Below, piece by piece: positions 1 through 64,000 of a stretch of DNA of 64,000 nt. This DNA is from Clostridium sp. BNL1100 (GTDB taxonomy: Bacteria; Bacillota; Clostridia; Acetivibrionales; DSM-1351): contig NC_016791.1 of the NCBI RefSeq assembly GCF_000244875.1, positions 2,547,001 through 2,611,000 of the forward strand, in the 5' to 3' direction. Position 1 is the first letter of the stretch, and every line of letters begins with the position of its first letter. Both the position numbers and the translations under genes were made by a program. The notes under the pieces were generated by a model. It did no database searches, was not told where the DNA came from, and was given only the letters and a program-made list of their open reading frames with translations.

Positions 1-1890
1 TTCCATATAGTACTGTTCAAATTTATCTATTGGTTCAGAATAAGTCTCATAAATCTCTTGTTCTTCAAACCCCTGATCAGGAGCAGTTACAGCATCTGAT
101 TCCTCAGGTTCTGAATCAGTTATCCTGTCGTTGTCCTTTAGTATGTATTCAGGACTGACGATTTCCCCATTTACCCGCAATAAACTGCTTTCAAGACCAA
201 GTTCAAATTTTGTTAAGAAGTCCTTTAGTGTGACTATTTCCTCTATTTGAACCTTATCACCATTTTTTATAGGTACATCCATACCGCATACCTGCCCGTT
301 AATTGAACAGTACGGTACGAGCTCTATCCTGTCTTCGTTCAAAAAGACAGTTAGTCCTCTTGCGTATTTTATATAATCAGTCGCTCTCTTTTGGGCGTCC
401 ATACCATTGTATGAAGGCTTTATATAAATGGAATCATTATTATTTATTCTAGTATCAAGACTTGCCGGCTCATTGTTAACGAAAATTTCAGCCGCCATTC
501 CAAGTTCACCCTTAATGCTCATATCTTTACCATTAAGTGTGAACTTCAATGTCTTACCTGATCTGCCAATCAGCTTATCAGGATTATATCCTACCAATAT
601 TAAAGCATCTGCTACACTTAGCTTCTTGGAATTGAACAGCTTTATTTTATTTTCATTTACAGTGACAGTCATAAAGTCCTGGCCTCTTTGCATATGTGCC
701 ATCATAGCTATCCCAAAAGGTGTGATGGATTCAGGCCCTGTTAGCTTTTTAATCTTGGTCTTTATGTTTTGTATTACATCCCTCCCCCTTACTGCAACTC
801 TGTTATCAGGAAGTCCCAGTCCTTCAGCTATCCTGTTTGTAAGCCCGGGTATCTGGCTCCCGCCTCCTATCAAAAACACCGCATTGGGAGCCTTTTGGTT
901 AAATTCCAGAATTTTATCACATATACTTCCTGCTAAAAAATCTATAGCAGGCGTTATTATTTCAATAGCCTTTTGGTGTGTAATCTCATACTTATTCCCT
1001 AGTATATCTGTATACTTGATATTTTCTGTACCAGATGAAATAGATATTTTAATTTTTTCTGCTGTATTGAAATCAACCAAAAACTCCTGAGCGATTTTTT
1101 CGGTTATCTCGTCTCCAGCTATTGGAACCATGCCATAGGCCACTACGGAGCCGTCCCTGGTTAGTGCGATATCTGATGTTCCGGCACCAATATCAACCAG
1201 AACAAGATTCAAAAGTCTTAAATCCTTTGGAATAGTTACATTTATTGCAGCTATAGGCTCAAGAGTCAGACTTATTACCTCCAGTCCAACCTTTGACATA
1301 ACCGTGTACAAGCTGTCTACTACAACGTGAGGTAAGAATGTAGCCAGTACTTCCACCCCGATTTTCTTACCCTTATGCCCTACCAGTGACGAAATAACAT
1401 ACCCATTGAGAAAGTAGTTTACAACACTATACCCGACACAATAAAAGGTCATTTTTTCTTCATTGGATATTTCGTTATCAAGCTTAAATTGTGCATTCTG
1501 AATAGCGTCAACTTCCAGACTGCCAACAATTTCCGATGTTATTTCACGTCCCTGTTCAATATCGTATTCCAGTTTGGTCTGACTTGTTTTTAGAACCCTT
1601 CCTGCAGCTGCTATGGCTACTTTTGTCAAAGTAACCCCAAGTATCTTCTCCAGTCGTTCTTTTACTTGAGTTATTACTTCGGCAACCTTTTCAATATCAT
1701 GTATTTGTCCATCAAGCATTGCACGACTCTTATGTTCACATATCTCAGCCGCAACAACTCTGAAACATTCCTTCTCATAAACCCCTACTATACCTATAAC
1801 TGTTCTTGTTCCAATATCAAGAGCAAATATCAAATCTTCCTCATTAAAAGTTTCTACTTTAGTTTTTGTTATCTTCTGTTTACCAGGCAT
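1..1890 (-). CDS. FtsA/PilM-like actin-fold ATPase, C-terminus cut by window edge
   Basis: Cytoplasmic actin-like ATPase related to the cell-division protein FtsA. The frame is open from the ATG at 1890 (GGGGG ribosome site just upstream) to base 1, giving 630 codons with no stop, so the C-terminus lies outside. Phosphate-1 loop ALDIGTRT is at residues 23-30, an SHS2-like stretch (KVAIAAAGR) at 90-98, phosphate-2 loop DIGAGTSD at 233-240, and the adenosine loop IGGGSQIPG at 341-349. Classical FtsA ends near residue 420. This protein continues with two similar modules at about 407-490 and 512-592, each ending in VNxE followed by INNND/LKDND and I, which look like beta-grasp folds. It is the last gene of a set with nth, glgA and an HD-GYP gene. 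Family assignment is firm; a role in division is inferred from FtsA only. Confidence 0.85.
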   Translation of the reverse strand, partial: MPGKQKITKTKVETFNEEDLIFALDIGTRTVIGIVGVYEKECFRVVAAEICEHKSRAMLDGQIHDIEKVAEVITQVKERLEKILGVTLTKVAIAAAGRVLKTSQTKLEYDIEQGREITSEIVGSLEVDAIQNAQFKLDNEISNEEKMTFYCVGYSVVNYFLNGYVISSLVGHKGKKIGVEVLATFLPHVVVDSLYTVMSKVGLEVISLTLEPIAAINVTIPKDLRLLNLVLVDIGAGTSDIALTRDGSVVAYGMVPIAGDEITEKIAQEFLVDFNTAEKIKISISSGTENIKYTDILGNKYEITHQKAIEIITPAIDFLAGSICDKILEFNQKAPNAVFLIGGGSQIPGLTNRIAEGLGLPDNRVAVRGRDVIQNIKTKIKKLTGPESITPFGIAMMAHMQRGQDFMTVTVNENKIKLFNSKKLSVADALILVGYNPDKLIGRSGKTLKFTLNGKDMSIKGELGMAAEIFVNNEPASLDTRINNNDSIYIKPSYNGMDAQKRATDYIKYARGLTVFLNEDRIELVPYCSINGQVCGMDVPIKNGDKVQIEEIVTLKDFLTKFELGLESSLLRVNGEIVSPEYILKDNDRITDSEPEESDAVTAPDQGFEEQEIYETYSEPIDKFEQYYME

Positions 1891-1923
1891 ACATTACCCC
1901 CATGTATAAAAACAGTCGTGACC

Positions 1924-2556
1924 CTATTTCTTAGCATAATAACTACATAAATGATTCATTTCACACTTTTCACATTCAGGTTTTCTTGCGTTACACACAG
2001 CTCTGCCATGAAAGACCAACTTATGGCAAAAGTCTGCCCATTTATCTTTAGGAATTATTTTCTGTAAATCGTATTCAATCTTCTCAGGATCTTCATTCTT
2101 GGTTAGACCCGTTCTGTTTGAAAGCCTTTTAGCATGAGTGTCAACAACTACTCCCTGCTTTCCATGTATCTCATATAAGTAAAGGTTTGCTGTCTTACGT
2201 CCTACTCCGGGCAATTCAAGCAGTTCCTCCATATTATCAGGAATTTTTCCGTTGTATTTTTCAGTAATAATCTTACAGCAAGCGATTATGTTTTTTGCTT
2301 TATTTCTGTAAAATCCCGTTGATTTAATATCCTCCTCCAGTTCTCTTACATCTGCATTTGCAAATGCCTCTACCGTAGGATACTTTTTATATAAATCCTT
2401 TGCAACTATATTTACCCTGGCATCAGTACACTGGGCTGCAAGTTGAGTAGAAATCAAAAGCTGAAGCGGATTCTCATACTGCAGGGAACACTCAGCATCA
2501 GGATAAAGCTTGTCAAGAACTTCTATCATCTGCAGAACCTTTTCCTTTTTAGTCAT
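1924..2556 (-). CDS. nth: Endonuclease III (DNA glycosylase/AP lyase)
   Basis: Base-excision repair enzyme that removes oxidised pyrimidines and cleaves the abasic site by beta-elimination. The 210-residue length is normal for bacterial Nth. The helix-hairpin-helix LPGVGRKTA (115-123) carries the catalytic Lys121, and the catalytic Asp139 sits in VDTHAKR. A [4Fe-4S] loop with C188-X6-C195-X2-C198-X5-C204 closes the protein. It starts 27 bases after glgA ends and precedes the FtsA-like gene by 33 bases, so the three are probably co-transcribed. Confidence 0.96.
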   Translation of the reverse strand: MTKKEKVLQMIEVLDKLYPDAECSLQYENPLQLLISTQLAAQCTDARVNIVAKDLYKKYPTVEAFANADVRELEEDIKSTGFYRNKAKNIIACCKIITEKYNGKIPDNMEELLELPGVGRKTANLYLYEIHGKQGVVVDTHAKRLSNRTGLTKNEDPEKIEYDLQKIIPKDKWADFCHKLVFHGRAVCNARKPECEKCEMNHLCSYYAKK

Positions 2557-2583
2557 CGAATTTTATACCTTCTTTGTGTTATG

Positions 2584-4053
2584 TTATCTATTTTTGTTTT
2601 CTATAGCTATATTATATAAATCTAAGTACTTAATACAAGGCTTCTTCCAAGAAAAATCACTTTCCAATGCCCTGACAACCAGTTCTTCCCACTCTTTACT
2701 CTTTTTGTAATAAACCTGTATTGCCCTATTCAAAGTATTCTCAAATTCCTTTTCATCAAATTCAGAGAAAGAGAACCCATTTCCGTTTTTTCTATCCTTA
2801 TCATAATCTATTACAGTTTCAGCAAGGCCTCCTGTAGCCCTTACAACGGGAATAGTACCATATCTGAAACTAATAATCTGTCCTAAGCCGCACGGTTCGA
2901 AACGAGAAGGCATTAAGAACATATCTGCTGAGGCATATATCTTTTTAGCCAGTTTTTGATTGAATTCCAAAAAAACTGCTACATTATCGGGGTACTTTTT
3001 CTCAAGTTCCTTAAATGAGTTGTGATAATATTCATCCCCGATTCCAAGCACAGCCAACTGTATATCATTTTCTTTTATAAATCTGTCAATACACCCCAAA
3101 ATTAGTTCCAGCCCCTTCTGGTGTGTCAATCTCGTAACAACTGCCAACAGTGGAGCATCACTTTCAGCTAAGCCGACCTCTTTCTGGAATTTTCTTTTAT
3201 TTTCCTTCTTATTCCATGGGCACTTAGAGTCATAAACCTTATATATATCTTCATTCTTACCGGGATCGAACTCTTCGTAAGATATTCCATTTACAATACC
3301 AAAAAGGTCTTTTTTCCTGTTATTAAGTATACCTTCCATTTTTTCTCCGTATGCAGTTGAAAGAATTTCTTCTGCATACTGCTTGCTTACTGTATTTATT
3401 TTATCGGAATATACAAGCCCGCATTTCATAAAGCTGAACATTCCATAAAATTCAGCCTTGTCATAGGTAAAGAAGTCTTCCTCCACGTTCAGAAAACCGC
3501 ATATATCAGCACCGAAATTTCCTTGATACTCAAGATTGTGAATTGTATAAACCGTGGTAATATCTTTATAAAAATCCTGTTTTGCATATTTTTCTTTCAG
3601 CATCAGGCATAACGGGCCTGTATGCCAGTCATTGCAATGAATAATATCCGGCTTAAAGTCAATATATGGCAACATTTCAAGGGCTGCCTTGCACAGCATT
3701 ATAAATCTTTGTGCATCATCCTGATAGCAATATATACCGTCTCTATAATAATAATGATAGTTTTCTATAAAATAGACCTTAACTTCTTTTGAACCTGAAA
3801 CAGGTATACAGCTTTCCTTGATTACACATGTTTCTTTTCTTTCGCCCATTTCAACAGGAAAATCGGCAACATAAGTTAAATCTTTATTTATACTTTTGTA
3901 TCGTGGCATAAGCACTCTTACATCCTGCCCCAACAACGTTAACTCCTTTGGCAGAGAACCTGCAACATCAGCTAAGCCCCCGGTCTTTGCGAAAGGGTCA
4001 ACTTCTGCGGATACAAAAAGTATTTTTAACTGTTTATTAGATAAATTCACCAC
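2584..4053 (-). CDS. glgA: Glycogen synthase (ADP-glucose type, GT5)
   Basis: Transfers glucose from ADP-glucose to the non-reducing end of an alpha-1,4-glucan. The 489 residues match bacterial GlgA. The donor-binding KTGGLADVAG is at about 23-32, and the C-terminal GT-B domain has EPCGLGQIISFRYGTIPVVRATGGLAETV with the catalytic Glu. The start is a GTG at 4053 behind GGAGG; a second GTG follows directly and would also fit. No glgC, glgD, glgB or phosphorylase is nearby, so the rest of the glycogen pathway must be elsewhere. It lies 15 bases after the HD-GYP gene. Confidence 0.95.
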   Translation of the reverse strand: MVNLSNKQLKILFVSAEVDPFAKTGGLADVAGSLPKELTLLGQDVRVLMPRYKSINKDLTYVADFPVEMGERKETCVIKESCIPVSGSKEVKVYFIENYHYYYRDGIYCYQDDAQRFIMLCKAALEMLPYIDFKPDIIHCNDWHTGPLCLMLKEKYAKQDFYKDITTVYTIHNLEYQGNFGADICGFLNVEEDFFTYDKAEFYGMFSFMKCGLVYSDKINTVSKQYAEEILSTAYGEKMEGILNNRKKDLFGIVNGISYEEFDPGKNEDIYKVYDSKCPWNKKENKRKFQKEVGLAESDAPLLAVVTRLTHQKGLELILGCIDRFIKENDIQLAVLGIGDEYYHNSFKELEKKYPDNVAVFLEFNQKLAKKIYASADMFLMPSRFEPCGLGQIISFRYGTIPVVRATGGLAETVIDYDKDRKNGNGFSFSEFDEKEFENTLNRAIQVYYKKSKEWEELVVRALESDFSWKKPCIKYLDLYNIAIENKNR

Positions 4054-4068
4054 ATTACCTCCAAAATG

Positions 4069-5535
4069 CTAGTTGTTAATCAGCTCTTTAATCATGTTTA
4101 TAAAAAGATCCGATATTCTTGGGTCAAACTGAATCCCCTTGCATCTTTCAATTTCGTTAATTGCCAATTCCATTGTCATACCTCTTCGGTATGTTCTGTC
4201 ACTTGTCATTGCATCAAAGGCATCGGCTATACATAATATTCTTCCTAAAAGACTGATTTCCTCACCCTTCAGCCCATTAGGATAACCTCCACCGTTATAT
4301 TTTTCGTGATGTTCCAGAATTGCTTTTAAGCCGTTTCTTAAAAACTCTACATTTTTAAGTATATTATAGGAAATGAGTGGATGTTTTTTAATTTCTTCAT
4401 ATTCACCATCAGTTAATTTGTCTGATTTATTGAGAATTGAAGCTGATACTCCTATCTTTCCAATATCGTGCAAAATAGCCGCATATCTTAAATCCTGTAT
4501 AGTATCTTCATCCAACTTCATGCGAGCAGCAATTTCACATGAAATTTCCATCACCCTCTGGCAATGTCCGCTGGTATAAGCATCCTTTGCCTCGATTGCA
4601 TTTACCAAAGACATAACAGTTTGTATATATCCTGTATTTAGGCTTTCTGAGTACCTTAGAAGCTCTTCATTTTTTTGGCGAAGTTCGTCCTTGGCTATAT
4701 TGAGACTTTCAATATTATTATTCAAATCGTCGTTTACCGCAGCAGTTTCCTCATAAAGGGCTTCTATTTCCTGCTTTTGTAAATATACATCATTTATTAG
4801 CTGAGATTTATACATGGCAACAGCCGCATAATTTGCAAGACTTTGGAGAAATGTAAGGTTTACTTTTTTAAAAGAATCTTTATTTTTTGTTTCTAGAAAA
4901 ATAACACCCAACTGTTCGTCTGATATGCTCAGTGGTATCACAAGCTTATCTCCCAGTATACCTCTTCTTTTAATCTCAATTCCGCATTTAACTACAACGG
5001 AATTTGTATTAAAACATTGTGTAACAACAGAATCCTCATCAAAATATTTCCCTACTTCTCCAAACACTATTTCTCCCAATTCATATTTACAATATATATC
5101 TTGAGAATTTACATCTTTGAAGCAAATAAGGCACCTGTCACACCCGGTAAACTTTTTAAATACATCGTACACATATCTAATTATATTTTCAATTTCAATT
5201 GTAGAGTTAAATTTTTCAGACGTTATGCTTAAAGCTTCCAACTGATTCTGTTTTTCTACAAGAAGTTTTAAAGTCTTAAAATAGCTCTTTCCCGCTATTG
5301 TATTGAGAAGATACTCATTTTGCTGGAGAATACCATATTTTTTTATATTTTTTCGGTTTTTTCTATCTATAATAATATATTCACAAATATCATATGCTAA
5401 AAATAAAATACACAAACCACAAGTTATAGCCAACGGTTTCTCAGCATTCATATAAATTCCGTATATAAAGCATGGTAAAGCTATAACGCATATAATTATT
5501 TTAACTAGATGTGAATAATATTTGCTTAAGTTCAT
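4069..5535 (-). CDS. Membrane GAF/HD-GYP-domain phosphodiesterase
   Basis: Probable cyclic-di-GMP phosphodiesterase. Two N-terminal membrane segments (about 10-28 and 33-52) are followed by a GAF-type sensor domain (about 85-250), a coiled-coil linker rich in Glu, Lys and Asn, and a C-terminal HD-GYP domain. The HD pair is in ILHDIGKIG (His356), and HHEKYNGGGYPNGL supplies the HHE and GYP signatures; DAFDAMTSDRTYR is also present. The ATG at 5535 was chosen because GGAGG sits 6 bases before it. An upstream in-frame ATG at 5550 overlaps that ribosome site and has none of its own. The sensed signal is unknown. Confidence 0.88.
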   Translation of the reverse strand: MNLSKYYSHLVKIIICVIALPCFIYGIYMNAEKPLAITCGLCILFLAYDICEYIIIDRKNRKNIKKYGILQQNEYLLNTIAGKSYFKTLKLLVEKQNQLEALSITSEKFNSTIEIENIIRYVYDVFKKFTGCDRCLICFKDVNSQDIYCKYELGEIVFGEVGKYFDEDSVVTQCFNTNSVVVKCGIEIKRRGILGDKLVIPLSISDEQLGVIFLETKNKDSFKKVNLTFLQSLANYAAVAMYKSQLINDVYLQKQEIEALYEETAAVNDDLNNNIESLNIAKDELRQKNEELLRYSESLNTGYIQTVMSLVNAIEAKDAYTSGHCQRVMEISCEIAARMKLDEDTIQDLRYAAILHDIGKIGVSASILNKSDKLTDGEYEEIKKHPLISYNILKNVEFLRNGLKAILEHHEKYNGGGYPNGLKGEEISLLGRILCIADAFDAMTSDRTYRRGMTMELAINEIERCKGIQFDPRISDLFINMIKELINN

Positions 5536-5660
5536 ATATGCCTCCAGCATTTTATAATTCCAGAAAAATCCTTAGATTATATATCTAATTGTAAATTTTT
5601 TTTTACTTATTAGCAATACAATTTATTTATTCCCTAAATTTTTTTTATTTTTCAATTAAA

Positions 5661-5705
5661 GAAAGCTGTCCAATGAAACAATAAATTGTTCACAAGACAG
5701 CTTTC
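5661..5705 (-). terminator. Rho-independent terminator after htrA
   Basis: A 10-bp stem GAAAGCTGTC/GACAGCTTTC at 5661-5670 and 5696-5705, with an inner AACAAT/ATTGTT pairing, lies 14 bases past the htrA stop. The run of T on the minus strand is interrupted, so strength is uncertain. Confidence 0.7.
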
Positions 5706-5718
5706 ATTTAAATGTTAT

Positions 5719-7275
5719 TTACTTTGTTTCGCCTAATTTCGCCTGAACAGTTTTTGTATTTCCATCTCTGAAGATTTCAATCTTAACAACATCTCCAGGT
5801 TTCATCTTATTCTTCAATTCTTCAAGCTCATCATAGGACTTAACTGCTTTATTATTGAATTTAGTTATTACGTCCCCAGGCATTATACCTGCTTTAGCAG
5901 CGGCACCAAACAGTTCAACATCTGCTACATATACACCTGCCGGCATATTATTTGCCTTTGCTATATCCTCCGTATATTGCTCATTAACTGAAATCCCCAG
6001 ATAAGGTTTTGCAATGTAGGTTTTTGTCATAAGTTCGTCTGCTATTCTTTTTGCTTCATTTACGGGGATTGCAAAACCAAGTCCTTCAAATCCTGTTGCA
6101 ACCATTTTTACTGTATTTACTCCAATAAGCTGTCCCTTAATATTCACCAATGCACCGCCGCTGTTTCCGGGGTTTATAGCAGCATCTGTCTGAACAAGCC
6201 TAATTCTCTTTCCTCCATCCAACTGAACGGTTCTGTTTAGTCCACTAATAACACCGTATGTCAAAGAACCCATGTATTCGAGGCCTCCCGGATTGCCTAT
6301 TGCAATGGCCGGCTCACCTATTTTAATGTCATCTGAATTACCAAACTCTATAACAGGTAGATTTGTCTCATTTATTTTCAAAACAGCAAGGTCTGTTTTA
6401 GAATCGTAGCCTTTAACTGTCGCAGAATATGGCTTATCTATTTTGTTTGGAAGGAACACTTCAATTTTTGCATCACTTCTGATACCTCTGGTTTTGTCAT
6501 TTAAAGCCCCTTCAATAACGTGATGGTTAGTAAGGATATATCCATCTGCACTAATTATTATTCCTGAACCTTCGCCGCCTTCAGACTGAACACCAAATAA
6601 TTCATTTGTATTCTGATAAGATGTTTTTATACCAACTACAGAAGGCCCAACTTTTTCTGCTACACTTGTAACTGCTGATTCTCCGTTTTGTACAATTTCT
6701 ACTCGTTTTAGTTCTCCGGTAATATTGGGTTGTGTACTTTCTGTTTTAAGACCCGGGAAATTATTTCCAAGGTATTCTTTAATATGTGGCTGTACAACCG
6801 GAGCTATAAAAAGCATTAACAATGCAAGAAGAGCTGCTCCAACAAGTGAGCTTACAGCTGATACCAATACATATTTCCATGCATTAGACTTTTTAGTATT
6901 TGTTTTTTTAAAGCTTTCCTTGTAATAATTGTTATAAGCCGGGCTCGTTACACCTTGCGTTTCCCAACTGTTATCTTTTACACTAAAATCAGACGTAACG
7001 CCTTCTTGTGGTCTGGTTTGTGATTCTTGTGTGTTTAAATCAACAGTATCTTGATTTGTTTTTTCTCCGGCTACATTATCAACCGGCTCATTATTCTCAA
7101 TTACAGGATTCATTTTTTCATATTGGTCGCTACTATTTGTGTTATCCTCCTGACTTTCATTTACAGACCCCTGTGATTCAGAATTACTGTTTACTTCATA
7201 AGTGCCGTTATCATTCTGCGGCTGGTCACTATTGGAACCATTTTCATTTATCTTATCATCTCTATCGTCGATCAT
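5719..7275 (-). CDS. htrA: HtrA/DegP-family membrane-anchored serine protease with PDZ domain
   Basis: Envelope quality-control protease acting outside the membrane. Residues 1-130 are a polar, low-complexity cytoplasmic region rich in Asn, Ser, Gln and Asp. One transmembrane helix lies at about 135-160 and the trypsin-like domain follows. The catalytic triad is His252 (TNHHVIEG), Asp295 (KTDLAVLKI) and Ser372 (NPGNSGGALVN). A single PDZ domain occupies about 425-515, which is usual for Gram-positive HtrA. It is the third gene after a response regulator and a sensor kinase, so its expression is probably set by that pair, as in CssRS-HtrA or WalRK-HtrA arrangements. Confidence 0.93.
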   Translation of the reverse strand: MIDDRDDKINENGSNSDQPQNDNGTYEVNSNSESQGSVNESQEDNTNSSDQYEKMNPVIENNEPVDNVAGEKTNQDTVDLNTQESQTRPQEGVTSDFSVKDNSWETQGVTSPAYNNYYKESFKKTNTKKSNAWKYVLVSAVSSLVGAALLALLMLFIAPVVQPHIKEYLGNNFPGLKTESTQPNITGELKRVEIVQNGESAVTSVAEKVGPSVVGIKTSYQNTNELFGVQSEGGEGSGIIISADGYILTNHHVIEGALNDKTRGIRSDAKIEVFLPNKIDKPYSATVKGYDSKTDLAVLKINETNLPVIEFGNSDDIKIGEPAIAIGNPGGLEYMGSLTYGVISGLNRTVQLDGGKRIRLVQTDAAINPGNSGGALVNIKGQLIGVNTVKMVATGFEGLGFAIPVNEAKRIADELMTKTYIAKPYLGISVNEQYTEDIAKANNMPAGVYVADVELFGAAAKAGIMPGDVITKFNNKAVKSYDELEELKNKMKPGDVVKIEIFRDGNTKTVQAKLGETK

Positions 7276-7346
7276 TATGAAGTCTCCCTTCCTTTTTCTA
7301 TAGTTTTATTTTAAAGATGTATTTTTAAAAAAGTATGAACAAAGTG

Positions 7347-8873
7347 TTAATCTTCAATATGACTTTTGTAGTAATCAAGTGTAAACGTAAACTTTGTTCC
7401 TTTTCCTACCTCACTTTCTACCCATATATCCTGCTTATGTTCAGTTATAATATTTTTTACGATTGCTAAACCAAGACCGGTACCTGTTTTATCCTTTCCC
7501 CTTGATTTATCGGATTTGTAAAATCTGTCCCATATTCTTTTTTTATCATCGCTGTCTATTCCGATGCCGTTATCTTTAACAGATACATTGACCTTATCTT
7601 TATTCTTTGCAGTTTCAACTATTATCTTACCATTTTCATTTGAAAATTTTACGGCATTGTGTAATAGGTTTATAATAACCCGTTCAATGGAGTCTTTGTC
7701 AGCTAATACCATCATGCTGTCTATCTCAAAATTAGCTTCAATTTCTATATTTTTAGAGGTGATTAGAGTTTCCAACTTTATTACGCAAATTCTTATTAAT
7801 TCGTTTATGTCAAATGCCTTCATAGATAACGTCAACTCACCGGATTCCATTTTCGCCAGATCCAGAAGATCATTCACCAATCTGTTAAGCCTGTTGGTTT
7901 CATCCCGCACAATCCTTAAGTAGTCTTTTTGCTTTTCAGGCGGTATAGTACCGTCAAGGATACCTTCTATAAAGCCTCTTATAGAGGTCATTGGCGTGCG
8001 TAGTTCGTGGGAAACATTGGCAATAAACCCTCTTCTGAGCTCTTCCAGCCTATGCAAATCTTCAACCATATGATTAAAACTGTCCGCAAGTTGCCCTATC
8101 TCATCCTGCGAACTGACCACAATTCTTTTTTGGAAGTCTCCCCCTGCAATTATTTTTGCGGCATTGTTAATCTGTTTTAAAGGACGTGTAAACCTTATTG
8201 AAAATATATAAACTAGAATTATTGCCAGAATTATGGCTACTCCACCTGAAATAAGAAATAGGCTGAATACCGAGGTTCTTACTTTTTGAATTGCAGGTAC
8301 CGGAGTATGCAGGTAAACGGCCGCTATAGTCTGCTGCCTGCCATTAATTGGTGTTACTTCAAAGGGCATCTGGATGGTAAGCCACGAACTTCCGTATTTT
8401 TGGAAAGCTTCATTACTAAAAAAGCCAAAAAAGTTTCCTGTTTCTGTTTGAGTTTTACCACTGCTATTCATTACTTTTATATATTGCCTTATATCCGGCA
8501 GCTTCGGATATCCCGAATCATCTATGTACTGCTTCAGAACATCACTTATTTGGTCATCGCTGGATACCGATATAAGGATATGTCCTGTATTATCGACAAT
8601 CCAAATTATAGAATTACTTGAAACACTATACATTTCAAGAGTTTGACGGAAAATCCCCTGCACCAGTTGGTTGTTTTTATTTGGTAGGTAATAATTGTAG
8701 AAGAAGTCCCTTATATTTTCTGCGCTCTCACCAAGAGTATCAGTCTGCTGTTTTGTTACGAAACCATTTAAAAAATAGTACAAAAAGCCTCCTGTAACTA
8801 CGTAGCTTAAAACAAGGAGTCCTATAAAAACCACTACGAGCTTCTGAAATATTGTCTTTTTAAATCTGATCAT
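7347..8873 (-). CDS. Sensor histidine kinase with periplasm-facing sensor and HAMP
   Basis: Membrane two-component kinase. It has a transmembrane helix at about 12-32, an extracytoplasmic sensor domain of roughly 165 residues, a second helix at about 200-225, a HAMP domain (RFTRPLKQI onward) and a HisKA dimerisation domain with phospho-acceptor His289 in NVSHELRTPM. The HATPase domain has N-box NLLHNAVKFS, G1 DNGIGI and G2 GTGLGLAIV. The start codon overlaps the stop of the response regulator gene (TAATG), indicating translational coupling. The layout resembles PhoR/ResE/WalK kinases; the signal is not readable, but linkage to htrA suggests envelope stress. Confidence 0.93.
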   Translation of the reverse strand: MIRFKKTIFQKLVVVFIGLLVLSYVVTGGFLYYFLNGFVTKQQTDTLGESAENIRDFFYNYYLPNKNNQLVQGIFRQTLEMYSVSSNSIIWIVDNTGHILISVSSDDQISDVLKQYIDDSGYPKLPDIRQYIKVMNSSGKTQTETGNFFGFFSNEAFQKYGSSWLTIQMPFEVTPINGRQQTIAAVYLHTPVPAIQKVRTSVFSLFLISGGVAIILAIILVYIFSIRFTRPLKQINNAAKIIAGGDFQKRIVVSSQDEIGQLADSFNHMVEDLHRLEELRRGFIANVSHELRTPMTSIRGFIEGILDGTIPPEKQKDYLRIVRDETNRLNRLVNDLLDLAKMESGELTLSMKAFDINELIRICVIKLETLITSKNIEIEANFEIDSMMVLADKDSIERVIINLLHNAVKFSNENGKIIVETAKNKDKVNVSVKDNGIGIDSDDKKRIWDRFYKSDKSRGKDKTGTGLGLAIVKNIITEHKQDIWVESEVGKGTKFTFTLDYYKSHIED

Positions 8874-9559
8874 TATTTCACCTCAAACTTATAGCCAACA
8901 CCCCATACGGTTTTTAGCTGCCACGGTTGACCTTCCAGATCTATTTTTTCACGAACTCTCTTTACGTGTACATCAACAGTTCTGGAATCCCCATAAAAAT
9001 CAAATCCCCATACGTGTTCCAGAAGCTGTTCCCTTGTAAAAACCTTATTTGGATTGGAGGCTAGGAAAAACAAGAGTTCCAGTTCCTTTGGAGGAAGTTC
9101 TATCAGGTTGCCCTTAAGCCTGATTGTATAATTGCTTTTATTTATAATCAGGTTTGGAAATGCAACTTCCAATGTATCAACTTCCTTATGCTCATATCTT
9201 CTCAATACTGCCTTTACCCTTGCAACAAGCTCTTTAGGCTCGAAGGGTTTAACCATGTAATCATCTGCTCCCAGCTCCAGTCCAAGGACCTTGTCAAAGG
9301 TTTCGCCTTTCGCAGTTAACATAATAATAGGTATAGAACTTACCTTCCTTATTTCCCGGCATACCTGCCAACCGTCAATTCCGGGAAGCATAATATCCAG
9401 AACTACCAGGCTAGGAGTCTGTATTTTAAATGTATCAACAGCGTTAAGCCCATTATAAGCATAAAGGACTTCATATCCTTCTTTTTCAAGGTATAGCCCT
9501 ATCAACTCACATATATTTCTGTCATCGTCAACTATTAATACTTTACTTTTACTACTCAT
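8873..9559 (-). CDS. OmpR/PhoB-family response regulator
   Basis: 228-residue DNA-binding regulator. The receiver domain has the acidic pocket VDDD at 10-13, phospho-acceptor Asp55 in LVVLDIMLPG, and the conserved Lys of VKPFEP. The C-terminal winged helix includes LLEHVWGFDFYGDSRTVDVH. It heads the operon with the kinase and htrA. A sigma-A-like promoter is visible upstream. Confidence 0.95.
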   Translation of the reverse strand: MSSKSKVLIVDDDRNICELIGLYLEKEGYEVLYAYNGLNAVDTFKIQTPSLVVLDIMLPGIDGWQVCREIRKVSSIPIIMLTAKGETFDKVLGLELGADDYMVKPFEPKELVARVKAVLRRYEHKEVDTLEVAFPNLIINKSNYTIRLKGNLIELPPKELELLFFLASNPNKVFTREQLLEHVWGFDFYGDSRTVDVHVKRVREKIDLEGQPWQLKTVWGVGYKFEVK

Positions 9560-9607
9560 AAGTACTCCTTGTCTTTATAAGTTAATTTTTTTCATAAAAT
9601 TAATTTA

Positions 9608-9637
9608 ATTATATCAATTCCGCATGAAAAAAGTTAA
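9608..9637 (-). promoter_or_regulatory. Sigma-A-like promoter for the regulator/kinase/htrA operon
   Basis: On the minus strand TTAACT (9632-9637) is followed after 18 bases by TATAAT (9608-9613), about 50 bases before the start codon. Upstream, TTAAC/TTAAA motifs recur in an AT-rich stretch and could be autoregulatory sites. Match by eye only. Confidence 0.45.
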
Positions 9638-9689
9638 AAATTTTAAATTGTTAACAAAAAATTAAAATCAGTATTATTGATAAACATAA

Positions 9690-9740
9690 AAAAACCTCTT
9701 TATTCATAGGTATTATTTTACCAAATAAATAAAAAGGTTT
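9690..9740 (-). terminator. Rho-independent terminator after spo0A
   Basis: On the minus strand AAACCTTTTTATT pairs with AATAAAGAGGTTT, with an inner GGTA/TACC pairing, followed by a T run. It starts 28 bases after the spo0A stop. Confidence 0.75.
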
Positions 9741-9767
9741 ATTACTAATTTCTAAAAGCATACCTTA

Positions 9768-10613
9768 CTAGCTTACCTTCAATTCCAATCTCAGCTTATC
9801 GGCAATCATAGCAATAAATTCTGAATTGGTAGGTTTGCCCTTACCGATATTTACTGTATATCCAAACAATGCATCAATAGCCTCTACCTGACCTCTGCTC
9901 CACGCAACTTCAATTGCATGGCGTATTGCTCTTTCAACTCTGCTTGGAGTAGTATTATATTCCTTTGCAATACTGGGGTATAACAATTTTGTGATGGAAT
10001 TTATAACGTCAAGGTCTTTAACAACCATCATTATTGCGTCTCTCAAATACTGGTAACCCTTAATATGTGCGGGTACTCCAATCTCATGCATGACATTTGT
10101 TACTTCAACTTCAAGGCTTCTTGAAGTATTATTAATATGTGCCGGTTTCTTTTCTGTGATGAATGAATCACTTTTGTGTTGCGATATGGAAGAATTCATT
10201 GATGTGGAAGTGCTAGCTGAAGGTAAATATGTGTTATCCTTAAGTTGTCTGATTCGGCTTACAAGAACATCCATGTCAAATGGCTTCACTATGTAGTACT
10301 CCGCACCTAATGATAAAGCGCGTTGGGTAATCTTATCCTGTCCTACGGCAGAAAGAACAATAAATAAAGGCTTTTTCTCAAGATTGGATGAAGCTATTTT
10401 TTCCAAAACGCCCAAGCCATCCAAATGAAGCATTATTATGTCCAGAATTGCTATATCAGGAGTATTTTGAAGGATCAAATCAACTGCTTCGAATCCATCT
10501 CTTGCAAGACCAACAACCTCTATATCTTCCTGGTTGGACAAGTACTCGCATAAGATGTCTCCAAACTCTCGGTTATCATCTGCGATTAGGACTTCTATTT
10601 TTTTACTACTCAA
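9768..10613 (-). CDS. spo0A: Stage 0 sporulation master regulator Spo0A
   Basis: Response regulator that switches on sporulation when phosphorylated. The receiver domain has DD at IADDN and phospho-acceptor Asp58 (ILDIIML; Asp69 if the longer start is used). The C-terminal Spo0A-specific helix-turn-helix domain ends with the conserved block [19 protein letters not shown] chose the TTG at 10613, giving MSSKKIEVL, because it matches the usual Spo0A N-terminus and has a G-rich site 8 bases upstream. An in-frame ATG at 10646 would add 11 residues but has no ribosome site. It follows spoIVB, the order seen across Bacillus and Clostridium. A TTGAAA/TATAAT promoter and a near-consensus 0A box lie upstream. 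Confidence 0.95.
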
Positions 10614-10662
10614 ACTGAAAACCCCCCATGTTTTTAATTTTTCCATTATATGTCATGAATCT

Positions 10663-10691
10663 ATTATATTTTGAACTCGACATTATTTCAA
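10663..10691 (-). promoter_or_regulatory. spo0A promoter with near-consensus 0A box
   Basis: Minus strand: TTGAAA (10686-10691), 17-base spacer, TATAAT (10663-10668), ending 50 bases before the TTG start. The spacer contains TGTCGAG (10676-10682), one base from the Spo0A box TGTCGAA, which would allow feedback by Spo0A itself. Sequence match only. Confidence 0.5.
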
Positions 10692-10801
10692 GTTTTTTAC
10701 ACCAATTGCCAAGGAATTATTTTTTTAGAAATTTTAAAATCCGCTCTATAAGTCTATAGTAGCACATTTTCTTGCATTTTAAAAATTTTCTTTTAAAATA
10801 A

Positions 10802-10847
10802 AAAACATTATATTATTGCCCAAAAAGAGAAATAAGTATAATGTTTT
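10802..10847 (-). terminator. Terminator after spoIVB
   Basis: Minus-strand stem AAAACATTATA/TATAATGTTTT with a T-rich tail, 41 bases past the spoIVB stop. It separates spoIVB from the spo0A promoter. Confidence 0.7.
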
Positions 10848-10887
10848 CATTTATATTTATGTTACTTGCTGACATTTTATCTGTAGT

Positions 10888-12201
10888 TTATCCTGCTTCT
10901 TTCTTTGCAGGGAATTCGGAAATATTTTTTAACATCCATTCTACAAATATTCCGTAACCTCTTGTAGGATCATTAACCAAAACATGTGTGACAGCTCCGA
11001 TTAATTTACCGTTTTGTATTATTGGACTGCCTGACATACCCTGAACAATTCCTCCGGTAGAATTCAATAGCTTCTTATCAGTTACCCTCAGAACCATCCC
11101 TTTTGGCCCACTGAAAGACTGCCTTGAAACCTTTTCAATCATTATACTGAACTCTTCAATTTTGTTTCCTTCTATATTTGACAAAATCGTTGCAGGTCCA
11201 ACTTTTACTTGTCCTCGTAAGCCTATTGGATATAATCGGTTTTTGTTAATATGAAAATCTTCAAACATCTGCCCATATATTCCGCATTCTGCATTGGTAA
11301 ATATATTTCCCAATGGAGGCTTGTTTTCCATGAATATTCCTTTAAGCTCTCCCGGCGTTCCTTGCTCGCCTTTTCTTACCGAAATAATATTTGATTCCAT
11401 TACTTCTCCGCTGTTAACGGGCATCAATGTTCCGGTGTCAGCATCCGTTATTCCATGCCCCAGTGCGCCAAATCCGTGAGTTTCGGGATCATAAAATGTC
11501 ATAGTTCCTATACCCGCTGTGCTGTCTCTTACCCATAATCCAATGTGATATTTTTTGTCATTTACGCCTTCAATTGGATTAATGGTAGTACTCATAAATT
11601 CATTTCCACGTTTGAATTTAATTGTTAGCTTGTCTCCTTTACAGTAATCAATCTGGTCAATCAGATCTTTGATACCTGACAATTTTTTGCTATTTACCTC
11701 ATAAATGACATCTCCTGTCTTTATACCTCCATCCTTGGCAGGCGCAGACTTAGAACCGTCAGGCTTATCAACCTCACTAAGACCGATTACTAAAATACCA
11801 TCCATTTTAATTTTAACCCCTATAGTATTTCCGCATGCAGCAAGCTTTTTGCTAGGAATTATGTCTACTTGCATAGTCTTTAACGGTATAACTCCAAATG
11901 CTTTGAAATTAAGTTTCACCGAGCCTCTCTTTTGTGTTTTAAAAGAAAGGGGTGATATTAATTCCAGGTAATTCCCCTGTGCTTTTATATCAGTATTATT
12001 AAGTTTTAAAACTGCCCTGTTATCAGCCTTGATATTTACAAAATAGAAGCTCTTAAAATTGTAAATATACTCCTCTCCTTCCAGAAGAATAAGCTTTTCT
12101 GGAATTACGGAAAATGCTTGCAAGTAACTGAGTGTAATAACACAAAAACAAACAAATAATAATACAAACAGCTTTTTCTTATTTGATTTGATATAGTGCA
12201 T
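10888..12201 (-). CDS. spoIVB: SpoIVB serine peptidase (S55)
   Basis: Forespore-secreted protease that cleaves SpoIVFA and so triggers pro-sigma-K processing. An N-terminal hydrophobic anchor (about 10-30) is followed by a PDZ domain (about 125-210) and the S55 peptidase domain. The catalytic dyad fits His249 in ALGHGITD and Ser390 in GMSGSP; the conserved Asp375 in VTDKKLL is also present. The 437-residue length matches Bacillus SpoIVB. It is separated from recN by two hairpins, so it is likely transcribed on its own in sporulating cells. Confidence 0.95.
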   Translation of the reverse strand: MHYIKSNKKKLFVLLFVCFCVITLSYLQAFSVIPEKLILLEGEEYIYNFKSFYFVNIKADNRAVLKLNNTDIKAQGNYLELISPLSFKTQKRGSVKLNFKAFGVIPLKTMQVDIIPSKKLAACGNTIGVKIKMDGILVIGLSEVDKPDGSKSAPAKDGGIKTGDVIYEVNSKKLSGIKDLIDQIDYCKGDKLTIKFKRGNEFMSTTINPIEGVNDKKYHIGLWVRDSTAGIGTMTFYDPETHGFGALGHGITDADTGTLMPVNSGEVMESNIISVRKGEQGTPGELKGIFMENKPPLGNIFTNAECGIYGQMFEDFHINKNRLYPIGLRGQVKVGPATILSNIEGNKIEEFSIMIEKVSRQSFSGPKGMVLRVTDKKLLNSTGGIVQGMSGSPIIQNGKLIGAVTHVLVNDPTRGYGIFVEWMLKNISEFPAKKEAG

Positions 12202-12257
12202 TTATTTTCACTCTCCCGATATTTAAAATATCTTTACGGCTGCTTGCGGATAATAAA

Positions 12258-12279
12258 ATCACGCCTATTAAAGCGTGAT
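12258..12279 (-). terminator. Hairpin between recN and spoIVB
   Basis: Stem ATCACGC/GCGTGAT with a TTTTATT tail on the minus strand, downstream of the stronger recN terminator. It may be a second terminator. Confidence 0.5.
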
Positions 12280-12330
12280 CTCAAAATCATAATCATAAGT
12301 TAACCTTTATGCATTTTTATTATTCAAGTA

Positions 12331-12373
12331 AAAAAAAACATGACAGGTAATTAAAGCTCATATCTGTCATGTT
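12331..12373 (-). terminator. Strong terminator after recN
   Basis: Minus-strand stem ACATGACAG/CTGTCATGT followed by nine T residues (12330-12338), 37 bases past the recN stop. It probably ends the nusB-to-recN transcription unit. Confidence 0.88.
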
Positions 12374-12409
12374 TAGCGACTTTTCGATTTTTGGAAACGA
12401 TTTCTATAA

Positions 12410-14110
12410 TTATTTTTTCTTAAAATTTTCAGCAGAGTGAAGTAATTCTTCCGCATGCTTATAAGCAATGGAAGTTATGTCAGAACCTCCTATTATTCTT
12501 GCTATTTCCTGAATACGGCCCTTTTCATCCAAAATTCTTACGGTAGTGTATGTATTTTCACCGTTAGAATTTTTTTCAATATAGAGGTGATTATCCGCCA
12601 TACAAGCCAGCTGGGACAAGTGAGTCACACAGATAACCTGATGGGTTCTAGATATATAGGACAGCTTTTCTCCAACTTTTTGAGCTGCTTTTCCGCTGAT
12701 TCCAGTATCAATCTCATCAAATATAAGTGTTGGGATTGCATCTACATTGGCAAGAATAGTTTTTATAGCAAGCATAATTCTTGACATTTCACCACCCGAA
12801 GCTATTCTGCTAAGTGGTTTCAGAGGTTCCCCCGCATTACTTGAAATCAGGAATTCCACATTATCCAAACCATTTTTAGTAAAATTATTCTTTGTATCAT
12901 CCATTATAATATTGACTTTGAAACGGGCATTTTTCATTTCAAGATTTTCAAGTTCAGCGGTTATATTACTTTCAAGAATCAGAGCTGCCTTTTCCCTCTG
13001 AGAATGCAGCTTGGTAGCTGTTTCCAGTAATTTTTGAGTTATGGATACCAGCTGCTTTTTCAAGTCTTCAGCAAGGCTTTCACTCTGGAGTAATTCGTCA
13101 TATTCTACCTGGGATTTCTTGAGAAAATCCAAGGCTTCCATAATACCTGCTCCATACTTCCTCTTTACCCTGGTAATAATATCAAGTCTTTCCTCTATTA
13201 CGGACAGTTCATCAGGGTCAAAATCACCTTCATCCCTTCTTGCCCTCAACTCCTCACAAATATCCTCAAGCTGGTAAACAACTGATTCCAGTTTTTCAGA
13301 CAAAGGAATAAGTCCTTCATCGTACTTCTGAACGGCAGCAAGCTCGGAAAGTGCCTTGTTAATATTATATAGAGCTGATTTACCACTGTCTCCGCCATCA
13401 CTCAGCAATTGATAAGAACTATGTATGGAATTCATTATTTTCTCGGAATTAGCGAGTAGTTGTCTCCTTTTTAATAGCTCCTCGTCCTCGCCTTCCTTTA
13501 GTTTGGCATTTTTTATTTCGTCAATCTGAAATTTCAGCATATCCATTCTGCGTTCAATTTCACCTTTATCCCCAACAATGCCTTTGAGTTTGGATTTTAC
13601 TGATTTATATTCCTCAAAGAGACAATGATATTCAGACTTAACTTTTTGAATGGCTTCTCCGCCAAAAGCATCCAATAATTCAATATGTGATTCTGTTTTA
13701 AGCAGCGACTGATTGTCGTGCTGACCGTGGATATCTAAAAGAAGCTGCCCTACCTGTTTGAGCACTGAAACATTTACCAATCTTCCGTTTATACGACACG
13801 TATTCTTTCCGCTCAAGCCTATTTCCCTTGATAGGATTAAACTGCCATCCTCATGTTCAATACCCAGTTCGTTCAAAATGTCATTTATATATGTACTGTC
13901 ATATTCGAACACAGCTTCAATAAATGCCTTTTCTTTACCATTTCTAATTATGTCCCTGTTTACACGTTCTCCGAGGACAGCATTTATTGAATCGATAAGA
14001 ATGGACTTTCCTGCACCGGTTTCACCTGTAAGGACATTTAACCCCGGTGCAATTTCAAGACTTATCTTATCAATAAGTGCAATATTCTGGATATCGAGCT
14101 GTAACAGCAT
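12410..14110 (-). CDS. recN: DNA repair protein RecN
   Basis: SMC-like ATPase of double-strand-break repair. Walker A GETGAGKS lies at about 29-36 with Walker B IFDEIDTGISG near residue 460, the ABC signature ASGGEMSR before it, and a long coiled coil between. The 566-residue length is normal. The gene follows argR with 30 bases between, as in Bacillus. All nucleotide-binding motifs are intact. Confidence 0.96.
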   Translation of the reverse strand: MLLQLDIQNIALIDKISLEIAPGLNVLTGETGAGKSILIDSINAVLGERVNRDIIRNGKEKAFIEAVFEYDSTYINDILNELGIEHEDGSLILSREIGLSGKNTCRINGRLVNVSVLKQVGQLLLDIHGQHDNQSLLKTESHIELLDAFGGEAIQKVKSEYHCLFEEYKSVKSKLKGIVGDKGEIERRMDMLKFQIDEIKNAKLKEGEDEELLKRRQLLANSEKIMNSIHSSYQLLSDGGDSGKSALYNINKALSELAAVQKYDEGLIPLSEKLESVVYQLEDICEELRARRDEGDFDPDELSVIEERLDIITRVKRKYGAGIMEALDFLKKSQVEYDELLQSESLAEDLKKQLVSITQKLLETATKLHSQREKAALILESNITAELENLEMKNARFKVNIIMDDTKNNFTKNGLDNVEFLISSNAGEPLKPLSRIASGGEMSRIMLAIKTILANVDAIPTLIFDEIDTGISGKAAQKVGEKLSYISRTHQVICVTHLSQLACMADNHLYIEKNSNGENTYTTVRILDEKGRIQEIARIIGGSDITSIAYKHAEELLHSAENFKKK

Positions 14111-14140
14111 ACAAAAACACCTGCCTGTTTAAAAAGTAAT

Positions 14141-14593
14141 TTATGATTTTATCATTTTATTAAATTTATTAACAATGTCCTCAGCAATTTTTTCAGCCCT
14201 GCAAACCATTATCAATGTATCATCTCCGGCAATTGTACCCAGTATTTCAGTCCATTTGAGGGAGTCTATTGCAGAACCGGCTGCCTGAGCCATACCTGAA
14301 AGAGTCTTAACAACAACAATATTATTTGCGTAATCGCTTGAAACATATGCTTCTGTAAGTATGGTAATCAATCTGTTTGAAACCTGATTTTCAGACTGAG
14401 CGAAAGCAGAATATTTATATTTGCCTTCAGCAGTCATAACCTTAATCAGCCTTAGTTCCTTAATATCACGGGAAACTGTGGCCTGAGTTACATCCATCCC
14501 TTGTTGTTTGAGCTTTTCTGCAAGCTCTTCCTGTGTTTCAATATCGTTATTATCGATTATATCCAAAATTTTTGCATGCCTGTTATATTTCAT
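14141..14593 (-). CDS. argR: Arginine repressor ArgR/AhrC
   Basis: Arginine-dependent regulator of arginine metabolism genes. The N-terminal winged helix contains TQEELAEKL and TQATVSRDIKEL; the C-terminal hexamer core has the arginine-binding GTIAGDDTLIMV. The 150-residue length is typical. It sits between nadK and recN with 3 bases to the nadK stop, indicating an operon. No arginine genes are adjacent, which is usual for this locus. Confidence 0.95.
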   Translation of the reverse strand: MKYNRHAKILDIIDNNDIETQEELAEKLKQQGMDVTQATVSRDIKELRLIKVMTAEGKYKYSAFAQSENQVSNRLITILTEAYVSSDYANNIVVVKTLSGMAQAAGSAIDSLKWTEILGTIAGDDTLIMVCRAEKIAEDIVNKFNKMIKS

Positions 14594-14596
14594 ATT

Positions 14597-15457
14597 TTAC
14601 TCCTCTTTTCTCTCGTAAATTTTACTTCTAAGTACGGTAAAAAAGTTTTTAGAATTCACTCTGATTATTTTTACAGTACTGTCTGTTTTCTCTATTTCCA
14701 GGTAATCCCCACCTGTAATTTCAAGATTTTTTTGTCCGTCCACAGTTACAATAGCTTTGTGCTCAAAACCCTGTGAGACACATATTTTTATTTTTCGCAT
14801 ATCCGATGTAATTAATGCTCTTGAAGACAAAATATGCGGACAAATCGGAGTTATGATAATCAGCCCCGATGTAGGCTCAACTATGGGCCCTCCTGCCGAT
14901 AAAGAATACGCTGTGGAGCCTGTTGGGGTAGCAACAACGATGCCGTCCCCCGGATACATCTCAACAAGGTTATTATCAATATAAGTACTAAGGTGAAGTA
15001 TTCTTGGAATACCCCCTCTCGAAATCACAATATCATTTATTGCCACGTCCCGGGCAACCAACTTCCCATCCTTATATAATTTGGATGATAACATTATTCT
15101 ATCTTCTAAAGTGTACCTGTCATTCAATATATTTTCTACCGCTTTGTCTATTTCACCTTTTTCAACATCAGTTAAAAACCCAAGAGAACCAAGGTTAATT
15201 CCCAACATAGGGAGTCCGTACAAATATGCGGTTCTGGCTGTTCTCAGAAAAGTGCCGTCTCCACCGAGGCATATGATCATATCGCAATTATCACAAATTT
15301 CAACTACATGGTTGTCAATATCATCCATTTCAAAAGTACCGTCATAAGTAGGCAATACAGCTTGTCCACCGTGTTTTTTAATACTTTCAACCAATTGTTT
15401 TGTATATTCTAAACCTTTATCTTTTTCTCTGTTGGTTATAATTCCGATTTTCTTCAT
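14597..15457 (-). CDS. nadK: NAD kinase
   Basis: Phosphorylates NAD to NADP. GGDGTFLR carries the catalytic Asp; LGINLGSLGFLTD and the glycine-rich TPTGSTAYSLSAGGPI complete the fold. The ATG at 15457 was preferred because it has GGAGG 9 bases upstream and gives the usual MKKIGIITN start. The in-frame ATG at 15490 would add 11 residues and covers that ribosome site. Length is then 286 residues. Confidence 0.95.
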   Translation of the reverse strand: MKKIGIITNREKDKGLEYTKQLVESIKKHGGQAVLPTYDGTFEMDDIDNHVVEICDNCDMIICLGGDGTFLRTARTAYLYGLPMLGINLGSLGFLTDVEKGEIDKAVENILNDRYTLEDRIMLSSKLYKDGKLVARDVAINDIVISRGGIPRILHLSTYIDNNLVEMYPGDGIVVATPTGSTAYSLSAGGPIVEPTSGLIIITPICPHILSSRALITSDMRKIKICVSQGFEHKAIVTVDGQKNLEITGGDYLEIEKTDSTVKIIRVNSKNFFTVLRSKIYERKEE

Positions 15458-15525
15458 AGTCGTCAGCCTCCATGAGCCGTGCAGTAACATAGTTGTTTAT
15501 CTTTTTTTACACTTTAACAGATTAT

Positions 15526-16338
15526 TCAGCTTTTTACCAGTGTGTTGTGTGCTTCGGAAACAACACTTTCTACAAGTTCATTAATATCTTTTGAATCCTG
15601 ATTTTCTTTTTTTGTTGTATACAATAAATACTCTATATTGCCTTCCGGGCCTTTAATCGGTGAAAACGATAACTCTTTTATATATAAATTACTGGCAATA
15701 ACAAAATTAATTATATTAAATATAACTTCCTTATGAACAGCGCTGTCCCTCACAACACCGTGCTTGCCAACCTTTTCCCGCCCTGCCTCAAACTGTGGTT
15801 TTATAAGACATACCAGCTCAGCCTCGTCCTTTAAAAGTGCCAAAACTGCCGGCAACACCTTTGTAAGTGATATAAACGAAACATCTATTGACGCAAAATC
15901 AGATAAAAAGCCGATATCTTCCGGCTTAACATATCTGACATTTGTACGTTCCATACATATGACTCTGGGGTCGTTTCTCAACTCCCATGCCAGCTGACCA
16001 TACCCAACATCTACAGCAACTACCTTTGTTGCACCGTTTTTAAGCATACAATCCGTAAAACCTCCGGTTGACGCACCTATATCAAGGCAGGTTTTATCTT
16101 CAAGATTTATATTAAAACGACTGACGGCTTTAGCAAGCTTTAATCCTCCCCTGCTTACATAAGGATTGACATTTTCCTTTATTTCAATCTCACATTCAAC
16201 AGGGACTTTTGTACCCGGCTTGTCCTCCCTGATTCCATCAATCCACACAAGTCCGGCCATAATAGCACTCTTGCATTTTTCACGGCTCTCAAACAAGCCT
16301 TTATTTACAAGTAGTACATCAAGTCTTTCCTTTTCCAA
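15526..16338 (-). CDS. tlyA: TlyA-family rRNA 2'-O-methyltransferase (S4 domain)
   Basis: Predicted SAM-dependent ribosomal RNA methyltransferase. An S4 RNA-binding domain (1-60, RLDVLLVNKGLFESREK) precedes a Rossmann fold with the SAM loop LDIGASTGGFTDCML and an SFISL motif. 270 residues is normal for TlyA/YqxC. It lies 22 bases after dxs, a conserved Firmicute pairing. Some TlyA proteins have been reported as haemolysins; the methyltransferase role is better supported by the motifs. Confidence 0.92.
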   Translation of the reverse strand: MEKERLDVLLVNKGLFESREKCKSAIMAGLVWIDGIREDKPGTKVPVECEIEIKENVNPYVSRGGLKLAKAVSRFNINLEDKTCLDIGASTGGFTDCMLKNGATKVVAVDVGYGQLAWELRNDPRVICMERTNVRYVKPEDIGFLSDFASIDVSFISLTKVLPAVLALLKDEAELVCLIKPQFEAGREKVGKHGVVRDSAVHKEVIFNIINFVIASNLYIKELSFSPIKGPEGNIEYLLYTTKKENQDSKDINELVESVVSEAHNTLVKS

Positions 16339-16360
16339 AATATACCCTCCAAAAGATTTA

Positions 16361-18232
16361 TTATAACGTGGTATTTTTTAACATATCTATTATATCATTT
16401 GTTACGGCGTCTGTATCTAATCTGAGTTTTTTCATTAGTTCTTCTCTTGAACCCTGAGATATAAACTGCTCCGGCAAACCTTTTATGAGTAAACGTGTTT
16501 TATAATTAAAAGTGTTAAGGGTATCAAGTACTCTGCTGCCGAATCCACCCATTACACAATTGTCTTCCATTGTTACGAGGTTTGTATATTTATCTGCACA
16601 TTCCTTAATCAATTCTACATCCAAAGGCTTAATAAACCTTGCACTGACAACTCCTGCATTAATACCTTGCTCTTTCAACTTTTCTGATACTTGTAAAGCT
16701 GTTTCAACCATACTGCCGACAGCCAGTATACACACATGCTGTCCCTCTCTTAGCACTGCTCCCTTGCCAGATACTAAAGGTATTTCCTGTTTTAGTAAAT
16801 CTTTTCCTCTGCCTCTGGGATATCTGATAGCTATAGGCCCGGTATGTTTGTTTATTGCATAATCAACCATTGCTTTTAGCTCATAATAGTCGGCAGGAGC
16901 CATTATTGTAAAATCAGGTATGTGATTTAAAAATGACAGATCAAATTCACCCTGATGAGTTTCTCCATCCTCACCTACAATCCCAGCTCTGTCCACGCCT
17001 ATAACTACATGCAGTTTCTGAAGTGCTACGTCATGTATTAACTGGTCATATGCTCTTTGTAAAAATGATGAATAAATTGCAACAACCGGTATCATACCAT
17101 TAATGGCCATTCCGGCAGCTGACGTAACTGCATGCTGTTCGGCTATACCCACGTCAAAAAACCTTTGAGGGTACTTTTCACTGAATTTGGATAACCCGGT
17201 TCCCTTTGCCATTGCTGCTGATATGGCAACCACCCTGTCATTCACTCCGGCAGCTTCTAAAACCGCTTCTCCAAAAACTTCAGAATAGTCGGGCAACTTC
17301 TTACCGTAGGTTTCTCCGGTCTCCACCTCAAAAGGTGCTATTCCATGAAATCTGTCAGGACTTTCTTCTGCATAAGAATAACCCTTTCCCTTCTGAGTAC
17401 ATACATGAATTAGAACAGGCCCTTTAATTTTTTTTGCTGCCTGTAGTGATTTATTTAACTCATCCAGACTGTGTCCATCTACAGGTCCGTAATATTTATA
17501 ACCTAACTGTTCAAAAAATACTCCCGGTGTAATGAGGTATTTCACAGTACTTTTTAATTTTCGTACAGCTTTTCTGGCTTTCTTACCAATATTCGGCATT
17601 TTGTCAAGAAAATTATCTATATCCTCCTTAGTCTTTGTGTAAACAGGGTCAGTACGCAGTTTACTTAAGTATCTTGACATTCCGCCAACATTTTGTGCTA
17701 TGGACATCTCATTGTCATTAAGTATCACAATAAAGTTACTTGTCAGTCTTCCGGCATCATTTAAGGCTTCATAGGCCATTCCGCCGGTCATTGCTCCATC
17801 ACCTATCACAGCCATTACACTGTAGTTTTCTTTCTTTATATCCCTTGCACGGGCAATACCCAGTGCTGCAGAAATTGATGTACTGCTGTGCCCTGTGTTG
17901 AAACAATCATGTACGCTTTCACAGGTTTTGGGAAATCCGGCTAAACCTCCGAATTTACGTAACGTATCAAAATCTGCTTTTCGGCCTGTCAATATTTTGT
18001 GGACATATGATTGATGTCCTACATCCCAAACAATTTTGTCCCTATTTGTATTAAAGTTATTATGAATCGCAAGTGTCAATTCAACAACACCAAGATTAGA
18101 GGCTAAATGCCCCCCGGTTTTTGAAACTTTATATATAAGAAATGTTCTGATTTCTTCTGCAAGAACCTTTAACTGTTCAATCTCCAATTTTTCTATATCT
18201 TCAGGAGAGTTTATACTATCCAAATACCCCAC
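16361..18232 (-). CDS. dxs: 1-deoxy-D-xylulose-5-phosphate synthase
   Basis: Thiamine-diphosphate enzyme that joins pyruvate and glyceraldehyde 3-phosphate, the first step of the MEP isoprenoid pathway. The ThDP-binding GDGAMTGGMAYEALNDAG and VGHQSYVHKILTGR motifs are clear, as is the transketolase-like centre with HQGEFD. 623 residues is full length. It begins 5 bases after the end of oapA and is in the same unit as ispA, so precursor and prenyl-chain synthesis are linked here around the OLE RNA. Confidence 0.97.
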   Translation of the reverse strand: MGYLDSINSPEDIEKLEIEQLKVLAEEIRTFLIYKVSKTGGHLASNLGVVELTLAIHNNFNTNRDKIVWDVGHQSYVHKILTGRKADFDTLRKFGGLAGFPKTCESVHDCFNTGHSSTSISAALGIARARDIKKENYSVMAVIGDGAMTGGMAYEALNDAGRLTSNFIVILNDNEMSIAQNVGGMSRYLSKLRTDPVYTKTKEDIDNFLDKMPNIGKKARKAVRKLKSTVKYLITPGVFFEQLGYKYYGPVDGHSLDELNKSLQAAKKIKGPVLIHVCTQKGKGYSYAEESPDRFHGIAPFEVETGETYGKKLPDYSEVFGEAVLEAAGVNDRVVAISAAMAKGTGLSKFSEKYPQRFFDVGIAEQHAVTSAAGMAINGMIPVVAIYSSFLQRAYDQLIHDVALQKLHVVIGVDRAGIVGEDGETHQGEFDLSFLNHIPDFTIMAPADYYELKAMVDYAINKHTGPIAIRYPRGRGKDLLKQEIPLVSGKGAVLREGQHVCILAVGSMVETALQVSEKLKEQGINAGVVSARFIKPLDVELIKECADKYTNLVTMEDNCVMGGFGSRVLDTLNTFNYKTRLLIKGLPEQFISQGSREELMKKLRLDTDAVTNDIIDMLKNTTL

Positions 18233-18237
18233 TTGTA

Positions 18238-18899
18238 TTACTCCTTTATAGTACCTTTGTTAGTGCATTTTTTTTTATTATTCCATTTCTTTTTCTTTTT
18301 AAAATTTAATTTTCCGAAAAGAAATTTTATAACAACTGCTACTTTATATATAATGTAATTACTATTTTGCAATGCTACGGATTTACCCAGTGCTTTTCCG
18401 CCAACAGTGAGGGATGCAACCATTGCTGTAATTGAAAGTCCAAAAATAGAATTTTGTGCATCAGTACCTCCGCCCGAAAACTTGTATACTATAAAAGCAG
18501 CCGCCGTACCACTTATTACACCGCAAATATCCCCAACGACATCGTTGCAGAAATTTGAGACCTTGTCGGCATTTCTTATTAATATAACAGCCTGTTTAGC
18601 ACCATAAAGCTTTCTTGATGCCATAGAATGAAAGGGTGCTTCATCCGCAGCTGTCGCAGCTGTACCTATCAGGTCAAATAATATACTTATGATTATTATA
18701 ACAAAAACAATAAGAAATGAAACAACTGTGGTAGCATTACCTAATGTTTCATTTGAAAAAAAAGACATAAAAATAGAAATGAAAAAAGTGATTACCGTTA
18801 TTAAAAGTGTCCAAACTCTTGTTTTTTTTTAGAGCTAATTGCATTAGCCCTGAATTTAACTTTCTTTTCATCGGCTGGATGTTTAAAATTATCTTCCAC
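18238..18899 (-). CDS. oapA: OLE-associated membrane protein OapA, out of frame at an A9 run
   Basis: DUF21-like membrane protein that in Bacillus halodurans binds OLE RNA. The part in one frame is 18238-18768, starting at an ATG with no ribosome site and cutting into a membrane segment. Upstream, GGAGG followed 6 bases later by GTG at 18899 opens a 29-codon frame (VEDNFKHPADEKKVKF...) that runs into nine A residues at 18822-18830 and stops at 18801. Adding one A joins it to KKTRVWTLLITVITFF..., which continues in frame into MSFFSNETLG. The restored protein of about 220 residues would have a charged N-terminus, helix 1 (TLLITVITFFISIF), helix 2 (VVSFLIVFVIIIIS), the AADEAPFHSMASRK loop and a Gly/Ala-rich helix (ICGVISGTAAAFIV). 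The break may be a sequencing error, a true mutation or transcriptional slippage. Confidence 0.85.
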
Positions 18900-18926
18900 A
18901 CCAATCCTCCAGATTTATTAGAAAAA

Positions 18927-19533
18927 CAGGTGGCAGTTTATTGAGTAAATTTTGCGGCTTAGGTCAGGCAGGATTTCCCTGACATGTGCTGGAATGTCGC
19001 CAAACCAGTGGTTTCCCTTTAAACACATCACCGTACGTCTCCGTTTACGGGGCCTGATTACCACTTAGTCCACACTTTAATCCCCAATAAACCACTTTTA
19101 AGAACAGTCTAGGGGTTTTCCCCAGCAGTCAAAATGATTCCTAGCCTCTTTTGCAAAAAAGGTTTCAAACAGCAATAATGCTTATATATCGGCCAATACA
19201 TGAAGCATCTGATCCGTTATTCACCGGATTTCACTCAAGGCAGGCTACACTGTTCACAGCCATCATAAAGACACCGCATAACAGGTTTAATCCCTTTTCG
19301 TAGTCGAGGTGGCAAGCAAAAGCTTGACTTTTCTTCCACAAGTAAGGGTCTCCACGGAAAAGGGGTCAACGCCCGCATGCCATTGCGGATCGCCCCTAAG
19401 CCTTAACTCCCAGCATCAACCCACCACTGGGCGTAGCAAGCCGACACAAGGAACTTCATCGATGTGCCCTTAAACGGATTTTTAGGCCCGTCTTCAGAAT
19501 CATCAGTACTGACTAGAATACTGCGCCACCCTG
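18927..19533 (-). ncRNA. ole: OLE RNA (ornate, large, extremophilic RNA)
   Basis: A 607-base gene-free, GC-richer segment with much internal pairing lies between ispA and oapA. The minus-strand ends pair: CAGGGTGGCGCAG at 19533 with CTGCCACCTG ending at 18927, forming a closing helix with small bulges. Inside are hairpins such as GATCCGCAA...TGCGGGCG and long GC-rich conserved-looking blocks without an open frame. Length (published OLE RNAs are about 600 bases), position directly upstream of a DUF21-like oapA, and the ispA-OLE-oapA-dxs-tlyA order match the known OLE loci. In B. halodurans the RNA forms a membrane-bound particle with OapA and is linked to tolerance of cold, alcohol and magnesium stress. 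The call rests on context, size and end pairing; no covariance search was run. Confidence 0.9.
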
Positions 19534-19585
19534 TTTTTTTGTCAATAGTATTAATATTAGATAACATAAATGTCATCGAGACAAC

Positions 19586-19613
19586 ATTATAACATAAAAA
19601 CTTTGATAAACAA
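19586..19613 (-). promoter_or_regulatory. Possible promoter for OLE RNA
   Basis: Minus strand: TTGTTT (19608-19613), 16 bases, TATAAT (19586-19591) preceded by TG one base upstream (extended -10). It lies in the ispA-OLE gap, about 50 bases before the RNA 5' end. Would allow OLE, oapA and dxs to be expressed apart from ispA. Confidence 0.5.
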
Positions 19614-19640
19614 AGAGAATATTATTCCCCAAAATTCATC

Positions 19641-20525
19641 TTACCGGTCCCTTACAACCAGTGATAATGCAAGTTCTTTCAAAAACTGCGCCTTATGGCC
19701 AAATGCTTCAAGGCAGGAAATACCTTCTTGAGTTACTGTTTCCAGAAGCTTTTTTGACTCTTCAAGTCCATACATGGTTACATAAGTTGATTTATTACAG
19801 GAAGAATCGTTTCCGGGATTCTTTCCCATATTTTCAACGGTTCCTTCTATGTCAAGGATATCGTCTTTTATCTGAAAAGCTAGCCCCAAATTTGCTGCAT
19901 ATCCTGACAGAAGCTCAAATTCTTTTTTATCGGCACCACATATTACTGCCGCAGCTTCCACTGGCGCTTTTATCAACGCACCTGTTTTCAGTCTGTGCAT
20001 TGTTTTAAGCCTATCACTTTCAATGGTTTTTCCTTCTGATTGAAGGTCAATTACCTGACCTCCTACCATTCCTAATGCCCCTGCTGCCTTAGCAACTATT
20101 CCGGCAGCCCGCATTTTTTCAATACTATTTGATTCAACTGTATCATTAATCATTATTTCATAAGCCATATTTAATAGTCCGTCTCCGGCCAGTATTGCCA
20201 TGGCTTCACCAAACACCTTGTGGTTTGTCGGCTTTCCCCTTCTATAGTCGTCATTATCCATAGCCGGTAAATCATCATGTATCAGTGAATATGTATGAAT
20301 CATTTCGATTGCACAGCCAAAATTAATTACCTCATTAAGCGGCTTATCTAGCATTTCTGCAACAGCTAGTGCCAATAAAGGTCTCAATCTCTTGCCTCCA
20401 GCTAAAAGACTGTATGACATTGCTTCCTTTATTTCAAGGTAGTATCCGTTTACTTCCGGAATAATATTATGAAGCCTCTCTTCAATCATATTCACATATA
20501 TATTGTTTTTTTCCTTAAAATTCAT
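19641..20525 (-). CDS. ispA: Polyprenyl (farnesyl/geranylgeranyl) diphosphate synthase
   Basis: Condenses isopentenyl diphosphate with allylic diphosphates to make C15 or C20 prenyl diphosphates. First aspartate-rich motif DDLPAMD begins at Asp84 and the second, DDILD, at 221-225; GGKRLRP (43-49) binds substrate. 294 residues fits IspA. The bulky residues before the first motif (IHTYSLIH) are like farnesyl synthases, but chain length cannot be fixed from sequence. It follows xseB by 12 bases, giving the conserved xseA-xseB-ispA order. Confidence 0.95.
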   Translation of the reverse strand: MNFKEKNNIYVNMIEERLHNIIPEVNGYYLEIKEAMSYSLLAGGKRLRPLLALAVAEMLDKPLNEVINFGCAIEMIHTYSLIHDDLPAMDNDDYRRGKPTNHKVFGEAMAILAGDGLLNMAYEIMINDTVESNSIEKMRAAGIVAKAAGALGMVGGQVIDLQSEGKTIESDRLKTMHRLKTGALIKAPVEAAAVICGADKKEFELLSGYAANLGLAFQIKDDILDIEGTVENMGKNPGNDSSCNKSTYVTMYGLEESKKLLETVTQEGISCLEAFGHKAQFLKELALSLVVRDR

Positions 20526-20537
20526 ATTTCCTCCGCA

Positions 20538-20774
20538 TTACATGTTAAAATCTTTTTCTTGCAAATTACCCTCTTCATCCTGAATTAACATTGTAATTTT
20601 CTTTTCTGCTTCATCCAGCTTTGCTGCACAGTACCTTGACAGTTCTATTCCCTGCTGGAAGCTGGTAATGGACTCCTCCAATGTGGCTTCACCCTTTTCA
20701 AGCTTCACAACAATTTGTTCAAGCTCTGCAATAGCCTCTTCAAAGCTCTTTTCAATTTTAACACTCTTGCTCAT
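20538..20774 (-). CDS. xseB: Exodeoxyribonuclease VII small subunit
   Basis: Helical small subunit of the single-strand exonuclease Exo VII. The 78 residues contain the family signature FEEAIAELEQIVVKLEKG followed by SITSFQQGIEL. Its start overlaps the end of xseA by 17 bases, so the two subunits are translationally coupled. Confidence 0.95.
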   Translation of the reverse strand: MSKSVKIEKSFEEAIAELEQIVVKLEKGEATLEESITSFQQGIELSRYCAAKLDEAEKKITMLIQDEEGNLQEKDFNM

Positions 20775-21981
20775 ATATTTTTCCCTCTCTTACCGATATA
20801 ACGTCACATTCTGCTAATCCGTCATTTATCAATATTTCCAACTTATCTCCTGTATTAACCTGCTTTACACTATTTACAACATGTCCTTGAGAATTTTTTA
20901 CAACACTATATCCACGTTCCATTATTTTCAAGGGACTCAAAGCATCCAGTTTTCCTGCAAGCATTCCAAACTGTGACCTCTTATCTTTTATAAACGATTG
21001 ATTTTCTCTTATAAGACTTTTTATTAAATTGTCTAATGTCTGCCTTTGCTGGTTTACTCTGTCATACGGCTGTGTAAAAAAAGGTCTTGAATTTATTTTT
21101 TGCAGTTGGTTCTGCAATGCGGTGACTTTTTTCACAAGGGCATTTTTCATTCTCATATTGTAACTTTCCAGCTTATATAATAGTACCTCTATATCAGGGA
21201 CTGCAAGTTCCGCGGCGGCAGAAGGAGTTGGTGCTCGCATATCCGAAACGAAATCGCATATGGTGAAGTCTGTTTCATGTCCAACAGCAGATATAACAGG
21301 AATATTTGATGCATATATGCTTCTGGCAACAATTTCCTCATTGAATGCCCACAATTCCTCCAGTGAGCCGCCGCCCCTGGCGACAATAATTACGTCAACC
21401 TTATTATGCTCATTGAGGCGCTTTATTGCTTCAGCTATCTGCCCTGCTGCCTGTAGTCCCTGAACGGCTACAGGATACAGAACCAGTTTCATTTTGCTGT
21501 TTCTTCTATAGGTAACATTTATAATATCCCTTATAACGGCACCGGTTGAAGATGTTACAATGCCTATACTTCCAGGCAGCACGGGAATACTTTTCTTTTT
21601 TTCCGGATCAAATAACCCCTCCCGCTCAAGCTTCTCTTTCAGCTGTTCAAAGGCAACATGGAGAGCACCCACTCCATCCGGCTGCATATTACTTGCATAC
21701 AGCTGATACTGTCCGTCTCTTTCAAAAACAGAGATATAGCCGGATACTATCACCTTCATACCGTTTTCGGGAGCGAATCTAAGTGCAATGGCCTGTGACT
21801 TGAACATAACGCATTTTAAAAGGCTGTTTTCGTCCTTAATTGTAAAATACATATGCCCTGTATAATGGTGCTTAAAGTTGGATATTTCACCCCTAATTGA
21901 CACATCCGATAATATTAGGTCCCTTGATACCAACTGCTTTATATAATTATTTATGTCAGAAACCGAATAAACTCTATTCAT
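20758..21981 (-). CDS. xseA: Exodeoxyribonuclease VII large subunit
   Basis: Catalytic subunit of Exo VII, which degrades single-stranded DNA to oligonucleotides. An N-terminal OB fold (about 1-100, SNFKHHYTGHMYFTIKD) precedes the catalytic domain with GGGSLEELWAFNEE and ISAVGHETDFTICDFV, then a coiled coil and a C-terminal segment. 407 residues is typical. A hairpin lies between it and nusB. Confidence 0.96.
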   Translation of the reverse strand: MNRVYSVSDINNYIKQLVSRDLILSDVSIRGEISNFKHHYTGHMYFTIKDENSLLKCVMFKSQAIALRFAPENGMKVIVSGYISVFERDGQYQLYASNMQPDGVGALHVAFEQLKEKLEREGLFDPEKKKSIPVLPGSIGIVTSSTGAVIRDIINVTYRRNSKMKLVLYPVAVQGLQAAGQIAEAIKRLNEHNKVDVIIVARGGGSLEELWAFNEEIVARSIYASNIPVISAVGHETDFTICDFVSDMRAPTPSAAAELAVPDIEVLLYKLESYNMRMKNALVKKVTALQNQLQKINSRPFFTQPYDRVNQQRQTLDNLIKSLIRENQSFIKDKRSQFGMLAGKLDALSPLKIMERGYSVVKNSQGHVVNSVKQVNTGDKLEILINDGLAECDVISVREGKIYEQEC

Positions 21982-22004
21982 TATTCTTAAAACTCCTATA
22001 TTTC

Positions 22005-22038
22005 AAAAAAGGATAATGTCAAATGTATCACATTACCC
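22005..22038 (-). terminator. Terminator between nusB and xseA
   Basis: Minus-strand stem GGGTAATGT (22030-22038) and ACATTATCC (22011-22019) with one G-U pair, followed by six T residues. It sits 14 bases past the nusB stop and should reduce read-through into xseA. Confidence 0.7.
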
Positions 22039-22051
22039 TTTAAAGCTTCTA

Positions 22052-22489
22052 TTATTCAGAATCAATTTCACTAGCTACCGTTTCTTGAGGCAAATCACTC
22101 TTTGATACCTTAGCCAAAAGTCCATTAACAAACGCTCCTGCATCCTCATTGCTATACTTTTTAGCTAATTCTACAGCCTCATTTACAGAAACACTAAATG
22201 GTATATCGTCCCTGTACAATATTTCGTAAATTCCTATTCTTAAAACTGATAAATCTATTTTAGATAAACGATTTATTTTCCATCCGGTTGCTTTTTTTTC
22301 TATTATACCGTCTAAAACCGGTGTTTTTTCGTATACCCCATAAACGATCCCTTTAATATATTCCCTATCGTTTTCAGTTAAACTTTCGTCTTCCAGGGCC
22401 ATGTTAATTTGTTCGTCTCTGTCAGTTTTCTGTATTTCCAATTGATACAACAGTTTCATCGCAGATTCCCTGGATGCACGGCGTCCCAT
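22052..22489 (-). CDS. nusB: Transcription antitermination factor NusB
   Basis: RNA-binding helical protein that works with NusE/S10 in rRNA antitermination. The N-terminal RRASRESAMKLLYQLE and the later VNEAVELAKKYSNEDAGAFVNGLL are characteristic. 145 residues is normal. It follows the DUF2273 gene by 32 bases. Confidence 0.95.
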   Translation of the reverse strand: MGRRASRESAMKLLYQLEIQKTDRDEQINMALEDESLTENDREYIKGIVYGVYEKTPVLDGIIEKKATGWKINRLSKIDLSVLRIGIYEILYRDDIPFSVSVNEAVELAKKYSNEDAGAFVNGLLAKVSKSDLPQETVASEIDSE

Positions 22490-22521
22490 TGATATTCCTC
22501 CTTAAATTAAGTTATTTCTGT

Positions 22522-22752
22522 CTATCTGTATGTACCAGGCGGCAGTATCCTGTCCAGAAGATTTTTGATATAGTCTTTGTCCTGGTACAATTTTTTTCCA
22601 ACATAAAATCCAAAAACTACACACAACACTATAAACAATGCCTTTAACAATCCAAGAATCAATACAATAACTGCAATCACAAAACCAATTGCGGCCCCCA
22701 GTATTTCACCCTTGTGCTGATTGTAAAATTCGGTTAATACCTGTTTATTCAT
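22522..22752 (-). CDS. DUF2273 small membrane protein
   Basis: 76 residues with two hydrophobic helices (about 15-33 and 36-52), a GFYVGKK turn and a basic tail. This small family is found beside Asp23 and AmaP genes in Firmicutes, and the same trio is present here. It probably forms part of the membrane-linked Asp23 complex; the biochemical role is unknown. Confidence 0.85.
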   Translation of the reverse strand: MNKQVLTEFYNQHKGEILGAAIGFVIAVIVLILGLLKALFIVLCVVFGFYVGKKLYQDKDYIKNLLDRILPPGTYR

Positions 22753-22769
22753 GGTAACACCTCCAATTG

Positions 22770-23321
22770 TTACTCAACTCTAGCAGATTTGTAACCAGTG
22801 AAAATGCTCTCCACTAAAACTCTGACACTATCCACCTGCACGCCCGTGCAATCTTCAACTGCAGATTTTACTTTCAGCTGCATATCTTCAGACAGTAGCG
22901 GAATGTTTATGTCAGGAAGAACAATTGCTTTCACAGTAATGCTTACACCTTCGCCTACTTTTGTAACAAATGCCTTGGAATCACGAATCCCGTTGAGCTT
23001 TCTCGATGTAGCCAATGCAATGTTCTCGATTGAGTTTAAAGTAATTCTGATATCGCCGTTTTTATTGTATTTGGTTATAGCTTTTTTATCTCCTTCAGGC
23101 TTAAAACCGGAAAGAAGGAATGTCAAACTCAAACAGAAAAATATTGAAGAAACAATGAACATTAAAATTGATGGATTCCGATACGCCAACACATCGTTAT
23201 ATAAGTATGTATAAGCCTCCGACAATATGTCAGACTTAATTGTAACAAGCATTGCGAACATGGATGCAATTGTCAGGAAAAATGCATATACGGCTAATAG
23301 TACACGTAAAATTATGTTCAT
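22770..23321 (-). CDS. amaP: Alkaline shock response membrane anchor protein AmaP
   Basis: 183 residues with two N-terminal transmembrane helices (about 5-28 and 52-72) and a soluble C-terminal region related to Asp23 (RITLNSIENIALATSRKLNGI). In Staphylococcus aureus AmaP anchors Asp23 at the membrane. Placement between an asp23 gene and a DUF2273 gene supports the call. 17 bases separate it from the DUF2273 gene. Confidence 0.87.
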   Translation of the reverse strand: MNIILRVLLAVYAFFLTIASMFAMLVTIKSDILSEAYTYLYNDVLAYRNPSILMFIVSSIFFCLSLTFLLSGFKPEGDKKAITKYNKNGDIRITLNSIENIALATSRKLNGIRDSKAFVTKVGEGVSITVKAIVLPDINIPLLSEDMQLKVKSAVEDCTGVQVDSVRVLVESIFTGYKSARVE

Positions 23322-23415
23322 ATAAACTTCACCTCTATTCTTTTATTTTAAGCAAACAATACCATAAATTCGGTAATTAATTTCATTATATTTCAATTAT
23401 GTATAAAAATCAAAC

Positions 23416-23454
23416 GTATATGAGAATGTTTGGATAATAATCATTCTCATATAC
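23416..23454 (-). terminator. Hairpin between asp23 and amaP
   Basis: Perfect 13-bp stem GTATATGAGAATG/CATTCTCATATAC, 38 bases past the asp23 stop, with T-rich sequence on either side. Likely a terminator or processing stem that makes asp23 more abundant than amaP. Confidence 0.72.
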
Positions 23455-23492
23455 TTTATTTAATTATTTCCAATAACACCGATATTGATACC

Positions 23493-23876
23493 CTACTTAG
23501 TTTCGGAATCCTTTTTAATCTCTTTGTCAAAATTAACTCCCTGAATGTGAATATTAACCTCAACAACATTGAGTCCAGTCATTTCCTGTACTGTGCTTTT
23601 TACCTTGTCCTGTATGTCCCATGCCACTTCAGGTATTCTTGCACCGTATTCTACTATTATATATAAATCTATAGCTGCCTCTTTTTCTCCAACCTCAACT
23701 TTTACCCCTTTTGAAAGGTTCTTCCTTCCAAGAATCTCAGCGATTCCTCCTGCTATACCACCACTCATTCCCGCTACCCCAGGAACATCAGTCGCAGCAA
23801 TTCCGGCGATAATGGCAACAACTTCCTCAGATATTTTTACAGAACCATAGTCATCAATTATATTATTTTCTTCCAT
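23493..23876 (-). CDS. Asp23/Gls24-family envelope stress protein
   Basis: Soluble protein of 127 residues with the family signature VKISEEVVAIIAGIAATDVPGV near the start, a Gly-rich turn (GMSGGIAGGIAEILG) and VEVNIHIQGV at the end. Members assemble at the membrane through AmaP and are associated with alkaline or cell-wall stress. It heads the asp23-amaP-DUF2273-nusB group and has a GGAGG ribosome site. Confidence 0.92.
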   Translation of the reverse strand: MEENNIIDDYGSVKISEEVVAIIAGIAATDVPGVAGMSGGIAGGIAEILGRKNLSKGVKVEVGEKEAAIDLYIIVEYGARIPEVAWDIQDKVKSTVQEMTGLNVVEVNIHIQGVNFDKEIKKDSETK

Positions 23877-24047
23877 AATATACCTCCATTATATCAGTCA
23901 GGCAATATTACCATTTCTTCTGGATAACAGCTTGTAAAATTATATCACTTCAATCTTTAATTATCAATCTATACTAGTATTTTAAATAACAGCTGTTTCT
24001 AATCATTTGGAATAATGTTGCTGCTTGTCCAAAAAACTTATAAAAAC

Positions 24048-24081
24048 AAAAAGGCTATCTTTTTCAAGATAACCCCTTTTT
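24048..24081 (-). terminator. Terminator of the spoIIIA operon
   Basis: Minus-strand stem AAAAGGGGTTATCT/AGATAGCCTTTTT with a T-rich tail, 30 bases after the spoIIIAH stop. Confidence 0.85.
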
Positions 24082-24110
24082 GAGCTGATTTATTTATAAA
24101 ATTATAAGAA

Positions 24111-24692
24111 TCAGAACATATTCTTGATTATAATCTTATCAAAAGGAACATTTCCCTGTCTTGCAACAATGTCAGCTATTTTAGCCCAGTCAGCCTTGGA
24201 TATTGCTGGAGCTTTTACAACAACATCTACACTTCCGTCATCAGAAAATAATGCAACTACATCGTTAAAACCTTTTTCTTTAATAAGTGTTTCAATATTG
24301 GCCTCTTTCTGAGACGTTTCAACTATTTTCATCATTTTTTCATATGCCTTGGATTTTGCATCCTTACTGGCCATATCGTCTTCATAAACACCCTTCATTG
24401 TTTCAATGTCCTTGTCTCTTGTAACATCCCTATCCATTTTTGCCTGGGCAAAAAAGTTGTTTGCTTCCTTTGATGCCGTAGCTGTTTTCTCTTCATCCCC
24501 GGCAGTTGCAGTGTCAATATTTTCCTTATCAGATGCATCCTGATTATCTACATATACTGCATCGCCAATTTGAGCGGAGTCATCTTCGCTGTATTGTGAG
24601 CTTTTGTTGTAGTTGTACTGCAGATAGCCTGCTACTAACAGCATAAGTACAAGGGAAAGTACAATTATTTGTTTTCTTTTTAAAAAATTCAT
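24111..24692 (-). CDS. spoIIIAH: Stage III sporulation protein SpoIIIAH
   Basis: Mother-cell membrane protein whose extracellular ring domain pairs with forespore SpoIIQ to form the feeding channel. One N-terminal transmembrane helix (about 8-25), a low-complexity Asp/Thr/Ala linker and a C-terminal domain (about 85-193) with TMKGVYEDDM and the conserved ending VARQGNVPFDKIIIKNM. Length is usual for clostridia. It ends the spoIIIA operon. Confidence 0.94.
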   Translation of the reverse strand: MNFLKRKQIIVLSLVLMLLVAGYLQYNYNKSSQYSEDDSAQIGDAVYVDNQDASDKENIDTATAGDEEKTATASKEANNFFAQAKMDRDVTRDKDIETMKGVYEDDMASKDAKSKAYEKMMKIVETSQKEANIETLIKEKGFNDVVALFSDDGSVDVVVKAPAISKADWAKIADIVARQGNVPFDKIIIKNMF

Positions 24693-24818
24693 TACATAGA
24701 CCCTCCTAACAATCTTTTAGTTTATTGTTTCTCCTTGGCTTTTCACCTAAAGGATTTTTGCTCGTCTCACACATTATGTATATTCATGTATATTTAAGTT
24801 TATTTCTATTTTTTAAAA

Positions 24819-25439
24819 TTAGTTTTTATTTCTCTCAAATACCTGTATCTTGTGGGAAGCCACTTCAAAAAGTGCCTCCGTAGCTTTTGCCAGGCTACTT
24901 CTGACTTCAGCATCTCCGGCCCCGTCTGCAACTATGACAACACCTTTTACTTTTGGGAGCAGCTCCTTTGTTATGTATGGTTTTTTTACTCCGTCGCTTT
25001 CTTCGAAAATGATGCTATTCTCCCTGTCTGCCTGTTTAACTGACCTCGTACCTCCTTCCTTGTCTTTCTCCTGTGTGTCGCTTGTACTGTTTTTAGTGTT
25101 ATAAGCCGGCACGGATTCATTACCGGAATAAAAGGTCACCATAACACTTACCTTACCAGCTCCTTTTATTTGGGACAGGATAGCTTCCAGACTTTTTTCC
25201 AGTTTATCCTTTGTTTCACCTTCCTTCTGACTTAATGTTTCCACAGCCTCTGTCCCGTTTTTAGGCTGGGGAGTAACCTTCTCGTTTTTCTTGGTTGTGC
25301 CTTGAAAAAATACACTGCCTGCAATGAGTAGAATTATTCCTATAATTGCAACTATTACGGTATTCTGAATTACCTTTTTACTCCCGTCAGCAGTTATTCT
25401 TTTTTTCAGATCCGTTATAAGCTTACTAAATTTATACAT
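24819..25439 (-). CDS. spoIIIAG: Stage III sporulation protein SpoIIIAG
   Basis: Ring-forming mother-cell protein of the SpoIIIA-SpoIIQ channel. A basic cytoplasmic start, one membrane helix (about 26-46), and an extracellular domain with ILSQIKGAGKVSVMVTF and VKGVVIVADGAGDAEVRSS. 206 residues. It lies between spoIIIAF and spoIIIAH, with 126 bases to the latter. Confidence 0.94.
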   Translation of the reverse strand: MYKFSKLITDLKKRITADGSKKVIQNTVIVAIIGIILLIAGSVFFQGTTKKNEKVTPQPKNGTEAVETLSQKEGETKDKLEKSLEAILSQIKGAGKVSVMVTFYSGNESVPAYNTKNSTSDTQEKDKEGGTRSVKQADRENSIIFEESDGVKKPYITKELLPKVKGVVIVADGAGDAEVRSSLAKATEALFEVASHKIQVFERNKN

Positions 25440-25494
25440 TTATATTCCCTCCTGCACCATTTATTCCGAAAATTTATGGGTTATCAAAAATAAA

Positions 25495-26136
25495 TTAATT
25501 GACTGTAACAATAATACTGTCCTTTTTTATTTCGAAGGATTTATTTATGGTCTGTTTTAATTGTTCCGTTATTTTTTTACTTTCATCATCTGCAGGTGCT
25601 TCTAGTGTTTTGCTATCTTTCCCCTTTACAAAAGGTAACGAAATATCAATCTTTTTAACAGGCATTACAGAATTAATTTTTACACTGTCCGACTGCTTTT
25701 TACCCCGTTTTATCTTCAGATTTACTCTGGTTATTTCCCCGAATTTATTTGAAGAGTAGTCCTCGTTGATTTCAATATCAGCTTTCGCCTGAGAAACTCC
25801 ATCAACCTTAAGGGCTTGTTCCTGTATACTGTTAATCACTTTTTCCTTGTACACCTGGGATACTTGTTTCATCTGCTTGTCCTTAAACAGTTTGCTGCTG
25901 GCTTCCAGCTCATTTTTATCAATATACATGCTATCCGATATCACATTCTGTCCAAGATCAAAATTTTTATTTTTAAGAGTTAAAAAAGGGTTTATTACAG
26001 CAATCAGCAAAATAAATCCAGCTACAAGACTTATTATTTTCTTTATTTTTCCTGAAGGCATTATTATTTCAAATAAGACAAGAATGATTGTGATTGTAAC
26101 AATGTTGATAATCCAGCTTTTTAAAAATTCAAGCAT
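25495..26136 (-). CDS. spoIIIAF: Stage III sporulation protein SpoIIIAF
   Basis: Two N-terminal transmembrane helices (about 8-24 and 32-50) followed by a soluble ring-building domain. LKSWIINIVTITIILVLFEI and PSGKIKKIISLVAGFILLI match the SpoIIIAF family. 213 residues. It lies 13 bases after spoIIIAE, in the standard order. Confidence 0.94.
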   Translation of the reverse strand: MLEFLKSWIINIVTITIILVLFEIIMPSGKIKKIISLVAGFILLIAVINPFLTLKNKNFDLGQNVISDSMYIDKNELEASSKLFKDKQMKQVSQVYKEKVINSIQEQALKVDGVSQAKADIEINEDYSSNKFGEITRVNLKIKRGKKQSDSVKINSVMPVKKIDISLPFVKGKDSKTLEAPADDESKKITEQLKQTINKSFEIKKDSIIVTVN

Positions 26137-26149
26137 TGAAAGCCCTCCC

Positions 26150-27346
26150 TTACCTTATTGCGGCAGACATATTAGTAGTACTTATTACAATTGTAATTGC
26201 TATTAGGAACATAACTGCTATAGCGGCTGTTACTCCTAATATATATGTCAACGAGCCTGACATATCATTAAGGCAATTTGTAATCTTCTTATCTGATATG
26301 GGCTCTACAAATGCACAGGCCAGCTTGTACAACACAACCACGGCAAGAATTTTCAAAAGTGGTGCAAGGCATATTAATAGGATTCCAATCATTGCAATAA
26401 GTCCTGATGCATTTTTAATTACAAGAGTACAACCTACAACCGTATCCGCTGCATCTGCCAGATACTTTCCTACTACCGGTATAAATGTTCCCAGTGCAAA
26501 CTTTGCTGTCTTGCTTGTCACGCCGTCTACCACTGCACCCATTGACCCCTGTATTGATACAATTGCTATAAATATTGTAAGGATAAGCCCCAGCCCCCAG
26601 GTACATATTTGTTTCATAAAACCAGCAAGTTTGGTTAATTGAATCTTATCGGAAATATTATTTACGATGTTAAGTATGGTAATAAGAAAAATTAATGGGA
26701 TGAAAAAATTCTTGATTGCTGTGGCACCTATTTCAATCAACATTACCAGTACAGGTTGGAAAACACCTGCTGAAGATATACTTCCTGATGTTGCCAGAAG
26801 TGAAATTAGCAGCGGTATAATTGAATGCATAAACGACACCATATTATCAATAATATCCATGCACATTTTCATAGCCGTACTAAAGCTAACCATCAATACT
26901 GAAACCAATACAATGTAGCAGACGAAAAAAGCCATTTCACCCACACTTTCACTTAGAAATGAATTTTGCAGGTTTTTCAGTATAGCGCAAATAATGCAAA
27001 GGATTATTATTTTTATTAATATGTCTGCATTTAAAAAGACTTCTTTAAGAAGGTACCTGATTACTCTGTTAATAACTCCTGTAAAGCTGAATTTCAAATT
27101 ACCTTTTGCCGCATCGGAGACAATTTTCCCGGGGTCGAAGTCCGGAAAGAGTTCTTGTGAATCTTCCCCATAATACTTACTTACATTGTCGCTTATACCA
27201 GAGTTATCCTTGAGCTGATCGTTAAGAATCTTATCATTTTCAGTACTGCTGTCAGTATTTTGCTGTAATGTCTCTGCATGTATGCAAAGTGGAGAGAAAA
27301 CAGTTATAAATAATAAAACTGTAAATACAAGTTTTTTTAGTTTCAT
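26150..27346 (-). CDS. spoIIIAE: Stage III sporulation protein SpoIIIAE
   Basis: Polytopic membrane protein of the SpoIIIA complex. From the ATG at 27346 it has a clear signal peptide (MKLKKLVFTVLLF to CIHA) and then about seven hydrophobic helices. That ATG has GGAGG 10 bases upstream; an in-frame ATG at 27379 has no ribosome site and would put 11 extra residues before the signal. The chain is about 398 residues, as expected. Confidence 0.94.
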   Translation of the reverse strand: MKLKKLVFTVLLFITVFSPLCIHAETLQQNTDSSTENDKILNDQLKDNSGISDNVSKYYGEDSQELFPDFDPGKIVSDAAKGNLKFSFTGVINRVIRYLLKEVFLNADILIKIIILCIICAILKNLQNSFLSESVGEMAFFVCYIVLVSVLMVSFSTAMKMCMDIIDNMVSFMHSIIPLLISLLATSGSISSAGVFQPVLVMLIEIGATAIKNFFIPLIFLITILNIVNNISDKIQLTKLAGFMKQICTWGLGLILTIFIAIVSIQGSMGAVVDGVTSKTAKFALGTFIPVVGKYLADAADTVVGCTLVIKNASGLIAMIGILLICLAPLLKILAVVVLYKLACAFVEPISDKKITNCLNDMSGSLTYILGVTAAIAVMFLIAITIVISTTNMSAAIR

Positions 27347-27404
27347 TGGTAAAATTCCTCCAAGGCTAAAAGCAGCCATTAACGTGATGTATGTCGGATA
27401 CCTG

Positions 27405-27791
27405 CTATGGCATCAGTTTTACTACCAGGTCCAGGAGTGATGTTATTATTGGTACTGCCAGAACTACTATGGTAACCTTACCCGCAAGTTCTATTTTGGA
27501 TGCAATTGACGATTCTCCTGCATCTTTGCAAACCTCTGCTCCAAACTCTGCTATATATGCGATTCCGACTATTTTAAGCAAAATAGCAATATATGTTGAG
27601 TCTATATCAGCCTTCTGACTGAAGGTTTTTATAAAATCTATGACTGCGGATAGCTTTACTGCTACAAGCATAAATATGAGAATCCCGGTAATAATGCTGA
27701 CCTGCAAAGCAAGCTCCGGTTTCTGTACCTTTATCACTGATGAAAGTGCTACCGCAACTATACCAATACAAACAATCTGAAGTATGTCCAT
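27405..27791 (-). CDS. spoIIIAD: Stage III sporulation protein SpoIIIAD
   Basis: Membrane protein of 128 residues with four hydrophobic stretches and the family pattern TYIAILLKIVGIAYIAEFGAE and CKDAGESSIASKIELAGK. It lies between spoIIIAC and spoIIIAE and is part of the mother-cell export-like complex. Confidence 0.94.
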   Translation of the reverse strand: MDILQIVCIGIVAVALSSVIKVQKPELALQVSIITGILIFMLVAVKLSAVIDFIKTFSQKADIDSTYIAILLKIVGIAYIAEFGAEVCKDAGESSIASKIELAGKVTIVVLAVPIITSLLDLVVKLMP

Positions 27792-27824
27792 ATCATATGT
27801 ACCCTCGTATCCATAATGCTTTTG

Positions 27825-28019
27825 TTAAAACTGAAACATGGTTTTTACCGCCTCAAAAAGGCCTGCAATCTGTTTTGATACCATTAAAAGTACAACTACT
27901 ATTCCTGCCAGAGTAGTCATCATGGCCTGCTCTTCCCTGCCTGACCTGATTAAAACCTGATTCAATACCGAAACTAATATGCCTATTGCTGCAATTTTAA
28001 ATATGAGATCTACTTCCAT
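27825..28019 (-). CDS. spoIIIAC: Stage III sporulation protein SpoIIIAC
   Basis: 64-residue, two-helix membrane protein: IFKIAAIGILVSVLNQVL and TLAGIVVVLLMVSKQI. The size and the RSGREEQAMM loop match SpoIIIAC. It lies 20 bases after spoIIIAB. Confidence 0.94.
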   Translation of the reverse strand: MEVDLIFKIAAIGILVSVLNQVLIRSGREEQAMMTTLAGIVVVLLMVSKQIAGLFEAVKTMFQF

Positions 28020-28039
28020 AAAACTTCACTCCTTTGTAC

Positions 28040-28558
28040 CTAAAATAATACAACTACTATAGCCAATCCGCTTAATACACCAAGGCTTTTGTACATTTTT
28101 TCATTTTTCTGTCTCATCTGCTCCGCTTTCATTTCCTGAAGTTTCAGTTGGGATGAGACAAGATTTATATTGTTAATCTGGCCTTCCAGATCTGAACTGC
28201 CAAGCATTTTACCGAAGGTAATTAAAATGGCCTTATCTTCCTTATTTAAACCCAGCTTCGAACAAGTGTTCTCTACAGCCTTTTCCCACGCTGTATCTGC
28301 AGTTATTCCGGGCAAGGACAGGTTTTCAGCTGCTTCCTTGAAGAGTAGTGAGGCATCAGTTTTGGAGCTTGTATATATCCTTTCAAAGGACTGTGCCAAT
28401 AAATTTGACAGATAGCTTATCTCATTTGCAAACATTTGCATCAATACCTGAAGCTCTCTTAGCACTTTAGGTCTTTTAGAGCAGTCTGCTGCCAGAGAAA
28501 AGCCCATAAGGCTGGTGGCACATATGAGAAGCGCCGAGCCGATAATTTTTATAATCAT
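28040..28558 (-). CDS. spoIIIAB: Stage III sporulation protein SpoIIIAB
   Basis: Membrane protein with an N-terminal helix (3-22), a cytoplasmic helical domain and a C-terminal helix (about 157-171), resembling type II secretion GspF-like folds. SAADCSKRPKVLRELQVLM-type sequence and LGSSDLEGQINNI are family hallmarks. 172 residues; it probably partners with the SpoIIIAA ATPase. Confidence 0.93.
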   Translation of the reverse strand: MIIKIIGSALLICATSLMGFSLAADCSKRPKVLRELQVLMQMFANEISYLSNLLAQSFERIYTSSKTDASLLFKEAAENLSLPGITADTAWEKAVENTCSKLGLNKEDKAILITFGKMLGSSDLEGQINNINLVSSQLKLQEMKAEQMRQKNEKMYKSLGVLSGLAIVVVLF

Positions 28559-28573
28559 TTTCGCAGCTCCCTT

Positions 28574-29545
28574 CTATGGTGATATTCTGTAGACCGGTGT
28601 CATACCTGAGTCTACAACTTCTTCAAGGGTTCCCGGCCCGTTTCTGGAACTTAGTACTATATACCTTTCAAAGGCTGCGGATTTAATCAAAGAAAGGAGT
28701 TCATCCCTCATTTTTAGCTCTGTTATGTTATAGCCGTGTGCTGAAGCTATTATTTTGATTCCGGAATTTAACACTTTCAGAATAGCATCCCTGTCACCAT
28801 GAGTCCCTATCTCATCCGTAATTATTATTCCAGGTGACATGCTCCTCAAAAGCATTTCCATCCCTAATACTTTTGGACAACCGTCTAAAACATCGGTTCT
28901 ATATCCAACATCACTCTGAGGCACACCTTTACAGCATGCAGCGATTTCAGACCTTTCATCAACTATTCCCACCTTCATACCGTTAAAATCGTATTCTGCC
29001 TCACCGCTACTCAACATTCTGGACAAATCTCTAAGTATGGTAGTTTTTCCGCATTGAGGCGGCCCGACGATAAGTGTGTTATAAATATCTGAGCTGTTTT
29101 TTATTATATATTTTATTATATGTTTTGCACTTCCCTTTACCTCTTTTGCTATACGTATGTTTAGTCCGTTAAAGTCCTTTATATTTCTGATTTTACCTTC
29201 CTGCAATACAACCTTACCGCTGAGTCCTATTCTGTGTCCTCCCCGTAAAGTAATATAACCTGATTTTATTTCGTCCTGATATGCGTAAATGGAATTCTCA
29301 CTCATAAGTTCCAGCGTTTTGACTATCTCTTTTTGGTCCACTATATAAGCCTCGCTCAAAGAACGTGTTAACCGCCCGTTTTGAGTGACAAACCAGTCAT
29401 TTTTTTTATAAAATACCATTAGAGGTTTTCCTGCCCGCAATCGTATTTCTTCCAAATTGTTTAACTCATTAATATGAATTTTTTGAATAACTTCCCTGAT
29501 ACCGGGAATGAGGAAAGGTAATATTTCAAATTGTAAGTTAGTCAT
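28574..29545 (-). CDS. spoIIIAA: Stage III sporulation ATPase SpoIIIAA
   Basis: AAA+/secretion-type ATPase that energises the SpoIIIA channel from the mother cell. Walker A GPPQCGKTT is at 161-169, preceded by GGHRIGLSG; SPGIIITDEIG is the Walker B region. 323 residues is normal. First gene of the eight-gene operon; a 7-bp palindrome lies in its leader. Confidence 0.95.
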   Translation of the reverse strand: MTNLQFEILPFLIPGIREVIQKIHINELNNLEEIRLRAGKPLMVFYKKNDWFVTQNGRLTRSLSEAYIVDQKEIVKTLELMSENSIYAYQDEIKSGYITLRGGHRIGLSGKVVLQEGKIRNIKDFNGLNIRIAKEVKGSAKHIIKYIIKNSSDIYNTLIVGPPQCGKTTILRDLSRMLSSGEAEYDFNGMKVGIVDERSEIAACCKGVPQSDVGYRTDVLDGCPKVLGMEMLLRSMSPGIIITDEIGTHGDRDAILKVLNSGIKIIASAHGYNITELKMRDELLSLIKSAAFERYIVLSSRNGPGTLEEVVDSGMTPVYRISP

Positions 29546-29573
29546 GTGTTAATCACTCCTTGCTTTTCTTTAG

Positions 29574-29591
29574 TTAACACCCTAGTGTTAA
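29574..29591. promoter_or_regulatory. Palindrome in the spoIIIAA leader
   Basis: TTAACAC-CCTA-GTGTTAA lies about 28 bases before the spoIIIAA start codon. It could be a regulator site or a leader hairpin. No clear sigma-E promoter could be picked out by eye. Confidence 0.35.
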
Positions 29592-29678
29592 GAAACTGCC
29601 TGAATCTCAAATAAGAAATTTATTTATTTATATATATTAGGCTTTGTCCAACATTATGACAAAAATAAAAAAAGGTAT

Positions 29679-29720
29679 AAAAAAACACCCGACGATACCA
29701 TTTTTGGCTCTATCGGGTGT
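29679..29720 (-). terminator. Terminator of the lipoprotein/GntR/ABC operon
   Basis: Minus-strand stem beginning ACACCCGATA and ending TCGGGTGT, with the inner GCC/GGT pairing, then a run of seven T. It begins 25 bases past the last gene. Confidence 0.88.
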
Positions 29721-29745
29721 CTTATTTAATCTATATAATTTTCTC

Positions 29746-30192
29746 TTATCTCAATGAAACTTTTTTATTCATAATGCGGCCTGTAGTATAGAAGAGGACA
29801 CATACCATTATTATATCAAATGTATATCCTCCCAGACCAATAACCATATTTGAAGGATTTTGGTTGTTTATGTTATTTATTAAATATCCAACCATATTCT
29901 GTGCAGTTAAAGAAATATCAAAACCGCCGGTCAGGCTGACTGAAATTGAAAAAGGAATTATTATGGTAAGTATAGTCTCTACTATCTTTAGTGCTACATT
30001 TGTAACCAGAAACAATAGAATCGAGGCTCCTGCCGCCCCTAAATTATGAAATCTTGGACGATTTGCCAAGGTTATAGAAAAGTAAATCTGGCTCATTAAG
30101 TACAGTATTGATAAACATACCATAGGTATAATCGCATATATATAATTTCCCATACCATAGCTTTCTATTTCATCCAGAACCGACGACCACAC
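29746..30192 (-). CDS. C-terminal half of an ABC permease split by an in-frame stop
   Basis: 148 residues from a GTG, with about four hydrophobic helices (YIYAIIPMVCLSILYLMS; AAGASILLFLVTNVALKIVETILTIIIP; a C-terminal helix near 120-140). It is in the same reading frame as the upstream ORF at 30205-30570. Only a TGA codon and four sense codons (V-D-G-K) separate them. No clear ribosome site precedes the GTG. The simplest reading is that both are halves of one ABC-2-like permease of about 275 residues. It may be a broken gene, a sequencing error or a real two-part permease. Confidence 0.75.
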   Translation of the reverse strand: MWSSVLDEIESYGMGNYIYAIIPMVCLSILYLMSQIYFSITLANRPRFHNLGAAGASILLFLVTNVALKIVETILTIIIPFSISVSLTGGFDISLTAQNMVGYLINNINNQNPSNMVIGLGGYTFDIIMVCVLFYTTGRIMNKKVSLR

Positions 30193-30204
30193 CTTCCCAT
30201 CTAC

Positions 30205-30570
30205 TCAAAGTCCATACAATGCAACAAAGAAAGCTCCCATACAAATCAGTACACTCAATATCATCCAAATAAATGATACGATTGACTTCGAAACGAGGTG
30301 AAGGTGAGGTTTTAAAGGTAATGTAAAACTTAAGTATCCTTCGTTTGAGTATAAGTTTTTATAAAATCTCATACATATTACTACCAGTGTAACAATAAAT
30401 ACTGCAATTCCAACTAATAGCAGTAGCACTGAAGATGTTACCTTGAACCAACCCAACTCCAGTTTTCCGGCAAGCAAGGACAAACCTGCCAGAACTGCTG
30501 TTATTACATAAAAGAAAGGTATTATTCTTGATGTATCCTTAACCTCATATTTGAATAATTTCCCTAACAT
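30205..30570 (-). CDS. N-terminal half of an ABC permease split by an in-frame stop
   Basis: 121 residues starting MLGKLFKYE, with helices at about 18-35, 45-67 and 95-118 and the conserved YSNEGYLSFTLPLKP loop of clostridial ABC-2 permeases of this type. It overlaps the ATPase gene by 7 bases, so it is translated with it. The frame ends at TGA (30205-30207) right after ALYGL, where related proteins would be expected to go on into an extracellular loop and further helices. Confidence 0.8.
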   Translation of the reverse strand: MLGKLFKYEVKDTSRIIPFFYVITAVLAGLSLLAGKLELGWFKVTSSVLLLLVGIAVFIVTLVVICMRFYKNLYSNEGYLSFTLPLKPHLHLVSKSIVSFIWMILSVLICMGAFFVALYGL

Positions 30571-31262
30571 TTGAACACCTCCTCAAAAAGCTCTTCAACA
30601 GATTTACCATTTTTCTCACGTATATTATCAACAGTATCATCTACCAGAATTCTATTTTTTCCCACCATGATTACCCTATCAAATATTCTTTCAACATCGT
30701 TTATCAGGTGAGTTGAAAGAAGTACTACTGCATCCTCAGAATAATTGTTCAGTATAATATCAAGCATTGCTTTACGTGAAGCGGGATCAAGTCCTCCCAG
30801 AGGTTCATCCAGCAAATATACCTTTGCTTTTCTTGACATTACAAGAATCAACTGAACTTTTTCCTGCATTCCTTTTGACATGCTTTTTATCTTTTGATTT
30901 GGATCAAGCTTAAATTGAGAAAGCATTCTCGTTGCCTTCTCCCGGTCAAAGTCGGAGTAAAAATCTTCAAAGAAGTCCAGAGCATCCTTAGCTCTTAAAT
31001 TATCAGCAAGATATGTTTTCTCCGGCAAGTAGGAAACAATGGACTTCGTGTACTCGTCAGGTACTCTTCCATCAATCAGTACCTGCCCTTCATAATCCTG
31101 TATAATACCTGCAATTATCTTAATCATTGATGTCTTACCGCATCCGTTTGGTCCCAGCAGACCTACTATTGTTCCACTTCTCAAGGATAGAGACACATTG
31201 TCCAGCACCTTTCTGGCCCCATAACACTTATGCAGTGCGTTTATTTCTATTACATTACTCAT
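30564..31262 (-). CDS. ABC transporter ATP-binding protein
   Basis: Nucleotide-binding subunit for the adjacent permease. Walker A GPNGCGKTS, signature SKGMQEKVQL (variant of LSGGQ), Walker B VYLLDEPLGGLDP and the switch STH are present. The ATG at 31262 was chosen for its GGAGG 8 bases upstream; a start at 31283 would add 7 residues. It overlaps the GntR gene end by 8 bases. The variant signature is common in YtrB/BcrA-like exporters. Confidence 0.93.
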   Translation of the reverse strand: MSNVIEINALHKCYGARKVLDNVSLSLRSGTIVGLLGPNGCGKTSMIKIIAGIIQDYEGQVLIDGRVPDEYTKSIVSYLPEKTYLADNLRAKDALDFFEDFYSDFDREKATRMLSQFKLDPNQKIKSMSKGMQEKVQLILVMSRKAKVYLLDEPLGGLDPASRKAMLDIILNNYSEDAVVLLSTHLINDVERIFDRVIMVGKNRILVDDTVDNIREKNGKSVEELFEEVFKC

Positions 31263-31644
31263 TTTTAAGACCTCCTTTTTCAATATCAGCCAATCTGCTT
31301 GATACTACATATATTATTTCTTCTTTCTTATAACCTAGCTTCTTCATCAGGTTGTAATAATTCCCGGTGTATTCTTCAGCCATCTCATCTCGTGCTTTTT
31401 TTATTTTTTCCTCGTCCTGAGAAACATATCTTCCCGATGTTCTTTCGGTATACAGCAAGCCCTCTCTTTCAAGTTCAGAAAAAGCCTTCTGCATGGTATT
31501 GGGATTAACTGAAAACTCTACAGCCAGTTCTCTGACAGATTGAAGTCTTTGCCCTGCTTCCCATACTCCTGAAACAATCTTGAGCTTAACTTCATTCATT
31601 ATTTGAATATATATGGGAACATTAGACGAAAAATCATTAGCCAT
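31255..31644 (-). CDS. GntR-family (YtrA-like) transcriptional regulator
   Basis: 129-residue short GntR regulator without a large effector domain. The winged helix covers IYIQIMNEVKLKIVSG to NPNTMQKAFSELEREGLLYTERTSGRYV, then a short dimerising tail. Such YtrA regulators repress their own ABC transporter operon. A 50-bp palindrome overlapping the operon promoter is the likely binding site. Confidence 0.92.
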   Translation of the reverse strand: MANDFSSNVPIYIQIMNEVKLKIVSGVWEAGQRLQSVRELAVEFSVNPNTMQKAFSELEREGLLYTERTSGRYVSQDEEKIKKARDEMAEEYTGNYYNLMKKLGYKKEEIIYVVSSRLADIEKGGLKNE

Positions 31645-31664
31645 CAGACCATCTCCCCTTGCAG

Positions 31665-32072
31665 TTATTTTTCATTATCTTCACTTGCCTTTCCCCATGT
31701 AATTTTGTAGCTTCCGGAGTGCTTTTCACCTGAAACTTTCAGTTTGTAGTCCCCGGGCTTATCGAGACTTACTGAAAAGGAGGATGTAGGTATATCCTTC
31801 CCTTCATAAACACTGTGGTCCTTTTCATCTGTAATCGACATGTCCAGCTTTCCTGTATTTGAAACAATATCAACATTTACGTCAACGGGATTGCCTTCCT
31901 TTACTTTAATAGAAGTAGCTTTGTATCCGTTAAATTTCTCATAGCTCATGGACATTTGACTGGAAGTACTGATTTCAACCGCTCTTGTGCTACTATAGCT
32001 TCCGTAAGTACATCCGGATAATAAAATTATTGTTAAAACAATTATTAGTAATATGTACTTTTTATTTATCAT
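31665..32072 (-). CDS. Small lipoprotein, first gene of the YtrA-like operon
   Basis: 135 residues with a signal peptide and lipobox LSGC (Cys21), then a beta-rich domain with DKEHSVYEGKDI-like segments and VSLDKPGDYKLKVSGEKHSGSYKITW. It starts with AAGGAGA 8 bases upstream and is 20 bases from the regulator gene. The function is unknown; the ending resembles small sandwich domains of cell-surface proteins. Co-expression with an ABC exporter suggests an envelope or antimicrobial response. Confidence 0.85.
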   Translation of the reverse strand: MINKKYILLIIVLTIILLSGCTYGSYSSTRAVEISTSSQMSMSYEKFNGYKATSIKVKEGNPVDVNVDIVSNTGKLDMSITDEKDHSVYEGKDIPTSSFSVSLDKPGDYKLKVSGEKHSGSYKITWGKASEDNEK

Positions 32073-32084
32073 AGATTTTTCTCC

Positions 32085-32134
32085 TTTAAGTTGTATTATT
32101 GTATTAAGTGATTAATACAATAATACAACTTAAA
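32085..32134. promoter_or_regulatory. 50-bp palindromic operator
   Basis: Perfect inverted repeat: 23-base arms at 32085-32107 and 32112-32134 around the spacer GTGA. Each arm holds two tandem copies of TTGTATTA/TGTATTAA, so it could hold more than one dimer. It covers the -10 element of the lipoprotein operon promoter, which fits repression by the YtrA-like regulator encoded in that operon. Confidence 0.85.
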
Positions 32135-32148
32135 TATACCATTGTCAA
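32120..32148 (-). promoter_or_regulatory. Promoter of the lipoprotein/GntR/ABC operon
   Basis: Minus strand: consensus TTGACA (32143-32148), 17-base spacer, TATTAT (32120-32125). The -10 is inside the palindrome. Confidence 0.8.
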
Positions 32149-32160
32149 TAGCAAAACATT

Positions 32161-32196
32161 AAAAAAGCTTCCAACAAATATTTGTTGGAAGCTTTT
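32161..32196 (-). terminator. Terminator after the CD1247-type gene
   Basis: Perfect palindrome AAAAGCTTCCAACAAAT/ATTTGTTGGAAGCTTTT (32163-32196) followed by T residues on the minus strand, 19 bases past the stop. Confidence 0.88.
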
Positions 32197-32214
32197 AATA
32201 ATAATTATATTAAA

Positions 32215-32631
32215 TTATTCTTCATCATGATCATGTCCGCAGCCGCAACCACATTCATCATCACATTCGCAATCCCATTCCAATTCAATCTTCTCGTGGC
32301 AATGGGGACACTCGATGGTTTCAGCATCTTCATCAATCATTTCAAGATCAACGTCGATTTTTTCGCCACAGTTTGGGCACTCAATTTCTTCAAACTCAAT
32401 GTCATCCTCATCATAAATAAGCTTTTCAATCTCTGCGAGATCCTCATCTATGCTGTCTACCTGCTCACCAAGGTCATCCTGAATTTCCTCAATATCTTCA
32501 ATTGCAAGTGAAATGTCATCAAGTACATCAATCATAGCGTTTAACAGCTTACCTTCATTGGTTGAATCATTAATCTTCATACCCTCTGCCAAACCTTTAA
32601 TGAATGCTACACGTTCGCTTATATAGCTCAT
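32215..32631 (-). CDS. CD1247-type helical protein with C-terminal zinc-ribbon
   Basis: 138-residue acidic protein. The helical N-terminus (SERVAFIKGLAEGMKINDSTNEGKL) matches the CD1247 N-terminal domain of clostridia. A zinc-ribbon follows with CPNCGEKI and CPHCHEKI, and the end is a dense Cys/His/Asp stretch (CECDDECGCGCGHDHDEE). Metal binding is very likely; the role is unknown. It follows efp by 32 bases. Confidence 0.85.
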   Translation of the reverse strand: MSYISERVAFIKGLAEGMKINDSTNEGKLLNAMIDVLDDISLAIEDIEEIQDDLGEQVDSIDEDLAEIEKLIYDEDDIEFEEIECPNCGEKIDVDLEMIDEDAETIECPHCHEKIELEWDCECDDECGCGCGHDHDEE

Positions 32632-32663
32632 ATTTACCTCCTCATTACCACTTCGGTATTTTA

Positions 32664-33224
32664 TTATTTAACTCTTTCCATGTATTCATTTGTTCTTGTA
32701 TCAATTCTTATTATATCTCCAGTGTTAACAAAAAGGGGCACTTTTATAACAAAACCTGTTTCAACTGTAGCAGGTTTTGTTGCACCGGTAGCAGTATCAC
32801 CCTTAAAACCGGGATCTGTTTCTGTTACCTCAAGCTCTACAAATGTTGGAGGCTCGATACCGAAAACATTTCCTTTATGTGAAAGAATCTTTACAATATC
32901 ATTTTCTTTAACAAGATTAAGAGTATTTCCAATTGTTTCCTTGTTTATAGGAAGCTGTTCAAAGGACTCAACATCCATAAAGTAATATAAATCTCCATCA
33001 TTATATAAATACTGCATATCTTTTCTTTCGATATGAGCTTTTGGCATTTTGTCTGTTGGATTGAAAGTTCTTTCAACTGTTGCACCTGTTATTATATTCT
33101 TTAACCTTGTTCTTACGAACGCAGCTCCTTTTCCCGGCTTTACATGTTGGAATTCAACTACCTGAAATATATTATTATCCAATTCAAATGTTACGCCATT
33201 TTTAAAATCTCCAGCTACTATCAT
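32664..33224 (-). CDS. efp: Elongation factor P
   Basis: Relieves ribosome stalling at polyproline. 186 residues, with the N-terminal KOW-like domain holding Lys32 at the tip of the [10 protein letters not shown] loop and two OB domains ([30 protein letters not shown]). The gene order aroQ-peptidase-efp is common in Firmicutes. Confidence 0.97.
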
Positions 33225-33377
33225 ACCTTACCTCCATAAATATAAAAATGCATAAAACTTTATTTTATCTTTAATACTATCCTAGTTTATATTAAATTAA
33301 TTTTCTCTATTAGGCAAGAAAAATTTTCAATTTAATGATAAAAGTCAATAAATACACCGAAAAAGTCTAATTTTGGC

Positions 33378-34463
33378 TTATATAATAATCAAGTCCTTTT
33401 TAGAACGGGTTAAAACAAGAGGGTTGTCATCCCTGATTATAATGGTATCCTCAATTCTTACTCCTCCAAGTCCCTCCACATAGATACCCGGTTCTACGGT
33501 AACTGCCATATTGTTTTTCAGTATTGTTTCTCCGCTTGGGGACAGGCGTGGATTTTCGTGTATCTCAAGGCCTAAACCATGACCAAGTCCATGCCCGAAT
33601 TTACCTTCAAATCCTTTGCCGTATATTTTATCCCTTGCTATTTTATCTATTTCCTTCCCTGTTTTTCCTTGAACGGCACCTCTCTCTGAAGATAATTGAG
33701 CCTCTAAAACTATATTATAGATATCTACCATTTTTTTATCCGGCTGACCAAGAAAAACCGTTCTTGTTATATCGGAGCAGTAATGGTTATATAATGCGCC
33801 AAAATCCATTGTAATTGTATCACCAATTTCGAGTTTCTTTTCAGATGCTACTCCATGAGGCATGGATGACCTCAGCCCTGATGCAACAATTGTTTCGAAG
33901 GAAGCACCTGATGCCCCTAATTTTTTCATTTGATATTCCAGTTCAGCAGCAACATCAAGCTCTGTAATTCCGGGCTTTATGATACCAAGAACGTAGTTGA
34001 ATGCACCATCTGCAATTTCTACAGCCTTGGTTATAGTATCTGTTTCAAAGGAATCCTTTATACTTCTTAACTTTTCAATAACAGAACCTATTCCCTCCAG
34101 TTCAGTATCCTTGAATTTGCTTCTAAATGATTTGTATTCCGCATAAGTCAGGCTTTCGTCTTCAAAGCCAAGCTTTTTAATTCCTTCTGAGTTTAATATT
34201 TCAAGGATAGAATCTTTTATATCGGTCTTATGCTGAATTATTTCAAACATAGGTGCCTGCTTTGCCGATTGTTCAACGTATCTGAAGTCGGTCAGCAGAT
34301 ATGCTTTTTTATCAGTAATAACAAGGTTTGCCGAGGTACCTGAAAAACCTGACAGATACATATAATTTTCTCTTTTTGTAATCAATGCGCCATCCTGGCC
34401 GAGGTTTTTCAGTTCTTTTCTGAAAGTATCCAACCTATTTGATAATATTTGTTTGTCAACCAT
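33378..34463 (-). CDS. M24-family Xaa-Pro aminopeptidase
   Basis: Metallopeptidase removing N-terminal residues ahead of proline. An N-terminal creatinase-like domain (1-130) precedes the pita-bread domain. Metal ligands are in MDFGALYNHYCSDITRT (two Asp), GHGLGHGLGLEIHE (His), VEPGIYV (Glu) and GGVRIEDT (Glu). 361 residues is typical. Its location next to efp is conserved and may relate to proline peptides. Confidence 0.93.
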   Translation of the reverse strand: MVDKQILSNRLDTFRKELKNLGQDGALITKRENYMYLSGFSGTSANLVITDKKAYLLTDFRYVEQSAKQAPMFEIIQHKTDIKDSILEILNSEGIKKLGFEDESLTYAEYKSFRSKFKDTELEGIGSVIEKLRSIKDSFETDTITKAVEIADGAFNYVLGIIKPGITELDVAAELEYQMKKLGASGASFETIVASGLRSSMPHGVASEKKLEIGDTITMDFGALYNHYCSDITRTVFLGQPDKKMVDIYNIVLEAQLSSERGAVQGKTGKEIDKIARDKIYGKGFEGKFGHGLGHGLGLEIHENPRLSPSGETILKNNMAVTVEPGIYVEGLGGVRIEDTIIIRDDNPLVLTRSKKDLIII

Positions 34464-34495
34464 TTAACTACCTCCATAAATCCCTATTTTTTAAC

Positions 34496-34511
34496 TATAT
34501 ATATATATATA
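34496..34511. repeat. Short TA dinucleotide repeat
   Basis: Eight TA units directly downstream of the aroQ stop. The aroQ end itself forms a short AACCTTTAAAGGTT palindrome. Likely no more than an AT-rich spacer. Confidence 0.6.
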
Positions 34512-34518
34512 TTAACCT

Positions 34519-34947
34519 TTAAAGGTTTGCCGCCGCATGAAGCGCCAATATGTAGCTCATCTTTCCGAATCCGCATATCTGTCCTACACAAACGGGTGCT
34601 ATCATGGATGTATGTCTGAATTCTTCTCTGCTATGTATATTTGAAAGGTGTATCTCTATTGTAGGTATTTCTATTGCCTTTATTGCATCTCTTATAGCTA
34701 TGCTGTAGTGTGTATATGCCCCCGCATTAATTATTACAACATCATATACACCACGTGCTGCATGTAGTTTGTCTATTATTTCCCCTTCATGGTTTGATTG
34801 TATAAAATCTGACTCTAACCCAAGCTCCTGAGATACGATATTAACCTCTTTGGCAATATCCAGCAGTGTTTCGCTACCGTAAACAGCTTTTTCCCTGATA
34901 CCTAACATATTCAGATTAGGCCCGTTTAAAACAAGTATTTTTTTCAT
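34519..34947 (-). CDS. aroQ: 3-dehydroquinate dehydratase, type II
   Basis: Third step of the shikimate pathway. NGPNLNMLGIREKAVYG contains the catalytic Tyr loop, HEGEIIDKLH the middle motif and IEIHLSNIHSREEFRH the catalytic His region. The ATG at 34947 has GGAGG 5 bases upstream; an ATG at 34959 overlaps that site. 142 residues is normal for the dodecameric type II enzyme. Confidence 0.96.
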   Translation of the reverse strand: MKKILVLNGPNLNMLGIREKAVYGSETLLDIAKEVNIVSQELGLESDFIQSNHEGEIIDKLHAARGVYDVVIINAGAYTHYSIAIRDAIKAIEIPTIEIHLSNIHSREEFRHTSMIAPVCVGQICGFGKMSYILALHAAANL

Positions 34948-34976
34948 TTTAACCTCCATTTTTTATCTAATGAACT

Positions 34977-35273
34977 GTTGCAAAACAGAAAGTTTTTCTA
35001 TTTTAACACCGATTCTTCCGTATAAAATTATATCAATGATTGCTTCCAAGATATTTGCAAAAGTTTATAGCGGCTCATCTTTGGATATTTTACCGTCACT
35101 CACATTCATCGTCCATAATTCATTGTGTCGCTAAAACTTACATCGTGTAAGTTTTTCGGTAAAATATCCGTGTTCGCCGGTAAACATCTGCAAATATCTT
35201 TAACCAAGCTTCCATTGATATACAATTTATACTCCAAAGTACAGGTTAGAAAAGATAAAATTAATTTTGCGAC
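34977..35273. repeat. Long imperfect inverted repeat, about 300 bp
   Basis: The gene-free stretch between aroQ and the next gene is almost wholly one inverted repeat. Arms run 34977-35095 and 35157-35273 and share, in order from the outside, GTYGCAAAA, TATAAA, TATCAATG, a GCTT block, GATATTTGCA, GTTTA and GGATATTTTACCG. A further hairpin, AAAACTTAC/GTAAGTTTT, sits in the loop at 35133-35155. No ORF is present. It resembles a small non-autonomous mobile element (MITE) or a large structured RNA; no target duplication was recognised. Confidence 0.75.
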
Positions 35274-35291
35274 ACTCACTTATAAACTACT

Positions 35292-36158
35292 TTAAAACAA
35301 GTTTTGATTTTCCAATATGCCATAATAAATTTCTTTCATTTCTGCGGCATCTTCAGCCATCATGCCTCTTGATTCACAAATAATAACAGGCTCCATTTTC
35401 CTGTTAACCAGTACAGGTGCAAGATGCTCGAATTCAGGCCCAAACTGCTTGTCTGCAAAATTCCAGTGCTTTTTTTCTCCGCCTTTGGAAAACTCTATCC
35501 GGCTGAAGTGACAATGGATTCTTTTAGTTCTTTCCTTGCCGATTGAGTTTTCTATAAAATCTATGACCGTTTCAAAGTCTTCTTGAGAATTCAGTATTCC
35601 AAGGCCTCTGGCATGAATATGTCCGAAATCTATAGTAGGTATCAACCTTTCATCAATTTTGCACATTTCCATTATTTCTTCAAGTGTTCCCAACTGATTA
35701 TGCTTACCCAATACCTCCGGACATATACTGATATCGCCAAAACCCGCAGCATCAGACATTTGCAGAGTTTCTTTAAGAATCTGTATTGCCCACTCAAGGG
35801 ACTTTTCCCGTCCTAGTTTGCTGGTGGATCCTGTATGAGCAACTATTCTCTTGGCACCCATCCACTTTGCAACCTGTAAGGTTTCCATAATGTATCTCTT
35901 AGAATTTTCTCTTTTGTCCTCTTCTTCACTTGACATGTTTATATAATACGGAGCATGGATACTGACAAAAATATTGTTGTTTTGAGCCTGTTGACCTATT
36001 TCCCTTGCAGTTGCCTCTCCAACCTTTACTCCTTTTGTACAGGAGTACTCGTAAGCATTCAGGCCCTTTGAAGCAAGCCATGCAGGCATTTGCGCCGACG
36101 ATTTGTATCCCTGTTCATAAAAGCTGTCTGAATTTCCAGATGGTCCGAATCTTATCAT
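35292..36158 (-). CDS. Endonuclease IV-like TIM-barrel protein
   Basis: 288-residue AP endonuclease family 2 protein. Predicted zinc ligands include SIHAPYY (His), VAHTGS (His), CPEVLGK (Glu), TIDFGHIHA (Asp, His), RIHCHFS (His) and CESRG (Glu), which cover the endonuclease IV set. This points to repair of abasic sites, although some family members are sugar isomerases. It follows the M18 peptidase gene by 20 bases. Confidence 0.85.
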   Translation of the reverse strand: MIRFGPSGNSDSFYEQGYKSSAQMPAWLASKGLNAYEYSCTKGVKVGEATAREIGQQAQNNNIFVSIHAPYYINMSSEEEDKRENSKRYIMETLQVAKWMGAKRIVAHTGSTSKLGREKSLEWAIQILKETLQMSDAAGFGDISICPEVLGKHNQLGTLEEIMEMCKIDERLIPTIDFGHIHARGLGILNSQEDFETVIDFIENSIGKERTKRIHCHFSRIEFSKGGEKKHWNFADKQFGPEFEHLAPVLVNRKMEPVIICESRGMMAEDAAEMKEIYYGILENQNLF

Positions 36159-36178
36159 GTCCTTTTCTCCTAATAACG

Positions 36179-37609
36179 TTATTTGCTTTCAAGGAAAACT
36201 TTCATACCCTTGTAACTCATGTAAATATCTATTTTACTTGATATTTCAATTGGAGAGTGCATAGAAAGTATCGGCACTCCACAATCAAGTACATCAACAC
36301 CAAGGTTAGCAACATGTTGAGCAATAGTTCCTCCACCGCCCAAATCAACTTTACCCATTTCTGACAAATGCCATATAATGCCTTCTTTATTAAATAAGTT
36401 TCTGATTTCTGCTACAAATTCCGCATTGGCATCACTTGCATCATATTTGCCTCGTGAACCTGTATATTTTTGAAATACAATACCATTTCCCATATATGAT
36501 GAATTTGACTTTTCATTTACACTTTCATACGTAGGGTCAACAGCTGCATTAACATCAGCTGAAAGCATTTTAGAATTTTCCAGACATTGATTTGTTAATA
36601 TGTCTGAATAGTTATCTGCAGTTAAATATAATAGTTTTGATACAAAATTCTTAAGAAGACTGGACTGGGCTCCTGTATTTCCCATGCTTCCGATTTCTTC
36701 TTTGTCCGTAAGAATACATAATGCAGTTTTTTCAGGCTGTACAAGATCGAGCATTGCTTTTACACATGTAAATGCACAAACCCTGTCATCCTGACCGTAA
36801 GCTCCTATCATACTCCTGTCGAGTCCAATATCTCTTGCCTTGTATGCAGGTACTGCCTCCAGTTCTGCTGATATAAAATCTTCTTCTACCATTCCGTATT
36901 TTTCGTTTAAAAGTTTTAATATATTCAGCTTAATCTTATCTTTTACCTTATCATCCTTTAAAGGTATTGAGCCAAATAATATATTAAGACTTTCACCTTC
37001 AATAACCTCGGTGGCTTTTTTCTGCATCTGCTCCTGAGCCAAATGAGGAAGTAAATCTGTTATGGTAAATACAGGGTCTTTTTCGTCCTCACCGATACTG
37101 ATTTCCACCTTTGAACCATCTGCCTTAATAACCACACCATGTAATGCATAAGGAATGGTTACCCATTGATATTTTTTTATCCCTCCATAGTAATGCGTCT
37201 TCAGAAGTACCATACCGGAATCTTCATAAATCGGGTTTGGCTTTAAATCAAGGCGTGGAGAATCTATATGGGCACCTACCATATTTATGCCCTGAGTAAG
37301 AGGCTCTTGCCCGATTACAGCAAAAACGGCAGACTTCTCCTTATTTATGTAGTACACCTTGGCACCTTGTTTCAACTTTGTACCTTTTTTCATAAGTTCA
37401 GTCAGATTTTCATATCCTGCCTTAACTAACTTGCGTTCTACAACTGAACAGAATTCACGTTCTGTTTTTCCTTCATCAAGGTACGTCTTATATTCATCGC
37501 ACAATTCAAAAGCTTGTTGAACCTCTTTTTCACTATTCTCCCAAGCATTTTTTTGTTTGTAGGTAAGCTTTTCTTCTAATAATTCACCCTTGGTCTTTTC
37601 TTGATTCAT
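36179..37609 (-). CDS. M18-family aminopeptidase
   Basis: Dinuclear zinc aminopeptidase of 476 residues. Ligand motifs include GAHIDSPRLDLKP (His, Asp), DKEEIGSMGNTGAQS (Glu pair), SADVNAAVDP (Asp) and the C-terminal MHSPIEISSKIDIY (His). Full length, with a long proximal dimerisation domain. Probably cytoplasmic peptide turnover. It lies divergently from hisJ across a 135-base AT-rich promoter gap. Confidence 0.93.
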   Translation of the reverse strand: MNQEKTKGELLEEKLTYKQKNAWENSEKEVQQAFELCDEYKTYLDEGKTEREFCSVVERKLVKAGYENLTELMKKGTKLKQGAKVYYINKEKSAVFAVIGQEPLTQGINMVGAHIDSPRLDLKPNPIYEDSGMVLLKTHYYGGIKKYQWVTIPYALHGVVIKADGSKVEISIGEDEKDPVFTITDLLPHLAQEQMQKKATEVIEGESLNILFGSIPLKDDKVKDKIKLNILKLLNEKYGMVEEDFISAELEAVPAYKARDIGLDRSMIGAYGQDDRVCAFTCVKAMLDLVQPEKTALCILTDKEEIGSMGNTGAQSSLLKNFVSKLLYLTADNYSDILTNQCLENSKMLSADVNAAVDPTYESVNEKSNSSYMGNGIVFQKYTGSRGKYDASDANAEFVAEIRNLFNKEGIIWHLSEMGKVDLGGGGTIAQHVANLGVDVLDCGVPILSMHSPIEISSKIDIYMSYKGMKVFLESK

Positions 37610-37744
37610 TTTCTAACCTCTCTCTTTTTTGACTTTTAGTTTAAAAATGTAGATAATATTAATTAGTATTACATTATTAACGTATCATATTTTATAGGAT
37701 GGTTAATTTTAGTTTTATTATACTTTTCAAAGGAGAAAGTTACA

Positions 37745-38554
37745 ATGCATGACAACCATATTCATTCAAAATTTTCTACAGATTCACGCATGGACGCTGA
37801 AGAAGCCTGTAAAAGAGCAGTCGAAATAGGGCTTCAAGGGTTGGTTTTCACTGACCATGTCGATTATGACTATCCGGATTTTGATGAGAGTTTTTTAATA
37901 GATTATAATGAGTATTTTTCCTATTTTAGTAAGCTTAAAGATAAGTGGGAATCAAAGCTTGAAGTACTTATAGGTGTTGAAATGGGTTTTCAGCCCCAAG
38001 TCGTTGACAAAATTAATAATATTTTGAATCGTTATGACTTCGATTTTGTTATTAACTCGGTTCATATAATTGAGCACAAGGATCCTTATACCGGGGCTTT
38101 CTTTTCAGGTAGAACACAGCATCAAGCTTATGAAAGATATCTTGAGGAAATCCTTTGTTCAGTAAATGCATATGATAATTATGATGTTATAGGTCATATA
38201 GGTTATGCTGCCCGATACGGCAACTTTGAAGACAAGCCTCTCAGATACAAGGATTACAGCGATATTATCGACGAGATTTTAAAAGCAGTTATAGAAAAGG
38301 GAAAAGGTATTGAGCTGAATACTTCCGGGTTAAGAAGCGATCTTGGATGTACAATACCTGGTTATGATGTTTTTAAACGCTATTTTGAGTTGGGTGGAGA
38401 AATTATTACCATAGGGTCAGATTCCCACTTTACCGAACATCTTGGACATAGTTTCAGCGAGGCCTTGGAACACCTAAAAAGTATTGGATTTAAACATGTG
38501 GTTCATTTTGAAAAAAGGAAACCTGTTTTTGAAATGATAAAAAGGGGTGCCTAG
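37745..38554 (+). CDS. hisJ: Histidinol-phosphatase, PHP type
   Basis: Dephosphorylates histidinol phosphate, the penultimate step of histidine synthesis. The PHP metal site is set by HDNHIHSKFSTDSRM, FTDHVDY, GVEMGF, NSVHI and GSDSHFTEHLG. 269 residues from an ATG with AAAGGAG 9 bases upstream. It is isolated from other his genes. Its last codons (KRGA, stop) are embedded in a terminator stem. Confidence 0.9.
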   Translation: MHDNHIHSKFSTDSRMDAEEACKRAVEIGLQGLVFTDHVDYDYPDFDESFLIDYNEYFSYFSKLKDKWESKLEVLIGVEMGFQPQVVDKINNILNRYDFDFVINSVHIIEHKDPYTGAFFSGRTQHQAYERYLEEILCSVNAYDNYDVIGHIGYAARYGNFEDKPLRYKDYSDIIDEILKAVIEKGKGIELNTSGLRSDLGCTIPGYDVFKRYFELGGEIITIGSDSHFTEHLGHSFSEALEHLKSIGFKHVVHFEKRKPVFEMIKRGA

Positions 38555-38568
38555 AAAAGCACCCCTTT
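38541..38568. terminator. Bidirectional terminator overlapping the hisJ stop codon
   Basis: Stem AAAGGGGTGC (38541-38550) with GCACCCCTTT (38559-38568); the hisJ TAG at 38552-38554 is in the loop. T runs on both sides serve hisJ (+) and the small minus-strand gene ending at 38577. Confidence 0.85.
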
Positions 38569-38576
38569 GTTTGAAT

Positions 38577-38765
38577 TTATTTGTGTATCAGGTCTATGGA
38601 ACCCAGTACAACGTGTGCTACTCCAAACCCAATAACGCCTGCTCCAATTGCAACTGCTGTATCACGCTTCTTCATGCCATGTCTTTTCATGTCATAACCT
38701 CGCATTGCCAGTCCTGTTGCGGTAACAGCCGTTCCTAATACCGTTGGAATTAATCCTTCACGCAA
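38577..38765 (-). CDS. Small membrane-type protein, unknown function
   Basis: 62 residues with two short Gly/Ala-rich hydrophobic stretches (TVLGTAVTATGLAMRG and TAVAIGAGVIGFGVAHVVLG) around a basic loop (DMKRHGMKKR). It has its own GGAGG site. The pattern resembles small conserved clostridial proteins, but no function is known to me. Convergent with hisJ. Confidence 0.7.
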   Translation of the reverse strand: MREGLIPTVLGTAVTATGLAMRGYDMKRHGMKKRDTAVAIGAGVIGFGVAHVVLGSIDLIHK

Positions 38766-38849
38766 AGTAAATCCCTCCTCCTGCTTTTAAAACAAATACT
38801 TATTTATGGTTTGCACTTAAATAAAAAATATGTTGGAAAATAAACAGTA

Positions 38850-40409
38850 TCAAAGAAATCCTTGGTTCTTTGACCATTTTTCTTTGCTTTGGTACAATTT
38901 TTCTATTTCAGCAGGAATTTTGCCTTCAACGGTTTTTAAAATCTGTTTAAAAAACACAAGGTCATTGTATGTAACTAACGGGTAATCATCTGTATTAAAT
39001 ACACCCTGTGGTGTAACCCTATACCATAAATCACCGTTAGGACGTATCCACTTGCTGCTGGTCAACTTTATGGAATTGAGCATTTCTAAAGCAATTTTAT
39101 GACACTCTTTATCACCTGTCAGATTATAGTAAAGAAACATTACCTCTGTTTCTGCAATAAAATGATTTAGTGAGGTAGGATTAATCTTGTTTTTACCGCT
39201 GATATCCATATAATCTGGTACAAATATTGCTTTCCCAACCTTATACTGTTTTGTTTTGTAATAATTTTTATAAAAATTTATATACTTATTCAACTTTTCA
39301 AGTACGTATTTATCCGGATAGTCCTTATATATGTATAACAGCGATGTCATGGTATCTGAATTGAACCTTGTATCATAGAAATTGTAACTAATGTTGTAAT
39401 CCGACTTCAACCATTCAGACATTGGCTGTGTTGGTATGTAGCCTTTGTTACCTATTGAATCGGCAAATACATACATTGAATAGACCCCTACAGTTTTAAA
39501 AAGACTTCCTTTATCCAAAACCCATTTGCAAGCCCTTACCTGAAGGCCTGCAGGATTCTTAAAATAGGTTCTTACGCTGGATGACCTGGGAACATAATTA
39601 TACATGTTTTCCCTGTATACTCCATCACTAAAAAATATTGTACCTGTTTCGAAGTCCATTTTCAGCATTGTATTAAAAGCGGTTTTATGACTCCAATCAA
39701 CCATAGGATTAACGGATAAAAGCCAGTTTCCCCTGATTTCTCTTTTTGCAATTGAGTTTAATGTTATCTGTGAGTTGAATCCATCTTTTGATTTTGTCAG
39801 AACGTTGTCTGCCTTATACTTGTATATTTCGCATACTGTGGAGCCTAACCCTCTGGCTGAAATAATTTCGCCGAACTTAACATAACGTTTTGCACTTTCC
39901 AGATATGTAACTTTATTTGAGAGGGTTACTTTGCTCGATGTTTTTTCTCTTTTTAATACATATTTGCCCTTTTGATTTGGAAAAGTCAGTATATCCACAT
40001 TTGTCTGTTGAGTAAATGCTTTGATTTCATATTTGAGTTTAATGTTATCTTCGTCCGAATAGTAGTTAACAAAAAACATCCAGTTATTGTTATCACTGAG
40101 ACTTTTCATAGTAAGGTTAACATATCCCGTTTTTTTGCCGTTTTTATACTGTACCAATTTATAAATCTTAGATGTCATATATTTGTATTTATTGATATAT
40201 GGATTTTGAACTATATATTTCACATCTGAACGGGTATTGTACAGAGATACCTTGAATTCAGGATTTTTATCATTGTCGGCATCAATATCGACAGATTGAA
40301 TAATCGTATCTTTATTAATGTGGTCGGCACTATAAATATTGTCTACATGAAAAAATACTGCAATAAAAACTACTGCTAGAAAAATAAATTGCAACTTATT
40401 TTTTTTCAT
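38850..40409 (-). CDS. Secreted protein of unknown function, possible alpha-toroid domain
   Basis: 519 residues beginning with a signal peptide (MKKNKLQFIFLAVVFIAVF to YSADH). The ATG at 40409 has GGAGG 5 bases before it; the ATG at 40421 overlaps that site. The N-terminal half is beta-rich. The C-terminal half has helical repeats and ends with PNGDLWYRVTPQGVFNTDDYP and VTYNDLVFF, reminiscent of alpha/alpha-toroid glycan-active enzymes such as C5-epimerase-like proteins. I do not recognise it; a carbohydrate role is only a suggestion. Confidence 0.75.
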   Translation of the reverse strand: MKKNKLQFIFLAVVFIAVFFHVDNIYSADHINKDTIIQSVDIDADNDKNPEFKVSLYNTRSDVKYIVQNPYINKYKYMTSKIYKLVQYKNGKKTGYVNLTMKSLSDNNNWMFFVNYYSDEDNIKLKYEIKAFTQQTNVDILTFPNQKGKYVLKREKTSSKVTLSNKVTYLESAKRYVKFGEIISARGLGSTVCEIYKYKADNVLTKSKDGFNSQITLNSIAKREIRGNWLLSVNPMVDWSHKTAFNTMLKMDFETGTIFFSDGVYRENMYNYVPRSSSVRTYFKNPAGLQVRACKWVLDKGSLFKTVGVYSMYVFADSIGNKGYIPTQPMSEWLKSDYNISYNFYDTRFNSDTMTSLLYIYKDYPDKYVLEKLNKYINFYKNYYKTKQYKVGKAIFVPDYMDISGKNKINPTSLNHFIAETEVMFLYYNLTGDKECHKIALEMLNSIKLTSSKWIRPNGDLWYRVTPQGVFNTDDYPLVTYNDLVFFKQILKTVEGKIPAEIEKLYQSKEKWSKNQGFL

Positions 40410-40489
40410 AATTACCTCCATTTACTATTTCTATGATATATTACCAGTACATTTATGTAAATTCAATCATTTTTTTGAATATAATGCAG

Positions 40490-40535
40490 AAAATCTCCTA
40501 TCATAGCTTGAAAATAAACTTTGATAGAAGATTTT
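40490..40535 (-). terminator. Likely terminator after mnmA
   Basis: Minus-strand stem AAAATCTTCTATCA/TGATAGGAGATTTT with one mismatch, 20 bases past the stop. The T tail is short. Confidence 0.55.
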
Positions 40536-40555
40536 AAATAGAATTATGTTAATTA

Positions 40556-41635
40556 TTAATCTATAGTACCGCCGCCTACAACTACATCGCCGTCATAGAA
40601 AACTACCGATTGCCCCGGAGTAATGGCTCTTTGAGGTATATCAAATACAACCCTTATCCGGTTTTCATCAATTACATTTATTGTTGCAGGTGCTTCCTTT
40701 GCAGAATACCTGATTTTTGCGTTTACCCTCATTCTGTCTATCGGCTTCTCGATTGAAATAAAATTCAAATCAGATGCCGTCAGTGTTTCGGAAAACACCT
40801 CACTGTCTTCTCCAAGAACAACTGTATTATTTTCAGGATTAACGGCTACCACGAACATTGGTTTTCCAAAGGCTATGCCAAGTCCTTTTCTTTGTCCTAC
40901 GGTGTAATGAACAATTCCTTTGTGATTACCCAGCACATTCCCCTTTGTATCTACAAATTTTCCGGGAACTATTTTTTTGTCACAGTTCTCACTCAAAAAT
41001 TTGCCATAATCGTTATCATGTATAAAACAAATTTCCTGACTGTCAGGTTTCGTTGCTACCGAAAGTCCTATTTCCTTTGCAATTTCTCTGATTTCATCCT
41101 TTGTATAATCACCCACCGGCATTAGCGTATGGCTTAATTGCTGCTGTGTCAAATTATACAGTGCATATGTCTGATCTTTTCTGTCGGTAACTGACTTCTT
41201 CAGAATAAATCTTCCCGTTGCAGCGTCCTGCATTACTTTTGCATAATGTCCTGTGGCAATATAGTCTATTCCCATGGAAAGAGCCTTGTCCAGCATAGCC
41301 TGCCACTTAACATGTCTGTTACAGGCAATACATGGGTTTGGTGTTCTTCCCTTGAAGTATTCTTCTTTGAAGTATTCTATAACTGTTTTATTAAAAATGT
41401 CCTTAAAATTTAAAACATAATAAGGTATACCTAATTTATTTGCCACCCTTCTGGCGTCATCAACAGCTGAAAGTGAACAGCAGCCGCCTTCCGACTTCTG
41501 CCTTTCTTCATCCATGTCCTGCCATATCTGCAAAGTGACTCCTATTACCTCATAACCCTGTCTTAATAAAATGGCGGCAGCTACAGAACTGTCAACGCCG
41601 CCGCTCATACCAAGCATTACTTTCTTTGAACCCAT
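40556..41635 (-). CDS. mnmA: tRNA-specific 2-thiouridylase MnmA
   Basis: Puts sulfur on U34 of Lys, Glu and Gln tRNAs. PP-loop GMSGGVDSS is at 9-17; catalytic Cys102 (PNPCIACN) and persulfide-accepting Cys203 (SQEICFI) are both present. 359 residues. It lies 21 bases after iscU and in the iscS-iscU-mnmA order, so the desulfurase next door is its probable sulfur source. Confidence 0.96.
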
Positions 41636-41656
41636 TATATATCTCCTGCAAGAATT

Positions 41657-42118
41657 CTATTCTTCGTCTTCAAAGTCTTCCTCACGTCCATGGCTGTGGT
41701 GACAACATGAACATTCACCTGTACAATCTTCGCCTTCATTAGGGTCAATCAAACCGTTTCTTTTTCTGTAATCTGTCAATGCAGCGGCTATTGCTTCCTC
41801 TGCAAGGTTTGAACAGTGCATCTTTGCCGGAGGTAGTCCGTCCAGTGCTTCCGCAACAGCCTTATTGGTGATTTTCATTGCTTCTTCAACAGTCTTACCC
41901 TTAACCAACTCGGTTGCCATACTGCTAGTGGCAACAGCTGCTCCGCATCCGAAGGTCTTGAACTTTGCATCAACAATTATATTATCTTCTATTTTAAGAT
42001 ACATTTTCATTATATCCCCGCATTTCGGGTTTCCTACCTGGCCTACACCATTTGCATCTTCTATTTCTCCCACATTTCTCGGATTTGAAAAATGATCCAT
42101 AACCTTTTCACTATACAT
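41657..42118 (-). CDS. iscU: IscU/NifU-type iron-sulfur scaffold with Cys/His tail
   Basis: Scaffold for Fe-S cluster assembly. The three cluster cysteines are Cys33 (NPKCGD), Cys58 (FGCGAAVATSS) and Cys102 (KMHCSNLA). The C-terminal 25 residues form an extra tail with Cys132, 136, 138, 139 and His140, 141, 143, then acidic residues; ordinary IscU lacks it. 31 bases after the desulfurase gene. Confidence 0.93.
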   Translation of the reverse strand: MYSEKVMDHFSNPRNVGEIEDANGVGQVGNPKCGDIMKMYLKIEDNIIVDAKFKTFGCGAAVATSSMATELVKGKTVEEAMKITNKAVAEALDGLPPAKMHCSNLAEEAIAAALTDYRKRNGLIDPNEGEDCTGECSCCHHSHGREEDFEDEE

Positions 42119-42149
42119 TTTTATATACCTCTTTTCCCTATATAATAAT

Positions 42150-43331
42150 TTACTTTTTATCCTTTACAGCTTCCCAAAGAGGTGACATATCTCTTAGTTT
42201 GCTAACCGTTTGGGGTATAACCTCAAGTATATAATCAACATCTTCCTGGGTATTTTCATCTCCAAAAGTAAGCCTTAGTGAACCATGTGCAATTTCATGG
42301 GGTAAACCTATAGCTAATAGGACATGAGAAGGATCAAGTGAACCTGATGAGCAGGCTGATCCGCTGGAGCCGTATATTCCTTTCATATCAAGCATAAGAA
42401 GAAGCGATTCTCCCTCTATAAACTCAAACGAAATATTTACGTTACCGGGAAGTCTGTTATGTCTGTGTCCGTTTAACCTAATATAAGGAACTTTCGCAAA
42501 CAGACCCTCTATAGTTTTTTCTCTGAGCTCAATGAGTTTCTTGTTGTATTCATCAAGGTTTTCCGTTGCAAGTTCAATTGCTCTTCCTAAGCCAATTATG
42601 CCCGGAACATTTTCTGTACTGGCTCTTTTTCCACGCTCCTGCTGTCCCCCGTGGATAAAGGATGAAATCTTAACGCCCTTCTTTATATATAACGCTCCTA
42701 TGCCCTTTGGTCCATAGAATTTGTGACCTGATAAAGAAAGGAGGTCTACATTCAAATCCTTAACATCTATATTTACATTTCCAACTGCCTGCACAGCATC
42801 CGTATGGAATAAAACTCCCTTTTCCTTTGCGATGGCACCGATTTCCTTTATAGGCTGAATAGTACCTATCTCATTATTTGCAAACATTATGCTGATAAGT
42901 ATTGTATTATCTTTAATTGCATTTCTTACCTGTTCAGGTGATACAAGTCCGTCACTGTCTACCGGAATATATGTTATCTCAAAACCCTCACCCTCAAGAT
43001 ACTTGCATGAACTCATGATTGCGGGATGCTCAATAGCTGATGTGATAATATGGTTTCCCTTTTTCTTGTACGCAGCAGCTATTCCTTTAAGTGCCCAGTT
43101 ATCTGCTTCACTTCCTGAGCCGGTGAAGTATATCTCTTTGGGTTCTGCACCTATTGCCTTTGCAACCTTTTCTCTGGACTCTTCTACAGCTTTTTTGCTG
43201 TCACGGCCCAAACTATATATAGACGAAGCATTTCCGAAATGCTCACTGAAATACGGTTTCATAGCTTCAAATACTTCAGGTTTAACATATGTTGTTGCAG
43301 CATGATCTAAGTATACTGTTCTATCCTCCAT
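42150..43331 (-). CDS. iscS: Cysteine desulfurase (NifS/IscS class I)
   Basis: PLP enzyme that releases sulfur from cysteine as a persulfide. The PLP Lys204 is in [11 protein letters not shown] and the persulfide Cys327 in [13 protein letters not shown], a class I loop. The ATG at 43331 is taken, with AGGGAG upstream; a GTG at 43340 is also in frame. Supplies sulfur to IscU and MnmA encoded downstream. Confidence 0.95.
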
Positions 43332-43407
43332 CACTAACACTCCCTTTTATATATGTGAAAATTGTATTTATTTTAATTATACCCCTGCAAGAAGCAACAA
43401 AAACAGC

Positions 43408-43854
43408 TTATATGTAGTAAATATAATCATTATTGGTTTTATTTCCCAACTCTGAAACAAGATCAGCCAGAGTTATTGAGTCAACTACTTCGTTAATTTT
43501 ATCTCGTATCTTGGCCCAGACATCTGCCGTAACACACTCATCAGCCCTGTCACAACTGGCTGGCACATCAGGGTCAATACACTCTACCGGGCATAATGTT
43601 CCTTCAAGGGACCTTAAAATATCTCCAACGGTTATTTTATCAGCCGGTCTTGCCAGAAGATAGCCGCCTTGAGCCCCTCTTATGCTTTTAACGAGACCTG
43701 ACTTTTTCAGGGATGAAAATAACTGTTCCAGATAGTTTTCTGAAAGTCTTTGTCTTTCGGCAACACTTTTTAGGGAAACCTGTCCTTCACTTTCATGGGC
43801 AGCAAGATCAACAATAGCCCTGAGTCCATACCTTCCTTTTGTTGATACTTTCAC
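43408..43854 (-). CDS. iscR: Rrf2-family regulator with Fe-S-type cysteines (IscR-like)
   Basis: Winged-helix regulator of the iscS-iscU-mnmA operon. KVSTKGRYGLRAIVDLA and LEQLFSSLKKSGLVKSIRGAQGGY are the DNA-binding part. The CPVECIDPDVPASCDRADEC segment offers five cysteines for a cluster. I chose the GTG at 43854 with GGAGG 5 bases upstream; an ATG at 43893 would add 13 residues. It is the first gene of the operon, 68 bases before iscS. Confidence 0.9.
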   Translation of the reverse strand: MKVSTKGRYGLRAIVDLAAHESEGQVSLKSVAERQRLSENYLEQLFSSLKKSGLVKSIRGAQGGYLLARPADKITVGDILRSLEGTLCPVECIDPDVPASCDRADECVTADVWAKIRDKINEVVDSITLADLVSELGNKTNNDYIYYI

Positions 43855-43941
43855 TTTAACCTCCACGCCCCTTATAAAAATTAATTTAGGCAATCAGCCT
43901 TTTAAAATAGTGTCTTAAAAAAGCTAATCACCTCAATTCCA

Positions 43942-43991
43942 ATTAAATTACTATGATTTAATCAGATGTTAACACATTAACAAAGTTAATG
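43942..43991. promoter_or_regulatory. Two palindromes upstream of the Rrf2 gene
   Basis: ATTAAAT-N7-ATTTAAT at 43942-43962 and CATTAAC-AAA-GTTAATG at 43975-43991, 88-138 bases before the GTG. They are candidate autoregulatory sites; the second overlaps a weak TTGCAT/TAACAT promoter-like pair. Confidence 0.4.
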
Positions 43992-44027
43992 CAAGCATCT
44001 GTTAATTTTTTTATTGTTTTATTTTGG

Positions 44028-44306
44028 CTAAAAAAACGAACTATAACACCTAGTCTTTAACATATAATCAATTTCGTCAATACTCTTGCCGTTTGAACAT
44101 ACTATAAAAACTCCGTAACCTGTACTGCCTGTACCATCATTAGAACTTACGTTATCTTCGGTAATTGCAGAGAAATCAAAGTTTTTTCCCTGATAAACAA
44201 CTGCATCCACAGGCTTTTTATAGGAGTACAGGTCAACAACCGTATAACCTCTTTTTTTTAACCCTTCTGCAATATCCAATAGATTTGAAGAAACCGCAAC
44301 AATCAT
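44028..44306 (-). CDS. UPF0180 (YkuS-like) protein
   Basis: 92-residue protein. The start MIVAVSSNLLDIAEGLKKRGYTVVDL and the later DAVVYQGKNFD match YkuS, whose function is unknown. The middle has a Ser/Asn-rich loop, then a YGVFIVCSNGKSIDEID strand-helix. Possibly Rossmann-like. Confidence 0.8.
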   Translation of the reverse strand: MIVAVSSNLLDIAEGLKKRGYTVVDLYSYKKPVDAVVYQGKNFDFSAITEDNVSSNDGTGSTGYGVFIVCSNGKSIDEIDYMLKTRCYSSFF

Positions 44307-44377
44307 AAATCCACCTCAAATATCCAATAGTCTGTACCAGGATATTATTTGCTGTGGATTTATTATTATTCTTAGTT

Positions 44378-44611
44378 CTATTTATTTTTTTCAACATCCG
44401 ACTCTGTTTCCTGATGTCCGGTAGTATCTGTGAAATTTTTGTTTTCTCTTGCCAGCCTTGGCCTTGAAAACAGAAAAAATATAGCTATTATTAAATACAA
44501 TGCCACACTTGGCACAATTAAAACATGGAATATCGTTATATTTAACAGCAGAAGTACGAAACCTGCAAGTAATACCCATGCCAAAACTCTCTTAAAAGTA
44601 CTAGTTTCCAT
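44378..44611 (-). CDS. Small two-helix membrane protein
   Basis: 77 residues with two transmembrane helices (about 8-28 and 32-49) and a charged C-terminal tail. It starts 2 bases after rarA ends, with GGAGG inside the end of rarA, so it is translationally linked. Function unknown. Confidence 0.7.
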   Translation of the reverse strand: METSTFKRVLAWVLLAGFVLLLLNITIFHVLIVPSVALYLIIAIFFLFSRPRLARENKNFTDTTGHQETESDVEKNK

Positions 44612-44612
44612 T

Positions 44613-45896
44613 TTACCTCCATTTTTCGAGCCATTCTTTTATTCTGGCTTCATACCCATTTTGAGTAGGGTTGTAGTAGATTGTTCCCTTCATTTCCTCA
44701 GGGAAAAACTCCTGCTTGACTATGTTGTTTTTATAGTCATGTGCATATTTATAACCTATACCGTACCCCAGTTGTTCCATTCCCTTTGCTGCGGCATTTC
44801 TCAAATGCATAGGAACACTTCCGGTATTTTTTGATTCTACATCTGATAATGCCTTGTTTATTGCCATATATGCCGAATTGGATTTCGGGCTGCATGCCAC
44901 AGTAACAGCTGCATGGGCAAGTATTATCCTTGACTCCGGCATGCCTATCATTTTAACTGCTTGAGCTGCAGCTACTGCCACCTGTAACGCTGTGGGATTG
45001 GCCATTCCTACATCTTCCGATGCACATATAATTATTCTTCTTGCAAGAAATTCGACATCTTCACCTGCATAAAGAGCCCTTGCCAAATAAAATACAGCTG
45101 CATCAGGATTACTTCCTCTCATTGACTTTATAAAAGCACTGATATTATCATAATGCTCTTCTCCGTTTTTATCAAATCGTATTGCCTTTTTTTGAACACA
45201 CTGTTCTATTGTATCAATTCCAATGTCTATTTTACCGTCTTCGCCCAGTTCCGAGGTAAGGACTGCAAGCTCCAATGAATTCAATGCAGTCCTGGCATCA
45301 CCGGAACTAACCTCACAAAGGTAATCCATTGCTTCATCCGTTATATTAATCTCGTAGTTTCCTAATCCTCTTTCTTTGTCCTCAAGAGCATATTTTAACA
45401 ACTCTTTGATATCATCACTTTCAAGCGGTTTCAGCATAAATACGGTAGATCTTGATATTAGTGCCTTATTTACTTCAAAAAACGGGTTTTCCGTAGTAGC
45501 ACCAATAAGTACAATAGAGCCATCCTCAACAAAAGGGAGCAGTGCATCCTGCTGAGCTTTATTGAACCTATGAATCTCGTCTATAAACAATACTGTTCTT
45601 CCATTAGGGTTTAACAGTGTGTTTTGTGTATCAGCTGCTATTCTTTTTATGTCCGCTACACCGGAGGTAACAGCATTCAGCTTTTCAAAGCTGGATTGGG
45701 TTGTATTTGCTATTATTCTCGCCAGAGAGGTTTTTCCTGTCCCCGGCGGGCCATACAAAATGATAGAGGTTATTCTGTCAGCCTTTATCATCCTGTAGAG
45801 CATCTTGTCCTTCCCGATTATATGTTTCTGTCCGACAAATTCATCAATTGTTCTCGGCGACATCCTGTACGCCAAAGGTTGTATCCTATCTCTCAT
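44613..45896 (-). CDS. rarA: Replication-associated recombination ATPase RarA/MgsA
   Basis: Clamp-loader-like AAA+ ATPase acting at stalled forks. Walker A YGPPGTGKTSL is near 48-58, Walker B LFIDEIHRFNKAQQD follows, and the C-terminal tetramerisation domain has YLARALYAGEDVEFLARRI and GCSPKSN-type sequence. The ATG at 45896 gives the usual MRDRIQPLAYRMSP start and avoids overlapping the neighbouring gene, unlike the ATG at 45941. Confidence 0.94.
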   Translation of the reverse strand: MRDRIQPLAYRMSPRTIDEFVGQKHIIGKDKMLYRMIKADRITSIILYGPPGTGKTSLARIIANTTQSSFEKLNAVTSGVADIKRIAADTQNTLLNPNGRTVLFIDEIHRFNKAQQDALLPFVEDGSIVLIGATTENPFFEVNKALISRSTVFMLKPLESDDIKELLKYALEDKERGLGNYEINITDEAMDYLCEVSSGDARTALNSLELAVLTSELGEDGKIDIGIDTIEQCVQKKAIRFDKNGEEHYDNISAFIKSMRGSNPDAAVFYLARALYAGEDVEFLARRIIICASEDVGMANPTALQVAVAAAQAVKMIGMPESRIILAHAAVTVACSPKSNSAYMAINKALSDVESKNTGSVPMHLRNAAAKGMEQLGYGIGYKYAHDYKNNIVKQEFFPEEMKGTIYYNPTQNGYEARIKEWLEKWR

Positions 45897-45906
45897 TTTA
45901 CACCTG

Positions 45907-47847
45907 TTATTTCGTGATTGTAAATGACTTCCAGATATCATTAATCTCCTTGACTGCCTTATCAGTTGCAGTCAAATCAGGCATGAAACTCATAAATAAA
46001 TATGAATAGCTTCCTTTTTCAAAAATGTGGATTTGTACAGTCCCGTATAAATCCTGTTCTTCATCTTCTGCCCGGTACGTATAGTTACTGACTTTTGTTC
46101 CCTTGTCCGAAGTAGTACTTTTTGAGGTAAGTTTATAACCAGGCATAGACATAATCGAGCTAAGAAAAAACTTTTCCTTATCCGGAAGGTTTTTGGTTTC
46201 AGGAGTATTCTGTGTAGCTTCAATCATTATAAAAGCGTTTGAATTGGGATTGCTGAATTGTATAGTGTTAAACATACTGGAATCCGTCCAATAGCCCGGT
46301 ATTTTCAAATTCCATTTATAGGCTTTATTTACGTAATTGAACGGTTTATCATTTGGAGATACTCTGTCCTCTTCCTTTGAGGCGTTAAAATCACTTATTT
46401 CGTCAACCAGCTTATCCCCATTTTCACTAAATAATGATATTTTATCAACCGTATTCAGATATTCATTTTTTGCTTTGGAATATTCATTTTCAGGAAGCTT
46501 TACTGAGATTTCATAAACAAATGAACCTTTCTGTAAGTAATATTCATCAATAACGTAACTTTTTCCACCCTGTTTTATCTTGAACTTAAGGTTTTTAGCG
46601 GTTTCTCCGGCTAAAGTTCTTTCTCCGGCACTGACAAAGGTATATGCCTTTGAACTAAAGTTTTTGTCATAACCTTTTTTAACATTTTCTACATATTGTC
46701 CCAGAGTTTTTTCTTCCAAAATGTTTACAGCAATTTGAACAAAGTGTTTTGTATCAAGTCCTAGAAAAGTTGTTAACTGATTACTAGAAATTTGAAGATT
46801 GTTCCAGTTTGCAGGAATATCCATAGACCATGAAAGGTACTTATTACGGGATGAAAATGAAATATAGTTATAATAGCTCACCTTACCGTTAACTACTTTT
46901 GAAAGATCCTGTATTCCTTTTACATTGCCTTTGTATTCAAGGCTAAAGGAGTTTATAATGTCTGAGTAATACTTGTCGGACATCAGATGCTTGGAAGATA
47001 CACTCCCGTCGTAGCAGCCAATTGTCAAACAATAAAAATACTGACCCTTATCGTAAATCCTTGTTCTTGTGGGTTCATCGTATTCTGATGTACCTGAACA
47101 CTCGAAGTACGGGACTTTTGCCTTTAGATTTAAATTAGATTCTTCTGTACTATTCTCAAGCTTAAATGTATTTGAATATTGTGATAGTGTTCTGCCATTT
47201 TTGGGTTCAACCTTAATTTCAAAATACAACCCTCTACCCTCGTTTGTCAACTGAATAGAGTCGGACTTGAAACTGTTGGATATAACTCTTGAACCGGAAG
47301 GTACACTGAGACTCCATCCAAAATAACTATTACCGATTTTAGGGGTACTAATACCACCTGTAAGAAATGATAAATCACTTAATGAACCATCGTCTTCCAG
47401 AACAATTTTTACTGTTCCTCTATCAACATCGTTTGTGACAGTCACAGGGAAATTTGATGTTATAAAATCCACAGGAACCATTGTACTGTTGTTTTTTTGT
47501 TGAGGAGCAACTGACATGGTCTTTTTTTCATAATTTGATGTGTATAAAGTTTGACCTATAGTTATTTCAGCTGTATTTCCGCCGTAAATGATTCGTTCAC
47601 CCTCAGAGGTTTTAGTTACCTCGGCACCTATTGTATCGGCAAACCACTCCATAGGTACTAAAAAAGTACCGTCAATAACATACGTTGATTCAGCTATATT
47701 GAAATAATTTCCATCTACACAAACCTGATTGGTACCTGCCCGGAGTTCAATTACCGTCCTGTCATCATCAGATGCATATGTACCTGAAATGCTTGCCAAA
47801 AGAATTGCTAAAACAATGAGTATACTTATATATTTCTTTTTTTTCAT
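45907..47847 (-). CDS. Secreted stalk-domain protein with three PsbP-like repeats
   Basis: 646 residues with a signal peptide (MKKKKYISILIVLAILLAS). Residues about 30-120 are a copper-amine-oxidase N-terminal-like stalk domain. Three similar modules follow at about 165-300, 330-480 and 510-645. Each opens with an aromatic-W-x-(L/M)-x-(V/I)-P motif (FGWSLSVPSG; YLSWSMDIPANW; YKWNLKIPGYW) and ends in a hydrophobic strand before an IINSF/VDKIS/IWKSF-like helix. This looks like PsbP/DUF1795 folds. 25 bases before it lies a stalk-domain HtrA, probably in the same operon. Confidence 0.8.
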   Translation of the reverse strand: MKKKKYISILIVLAILLASISGTYASDDDRTVIELRAGTNQVCVDGNYFNIAESTYVIDGTFLVPMEWFADTIGAEVTKTSEGERIIYGGNTAEITIGQTLYTSNYEKKTMSVAPQQKNNSTMVPVDFITSNFPVTVTNDVDRGTVKIVLEDDGSLSDLSFLTGGISTPKIGNSYFGWSLSVPSGSRVISNSFKSDSIQLTNEGRGLYFEIKVEPKNGRTLSQYSNTFKLENSTEESNLNLKAKVPYFECSGTSEYDEPTRTRIYDKGQYFYCLTIGCYDGSVSSKHLMSDKYYSDIINSFSLEYKGNVKGIQDLSKVVNGKVSYYNYISFSSRNKYLSWSMDIPANWNNLQISSNQLTTFLGLDTKHFVQIAVNILEEKTLGQYVENVKKGYDKNFSSKAYTFVSAGERTLAGETAKNLKFKIKQGGKSYVIDEYYLQKGSFVYEISVKLPENEYSKAKNEYLNTVDKISLFSENGDKLVDEISDFNASKEEDRVSPNDKPFNYVNKAYKWNLKIPGYWTDSSMFNTIQFSNPNSNAFIMIEATQNTPETKNLPDKEKFFLSSIMSMPGYKLTSKSTTSDKGTKVSNYTYRAEDEEQDLYGTVQIHIFEKGSYSYLFMSFMPDLTATDKAVKEINDIWKSFTITK

Positions 47848-47872
47848 ATTTGCACGCCCTTATTAATTAATA

Positions 47873-49006
47873 TTATTTCTCCCCAAAAGTAACAGTTATA
47901 TTTATTTCCCTATTGTCACGCTGTAGTTTAAATTCAGCAATGTCGCCGGGCAGATAATTCTTTAATTCTTCATTGTAGTCTGTGGTTGAGTTGACCTTAA
48001 CACCGTTAATGGAAATCAGTCTATCATCAACTTTGATATTGTATTTTTGAGCAGGAGCGTTTTTTTCAATTGATTTTACAGTTACTCCCGATGCAGTATT
48101 CGGTAAGCCGTATATTGATGTTATACTGTCGGAAAAAACCAAGCCTAAATAAGGGCGTCTGATTTTCCCAAACTTTTCAAACTGGTCTATGGCATATTTA
48201 ACTGTATCTACAGGTATTGAAAATCCCATACCCTGTACACCTATTCCAGCATAAACCCATGAATTTATTCCTACTACCTCGCCTTTTAAATTAACCAACG
48301 GACCCCCGCTGTTTCCCGAATTAATAGCAGCGTCTGTCTGTAGAAATCTATACTGTCTGTTTTCAGACCTGTTCATCCCGCTGATTATTCCCCTTGTAGC
48401 GGAATTTCTCAGACCAAAGGACAATGGTGTTCCTATTGCTACAACCTCATCTCCTACAGCTACTTTTGAAATGTCCCCAAATGTTGCAGGTTGGAGACCG
48501 CCTTTATCAATTTTTATCTCTGCCAGATCAAGATCCTCATCAATAGCTTTCAGCCTTGCCTTGTATGCTTTACTGTTTGAAAGTACTACAACAATGCTCT
48601 CCATATCTTTTACAACATGGGCATTTGTTATTATGTAACCGTTACTGCGATATATAACTCCTGTGCCGAATATGATGTTGTCTGAAGTTTCATCATATTC
48701 GTAACTGCTTTCTTTCAATTTACCTATAATTCCGACTACGGAAGGGCTTACTTTTGATACTACATTTGAAATCCTGTCCGAAGAATTTATTTCGACGGAA
48801 CTGTTCCCCTGTGTAATTGAAACACCTTCCAGATGGGATGACAATGCATCAACGGATATATACTGCTTACCCTCTATTGTCTTTATTCCGCTCGATAGTT
48901 CCTGTCCGTTTATCCTAAGTGTAGTTCCGGCTGCAAAGGTATTTGCAGTGCATAAAATGGAAACAAAAACTAGAACTGCACATTTTGCTAAATTATTCCT
49001 TTTCAT
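47873..49006 (-). CDS. Secreted HtrA-like serine protease with N-terminal stalk domain
   Basis: 377 residues: signal peptide (1-26), a short stalk/copper-amine-oxidase-like domain (27-76), the trypsin-like domain and one PDZ. The triad is His130 (ITNAHVV), Asp160 (LDLAEIKI) and Ser233 (NSGNSGGPLVN). Unlike the HtrA at 5719-7275 it has a cleavable-type signal and no long cytoplasmic region. The neighbouring secreted repeat protein may be a substrate or partner. Confidence 0.88.
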   Translation of the reverse strand: MKRNNLAKCAVLVFVSILCTANTFAAGTTLRINGQELSSGIKTIEGKQYISVDALSSHLEGVSITQGNSSVEINSSDRISNVVSKVSPSVVGIIGKLKESSYEYDETSDNIIFGTGVIYRSNGYIITNAHVVKDMESIVVVLSNSKAYKARLKAIDEDLDLAEIKIDKGGLQPATFGDISKVAVGDEVVAIGTPLSFGLRNSATRGIISGMNRSENRQYRFLQTDAAINSGNSGGPLVNLKGEVVGINSWVYAGIGVQGMGFSIPVDTVKYAIDQFEKFGKIRRPYLGLVFSDSITSIYGLPNTASGVTVKSIEKNAPAQKYNIKVDDRLISINGVKVNSTTDYNEELKNYLPGDIAEFKLQRDNREINITVTFGEK

Positions 49007-49134
49007 TTTTACCTCCGTATGAGTTTTCTTTTGTAAACCATGTCCCCAAATGCTTTAAATGCTATTTGAGTAATATTTTATCATTATAATTACGTGAATA
49101 CAATCAGACGAATCTGTAACCTTTTTAGTTAAAT

Positions 49135-49680
49135 CTACAAATCATGTTGGAGTTCAGCCCTTTCAAGGGGAACATATGCAAGCTTATCATTAATACGCTT
49201 GCTTTCCATGAGGGATATTGACTTCACTTTGACAGTAAGCTTCTCAATTTCTGTTTTTTCTGCCAGTGATCCAAAATCCCCCATTTTGACTTCCCTTGCC
49301 AGAGTTATGTGAGGATTATAGCTTCTTTCCTCTTTTTGATATCCGTTTTGAGACAGGCTATTTTCCATATTATTGTAAAGCTGTTGAAGTTGTAAACTCT
49401 TTTTCAAGCCAACCCATATTATACTCCTGTTTCCTTTCCTGAAATTTCCCAGTTTGTCCAGTCTGAGCTCAAATTCAGAAATTCTGGCTGAATCTTTTAA
49501 TACCTGCTTTAGATTTTCAACCTGCTGCATATTCTGTTCACCTATAAATCTTAGAGTAAGATGAAAATTTTCTTTAAAGGAAAAATTACCGGAGATACAA
49601 TGGGATCTGACTTCATGCTGAATTTCAAATAAATAATCCTTTATAATTTCGTCAAACTCAATAGCGAAAAATACTCTCAT
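49135..49680 (-). CDS. thpR: RNA 2',3'-cyclic phosphodiesterase ThpR
   Basis: 2H phosphoesterase acting on 2',3'-cyclic ends of RNA. The two HxT/S motifs are HLTLRFIG and HITLAREV, with RVFFAIEF at the start. 181 residues is usual. Single gene between stalk-type HtrA and the nucleotidyltransferase fusion. Confidence 0.92.
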   Translation of the reverse strand: MRVFFAIEFDEIIKDYLFEIQHEVRSHCISGNFSFKENFHLTLRFIGEQNMQQVENLKQVLKDSARISEFELRLDKLGNFRKGNRSIIWVGLKKSLQLQQLYNNMENSLSQNGYQKEERSYNPHITLAREVKMGDFGSLAEKTEIEKLTVKVKSISLMESKRINDKLAYVPLERAELQHDL

Positions 49681-49784
49681 AGCGACTCACTCCATTTTAT
49701 ATAGGTAAATTTTAACATAACATTTTTATTTTTACATCTTTAATCTTTGCAGATATAATACCTGTTATTCGTTATAGTGTAACT

Positions 49785-49819
49785 TAAAAATGCATCTGAA
49801 ACTTAAAGATTCAGATGCA
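49785..49819 (-). terminator. Terminator after the nucleotidyltransferase fusion gene
   Basis: Minus-strand stem TGCATCTGAA/TTCAGATGCA followed by TTTTTAAG, 19 bases past the stop. Confidence 0.88.
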
Positions 49820-49838
49820 CTAAAATAAATATGAACAT

Positions 49839-52295
49839 TCAAGTTATCTTGTTTTGACTGATTGTCTTTACTTTATCTACAAAAACATCTGTTAATTCAT
49901 GAGCAAATTCCTGAGTATAACCTTCCCCTATTACCTTACAAACAGGCTTTTCTGCATCAGGCAATACCAGAACCCACCCCTTATCACCCACTACTTTAAC
50001 TCCTTCAATTGTTTCAACACTGTCTGAATTCTCCTCAATTATAGCCCTAATAACCTTTCCTTTTGCAGACCAGGAGCATTTTACCTCTTTTTTTATGATA
50101 TGAAAATCGGGTATCGAATCCATTATCTTTGCAAGGTTTGTATTACTAAGCGCCATATAGTCTATTATTCTGATAAAAGCTTCTATAGGGTCAAAATTCA
50201 TAGCAAAGAAATCCAACATACTTTCGTCAAATTCATCATCAAGTATCCTGTTCATCAGCTCTTTTGCTGACGTCTTTGTTCTTATAACCCTTTCTTTATT
50301 CTCTCCTGCCATTTTTTCAATTACAGTACTGGCATTTAATGGGACTATAACCTTATTGCCAGCTTTTGATTTTAAATGAATGTACGAAATAAGTGCCATA
50401 TACAAGTCATCAGCTATTATTCTGCCCTTTGTATCTATAAGAAATATCTTATCATATGAGTTTGCAAAATAAACTCCCACATCAAAGCCTCCGCGCCTGA
50501 CAACTTGCGAAAGTGTTTTCAAATCTGAAAAAAGGCTTTTTCGTTTATCATGGGCTTCTTTTGTATTAACAAACTCATACCGGCAATTCAACTCGTTTAA
50601 CACTGCCGACACTATATTCTTCAGATCACCCGAAGGTGCTATTAAGGCAATTTTCAAATCATGGTTTTCCGATATTGTATGATTTAGTATACTTCGAATA
50701 TAGAATACTTTATGATCGGGTACATTAATAACTGCTTTTATTTCATCTGCCTCGCATCTGGTAAAGTCTTCCCTTATATAGCAGTTTTCAATTTTTCTCT
50801 CTTCATTTCTGGAAATATTTCTTCCCTTATTATCTAAAATATCAATTATGATTTTGCCTTTTTTATTTCCTTCGGAGATATGAATTCCACCGGCTAAATT
50901 ATAGTAGCGTATAGCAGACCTTGTAACAGGCAGCAAGGACGTTCCTAAATCGTAGGCTTCCGCACCTGCTGAAAGCACACCTGAAACGCAGGCGTTTTTC
51001 ACCATTTTTAAAGCATCTACTTCCTCACAGCTTATAGCCAGTCCCGAACCTTTTTTACATACAGCACCGTAGGCCGCAGCCATTCTTGATGCAAATTCAG
51101 GTGTAATATCAACATTGATTTCACCGGAAATTCCTCTGCTTCCAAAAAGGTTTTTTGAATATCTGGAACCCCAAACAATGTTTGTACATACTTCCGTACC
51201 CATGTCAATGTGCTTTTCAGGCCAGATCTTTATACCTGGCTTGATCAAGGAATTTTCACCCAGAATACAATTTTCACCGACAACCGTTCCTTCAAAAGCC
51301 GCTGTTTTTTCCCTGCATTTAACACTACTGCAAAGTACGCTTCCTCTTAGCTCAACATTATTCTTCAAAATACAGCTATTCCATAAGATACTCCTTTTGG
51401 TGGTACTGCCTTCACCAATATGACATTCCTCACCTATGACAGTATAGCGTCCCAGTACACTGCCATCCTTTATAACAGAATTTTTACCTATTAACACGGG
51501 AGGCTTGATTACAGCTTCTTTTGATATTGCTACTCCTTCCGAGGCCCAAACCCCCTGTCTGATTTCCCGGGCATTAATGCTTATGTTAACCTTTTTATCA
51601 AGAATATCGGTGTGTACTCCAACGTAGGCATCCAAATCGCCGATATCACACCAGTAGTCTTGAGTTACAAAACCATACAGTGGCTCTTCTTTTTTCAAAA
51701 GGATTGGGAATAAATCCTTACTGAAATCAAAAACAATTCCCTTTTCGAAATATTTAAGTACCTCAGGGGACAAGACATAAATACCGGTGTTTACAGTATC
51801 ACTGAAAACCTCTCCCCAGCTTGGCTTTTCAAGGAATCTTCTAATTTTTCCGTCTGCAGCTGTTACAACAACTCCGTATTCTATAGGACACTCAACTTTC
51901 TTCAAAACCAGTGTCGCAATAGACCTGTTCTTTTTATGAAACTCAAGAGCCTCTTGCAAATTAATATCTGTCAGAGCGTCCCCGCTTATAACTATAAATG
52001 TCTCATCCAAAAATTCCTCGGCATTTTTGACGCTTCCGGCAGTGCCAAGGGGAACATCTTCTGTAAAATATTTAAGGTTGACTCCGTACTCTCTTCCATC
52101 GCCAAAATAATCTTTTATTTTTTCCGGCATATACTGCAAGGTTACCGCAATATCCCTGATCCCATATTTTTTCAAAAGCTCAATAATATGCTCCATTACA
52201 GGCTTGTTGGCAATTGGCACCATAGGTTTTGGCCTATTACAGGTCAGCGGTCTTAGACGTGATCCCTCTCCACCTGCCATAATCACAGCTTTCAT
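49839..52295 (-). CDS. Sugar-1-phosphate nucleotidyltransferase fused to a degenerate phosphomannomutase domain
   Basis: 818 residues in three parts. The NTP-transferase domain (about 1-235) has [18 protein letters not shown] and VISGDALTD and should make an NDP-sugar. A left-handed beta-helix (about 245-375) follows. The C-terminal part has the phosphohexomutase fold but lost its key sites: where TASHNP is expected there is [13 protein letters not shown], and where DGDGDR is expected there is FANSYDKI. The mutase half is therefore likely inactive or regulatory. The ATG at 52295 has AAAGG 12 bases upstream and gives the canonical start; an ATG at 52304 is possible. Confidence 0.88.
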
Positions 52296-52496
52296 CAGAT
52301 CCATCCTTTCAAAATGTTTTTGTATAACCTTTTGGTATGTCCAATTAAACTGCAAAATTTGAATGAGAGCCTAAGGAACTATTTTATAATTATTTGTTCC
52401 AAATATGATAATGAAATTATTTTTACCTTATGTATAGAAACTATTCGATATAGCTTTACAAAATATTTGGTAATGGTATTTTGGTTTAAAATTTAC

Positions 52497-52529
52497 AAAA
52501 GACTGTGCAATGTTATCGCACAGTCTTTT
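52497..52529. terminator. Terminator after lepA
   Basis: AAAAGACTGTGC/GCACAGTCTTTT stem, T-rich on both strands, 18 bases past the lepA stop. Confidence 0.88.
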
Positions 52530-52546
52530 TTCTGCTTTTTATTTTT

Positions 52547-54355
52547 TTAATCAAGCTTCAGAACGCTCATAAAAGCTTCCTGTGGGACTTCTACAGAGCC
52601 GACCTGACGCATACGTTTCTTTCCTTCCTTCTGCTTTTCAAGGAGTTTTCTCTTTCTGGTTATGTCACCACCGTAACATTTTGCCAATACGTCTTTTCTG
52701 AATGCCTTAACAGTTTCACGTGCTACTATCTTTCCTCCTATACATGCCTGAATAGGTATTTCAAACATCTGTCTCGGTATTGATTCCTTTAGCTTTTCCG
52801 TCATTCTTCTGCCTCTTGTAACTGATTTTTCACGGTGTACTATAAAGGACAAGGCATCAACTATTTCACCGTTTAGCATTATATCAAGCTTAACAAGGTC
52901 GGATTCCCTGTAGCCTATAAGCTCATAGTCAAAGGATGCATAACCTTTGGTTCTTGATTTCAAGGCATCAAAGAAGTCATATATTATCTCATTAAGAGGC
53001 ATTTCATAAGTAAGCATAGCCCTACCCTCATCGATATAGGACATATCCTTGTATACCCCTCTTCTCTCCTGGGACAATTCCATGATATTTCCTACGTATT
53101 CTGTGGGTACCATTATTGTTGCTTTTACCACAGGCTCCTCCATCATATCAATTTCAGTAACCGGCGGTAGATTGGTTGGGTTATCAATTTCAATAACATC
53201 ACCATTTGTGGTTGTAACCTTGTATATAACACTTGGAGCGGTTGTAACCAAGTCAAAATTGTATTCTCTTTCTAGCCTCTCCTGAATTATCTCCATATGA
53301 AGCAATCCTAGAAACCCACATCTGAAACCGAAGCCAAGGGCTACCGATGACTCAGGTTCAAAGGTAAGTGCAGCATCATTAAGCTGCAGCTTTTCTAAAG
53401 CATCACGAAGATCACCATACTTTGAGCCGTCAGCAGGGTAAATTCCGCAGAAAACCATGGAATTTACTTTTTTATATCCCGGAAGCGGTTCTTTAGCAGG
53501 ATTATCAGCAAGAGTTATAGTATCACCAACACGGGTATCCCTTACATTCTTGATACTTGCCGCTATATATCCTACATCACCGGCCTTGAGTTCTTCAGCA
53601 GGGGATAGTCCCCCGGGTCTGAGATACCCCAACTCGGTGACAACAAATTCTTTTTTAGTGTACATCATTCTGATGGTGTCGCCTGTTCTGACAGTACCTT
53701 CCTTAACCCTCATATAAACTATGACGCCCTTGTAACTGTCATAGAATGAGTCAAATATCAAAGCTCGCAGCGGTGCATTTTCATCAGAATCGGGACACGG
53801 AATCATATCAACTATTTTTTCAAGAACCTCTTCAATATTTAGCCCGTTCTTGGCTGAAACCATTGGTGCTTGCGAAGCATCAAGCCCTATAACATCCTCT
53901 ATTTCCTTCTTTACAACGTCGGGTTGTGCACTTGGAAGATCTATTTTATTTATAACCGGCATTATCTCCAGATTATGCTCCAGTGCAAGATAAACGTTTG
54001 CCAATGTCTGGGCTTCTATGCCCTGTGCCGCATCAACAACAAGAATGGCACCTTCGCAAGCAGCAAGGCTTCTTGACACCTCATAATTAAAGTCAACATG
54101 TCCGGGAGTATCTATTAAATTATAAATGTATTCATGACCGTCAGGTGCTTTATATACCATTCTGACCGCTTGGGCCTTTATGGTTATCCCACGTTCTCTC
54201 TCGAGCTCCATATTGTCCAGAACCTGTTCCTGCATTTCTCTGGATGTCAGAACCCCCGTCTTCTCCAACAATCTGTCTGCCAGGGTTGACTTACCATGAT
54301 CTATATGTGCTATTATACAAAAATTTCTTATATATTTCTGTCGTTCACTAGGCAT
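52547..54355 (-). CDS. lepA: Elongation factor 4 (LepA)
   Basis: Ribosome-bound GTPase. G1 AHIDHGKST (15-23), the GIT of switch I, G3 DTPGHVDF and G4 NKIDLP are intact. The C-terminal domain specific to LepA has [21 protein letters not shown] and ends [11 protein letters not shown]. 602 residues is full length. It has its own promoter and terminator. Confidence 0.97.
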
Positions 54356-54405
54356 TTATTACCTCCAAAGCTTTGATTCCACATAAACACAATTATGCGC
54401 ATTTA

Positions 54406-54433
54406 ATTATACCATATACTTTTAAAGGTGCAA
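54406..54433 (-). promoter_or_regulatory. lepA promoter
   Basis: Minus strand: TTGCAC (54428-54433), 16-base spacer, TATAAT (54406-54411), about 50 bases before the start codon. Confidence 0.6.
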
Positions 54434-54459
54434 TATAGTGATTTGATACTTATTGTCCC

Positions 54460-54504
54460 AAAAACACAAAGCTATAGTCACCACTTTTTGCAGGTGACTA
54501 TAGC
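54460..54504 (-). terminator. Terminator after the DUF3298/stalk gene
   Basis: Minus-strand stem GCTATAGTCACC/GGTGACTATAGC with tail TTTGTGTTTTTGG, 26 bases past the stop. Confidence 0.87.
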
Positions 54505-54529
54505 TCATGACTTAAGTCCCGAATAATAA

Positions 54530-55972
54530 TTACTCTTTAATACCGGAAATCTCAAAGTACTCCTGATCCTTCACCTTGCTTACAGACAGGGTTACTATGG
54601 TGTCAGACGATTTTCCAGTAGATGTAGCCCAATGGAATGTTATTTTAAAAGTACCATCGCCGTTATCCTTAACATTATATGTTGTAACCCACGGGCTGGA
54701 TACCCCTGTTACCCAATTCATTTCTTCAAAACCCGTTTTGTTGGCAGCCCTTAATTTTGCTGACATAAGGCCGTACTGAATTACTCCTTTACGTTCCTTT
54801 ACAGCTTTTGCATATAAATCAGCACATTCTTTTCCACTGTCAGCTCTCATAAACTCAGTGCTCTGTATATCAAACTGACTCGGGGTTACGGTTGATTTAG
54901 TGAAAAACCGTATTCCCTCTCCGTCATAACTTACATCCTCTTTTAAAACTTCTGAAAAGTATGAAATAGGTACATACATTACATTCCCTACTATTTTAGC
55001 AGGAGTCAGCTTTATTTTTTTTGAACCTTCTGTGTAATATGTGTCAACATTATTCTTAATATATCCACCTGCTATGCTTGCTCCCTTCTTTGAATCCCAG
55101 CCTACCTTGTAGCCAAGAATTTCAGCAGTTGTTTTGAGGGGTACCATTAATACATAGTCTTTTTCAAACGTTTTGAACTGGGTTTTCATGCTTGTACCAT
55201 TAAATCTTATTTTCTCAAGAGGTTTTGCATTTATCATTTGGTTATAGACGTCATCCTTCAGCAATCCTTTAAGCTCTTTGGCAGGTAGGCTGAATTTTGA
55301 TATCCCCCCTGCATATGGCCTTAATTCATATACTCCGAAGTATATTACAAGTCTGTTTCCGTCAATATAAAACTTGTAATTACTCTTTGCTTCATCTACA
55401 GTAGTCTTTGCATCATCAAAATACATATCCTTTTCTTTATCTATTGACTTTTTAATTTTATCAAGAATAACATTCTTGTAGTTTGAGTTGGGATTAAACA
55501 AAGAATTAAACGAATATATTTCACCTGATTTGGTATTTACAGTATATGATTCCAGAGTAGTCATACCGTGTGCACCACCGGTGTACACATATGTATTTGT
55601 AATCAGGGATAGAATATCACCGCTTGTGTTGTAATCAAATAATGAATCTATGGATGCTAAAGGAAGATTTTGTTCTCTTGGAGGCATATCTTTTATGTAT
55701 TCATCCAAATACGCCTGTTCTCTCCTGATAAATCCGATAGAATCAAGGTTTGAATTATTGAGTAAATCATTTATTTTTTTAGCTGAAGTAAACCCGCTTA
55801 AAACAGGATATATTATCTTAATGGAACAGATGCCATCAATTTTTTCTATCTTTGCAGTCTCAACTTTTGCAGACGTTTCTGAGTCCGCAGCGACAGATGA
55901 AACACCTGTAACAGCCGGAAATAAAGTTAATGCTATTGCAATAATCATAACAAATAATAGTGCTTTTTTCAT
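54530..55972 (-). CDS. Secreted DUF4163/DUF3298 protein with stalk domain
   Basis: 480 residues. Signal peptide 1-28; a DUF4163-type segment (about 35-120); a DUF3298/RsiV-like domain with YTGGAHGMTTLESYTVN and IYFGVYELRPYAGG (about 125-235); then a stalk/copper-amine-oxidase-like domain (about 255-350) and a final domain of about 120 residues. RsiV-type domains bind lysozyme in Bacillus, but no anti-sigma segment is present here. Function unknown. Confidence 0.82.
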   Translation of the reverse strand: MKKALLFVMIIAIALTLFPAVTGVSSVAADSETSAKVETAKIEKIDGICSIKIIYPVLSGFTSAKKINDLLNNSNLDSIGFIRREQAYLDEYIKDMPPREQNLPLASIDSLFDYNTSGDILSLITNTYVYTGGAHGMTTLESYTVNTKSGEIYSFNSLFNPNSNYKNVILDKIKKSIDKEKDMYFDDAKTTVDEAKSNYKFYIDGNRLVIYFGVYELRPYAGGISKFSLPAKELKGLLKDDVYNQMINAKPLEKIRFNGTSMKTQFKTFEKDYVLMVPLKTTAEILGYKVGWDSKKGASIAGGYIKNNVDTYYTEGSKKIKLTPAKIVGNVMYVPISYFSEVLKEDVSYDGEGIRFFTKSTVTPSQFDIQSTEFMRADSGKECADLYAKAVKERKGVIQYGLMSAKLRAANKTGFEEMNWVTGVSSPWVTTYNVKDNGDGTFKITFHWATSTGKSSDTIVTLSVSKVKDQEYFEISGIKE

Positions 55973-56057
55973 TGTGTCAGACCCTTTCTGTTTTTAAATT
56001 AATATCTAAATGTAGATTAACACATCCTACCGATATATTGGTAACAATATGGTTACA

Positions 56058-56339
56058 CTACCGGTCAGTAATAAAAAAAGCTCTTACTTTTAAAACATTA
56101 CCCTTTAAATACTTCAAATTAAGGTCAAAATAATTACCTAAAAAGGTTATCCGATATATATTTGGATCAACAGACGATATTTGCATAATTTCCATTTTGG
56201 GTTCACCATAGTAAATATAACTTTTACTATAATCAACTGCTAAAAGTCCAAATACAAGAATCAGCACAAATACTACTGATACAAGTGCAATTTTAAATCG
56301 GTACAATCTCCTTTGCTTGAATCTTGTTTTTCTTGGCAT
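56058..56339 (-). CDS. Small single-pass membrane protein
   Basis: 93 residues from the ATG at 56339: a basic start (MPRKTRFKQRRLYRFK), one transmembrane helix (about 19-38), then about 55 extracellular residues. A GGGG stretch lies 7 bases upstream; an in-frame ATG at 56375 would add 12 residues. Downstream of spoIIP by about 94 bases. Function unknown. Confidence 0.65.
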   Translation of the reverse strand: MPRKTRFKQRRLYRFKIALVSVVFVLILVFGLLAVDYSKSYIYYGEPKMEIMQISSVDPNIYRITFLGNYFDLNLKYLKGNVLKVRAFFITDR

Positions 56340-56433
56340 ATATAACCCCGCATTTTTTGTTATTTTCGGGTTCAAATCCGTTTTAGTAACAAACCCTTAT
56401 GTACATTTTTAACAATACAAAGTTATTTTAACC

Positions 56434-57654
56434 CTATTTCTTTTTGGATATAACATCATTTATAGCCTCTGCCAAATACGATGTACTACGGACACATTCA
56501 TCAATTACATTTCCGTCCCCTCCTATTTCCACTATAACCGAACCGTTCATTAAATGCTGGTTGTACCTGTTTTTACTTACGTAGATTGGCTTTGCTATTC
56601 CTGGACATATTTCGTTCAGCCTGGCCTGGACTTTAATTGCAAGTTTCAGGTTCTCCTTCCACCGTGGGTTGCTTAGCTTGGCATCTGTACCAATAACAAA
56701 CATTATTTCCGCTACATTTTTGCCGTTAATTTTCTTCACTGCTCGCAGTTTTCCTTCGCCTGCGGCATCACGGTGAAGGTCTATGGCCATTTTAAGGGAA
56801 GAATACTTGTCAACATAGCCTGTCAGCGTATTAAGAGACTTTACATAGGAACTGTTATAGTCAGCATCATGTATGGTAGTATTATGCAGAACATCTATAT
56901 TATATTTTTTCAGATTATTTATCAAAGCGTCTCCAACTCTGACAACATTGTATTTATTGTTAGTGGTCCTTGAAGGGGTGTTGCTTTTACCTATTTCGTC
57001 GGCGCTCTTTAAAAAGCACTCCGTTGTGTGGGTATGATAAATAAATATCTTAGGGCCTTTTTTATCAGGAGCAAGCTTTAAAGGCTCATTAAGCAACTTC
57101 TTTATATCTATTTTTAAGCTTGTTTCGTTTTTAATGTTGATTTTTCCACTTGAAACAATAGGATTATTTTTCTGATCCGTTTCTTCAACATCACCCTCAA
57201 AGGTTATACTGCTTGATGCCTCTTTTAACTGTCCTGCGGGAGTATCTGAAGGCTTTTTAGATACATTTTCCTGTTGCTGTACAGGTTTTGTCTGTGCATC
57301 TTGGATTTTGTTAATCTCCTGTTGTACTTTTTCAGAAGCAGGCGGCTGATATTTTTTATCATAAAACATTTTAAAATATGGATAGTTTGTATTTAATATT
57401 GTTATGGGATTGTACAGGTCAATTCCAAAAAGCTTAAAAACATGCTCCTTTATGCTTTCGGATGATTCTATTGTTGAAGAAGCTTTCGGGCTAATCTGTT
57501 TAAAATCGATTGGTATATTTACCTTTCCGTTAGCCAATCTAAAGGCTAACCCCCCCAGTACAATACCACCAACGGCACACAAAATTATAGGTAGTTTTGT
57601 CAGATTACCCTTATTTCCTTCCAGATAGGTATTATCGTAAATAGTATCTCTCAT
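56434..57654 (-). CDS. spoIIP: Stage II sporulation protein P (SpoIIP)
   Basis: Cell-wall amidase/endopeptidase of the DMP engulfment complex. One transmembrane helix near residue 22-38, a variable linker, and the catalytic domain (about 190-406) with IYHTHTTECF, AIDLHRDA and IVEIGGDGN, which match the zinc and catalytic motifs of SpoIIP. The ATG at 57654 has GGAGG 8 bases before it; an ATG at 57681 overlaps that site. 406 residues. Confidence 0.93.
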   Translation of the reverse strand: MRDTIYDNTYLEGNKGNLTKLPIILCAVGGIVLGGLAFRLANGKVNIPIDFKQISPKASSTIESSESIKEHVFKLFGIDLYNPITILNTNYPYFKMFYDKKYQPPASEKVQQEINKIQDAQTKPVQQQENVSKKPSDTPAGQLKEASSSITFEGDVEETDQKNNPIVSSGKINIKNETSLKIDIKKLLNEPLKLAPDKKGPKIFIYHTHTTECFLKSADEIGKSNTPSRTTNNKYNVVRVGDALINNLKKYNIDVLHNTTIHDADYNSSYVKSLNTLTGYVDKYSSLKMAIDLHRDAAGEGKLRAVKKINGKNVAEIMFVIGTDAKLSNPRWKENLKLAIKVQARLNEICPGIAKPIYVSKNRYNQHLMNGSVIVEIGGDGNVIDECVRSTSYLAEAINDVISKKK

Positions 57655-57866
57655 AGCGTTGACCTCCATATCTAACGGCAAAATCCTTATAAATTTCGGG
57701 TTATAAAAACTATATTCATATAAAATAAAAATATTACTGGCTTGTACATATTTTCAAAATTTGTAACGTATTCATGGGAAATATTGTAATATAATTTAGT
57801 ACTATTTATATGAATGAAGTTCTAAAAATAGTCAATTCTAAATATACCTTATAGAATATAATTGAA

Positions 57867-58082
57867 ATGGGGGAAGATATTTTGAATTTTTGCACGATTA
57901 GATGCTGCATTTGTGAAAGTGTGCTATTAAACCTTCCGGAAGAAGAAATAAGCAGACTGAATGGACTTACTTTCAGATGTGAAAGCTGCGGGCATAAGCT
58001 TTTACTTGACGGAACAAATGTATCAAAGGATATGAGTGTCGACTCAACTTATAATTTGTATAAATACGACTTGAATATCTAG
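57867..58082 (+). CDS. Small zinc-ribbon-like protein
   Basis: 71 residues with a CCIC pair and a later CESCGHK, so one zinc ribbon of type CxxC-CxxC is likely. The start is uncertain: the ATG at 57867 has no ribosome site, while a TTG at 57882 has GGGGGA 8 bases upstream. Followed by a terminator, so it is a single-gene unit. Function unknown. Confidence 0.65.
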   Translation: MGEDILNFCTIRCCICESVLLNLPEEEISRLNGLTFRCESCGHKLLLDGTNVSKDMSVDSTYNLYKYDLNI

Positions 58083-58088
58083 CCAAAC

Positions 58089-58130
58089 GGGAGTGCCATT
58101 ACCTGTTAAGTACAGTAAAGGCACTCCTGT
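58089..58130 (+). terminator. Terminator after the zinc-ribbon gene
   Basis: Stem GGAGTGCC (58090-58097) with GGCACTCC (58120-58127), then TGTTTATAT. Confidence 0.75.
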
Positions 58131-58180
58131 TTATATAAATTATCTTTTCTTTATTTTCTATATAAACCATCCCCTTCATG

Positions 58181-58199
58181 TTAAGAATATCTTAAGAAT
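58181..58199 (+). promoter_or_regulatory. Direct repeat, probable OmpR-type operator
   Basis: TTAAGAAT at 58181-58188 and again at 58192-58199, an 11-base period, 167 bases before the regulator gene. OmpR/PhoB-family dimers bind direct repeats with this spacing, so autoregulation by the downstream regulator is likely. Confidence 0.55.
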
Positions 58200-58365
58200 T
58201 TTATCAATAGTTCCGTAAGATTGTCCTGCTATTATTGTGTAATGTAGATTATAGCTATATTTTACATGTCCTGAAAACCGAATAAAAGGATGTGATATAA
58301 TGTTTGCGTTGAATAATTTCAACTTTAACATAACTTTAGCAGTATACTTTGGGAGGTAGTTTTTT

Positions 58366-59052
58366 GTGAATATTCTTGTTTGTGATGATGATAAGGAAAT
58401 TGTGGATGCCATCGAGATATATCTGAAAAATGAAGGTTATTGTGTTTATAAGGCATATAACGGTGCTGAAGCTCTTTCAGTATTTGATAATTCTGAAATA
58501 CATCTGGTTATCATTGATATAATGATGCCTGTAATGGATGGAATCCGTGCCACTATGAAAATTCGTGAAAAGTACAATATTCCTGTCTTAATGCTAAGTG
58601 CAAAATCAGAAGACACAGACAAGATCATTGGTTTAAACATGGGTGCGGATGATTACGTTACCAAGCCGTTCAACCCTCTTGAACTCGTTGCCAGAGTAAA
58701 GTCACTGCTTAGAAGGTATGTATCATTGGGCAGCTTTGTTACAAACTCAGGTGTATTCAAAACAGGAGGCCTTGTTATTGATGATGACGCAAAGGAAGTA
58801 AGAATCGATGATAAACCGGTAAAGTTAACACCTGTTGAATATAAAATTCTAAAATTTTTATGTGAAAATGCCGGAAAAGTGTTCTCCATTGACCAAATAT
58901 ATGAGCAGGTGTGGAACGAACCCTCCTTTTCACCTGAAAATACAGTTGCTGTTCATATAAGAAGAATTCGCGAAAAAATTGAAATTAACCCGAAAGAACC
59001 AAAATATTTAAAGGTGGTATGGGGAATTGGATATAAAATTGAAAAAATATAG
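58366..59052 (+). CDS. OmpR/PhoB-family response regulator
   Basis: 228 residues from a GTG with GGGAGG 9 bases upstream. The receiver has CDDD at 6-9, phospho-acceptor Asp51 (LVIIDIMMPVMDG) and the VTKPFNP Lys. The winged helix has VFSIDQIYEQVWNEPSFSPENTV. It overlaps the sensor kinase gene by 26 bases. Confidence 0.95.
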   Translation: MNILVCDDDKEIVDAIEIYLKNEGYCVYKAYNGAEALSVFDNSEIHLVIIDIMMPVMDGIRATMKIREKYNIPVLMLSAKSEDTDKIIGLNMGADDYVTKPFNPLELVARVKSLLRRYVSLGSFVTNSGVFKTGGLVIDDDAKEVRIDDKPVKLTPVEYKILKFLCENAGKVFSIDQIYEQVWNEPSFSPENTVAVHIRRIREKIEINPKEPKYLKVVWGIGYKIEKI

Positions 59053-61264
59053 ATATTCCGTCTGGCTGAAAACTTTGGCAGTAATAGTATGTGTTGCGGG
59101 AATGCTTACAGTAGCATACGGATTGGAAAAAGCCCCTTATTTTGATACCGGAATTCAGAATAAGGATTTTAAGAAAAGTATGTACCTTCGGGACATTCTA
59201 ACAGAAACTTACAATCAGGTTTTTGATATTACCGTGAACTACATAAATGAAGAAAATATAAAATCAGGAGCCTGCTTGGATAAAAACAATATAAACGATA
59301 GAAAAAATCAACTTCTGAGCGATAAACAAATGGAGATTAACCGAATAAACGATTATTATCGTTCAATGCTGGTCAATTATACAAGCGTAAATGATGATTT
59401 TAACGATACTATCGACTCTCAGGGCGAAAAAAGTCCTGAAACGCAAAAATTGCTGGATGAGAGAAAAAGTGAAATTGATAAATTAGAAAACGAATATAAA
59501 ACCAAAATATATGACATCGAAGCCGATTATATCAAGGAACAGTTGGCAGATTACCATATGAAACTGGATTCCCTGAAGAAAACTAAAGGAATCTATTACG
59601 CTGTTGTAAGAAATGGTACCGTAACGTTAACAAATAACAGTAACTATAACGTTACAGATTTCTTTAATTCACTCCCTGTAAATTTTCAATTTAAGCAGCC
59701 AGGTGAAAATAAGAATCTTGACATATTTTTTTATACAGGCAATATTCCCTCAGATACTACTATCTTTCTGGGGTTATCTCAGGAACGATACGATGCCGAA
59801 CTGTCAGTCTATAATAGAAATGTTCATGAAGGACTGTTAGGAATCAAATTTGTAGTAATTGGAATAGTGGTCTTTTTATTTGCCCTTTCCTATATTGTTT
59901 ATGCGGCAGGACGAAGCAGACGTAAAGACGGGCTCCTGCTTATTCCCATAGATGATATATATCTTGATGCTGCCTTAGCAGTTTTAGCAGGAATTGTAGT
60001 TATTTGCATTGCCTCTGTTTTTGAGTATGGAAGGTATGTAATATACAAAAATAGCTCCTACTACAATGTAAATATTTTGACTCTTCTGTTAGGTGCTGCA
60101 ATATCCATTGGAACACTTGCCGGAATCGTTTTTGTTACTATGTTTGTAAGAAGATTTAAGAGGCATGAAGTTCTAAAGAGTACTGTTATCTGCAGAGCTT
60201 TTATATGGATAAAAAATAGCTTTTTCAAGAAATTATTCAAAAAAATTCTCTCTGTATATGATAACAGTCCTGCAGCATTAAGATTAATTCTCATTTTTGG
60301 AATATATGCTCTTGCCACATTGGTTGGCGTAGCATTATTGTTTACAAAATCACTTGGCATTCTGGTTGGCCTGGTCATGGTAGTTGGTATTAATGTTACA
60401 GCAGTGTATTTTCTGATGAAGGCCTTTAAGATTCTGAAGATTATAACGGAAGGTGCAAAAAGAATCCGCTCCGGGGAACAGTCAACTAATATTCCCCCTC
60501 AAAGAATCCCTGAGTTTAAAGAGCTCTCCGAAACCATTGACAGTATTGCGGACGGCTTGAAACTTGCAGTAAGCAGTCAGGTAAAGGCCGAGAGGATGAA
60601 AGCCGAGTTGATTACTAACGTCTCTCATGACCTTAAAACTCCTTTGACCTCTATAATAACCTATGTTGATTTGTTAAAAAGCGAGGGACTTGCTTCTGAA
60701 AACTCTAAAAAATATCTTGAAATAATTGATAAAAAGTCTCAAAGGCTTAAAACATTAACGGAAGACTTATTTGAGGCTGCAAAAGCATCCAGTGGAAGCA
60801 TAACTGTTAACCCGGAAGAAATAAATATTGTATCCTTAATAAATCAAGGCCTTGGTGAATTGTCAGACAAAATTCAGGCATCAGGACTGAATTTCAGGAC
60901 TAACTTTTCATCTGATAAACTACTTGTCATAGCTGACGGCAAGCTTCTTTGGAGGGTTATAGAAAACTTGATTTCAAATGTTTTCAAGTATGCAATGCCA
61001 AATTCCAGAGTTTATATTGAAACTGCTGATGTAAATGACAACATAGTTGTTTCAATAAAAAATATTTCTGCATATGAATTGAATATTCCCGCTGACGAGC
61101 TGATGGAACGCTTCAAGCGTGGAGACTCATCCCGTAACAGTGAGGGGTCCGGCCTCGGTCTTTCAATCGCCAGAAGCCTCACGGAAATCCAGGGTGGAAG
61201 TTTTTCAATCAGTATTGACGGAGACCTTTTTAAAGCAACAGTTGTAATACCTAAAGCGAAATAA
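59027..61264 (+). CDS. Sensor histidine kinase with large extracellular and multi-helix membrane part
   Basis: 745 residues from a TTG at 59027 that overlaps the regulator gene; GGTGG is 10 bases upstream. One N-terminal helix (about 12-31), an extracellular domain of about 230 residues with coiled-coil, then five further helices (about 275-465). Phospho-acceptor His534 is in NVSHDLKTPL. The ATPase domain has NLISNVFKYA (N box) and GSGLGLSIA (G2), but G1 is weak (KNISAYELNI). The arrangement is unlike simple two-helix kinases. Confidence 0.92.
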   Translation: MDIKLKKYRYSVWLKTLAVIVCVAGMLTVAYGLEKAPYFDTGIQNKDFKKSMYLRDILTETYNQVFDITVNYINEENIKSGACLDKNNINDRKNQLLSDKQMEINRINDYYRSMLVNYTSVNDDFNDTIDSQGEKSPETQKLLDERKSEIDKLENEYKTKIYDIEADYIKEQLADYHMKLDSLKKTKGIYYAVVRNGTVTLTNNSNYNVTDFFNSLPVNFQFKQPGENKNLDIFFYTGNIPSDTTIFLGLSQERYDAELSVYNRNVHEGLLGIKFVVIGIVVFLFALSYIVYAAGRSRRKDGLLLIPIDDIYLDAALAVLAGIVVICIASVFEYGRYVIYKNSSYYNVNILTLLLGAAISIGTLAGIVFVTMFVRRFKRHEVLKSTVICRAFIWIKNSFFKKLFKKILSVYDNSPAALRLILIFGIYALATLVGVALLFTKSLGILVGLVMVVGINVTAVYFLMKAFKILKIITEGAKRIRSGEQSTNIPPQRIPEFKELSETIDSIADGLKLAVSSQVKAERMKAELITNVSHDLKTPLTSIITYVDLLKSEGLASENSKKYLEIIDKKSQRLKTLTEDLFEAAKASSGSITVNPEEINIVSLINQGLGELSDKIQASGLNFRTNFSSDKLLVIADGKLLWRVIENLISNVFKYAMPNSRVYIETADVNDNIVVSIKNISAYELNIPADELMERFKRGDSSRNSEGSGLGLSIARSLTEIQGGSFSISIDGDLFKATVVIPKAK

Positions 61265-61271
61265 ACTATTG

Positions 61272-61307
61272 AAAAAGCTTCAGGATATCTATCCTGAAGC
61301 TTTTTTT
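61272..61307. terminator. Bidirectional terminator between convergent genes
   Basis: AAAAAGCTTCAGGATA-TC-TATCCTGAAGCTTTTT, a 16-bp stem with T runs on both strands. Ends the plus-strand kinase gene and the minus-strand gene at 61337. Confidence 0.92.
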
Positions 61308-61336
61308 ATTTCCTACATTTCTTTTATACTGAAATG

Positions 61337-64000
61337 CTACGCTTGCTTTTTCTCCTGTTCGGGATTCTGATAGCTTTCCTGCAAATCAGTCTCACCTCTC
61401 ATGTTTTTAAATGCAACCGACATCATAAGCTTTATTCTGTTAAGTTGGTTAACTTCACTGGCACCCGGGTCATAGTCAACTGCAACAATGTTTGATTCAG
61501 GATATCTTCTTCTGAGTTCCTTAATCATACCTTTTCCCGTAACGTGGTTAGGAAGACAGGCGAATGGTTGCATACATATAATATTTCCGGCTCCGCTCTT
61601 AATCAGTTCAATCATCTCCGCCGTCAGGAACCATCCCTCCCCTGTCTGGTTTCCCAGAGAAAGAATCTCCGAAGCACTGTTTGCAAGATGATATATTGAG
61701 TGAGGTGCATCAAACCTCTTACTTTTGCGAAGGTATTTCTTTAAATGGCGTCTATACCACTCTATTCCGCTTATGGCAGCGTTGTTCACAACTTTACTCT
61801 TTAAGGAACCTGCCAGATGCTTACGCTTGAAGTTAGGCCCATATGCGCAGTAAAGGAAAAAGTCAATGAGGTCAGGCATTACCGCTTCTGCACCCTCTTT
61901 TTCCACAACATCAACTACATTATTGTTTGCATCAGGGTGGAATTTTACCAATATCTCACCTACCAGCCCAACCCTTGGTTTTACCTGATCACTAATTTCC
62001 AGTTCGTCAAAATCCTTAATAATTGCCTTTATATTCCGCTTAAAACTACCTTTTTTATCTTCATATATAGACTTCATACAGATATCTGCCCATTTTCTAT
62101 ACAGTTCGTTTGCAGAACCCGGTACCTTTTCATAAGGTCGAACCCTGTACAATACCCTCATCAGCAAATCTCCGTAAACAAGACCTTTTAAAGCAAGATC
62201 CAGAAGCTTCAATGAAATCTGAAATCCCGGCTGGTTTTCCATACCCAGTGCATTTAAAGATATAACCGGTATCTGTTTCATTCCTGCTTCTGCAAGGGCC
62301 TTTTTAAGGAAGCCTATATAATTTGTAGCACGGCAGCCTCCTCCTGTCTGAGTAATCAGTACGGAGGTGTTATCAAGATCATACTGTCCGGATTTTAGTG
62401 CATGTATAATCTGTCCAACAACAATAATAGACGGGTAGCACGCATCATTATTTACATATTTTAACCCATCCTCAATTGCATTATTATCAACATCCTGAAG
62501 CACGACGATATTATATCCTGCTTTTTTGAAAGCAGCCTCTACAAACTGAAAATGTACAGGTGACATCTGCGGTGCAAGGATAGTATGTGTCTTCCTCATT
62601 TCTTCGGTAAATACTTTTCTTTCAAAGCTGCCGGATTTATTCTGGTGTTTGACTGTTTTCTTATCTCTTTCCTCAATGGCAGCAACCAATGATCTGATTC
62701 TGATTTTAGCTGCTCCCAGATTGTTGCCCTCGTCTATTTTCAATACGGTATAGATTTCATCATTGGAGTGTAGTATCTCCTGAACCTGATCTGTTGTAAC
62801 AGCATCAAGCCCGCATCCAAAGGAATTCAGCTGAATCATTTCAAGTTCCGGATGTTCCTTTACTACTGTTGCCGCTGCGTACAGACGTGAATGATATTTC
62901 CACTGGTCAACAACCCTAAGCGGTCTTTCTGTCTTTCCAAGGTGAGCCACAGAGTCCTCTGTAAGTACTGCAAATCCAAAGGATGTAATTATTTGAGGAA
63001 TTCCATGGTGTATTTCGGGGTCCACATGATACGGTCTTCCTGCAAGCACTATACCCTTTTTGCCGGTATCCTGTAAATATTTAAGGGTTTCTTCACCTTT
63101 TTCCCTGACGTCTTCCCTAGCCTTTTCTTCTTCTGCCCATGCCTTTTCTACGGCCTGTTCAATTTCGGCTTTAGAGATACCTAACTCTTTGCCCAGTACT
63201 TGGAAAAGTCGTACCTTGAGTTTCTCCTTATCATCATACGGTAAAAATGGATTAAAGAATTTAACTCCGCTTGTGTGAAGTATGTCCATATTATTTTTAA
63301 TTACTTCAGGATATGAAGTAACAATCGGACAGTTATAATGATTGTCAGCTTCCTCATCCTCAACCTTCTCATAAGGTAAAGAAGGATAAAATATATAGTT
63401 AACCTTTTGGTTTATAAGGCTCATTATATGACCATGTACAAGCTTAGCCGGGTAACAAACCGATTCCGAAGGCATAGTCTCAATACCCAGTTCATATATT
63501 TTCTTTGATGAACGAGGTGACAATACCACCTTAAATTTCAATTCATCAAAAAAAGTAAACCAGAACGGATAGTTCTCATACATGTTCAGAACACGCGGTA
63601 TACCTACTGTTCCCCTACTGTGTTCAACATCGCTATTTTGCTTGTATCCGAATATCCTTTTATATTTGTAGTCATACAAATTCGGAAATTCCTGTGTTTT
63701 GCTTTCAATGCCTGCACCTCTTTCGCATCTGTTTCCGGATACAAATCTGTTTCCGTCACTGAATTGATTAATAGTAAGAAGACAGTTATTGCTGCAAAGT
63801 TTACATCTTTGAAGCTCAGTATCAAAGACAAAGTTTCCTATATTCTCCCTTGATAAAATGGTTGATTTGCCCCCGGTATACCGTTCTTTTGCTATAAGAG
63901 CAGCACCGAAAGCGCCCATTAATCCTGCTATATTAGGCCTTACAGCTTCTCTCTCCGATATGAGCTCAAAACTTCTTAGTACAGCATCATTGAGGAAGGT
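61337..64000 (-). CDS. Large 2-hydroxyacyl-CoA dehydratase/activase family protein, N-terminus cut
   Basis: 888 codons are open to the right edge without a start, so this is the C-terminal part of a longer gene (this type is about 1400 residues). The fragment begins at the end of a BadF/HgdC-type activase ATPase domain ([13 protein letters not shown]). It then has [15 protein letters not shown], a DUF2229-like block with [12 protein letters not shown], a middle [15 protein letters not shown] domain and an HgdB-like block with [19 protein letters not shown]. It ends with [28 protein letters not shown]. Cys motifs suggest Fe-S clusters. Substrate unknown; the fused activase/dehydratase layout is found in many anaerobes. 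Confidence 0.9.

Follow-up and report, generated by a model that had tools for sequence, protein, structure and literature searches.

The locus analyzed here raises the question of what becomes of an RNA–protein pair when the RNA is complete and the gene of its partner can no longer be read in one frame. The pair is OLE, a large bacterial RNA, and the membrane protein OapA, described as almost completely mutually inclusive (PMC11332333). In H. halodurans, OLE is part of a membrane ribonucleoprotein (RNP) with OapA, OapB, OapC and bS21, with roles under cold, alcohol, Mg2+ and carbon-source stress (PMC12265935; PMC9723947; PMC12054373; PMC10898510), and OapA is required for its function (PMC12265935). 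We have studied a stretch of 64,000 nucleotides from Clostridium sp. BNL1100 (the window), in which an earlier reading of the sequence alone had proposed a complete OLE RNA with an oapA partner among isoprenoid genes.

A complete OLE RNA between ispA and oapA

The sequence-only reading had suggested the Rfam OLE covariance model as a check, and the match was full-length: cmscan aligned the whole of RF01071 (positions 1–616) to the minus strand with 542.6 bits (E 2.4e-156), the gathering score being 50 bits. No other Rfam family was above threshold in the 64-kb window. The elements of the region are the following:

16361–18232, minus strand: dxs (TIGR00204, 819.4 bits)
18914–19545, minus strand: OLE RNA in the extent of the RF01071 match (1–616), without a second copy in the 4,613,747-base genome (one contig)
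18927–19533, minus strand: 607-nt OLE RNA bounded by its pairing ends (terminal duplex of −17.6 kcal/mol)
19641–20525, minus strand: ispA, farnesyl diphosphate synthase (NF045485, 357.7 bits)

The ends 18927 and 19533 had been proposed from their pairing and were well chosen. The 607-nt RNA starts with CAGGGTGGCGCAG and ends with AACTGCCACCTG, and its length, its closing 5′–3′ pairing and its position directly upstream of oapA (frame-broken though that gene is, see below) are those of the class of ca. 600 nt. With 18 nt taken from one end and 40 nt from the other, six of 2000 sequences with a shuffled 3′ side formed a duplex as stable. A set of 103 distinct OLE loci (46 of 149 were left out as duplicates or because an end motif was not found) gave a mean of −17.8 for a locus's own ends vs. 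−12.5 for ends swapped between loci and −8.9 for shuffled ones, as expected of a covarying helix. The G+C content of the RNA is 47.1% against 36.6% for the window, and no other 607-nt segment (step 50) along the 64 kb was as rich, in agreement with the G+C-richer gap noticed before. The claim that the gap is structured stands by the covariance-model match, which carries the case; the thermodynamic fold (−206.4 kcal/mol, z −2.51, one of 20 shuffles as good) is by itself weak evidence. A consensus scan of 1 kb gave four promoter-like sites (shuffle mean 2.1) and two terminator-like sites (shuffle mean 0.9), and these were not used to assign OLE a promoter or terminator of its own.

Compared with full-length OLE RNAs the window has all 616 model positions, the terminal pairing and oapA downstream. 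The model match also takes in the region of the kink-turn to which OapC binds. Candidate dimer-contact features were also recognized in the alignment, an A-run in L4 (CCUAAAAAUCCG) and a palindrome UUGGCC in L9.3; the L4 A-run and the L9.3 GGCC belong to bridges B1 and B3 in the cryo-EM structure of the C. acetobutylicum OLE RNA, which is a dimer (PMC12286853). A difference was found in P6: at its bS21 site H. halodurans OLE has an anti-Shine-Dalgarno mimic, CCUCCU (PMC12054373), which is absent from the corresponding strand of the window (19356–19402, minus strand). CCUCC within 8 nt after GACCC was seen in only one of 85 parsed distinct OLE loci and in none of 21 from Bacilli (count over loci L001–L201; 27 distinct loci unparsed, 13 without the 5′ motif), and in one of the unparsed loci, L199, CCUCC lies a few bases further on. 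The feature is an ordinary, complete OLE RNA, one more sequence in a large and well-described class. The expectation that it could refine the model is weak, since the published model was already built on 1,517 unique representatives (PMC12054373).

Gene neighborhood and distribution

On the minus strand the gene order is nusB, xseA, xseB, ispA, OLE, oapA, dxs, tlyA, nadK, argR and recN. The names dxs, ispA and tlyA come from NCBIfam matches, while nusB, xseA, xseB, nadK, argR and recN are what we take these genes to be from their translations; the status of xseA, xseB and nusB as OLE-typical neighbors is here presumed on the same basis. An Asp23-family gene is found further upstream and, like dxs and ispA, is a neighbor shared with known OLE loci. 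The order ispA–OLE–oapA–dxs is kept in 11 of 11 genomes of the genus. The isoprenoid setting read from the letters was thus confirmed by the family matches of dxs and farnesyl diphosphate synthase and by this conserved order. In published OLE loci oapA is the commonest downstream neighbor and isoprenoid genes are among those nearby (PMC12265935), and the window fits them in both respects.

Within the genus, all 11 genomes searched have an OLE match; at the level of the order it was found in 53 of 58, and among 391 genomes drawn from the class 151 have one. The genus relatives include Ruminiclostridium hungatei, R. cellobioparum, R. sufflavum and R. papyrosolvens, and the closest oapA is that of R. 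papyrosolvens C7 (L005, identical to L132). None of four order genomes without an OLE match (83–100% complete; a fifth, 55% complete, was left out) gave an OapA match. A search for papers joining Ruminiclostridium with OLE RNA found none, nor any treating OLE RNA together with a frameshift, most subscription papers lying outside its reach.

Several unusual OLE matches were seen in other genomes. In a relative, a metagenome-assembled genome titled Eubacterium sp. (G008; L011, 1501–2049, on the same contig as L122), the OLE 3′ end is replaced by ca. 100 nt that the model does not accommodate, and two middle stems are shortened, with a single-frame oapA adjoining, the reverse of the window's case; this could be due to assembly or contamination, the genome being 92% complete and 6% contaminated. 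The class search gave a match of 845 nt (G370:C27:123875–124719), three matches within one genome, the best of them partial (G416:C8:170–483), and a weak match in G412 (E 2.7e-72). An exact 16-base OLE motif occurs in seven IMG/VR stretches, yet Rfam OLE was recovered in 0 of the 7, so that these motif matches look like chance and a viral OLE was discarded.

The reading frame of oapA is broken at a run of nine A

The 741-base gap of the earlier reading is exactly 18900–19640, bounded by GTG 18899 behind GGAGG, and hence the start of oapA had been set at that GTG. The interval is free of listed ORFs of at least 60 aa, as had been said; the frame that bounds it, however, ends at codon 33. The parts of oapA are as follows:

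18906–18910, minus strand: GGAGG, likely ribosome-binding site of oapA, just past the OLE 3′ end (in 11 of 11 genus loci)
18801–18899, minus strand: 5′ part of oapA, a frame of 32 codons from GTG and a stop, with the conserved N-terminus (VEDNFKHPADEKKVKF...) up to the A9 run (translation; OapA profile columns 1–26, E 2e-10)
18822–18830, minus strand: A9 run (sense strand), site of the frame break, an interrupted run in the 10 other genus loci
18238–18825, minus strand: main part of oapA, in another frame (OapA profile columns 25–219, E 4e-120)

The frame from GTG 18899 reads VEDNFKHPADEKKVKFRANAISSKKK..., residues that by profile and alignment are the conserved OapA N-terminus, and both parts match OapA relatives at the E-values listed. 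No single continuous OapA frame with its N-terminal helix could be found, the break being located at 18822–18830. The oapA partner proposed from the letters is present as a gene, but one whose frame breaks close to the 5′ end and cannot be read through normally. In this the locus differs from known OLE loci. The main part fits the OapA profile and encodes a CNNM-like membrane protein, with a Pfam CNNM score of 23.2 bits, under the cut-off of 28.4.

The main frame is open back to 18825 without a start codon, and its first listed start is ATG 18768, leaving 176 aa. In an AlphaFold2 model of an intact relative's OapA (mean pLDDT 76.8, residues 1–22 below 50) this ATG corresponds to residue 46, inside the predicted first helix (23–55), and no ribosome-binding site was seen by eye before it. 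Among solved folds the nearest to this predicted structure is MtCorB, a CNNM protein of archaea (7m1t; Foldseek E 0.01, TM 0.42, probability 1.00; no match was as good as E 0.001). This likeness fits the published link of OapA to MpfA (PMC11332333).

We followed the frame through 68 distinct OLE genomes, two of which were dropped because the contig ended before oapA. Among the remaining 66 only the window's genome has a split oapA and the other 65 have it in a single frame. In a second, overlapping set, the best 80 of 294 OapA loci, so that weaker relatives are not seen, oapA was in one frame at 80 of 80 named loci. A match that begins at profile column 20 or later would hide a break upstream of it, and this applies to four of the 65 genomes and to 40 of the 80 loci, which leaves 61 genomes and 40 loci for a sound comparison. 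Together the two sets comprise 149 loci, 146 with a recognized core (121 distinct cores); the exceptions are L051, L058 and L071, the first two lacking an OapA match since the contig ends. At the 10 other genus loci OapA is single-frame in every case. Being present in a single genome, the break does not qualify as a conserved recoding site.

Selection on oapA and quality of the genome

Over 160 codons the oapA main part differs from that of the closest relative by three nonsynonymous and 13 synonymous substitutions (dN/dS 0.067), and pairs of intact relatives gave values between 0.023 and 0.066. The main part is thus under normal, undiminished purifying selection, and the break must be recent, compensated or an error.

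The assembly is a single contig, 99.99% complete. A comparison with the relative G006 along the surrounding 400 kb paired 276 of its 350 genes with a homologue (identity of at least 60%) in the window's genome, and these gave two frame-shift candidates, oapA and a low-complexity ORF of 90 codons, and five in-frame stops. In the opposite direction (279 of 345 genes) there were two frame-shift candidates and three in-frame stops. Broken frames are therefore rare in this region and the window's genome is about as clean as that of G006. The homologue-based comparison replaced a stop-to-stop comparison of the same 400 kb, which was swamped by antisense ORFs and leaders. In the window, at 29746–30570 on the minus strand, two adjacent ORFs of 121 and 148 aa correspond to one 274-codon ORF of G006 and are parted by an in-frame stop; the gene beside them we take, from its translation, to be an ABC-type ATPase.

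Partner proteins elsewhere in the genome

The other proteins of the complex have counterparts elsewhere in the genome. A 93-aa OapB-like protein matches PDB 7k9b, “OLE-associated protein B” (E 2.3e-9), and its gene sits between one that we take to be map and infA, the latter identified by TIGR00008. An 80-aa protein of the L7Ae family resembles YbxF/OapC (E 7.1e-14 to YbxF) and is encoded between genes that we likewise take to be rpoC and rpsL. The bS21 gene is present, and the 16S rRNA 3′ end is of the ordinary type at six places. Besides OapA the genome has a CNNM-domain protein in an open frame of 457 codons (G000:C1:292501–293091, 176.7 bits), although MpfA and OLE are said to anticorrelate.

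Runs of nine A and slippage

Frame-shifted genes with an A9 have been named “pseudo pseudogenes” (PMC1088944), and oapA has the same makeup in sequence: its two frames join at an unbroken stretch of nine A, and its homologues in other genomes are in a single frame. The difference is that the run of its relatives is interrupted rather than a plain run of eight. Thermus thermophilus dnaX has such an A9, and 50% of its product is shortened; nine is also the run length at which a large share of the genomes studied show evident selection against slippage (PMC1088944). Transcriptional insertions in E. coli grow exponentially with run length up to 9; the same transcriptome-wide study detected no restored frame, which counts against rescue by slippage (PMC5574713).

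Near the start of oapA long runs of A are no rarity. Among 118 distinct 260-nt stretches before the conserved ADEAPFHSMA codons (a count that includes stretches upstream of oapA), three have a run of nine A and nine a run of eight. The window's oapA has a second A9, at 18268–18276 on the minus strand, in frame within the basic and poorly conserved C-terminal tail, and this run is also A9 in three close relatives (L002, L004 and L005). Such runs can thus be neutral, and A9 alone is no mark of recoding.

Possible explanations of the break

One alternative would be that the gap is a regulatory leader of oapA–dxs, or a plain spacer, with no RNA gene at all. Its position directly before oapA would suit this, but the full-length covariance-model match and OLE standing before oapA in 11 of 11 genus genomes leave it virtually no chance, and the plain spacer is ruled out by the full RF01071 match. 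More probable is a real loss: the isolate would have recently lost OapA, for example in laboratory culture, and the OLE RNA would be idle or near decay. A culture would tolerate it, because in H. halodurans the OLE RNP can be deleted with no detectable growth defect under optimal conditions (PMC12265935), and the frame remaining from ATG 18768 would lack the conserved N-terminus, start within the first predicted helix and have no ribosome-binding site that the eye can find. The intact OLE sequence and the unrelaxed selection on oapA speak against it, and an OLE without OapA would be unusual given that the two are almost completely mutually inclusive (PMC11332333). We consider such a loss unlikely.

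The same low dN/dS that fits a very recent loss also fits an oapA that is in truth intact and was wrongly sequenced or assembled. Single-base runs are classic sites of sequencing error, and the break is found in no other locus examined. An error is less easily reconciled with a one-contig assembly that is 99.99% complete and has only two frame-shift candidates in 400 kb (276 of 350 G006 genes with a homologue), and the interrupted run of the relatives means that the difference is more than a miscount within one run. We regard this explanation, too, as improbable. The likeliest explanation, to which we give about an even chance, is the remaining one, namely that the OLE RNA is ordinary and that the frame shift in oapA is a recent mutation which would have created a slippage-prone A9 and still allow some full-length OapA to be made.

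On this reading the sequence of events could be as follows. OLE would probably be produced within the transcript of the ispA–OLE–oapA–dxs cluster, fold into the known structure and dimerize. It would supply the RNA of a membrane complex that also contains OapA, OapB, OapC and bS21 and that helps the cell through stress. The recent mutation would have made the A-run of oapA uninterrupted and prone to slippage, and slippage of RNA polymerase or of the ribosome at the A9 would give a fraction of full-length OapA, as in a pseudo pseudogene. The sequence itself shows what the RNA is, that it is complete and present once, how its ends pair, the order of the genes, the broken frame with its rarity in the sample, and the undiminished selection on the main part of oapA. 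The membrane RNP, the dimer, the protein partners and the stress phenotypes are known from work on other species, and the transcription unit, the slippage, the residual OapA and the function in this organism are inferred.

Meaning for the OLE complex

The RNA itself adds one sequence to a known class, and it is the oapA variant that is of moderate interest and worth following. The point of interest is the partner: a complete OLE RNA stands beside an oapA that cannot be read normally, despite the near mutual inclusivity of the two (PMC11332333). The case bears on the persistence of OLE without OapA, on whether a little OapA is sufficient, or on a wrong record. More tentatively, and on balance doubtfully, the dose of OapA, and hence the number of working membrane OLE complexes, may be set in this strain by slippage at the A9 or by reversible changes in its length. 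If true, this would be a leaky or phase-variable OLE RNP with the RNA intact and the membrane partner limiting, a natural experiment.
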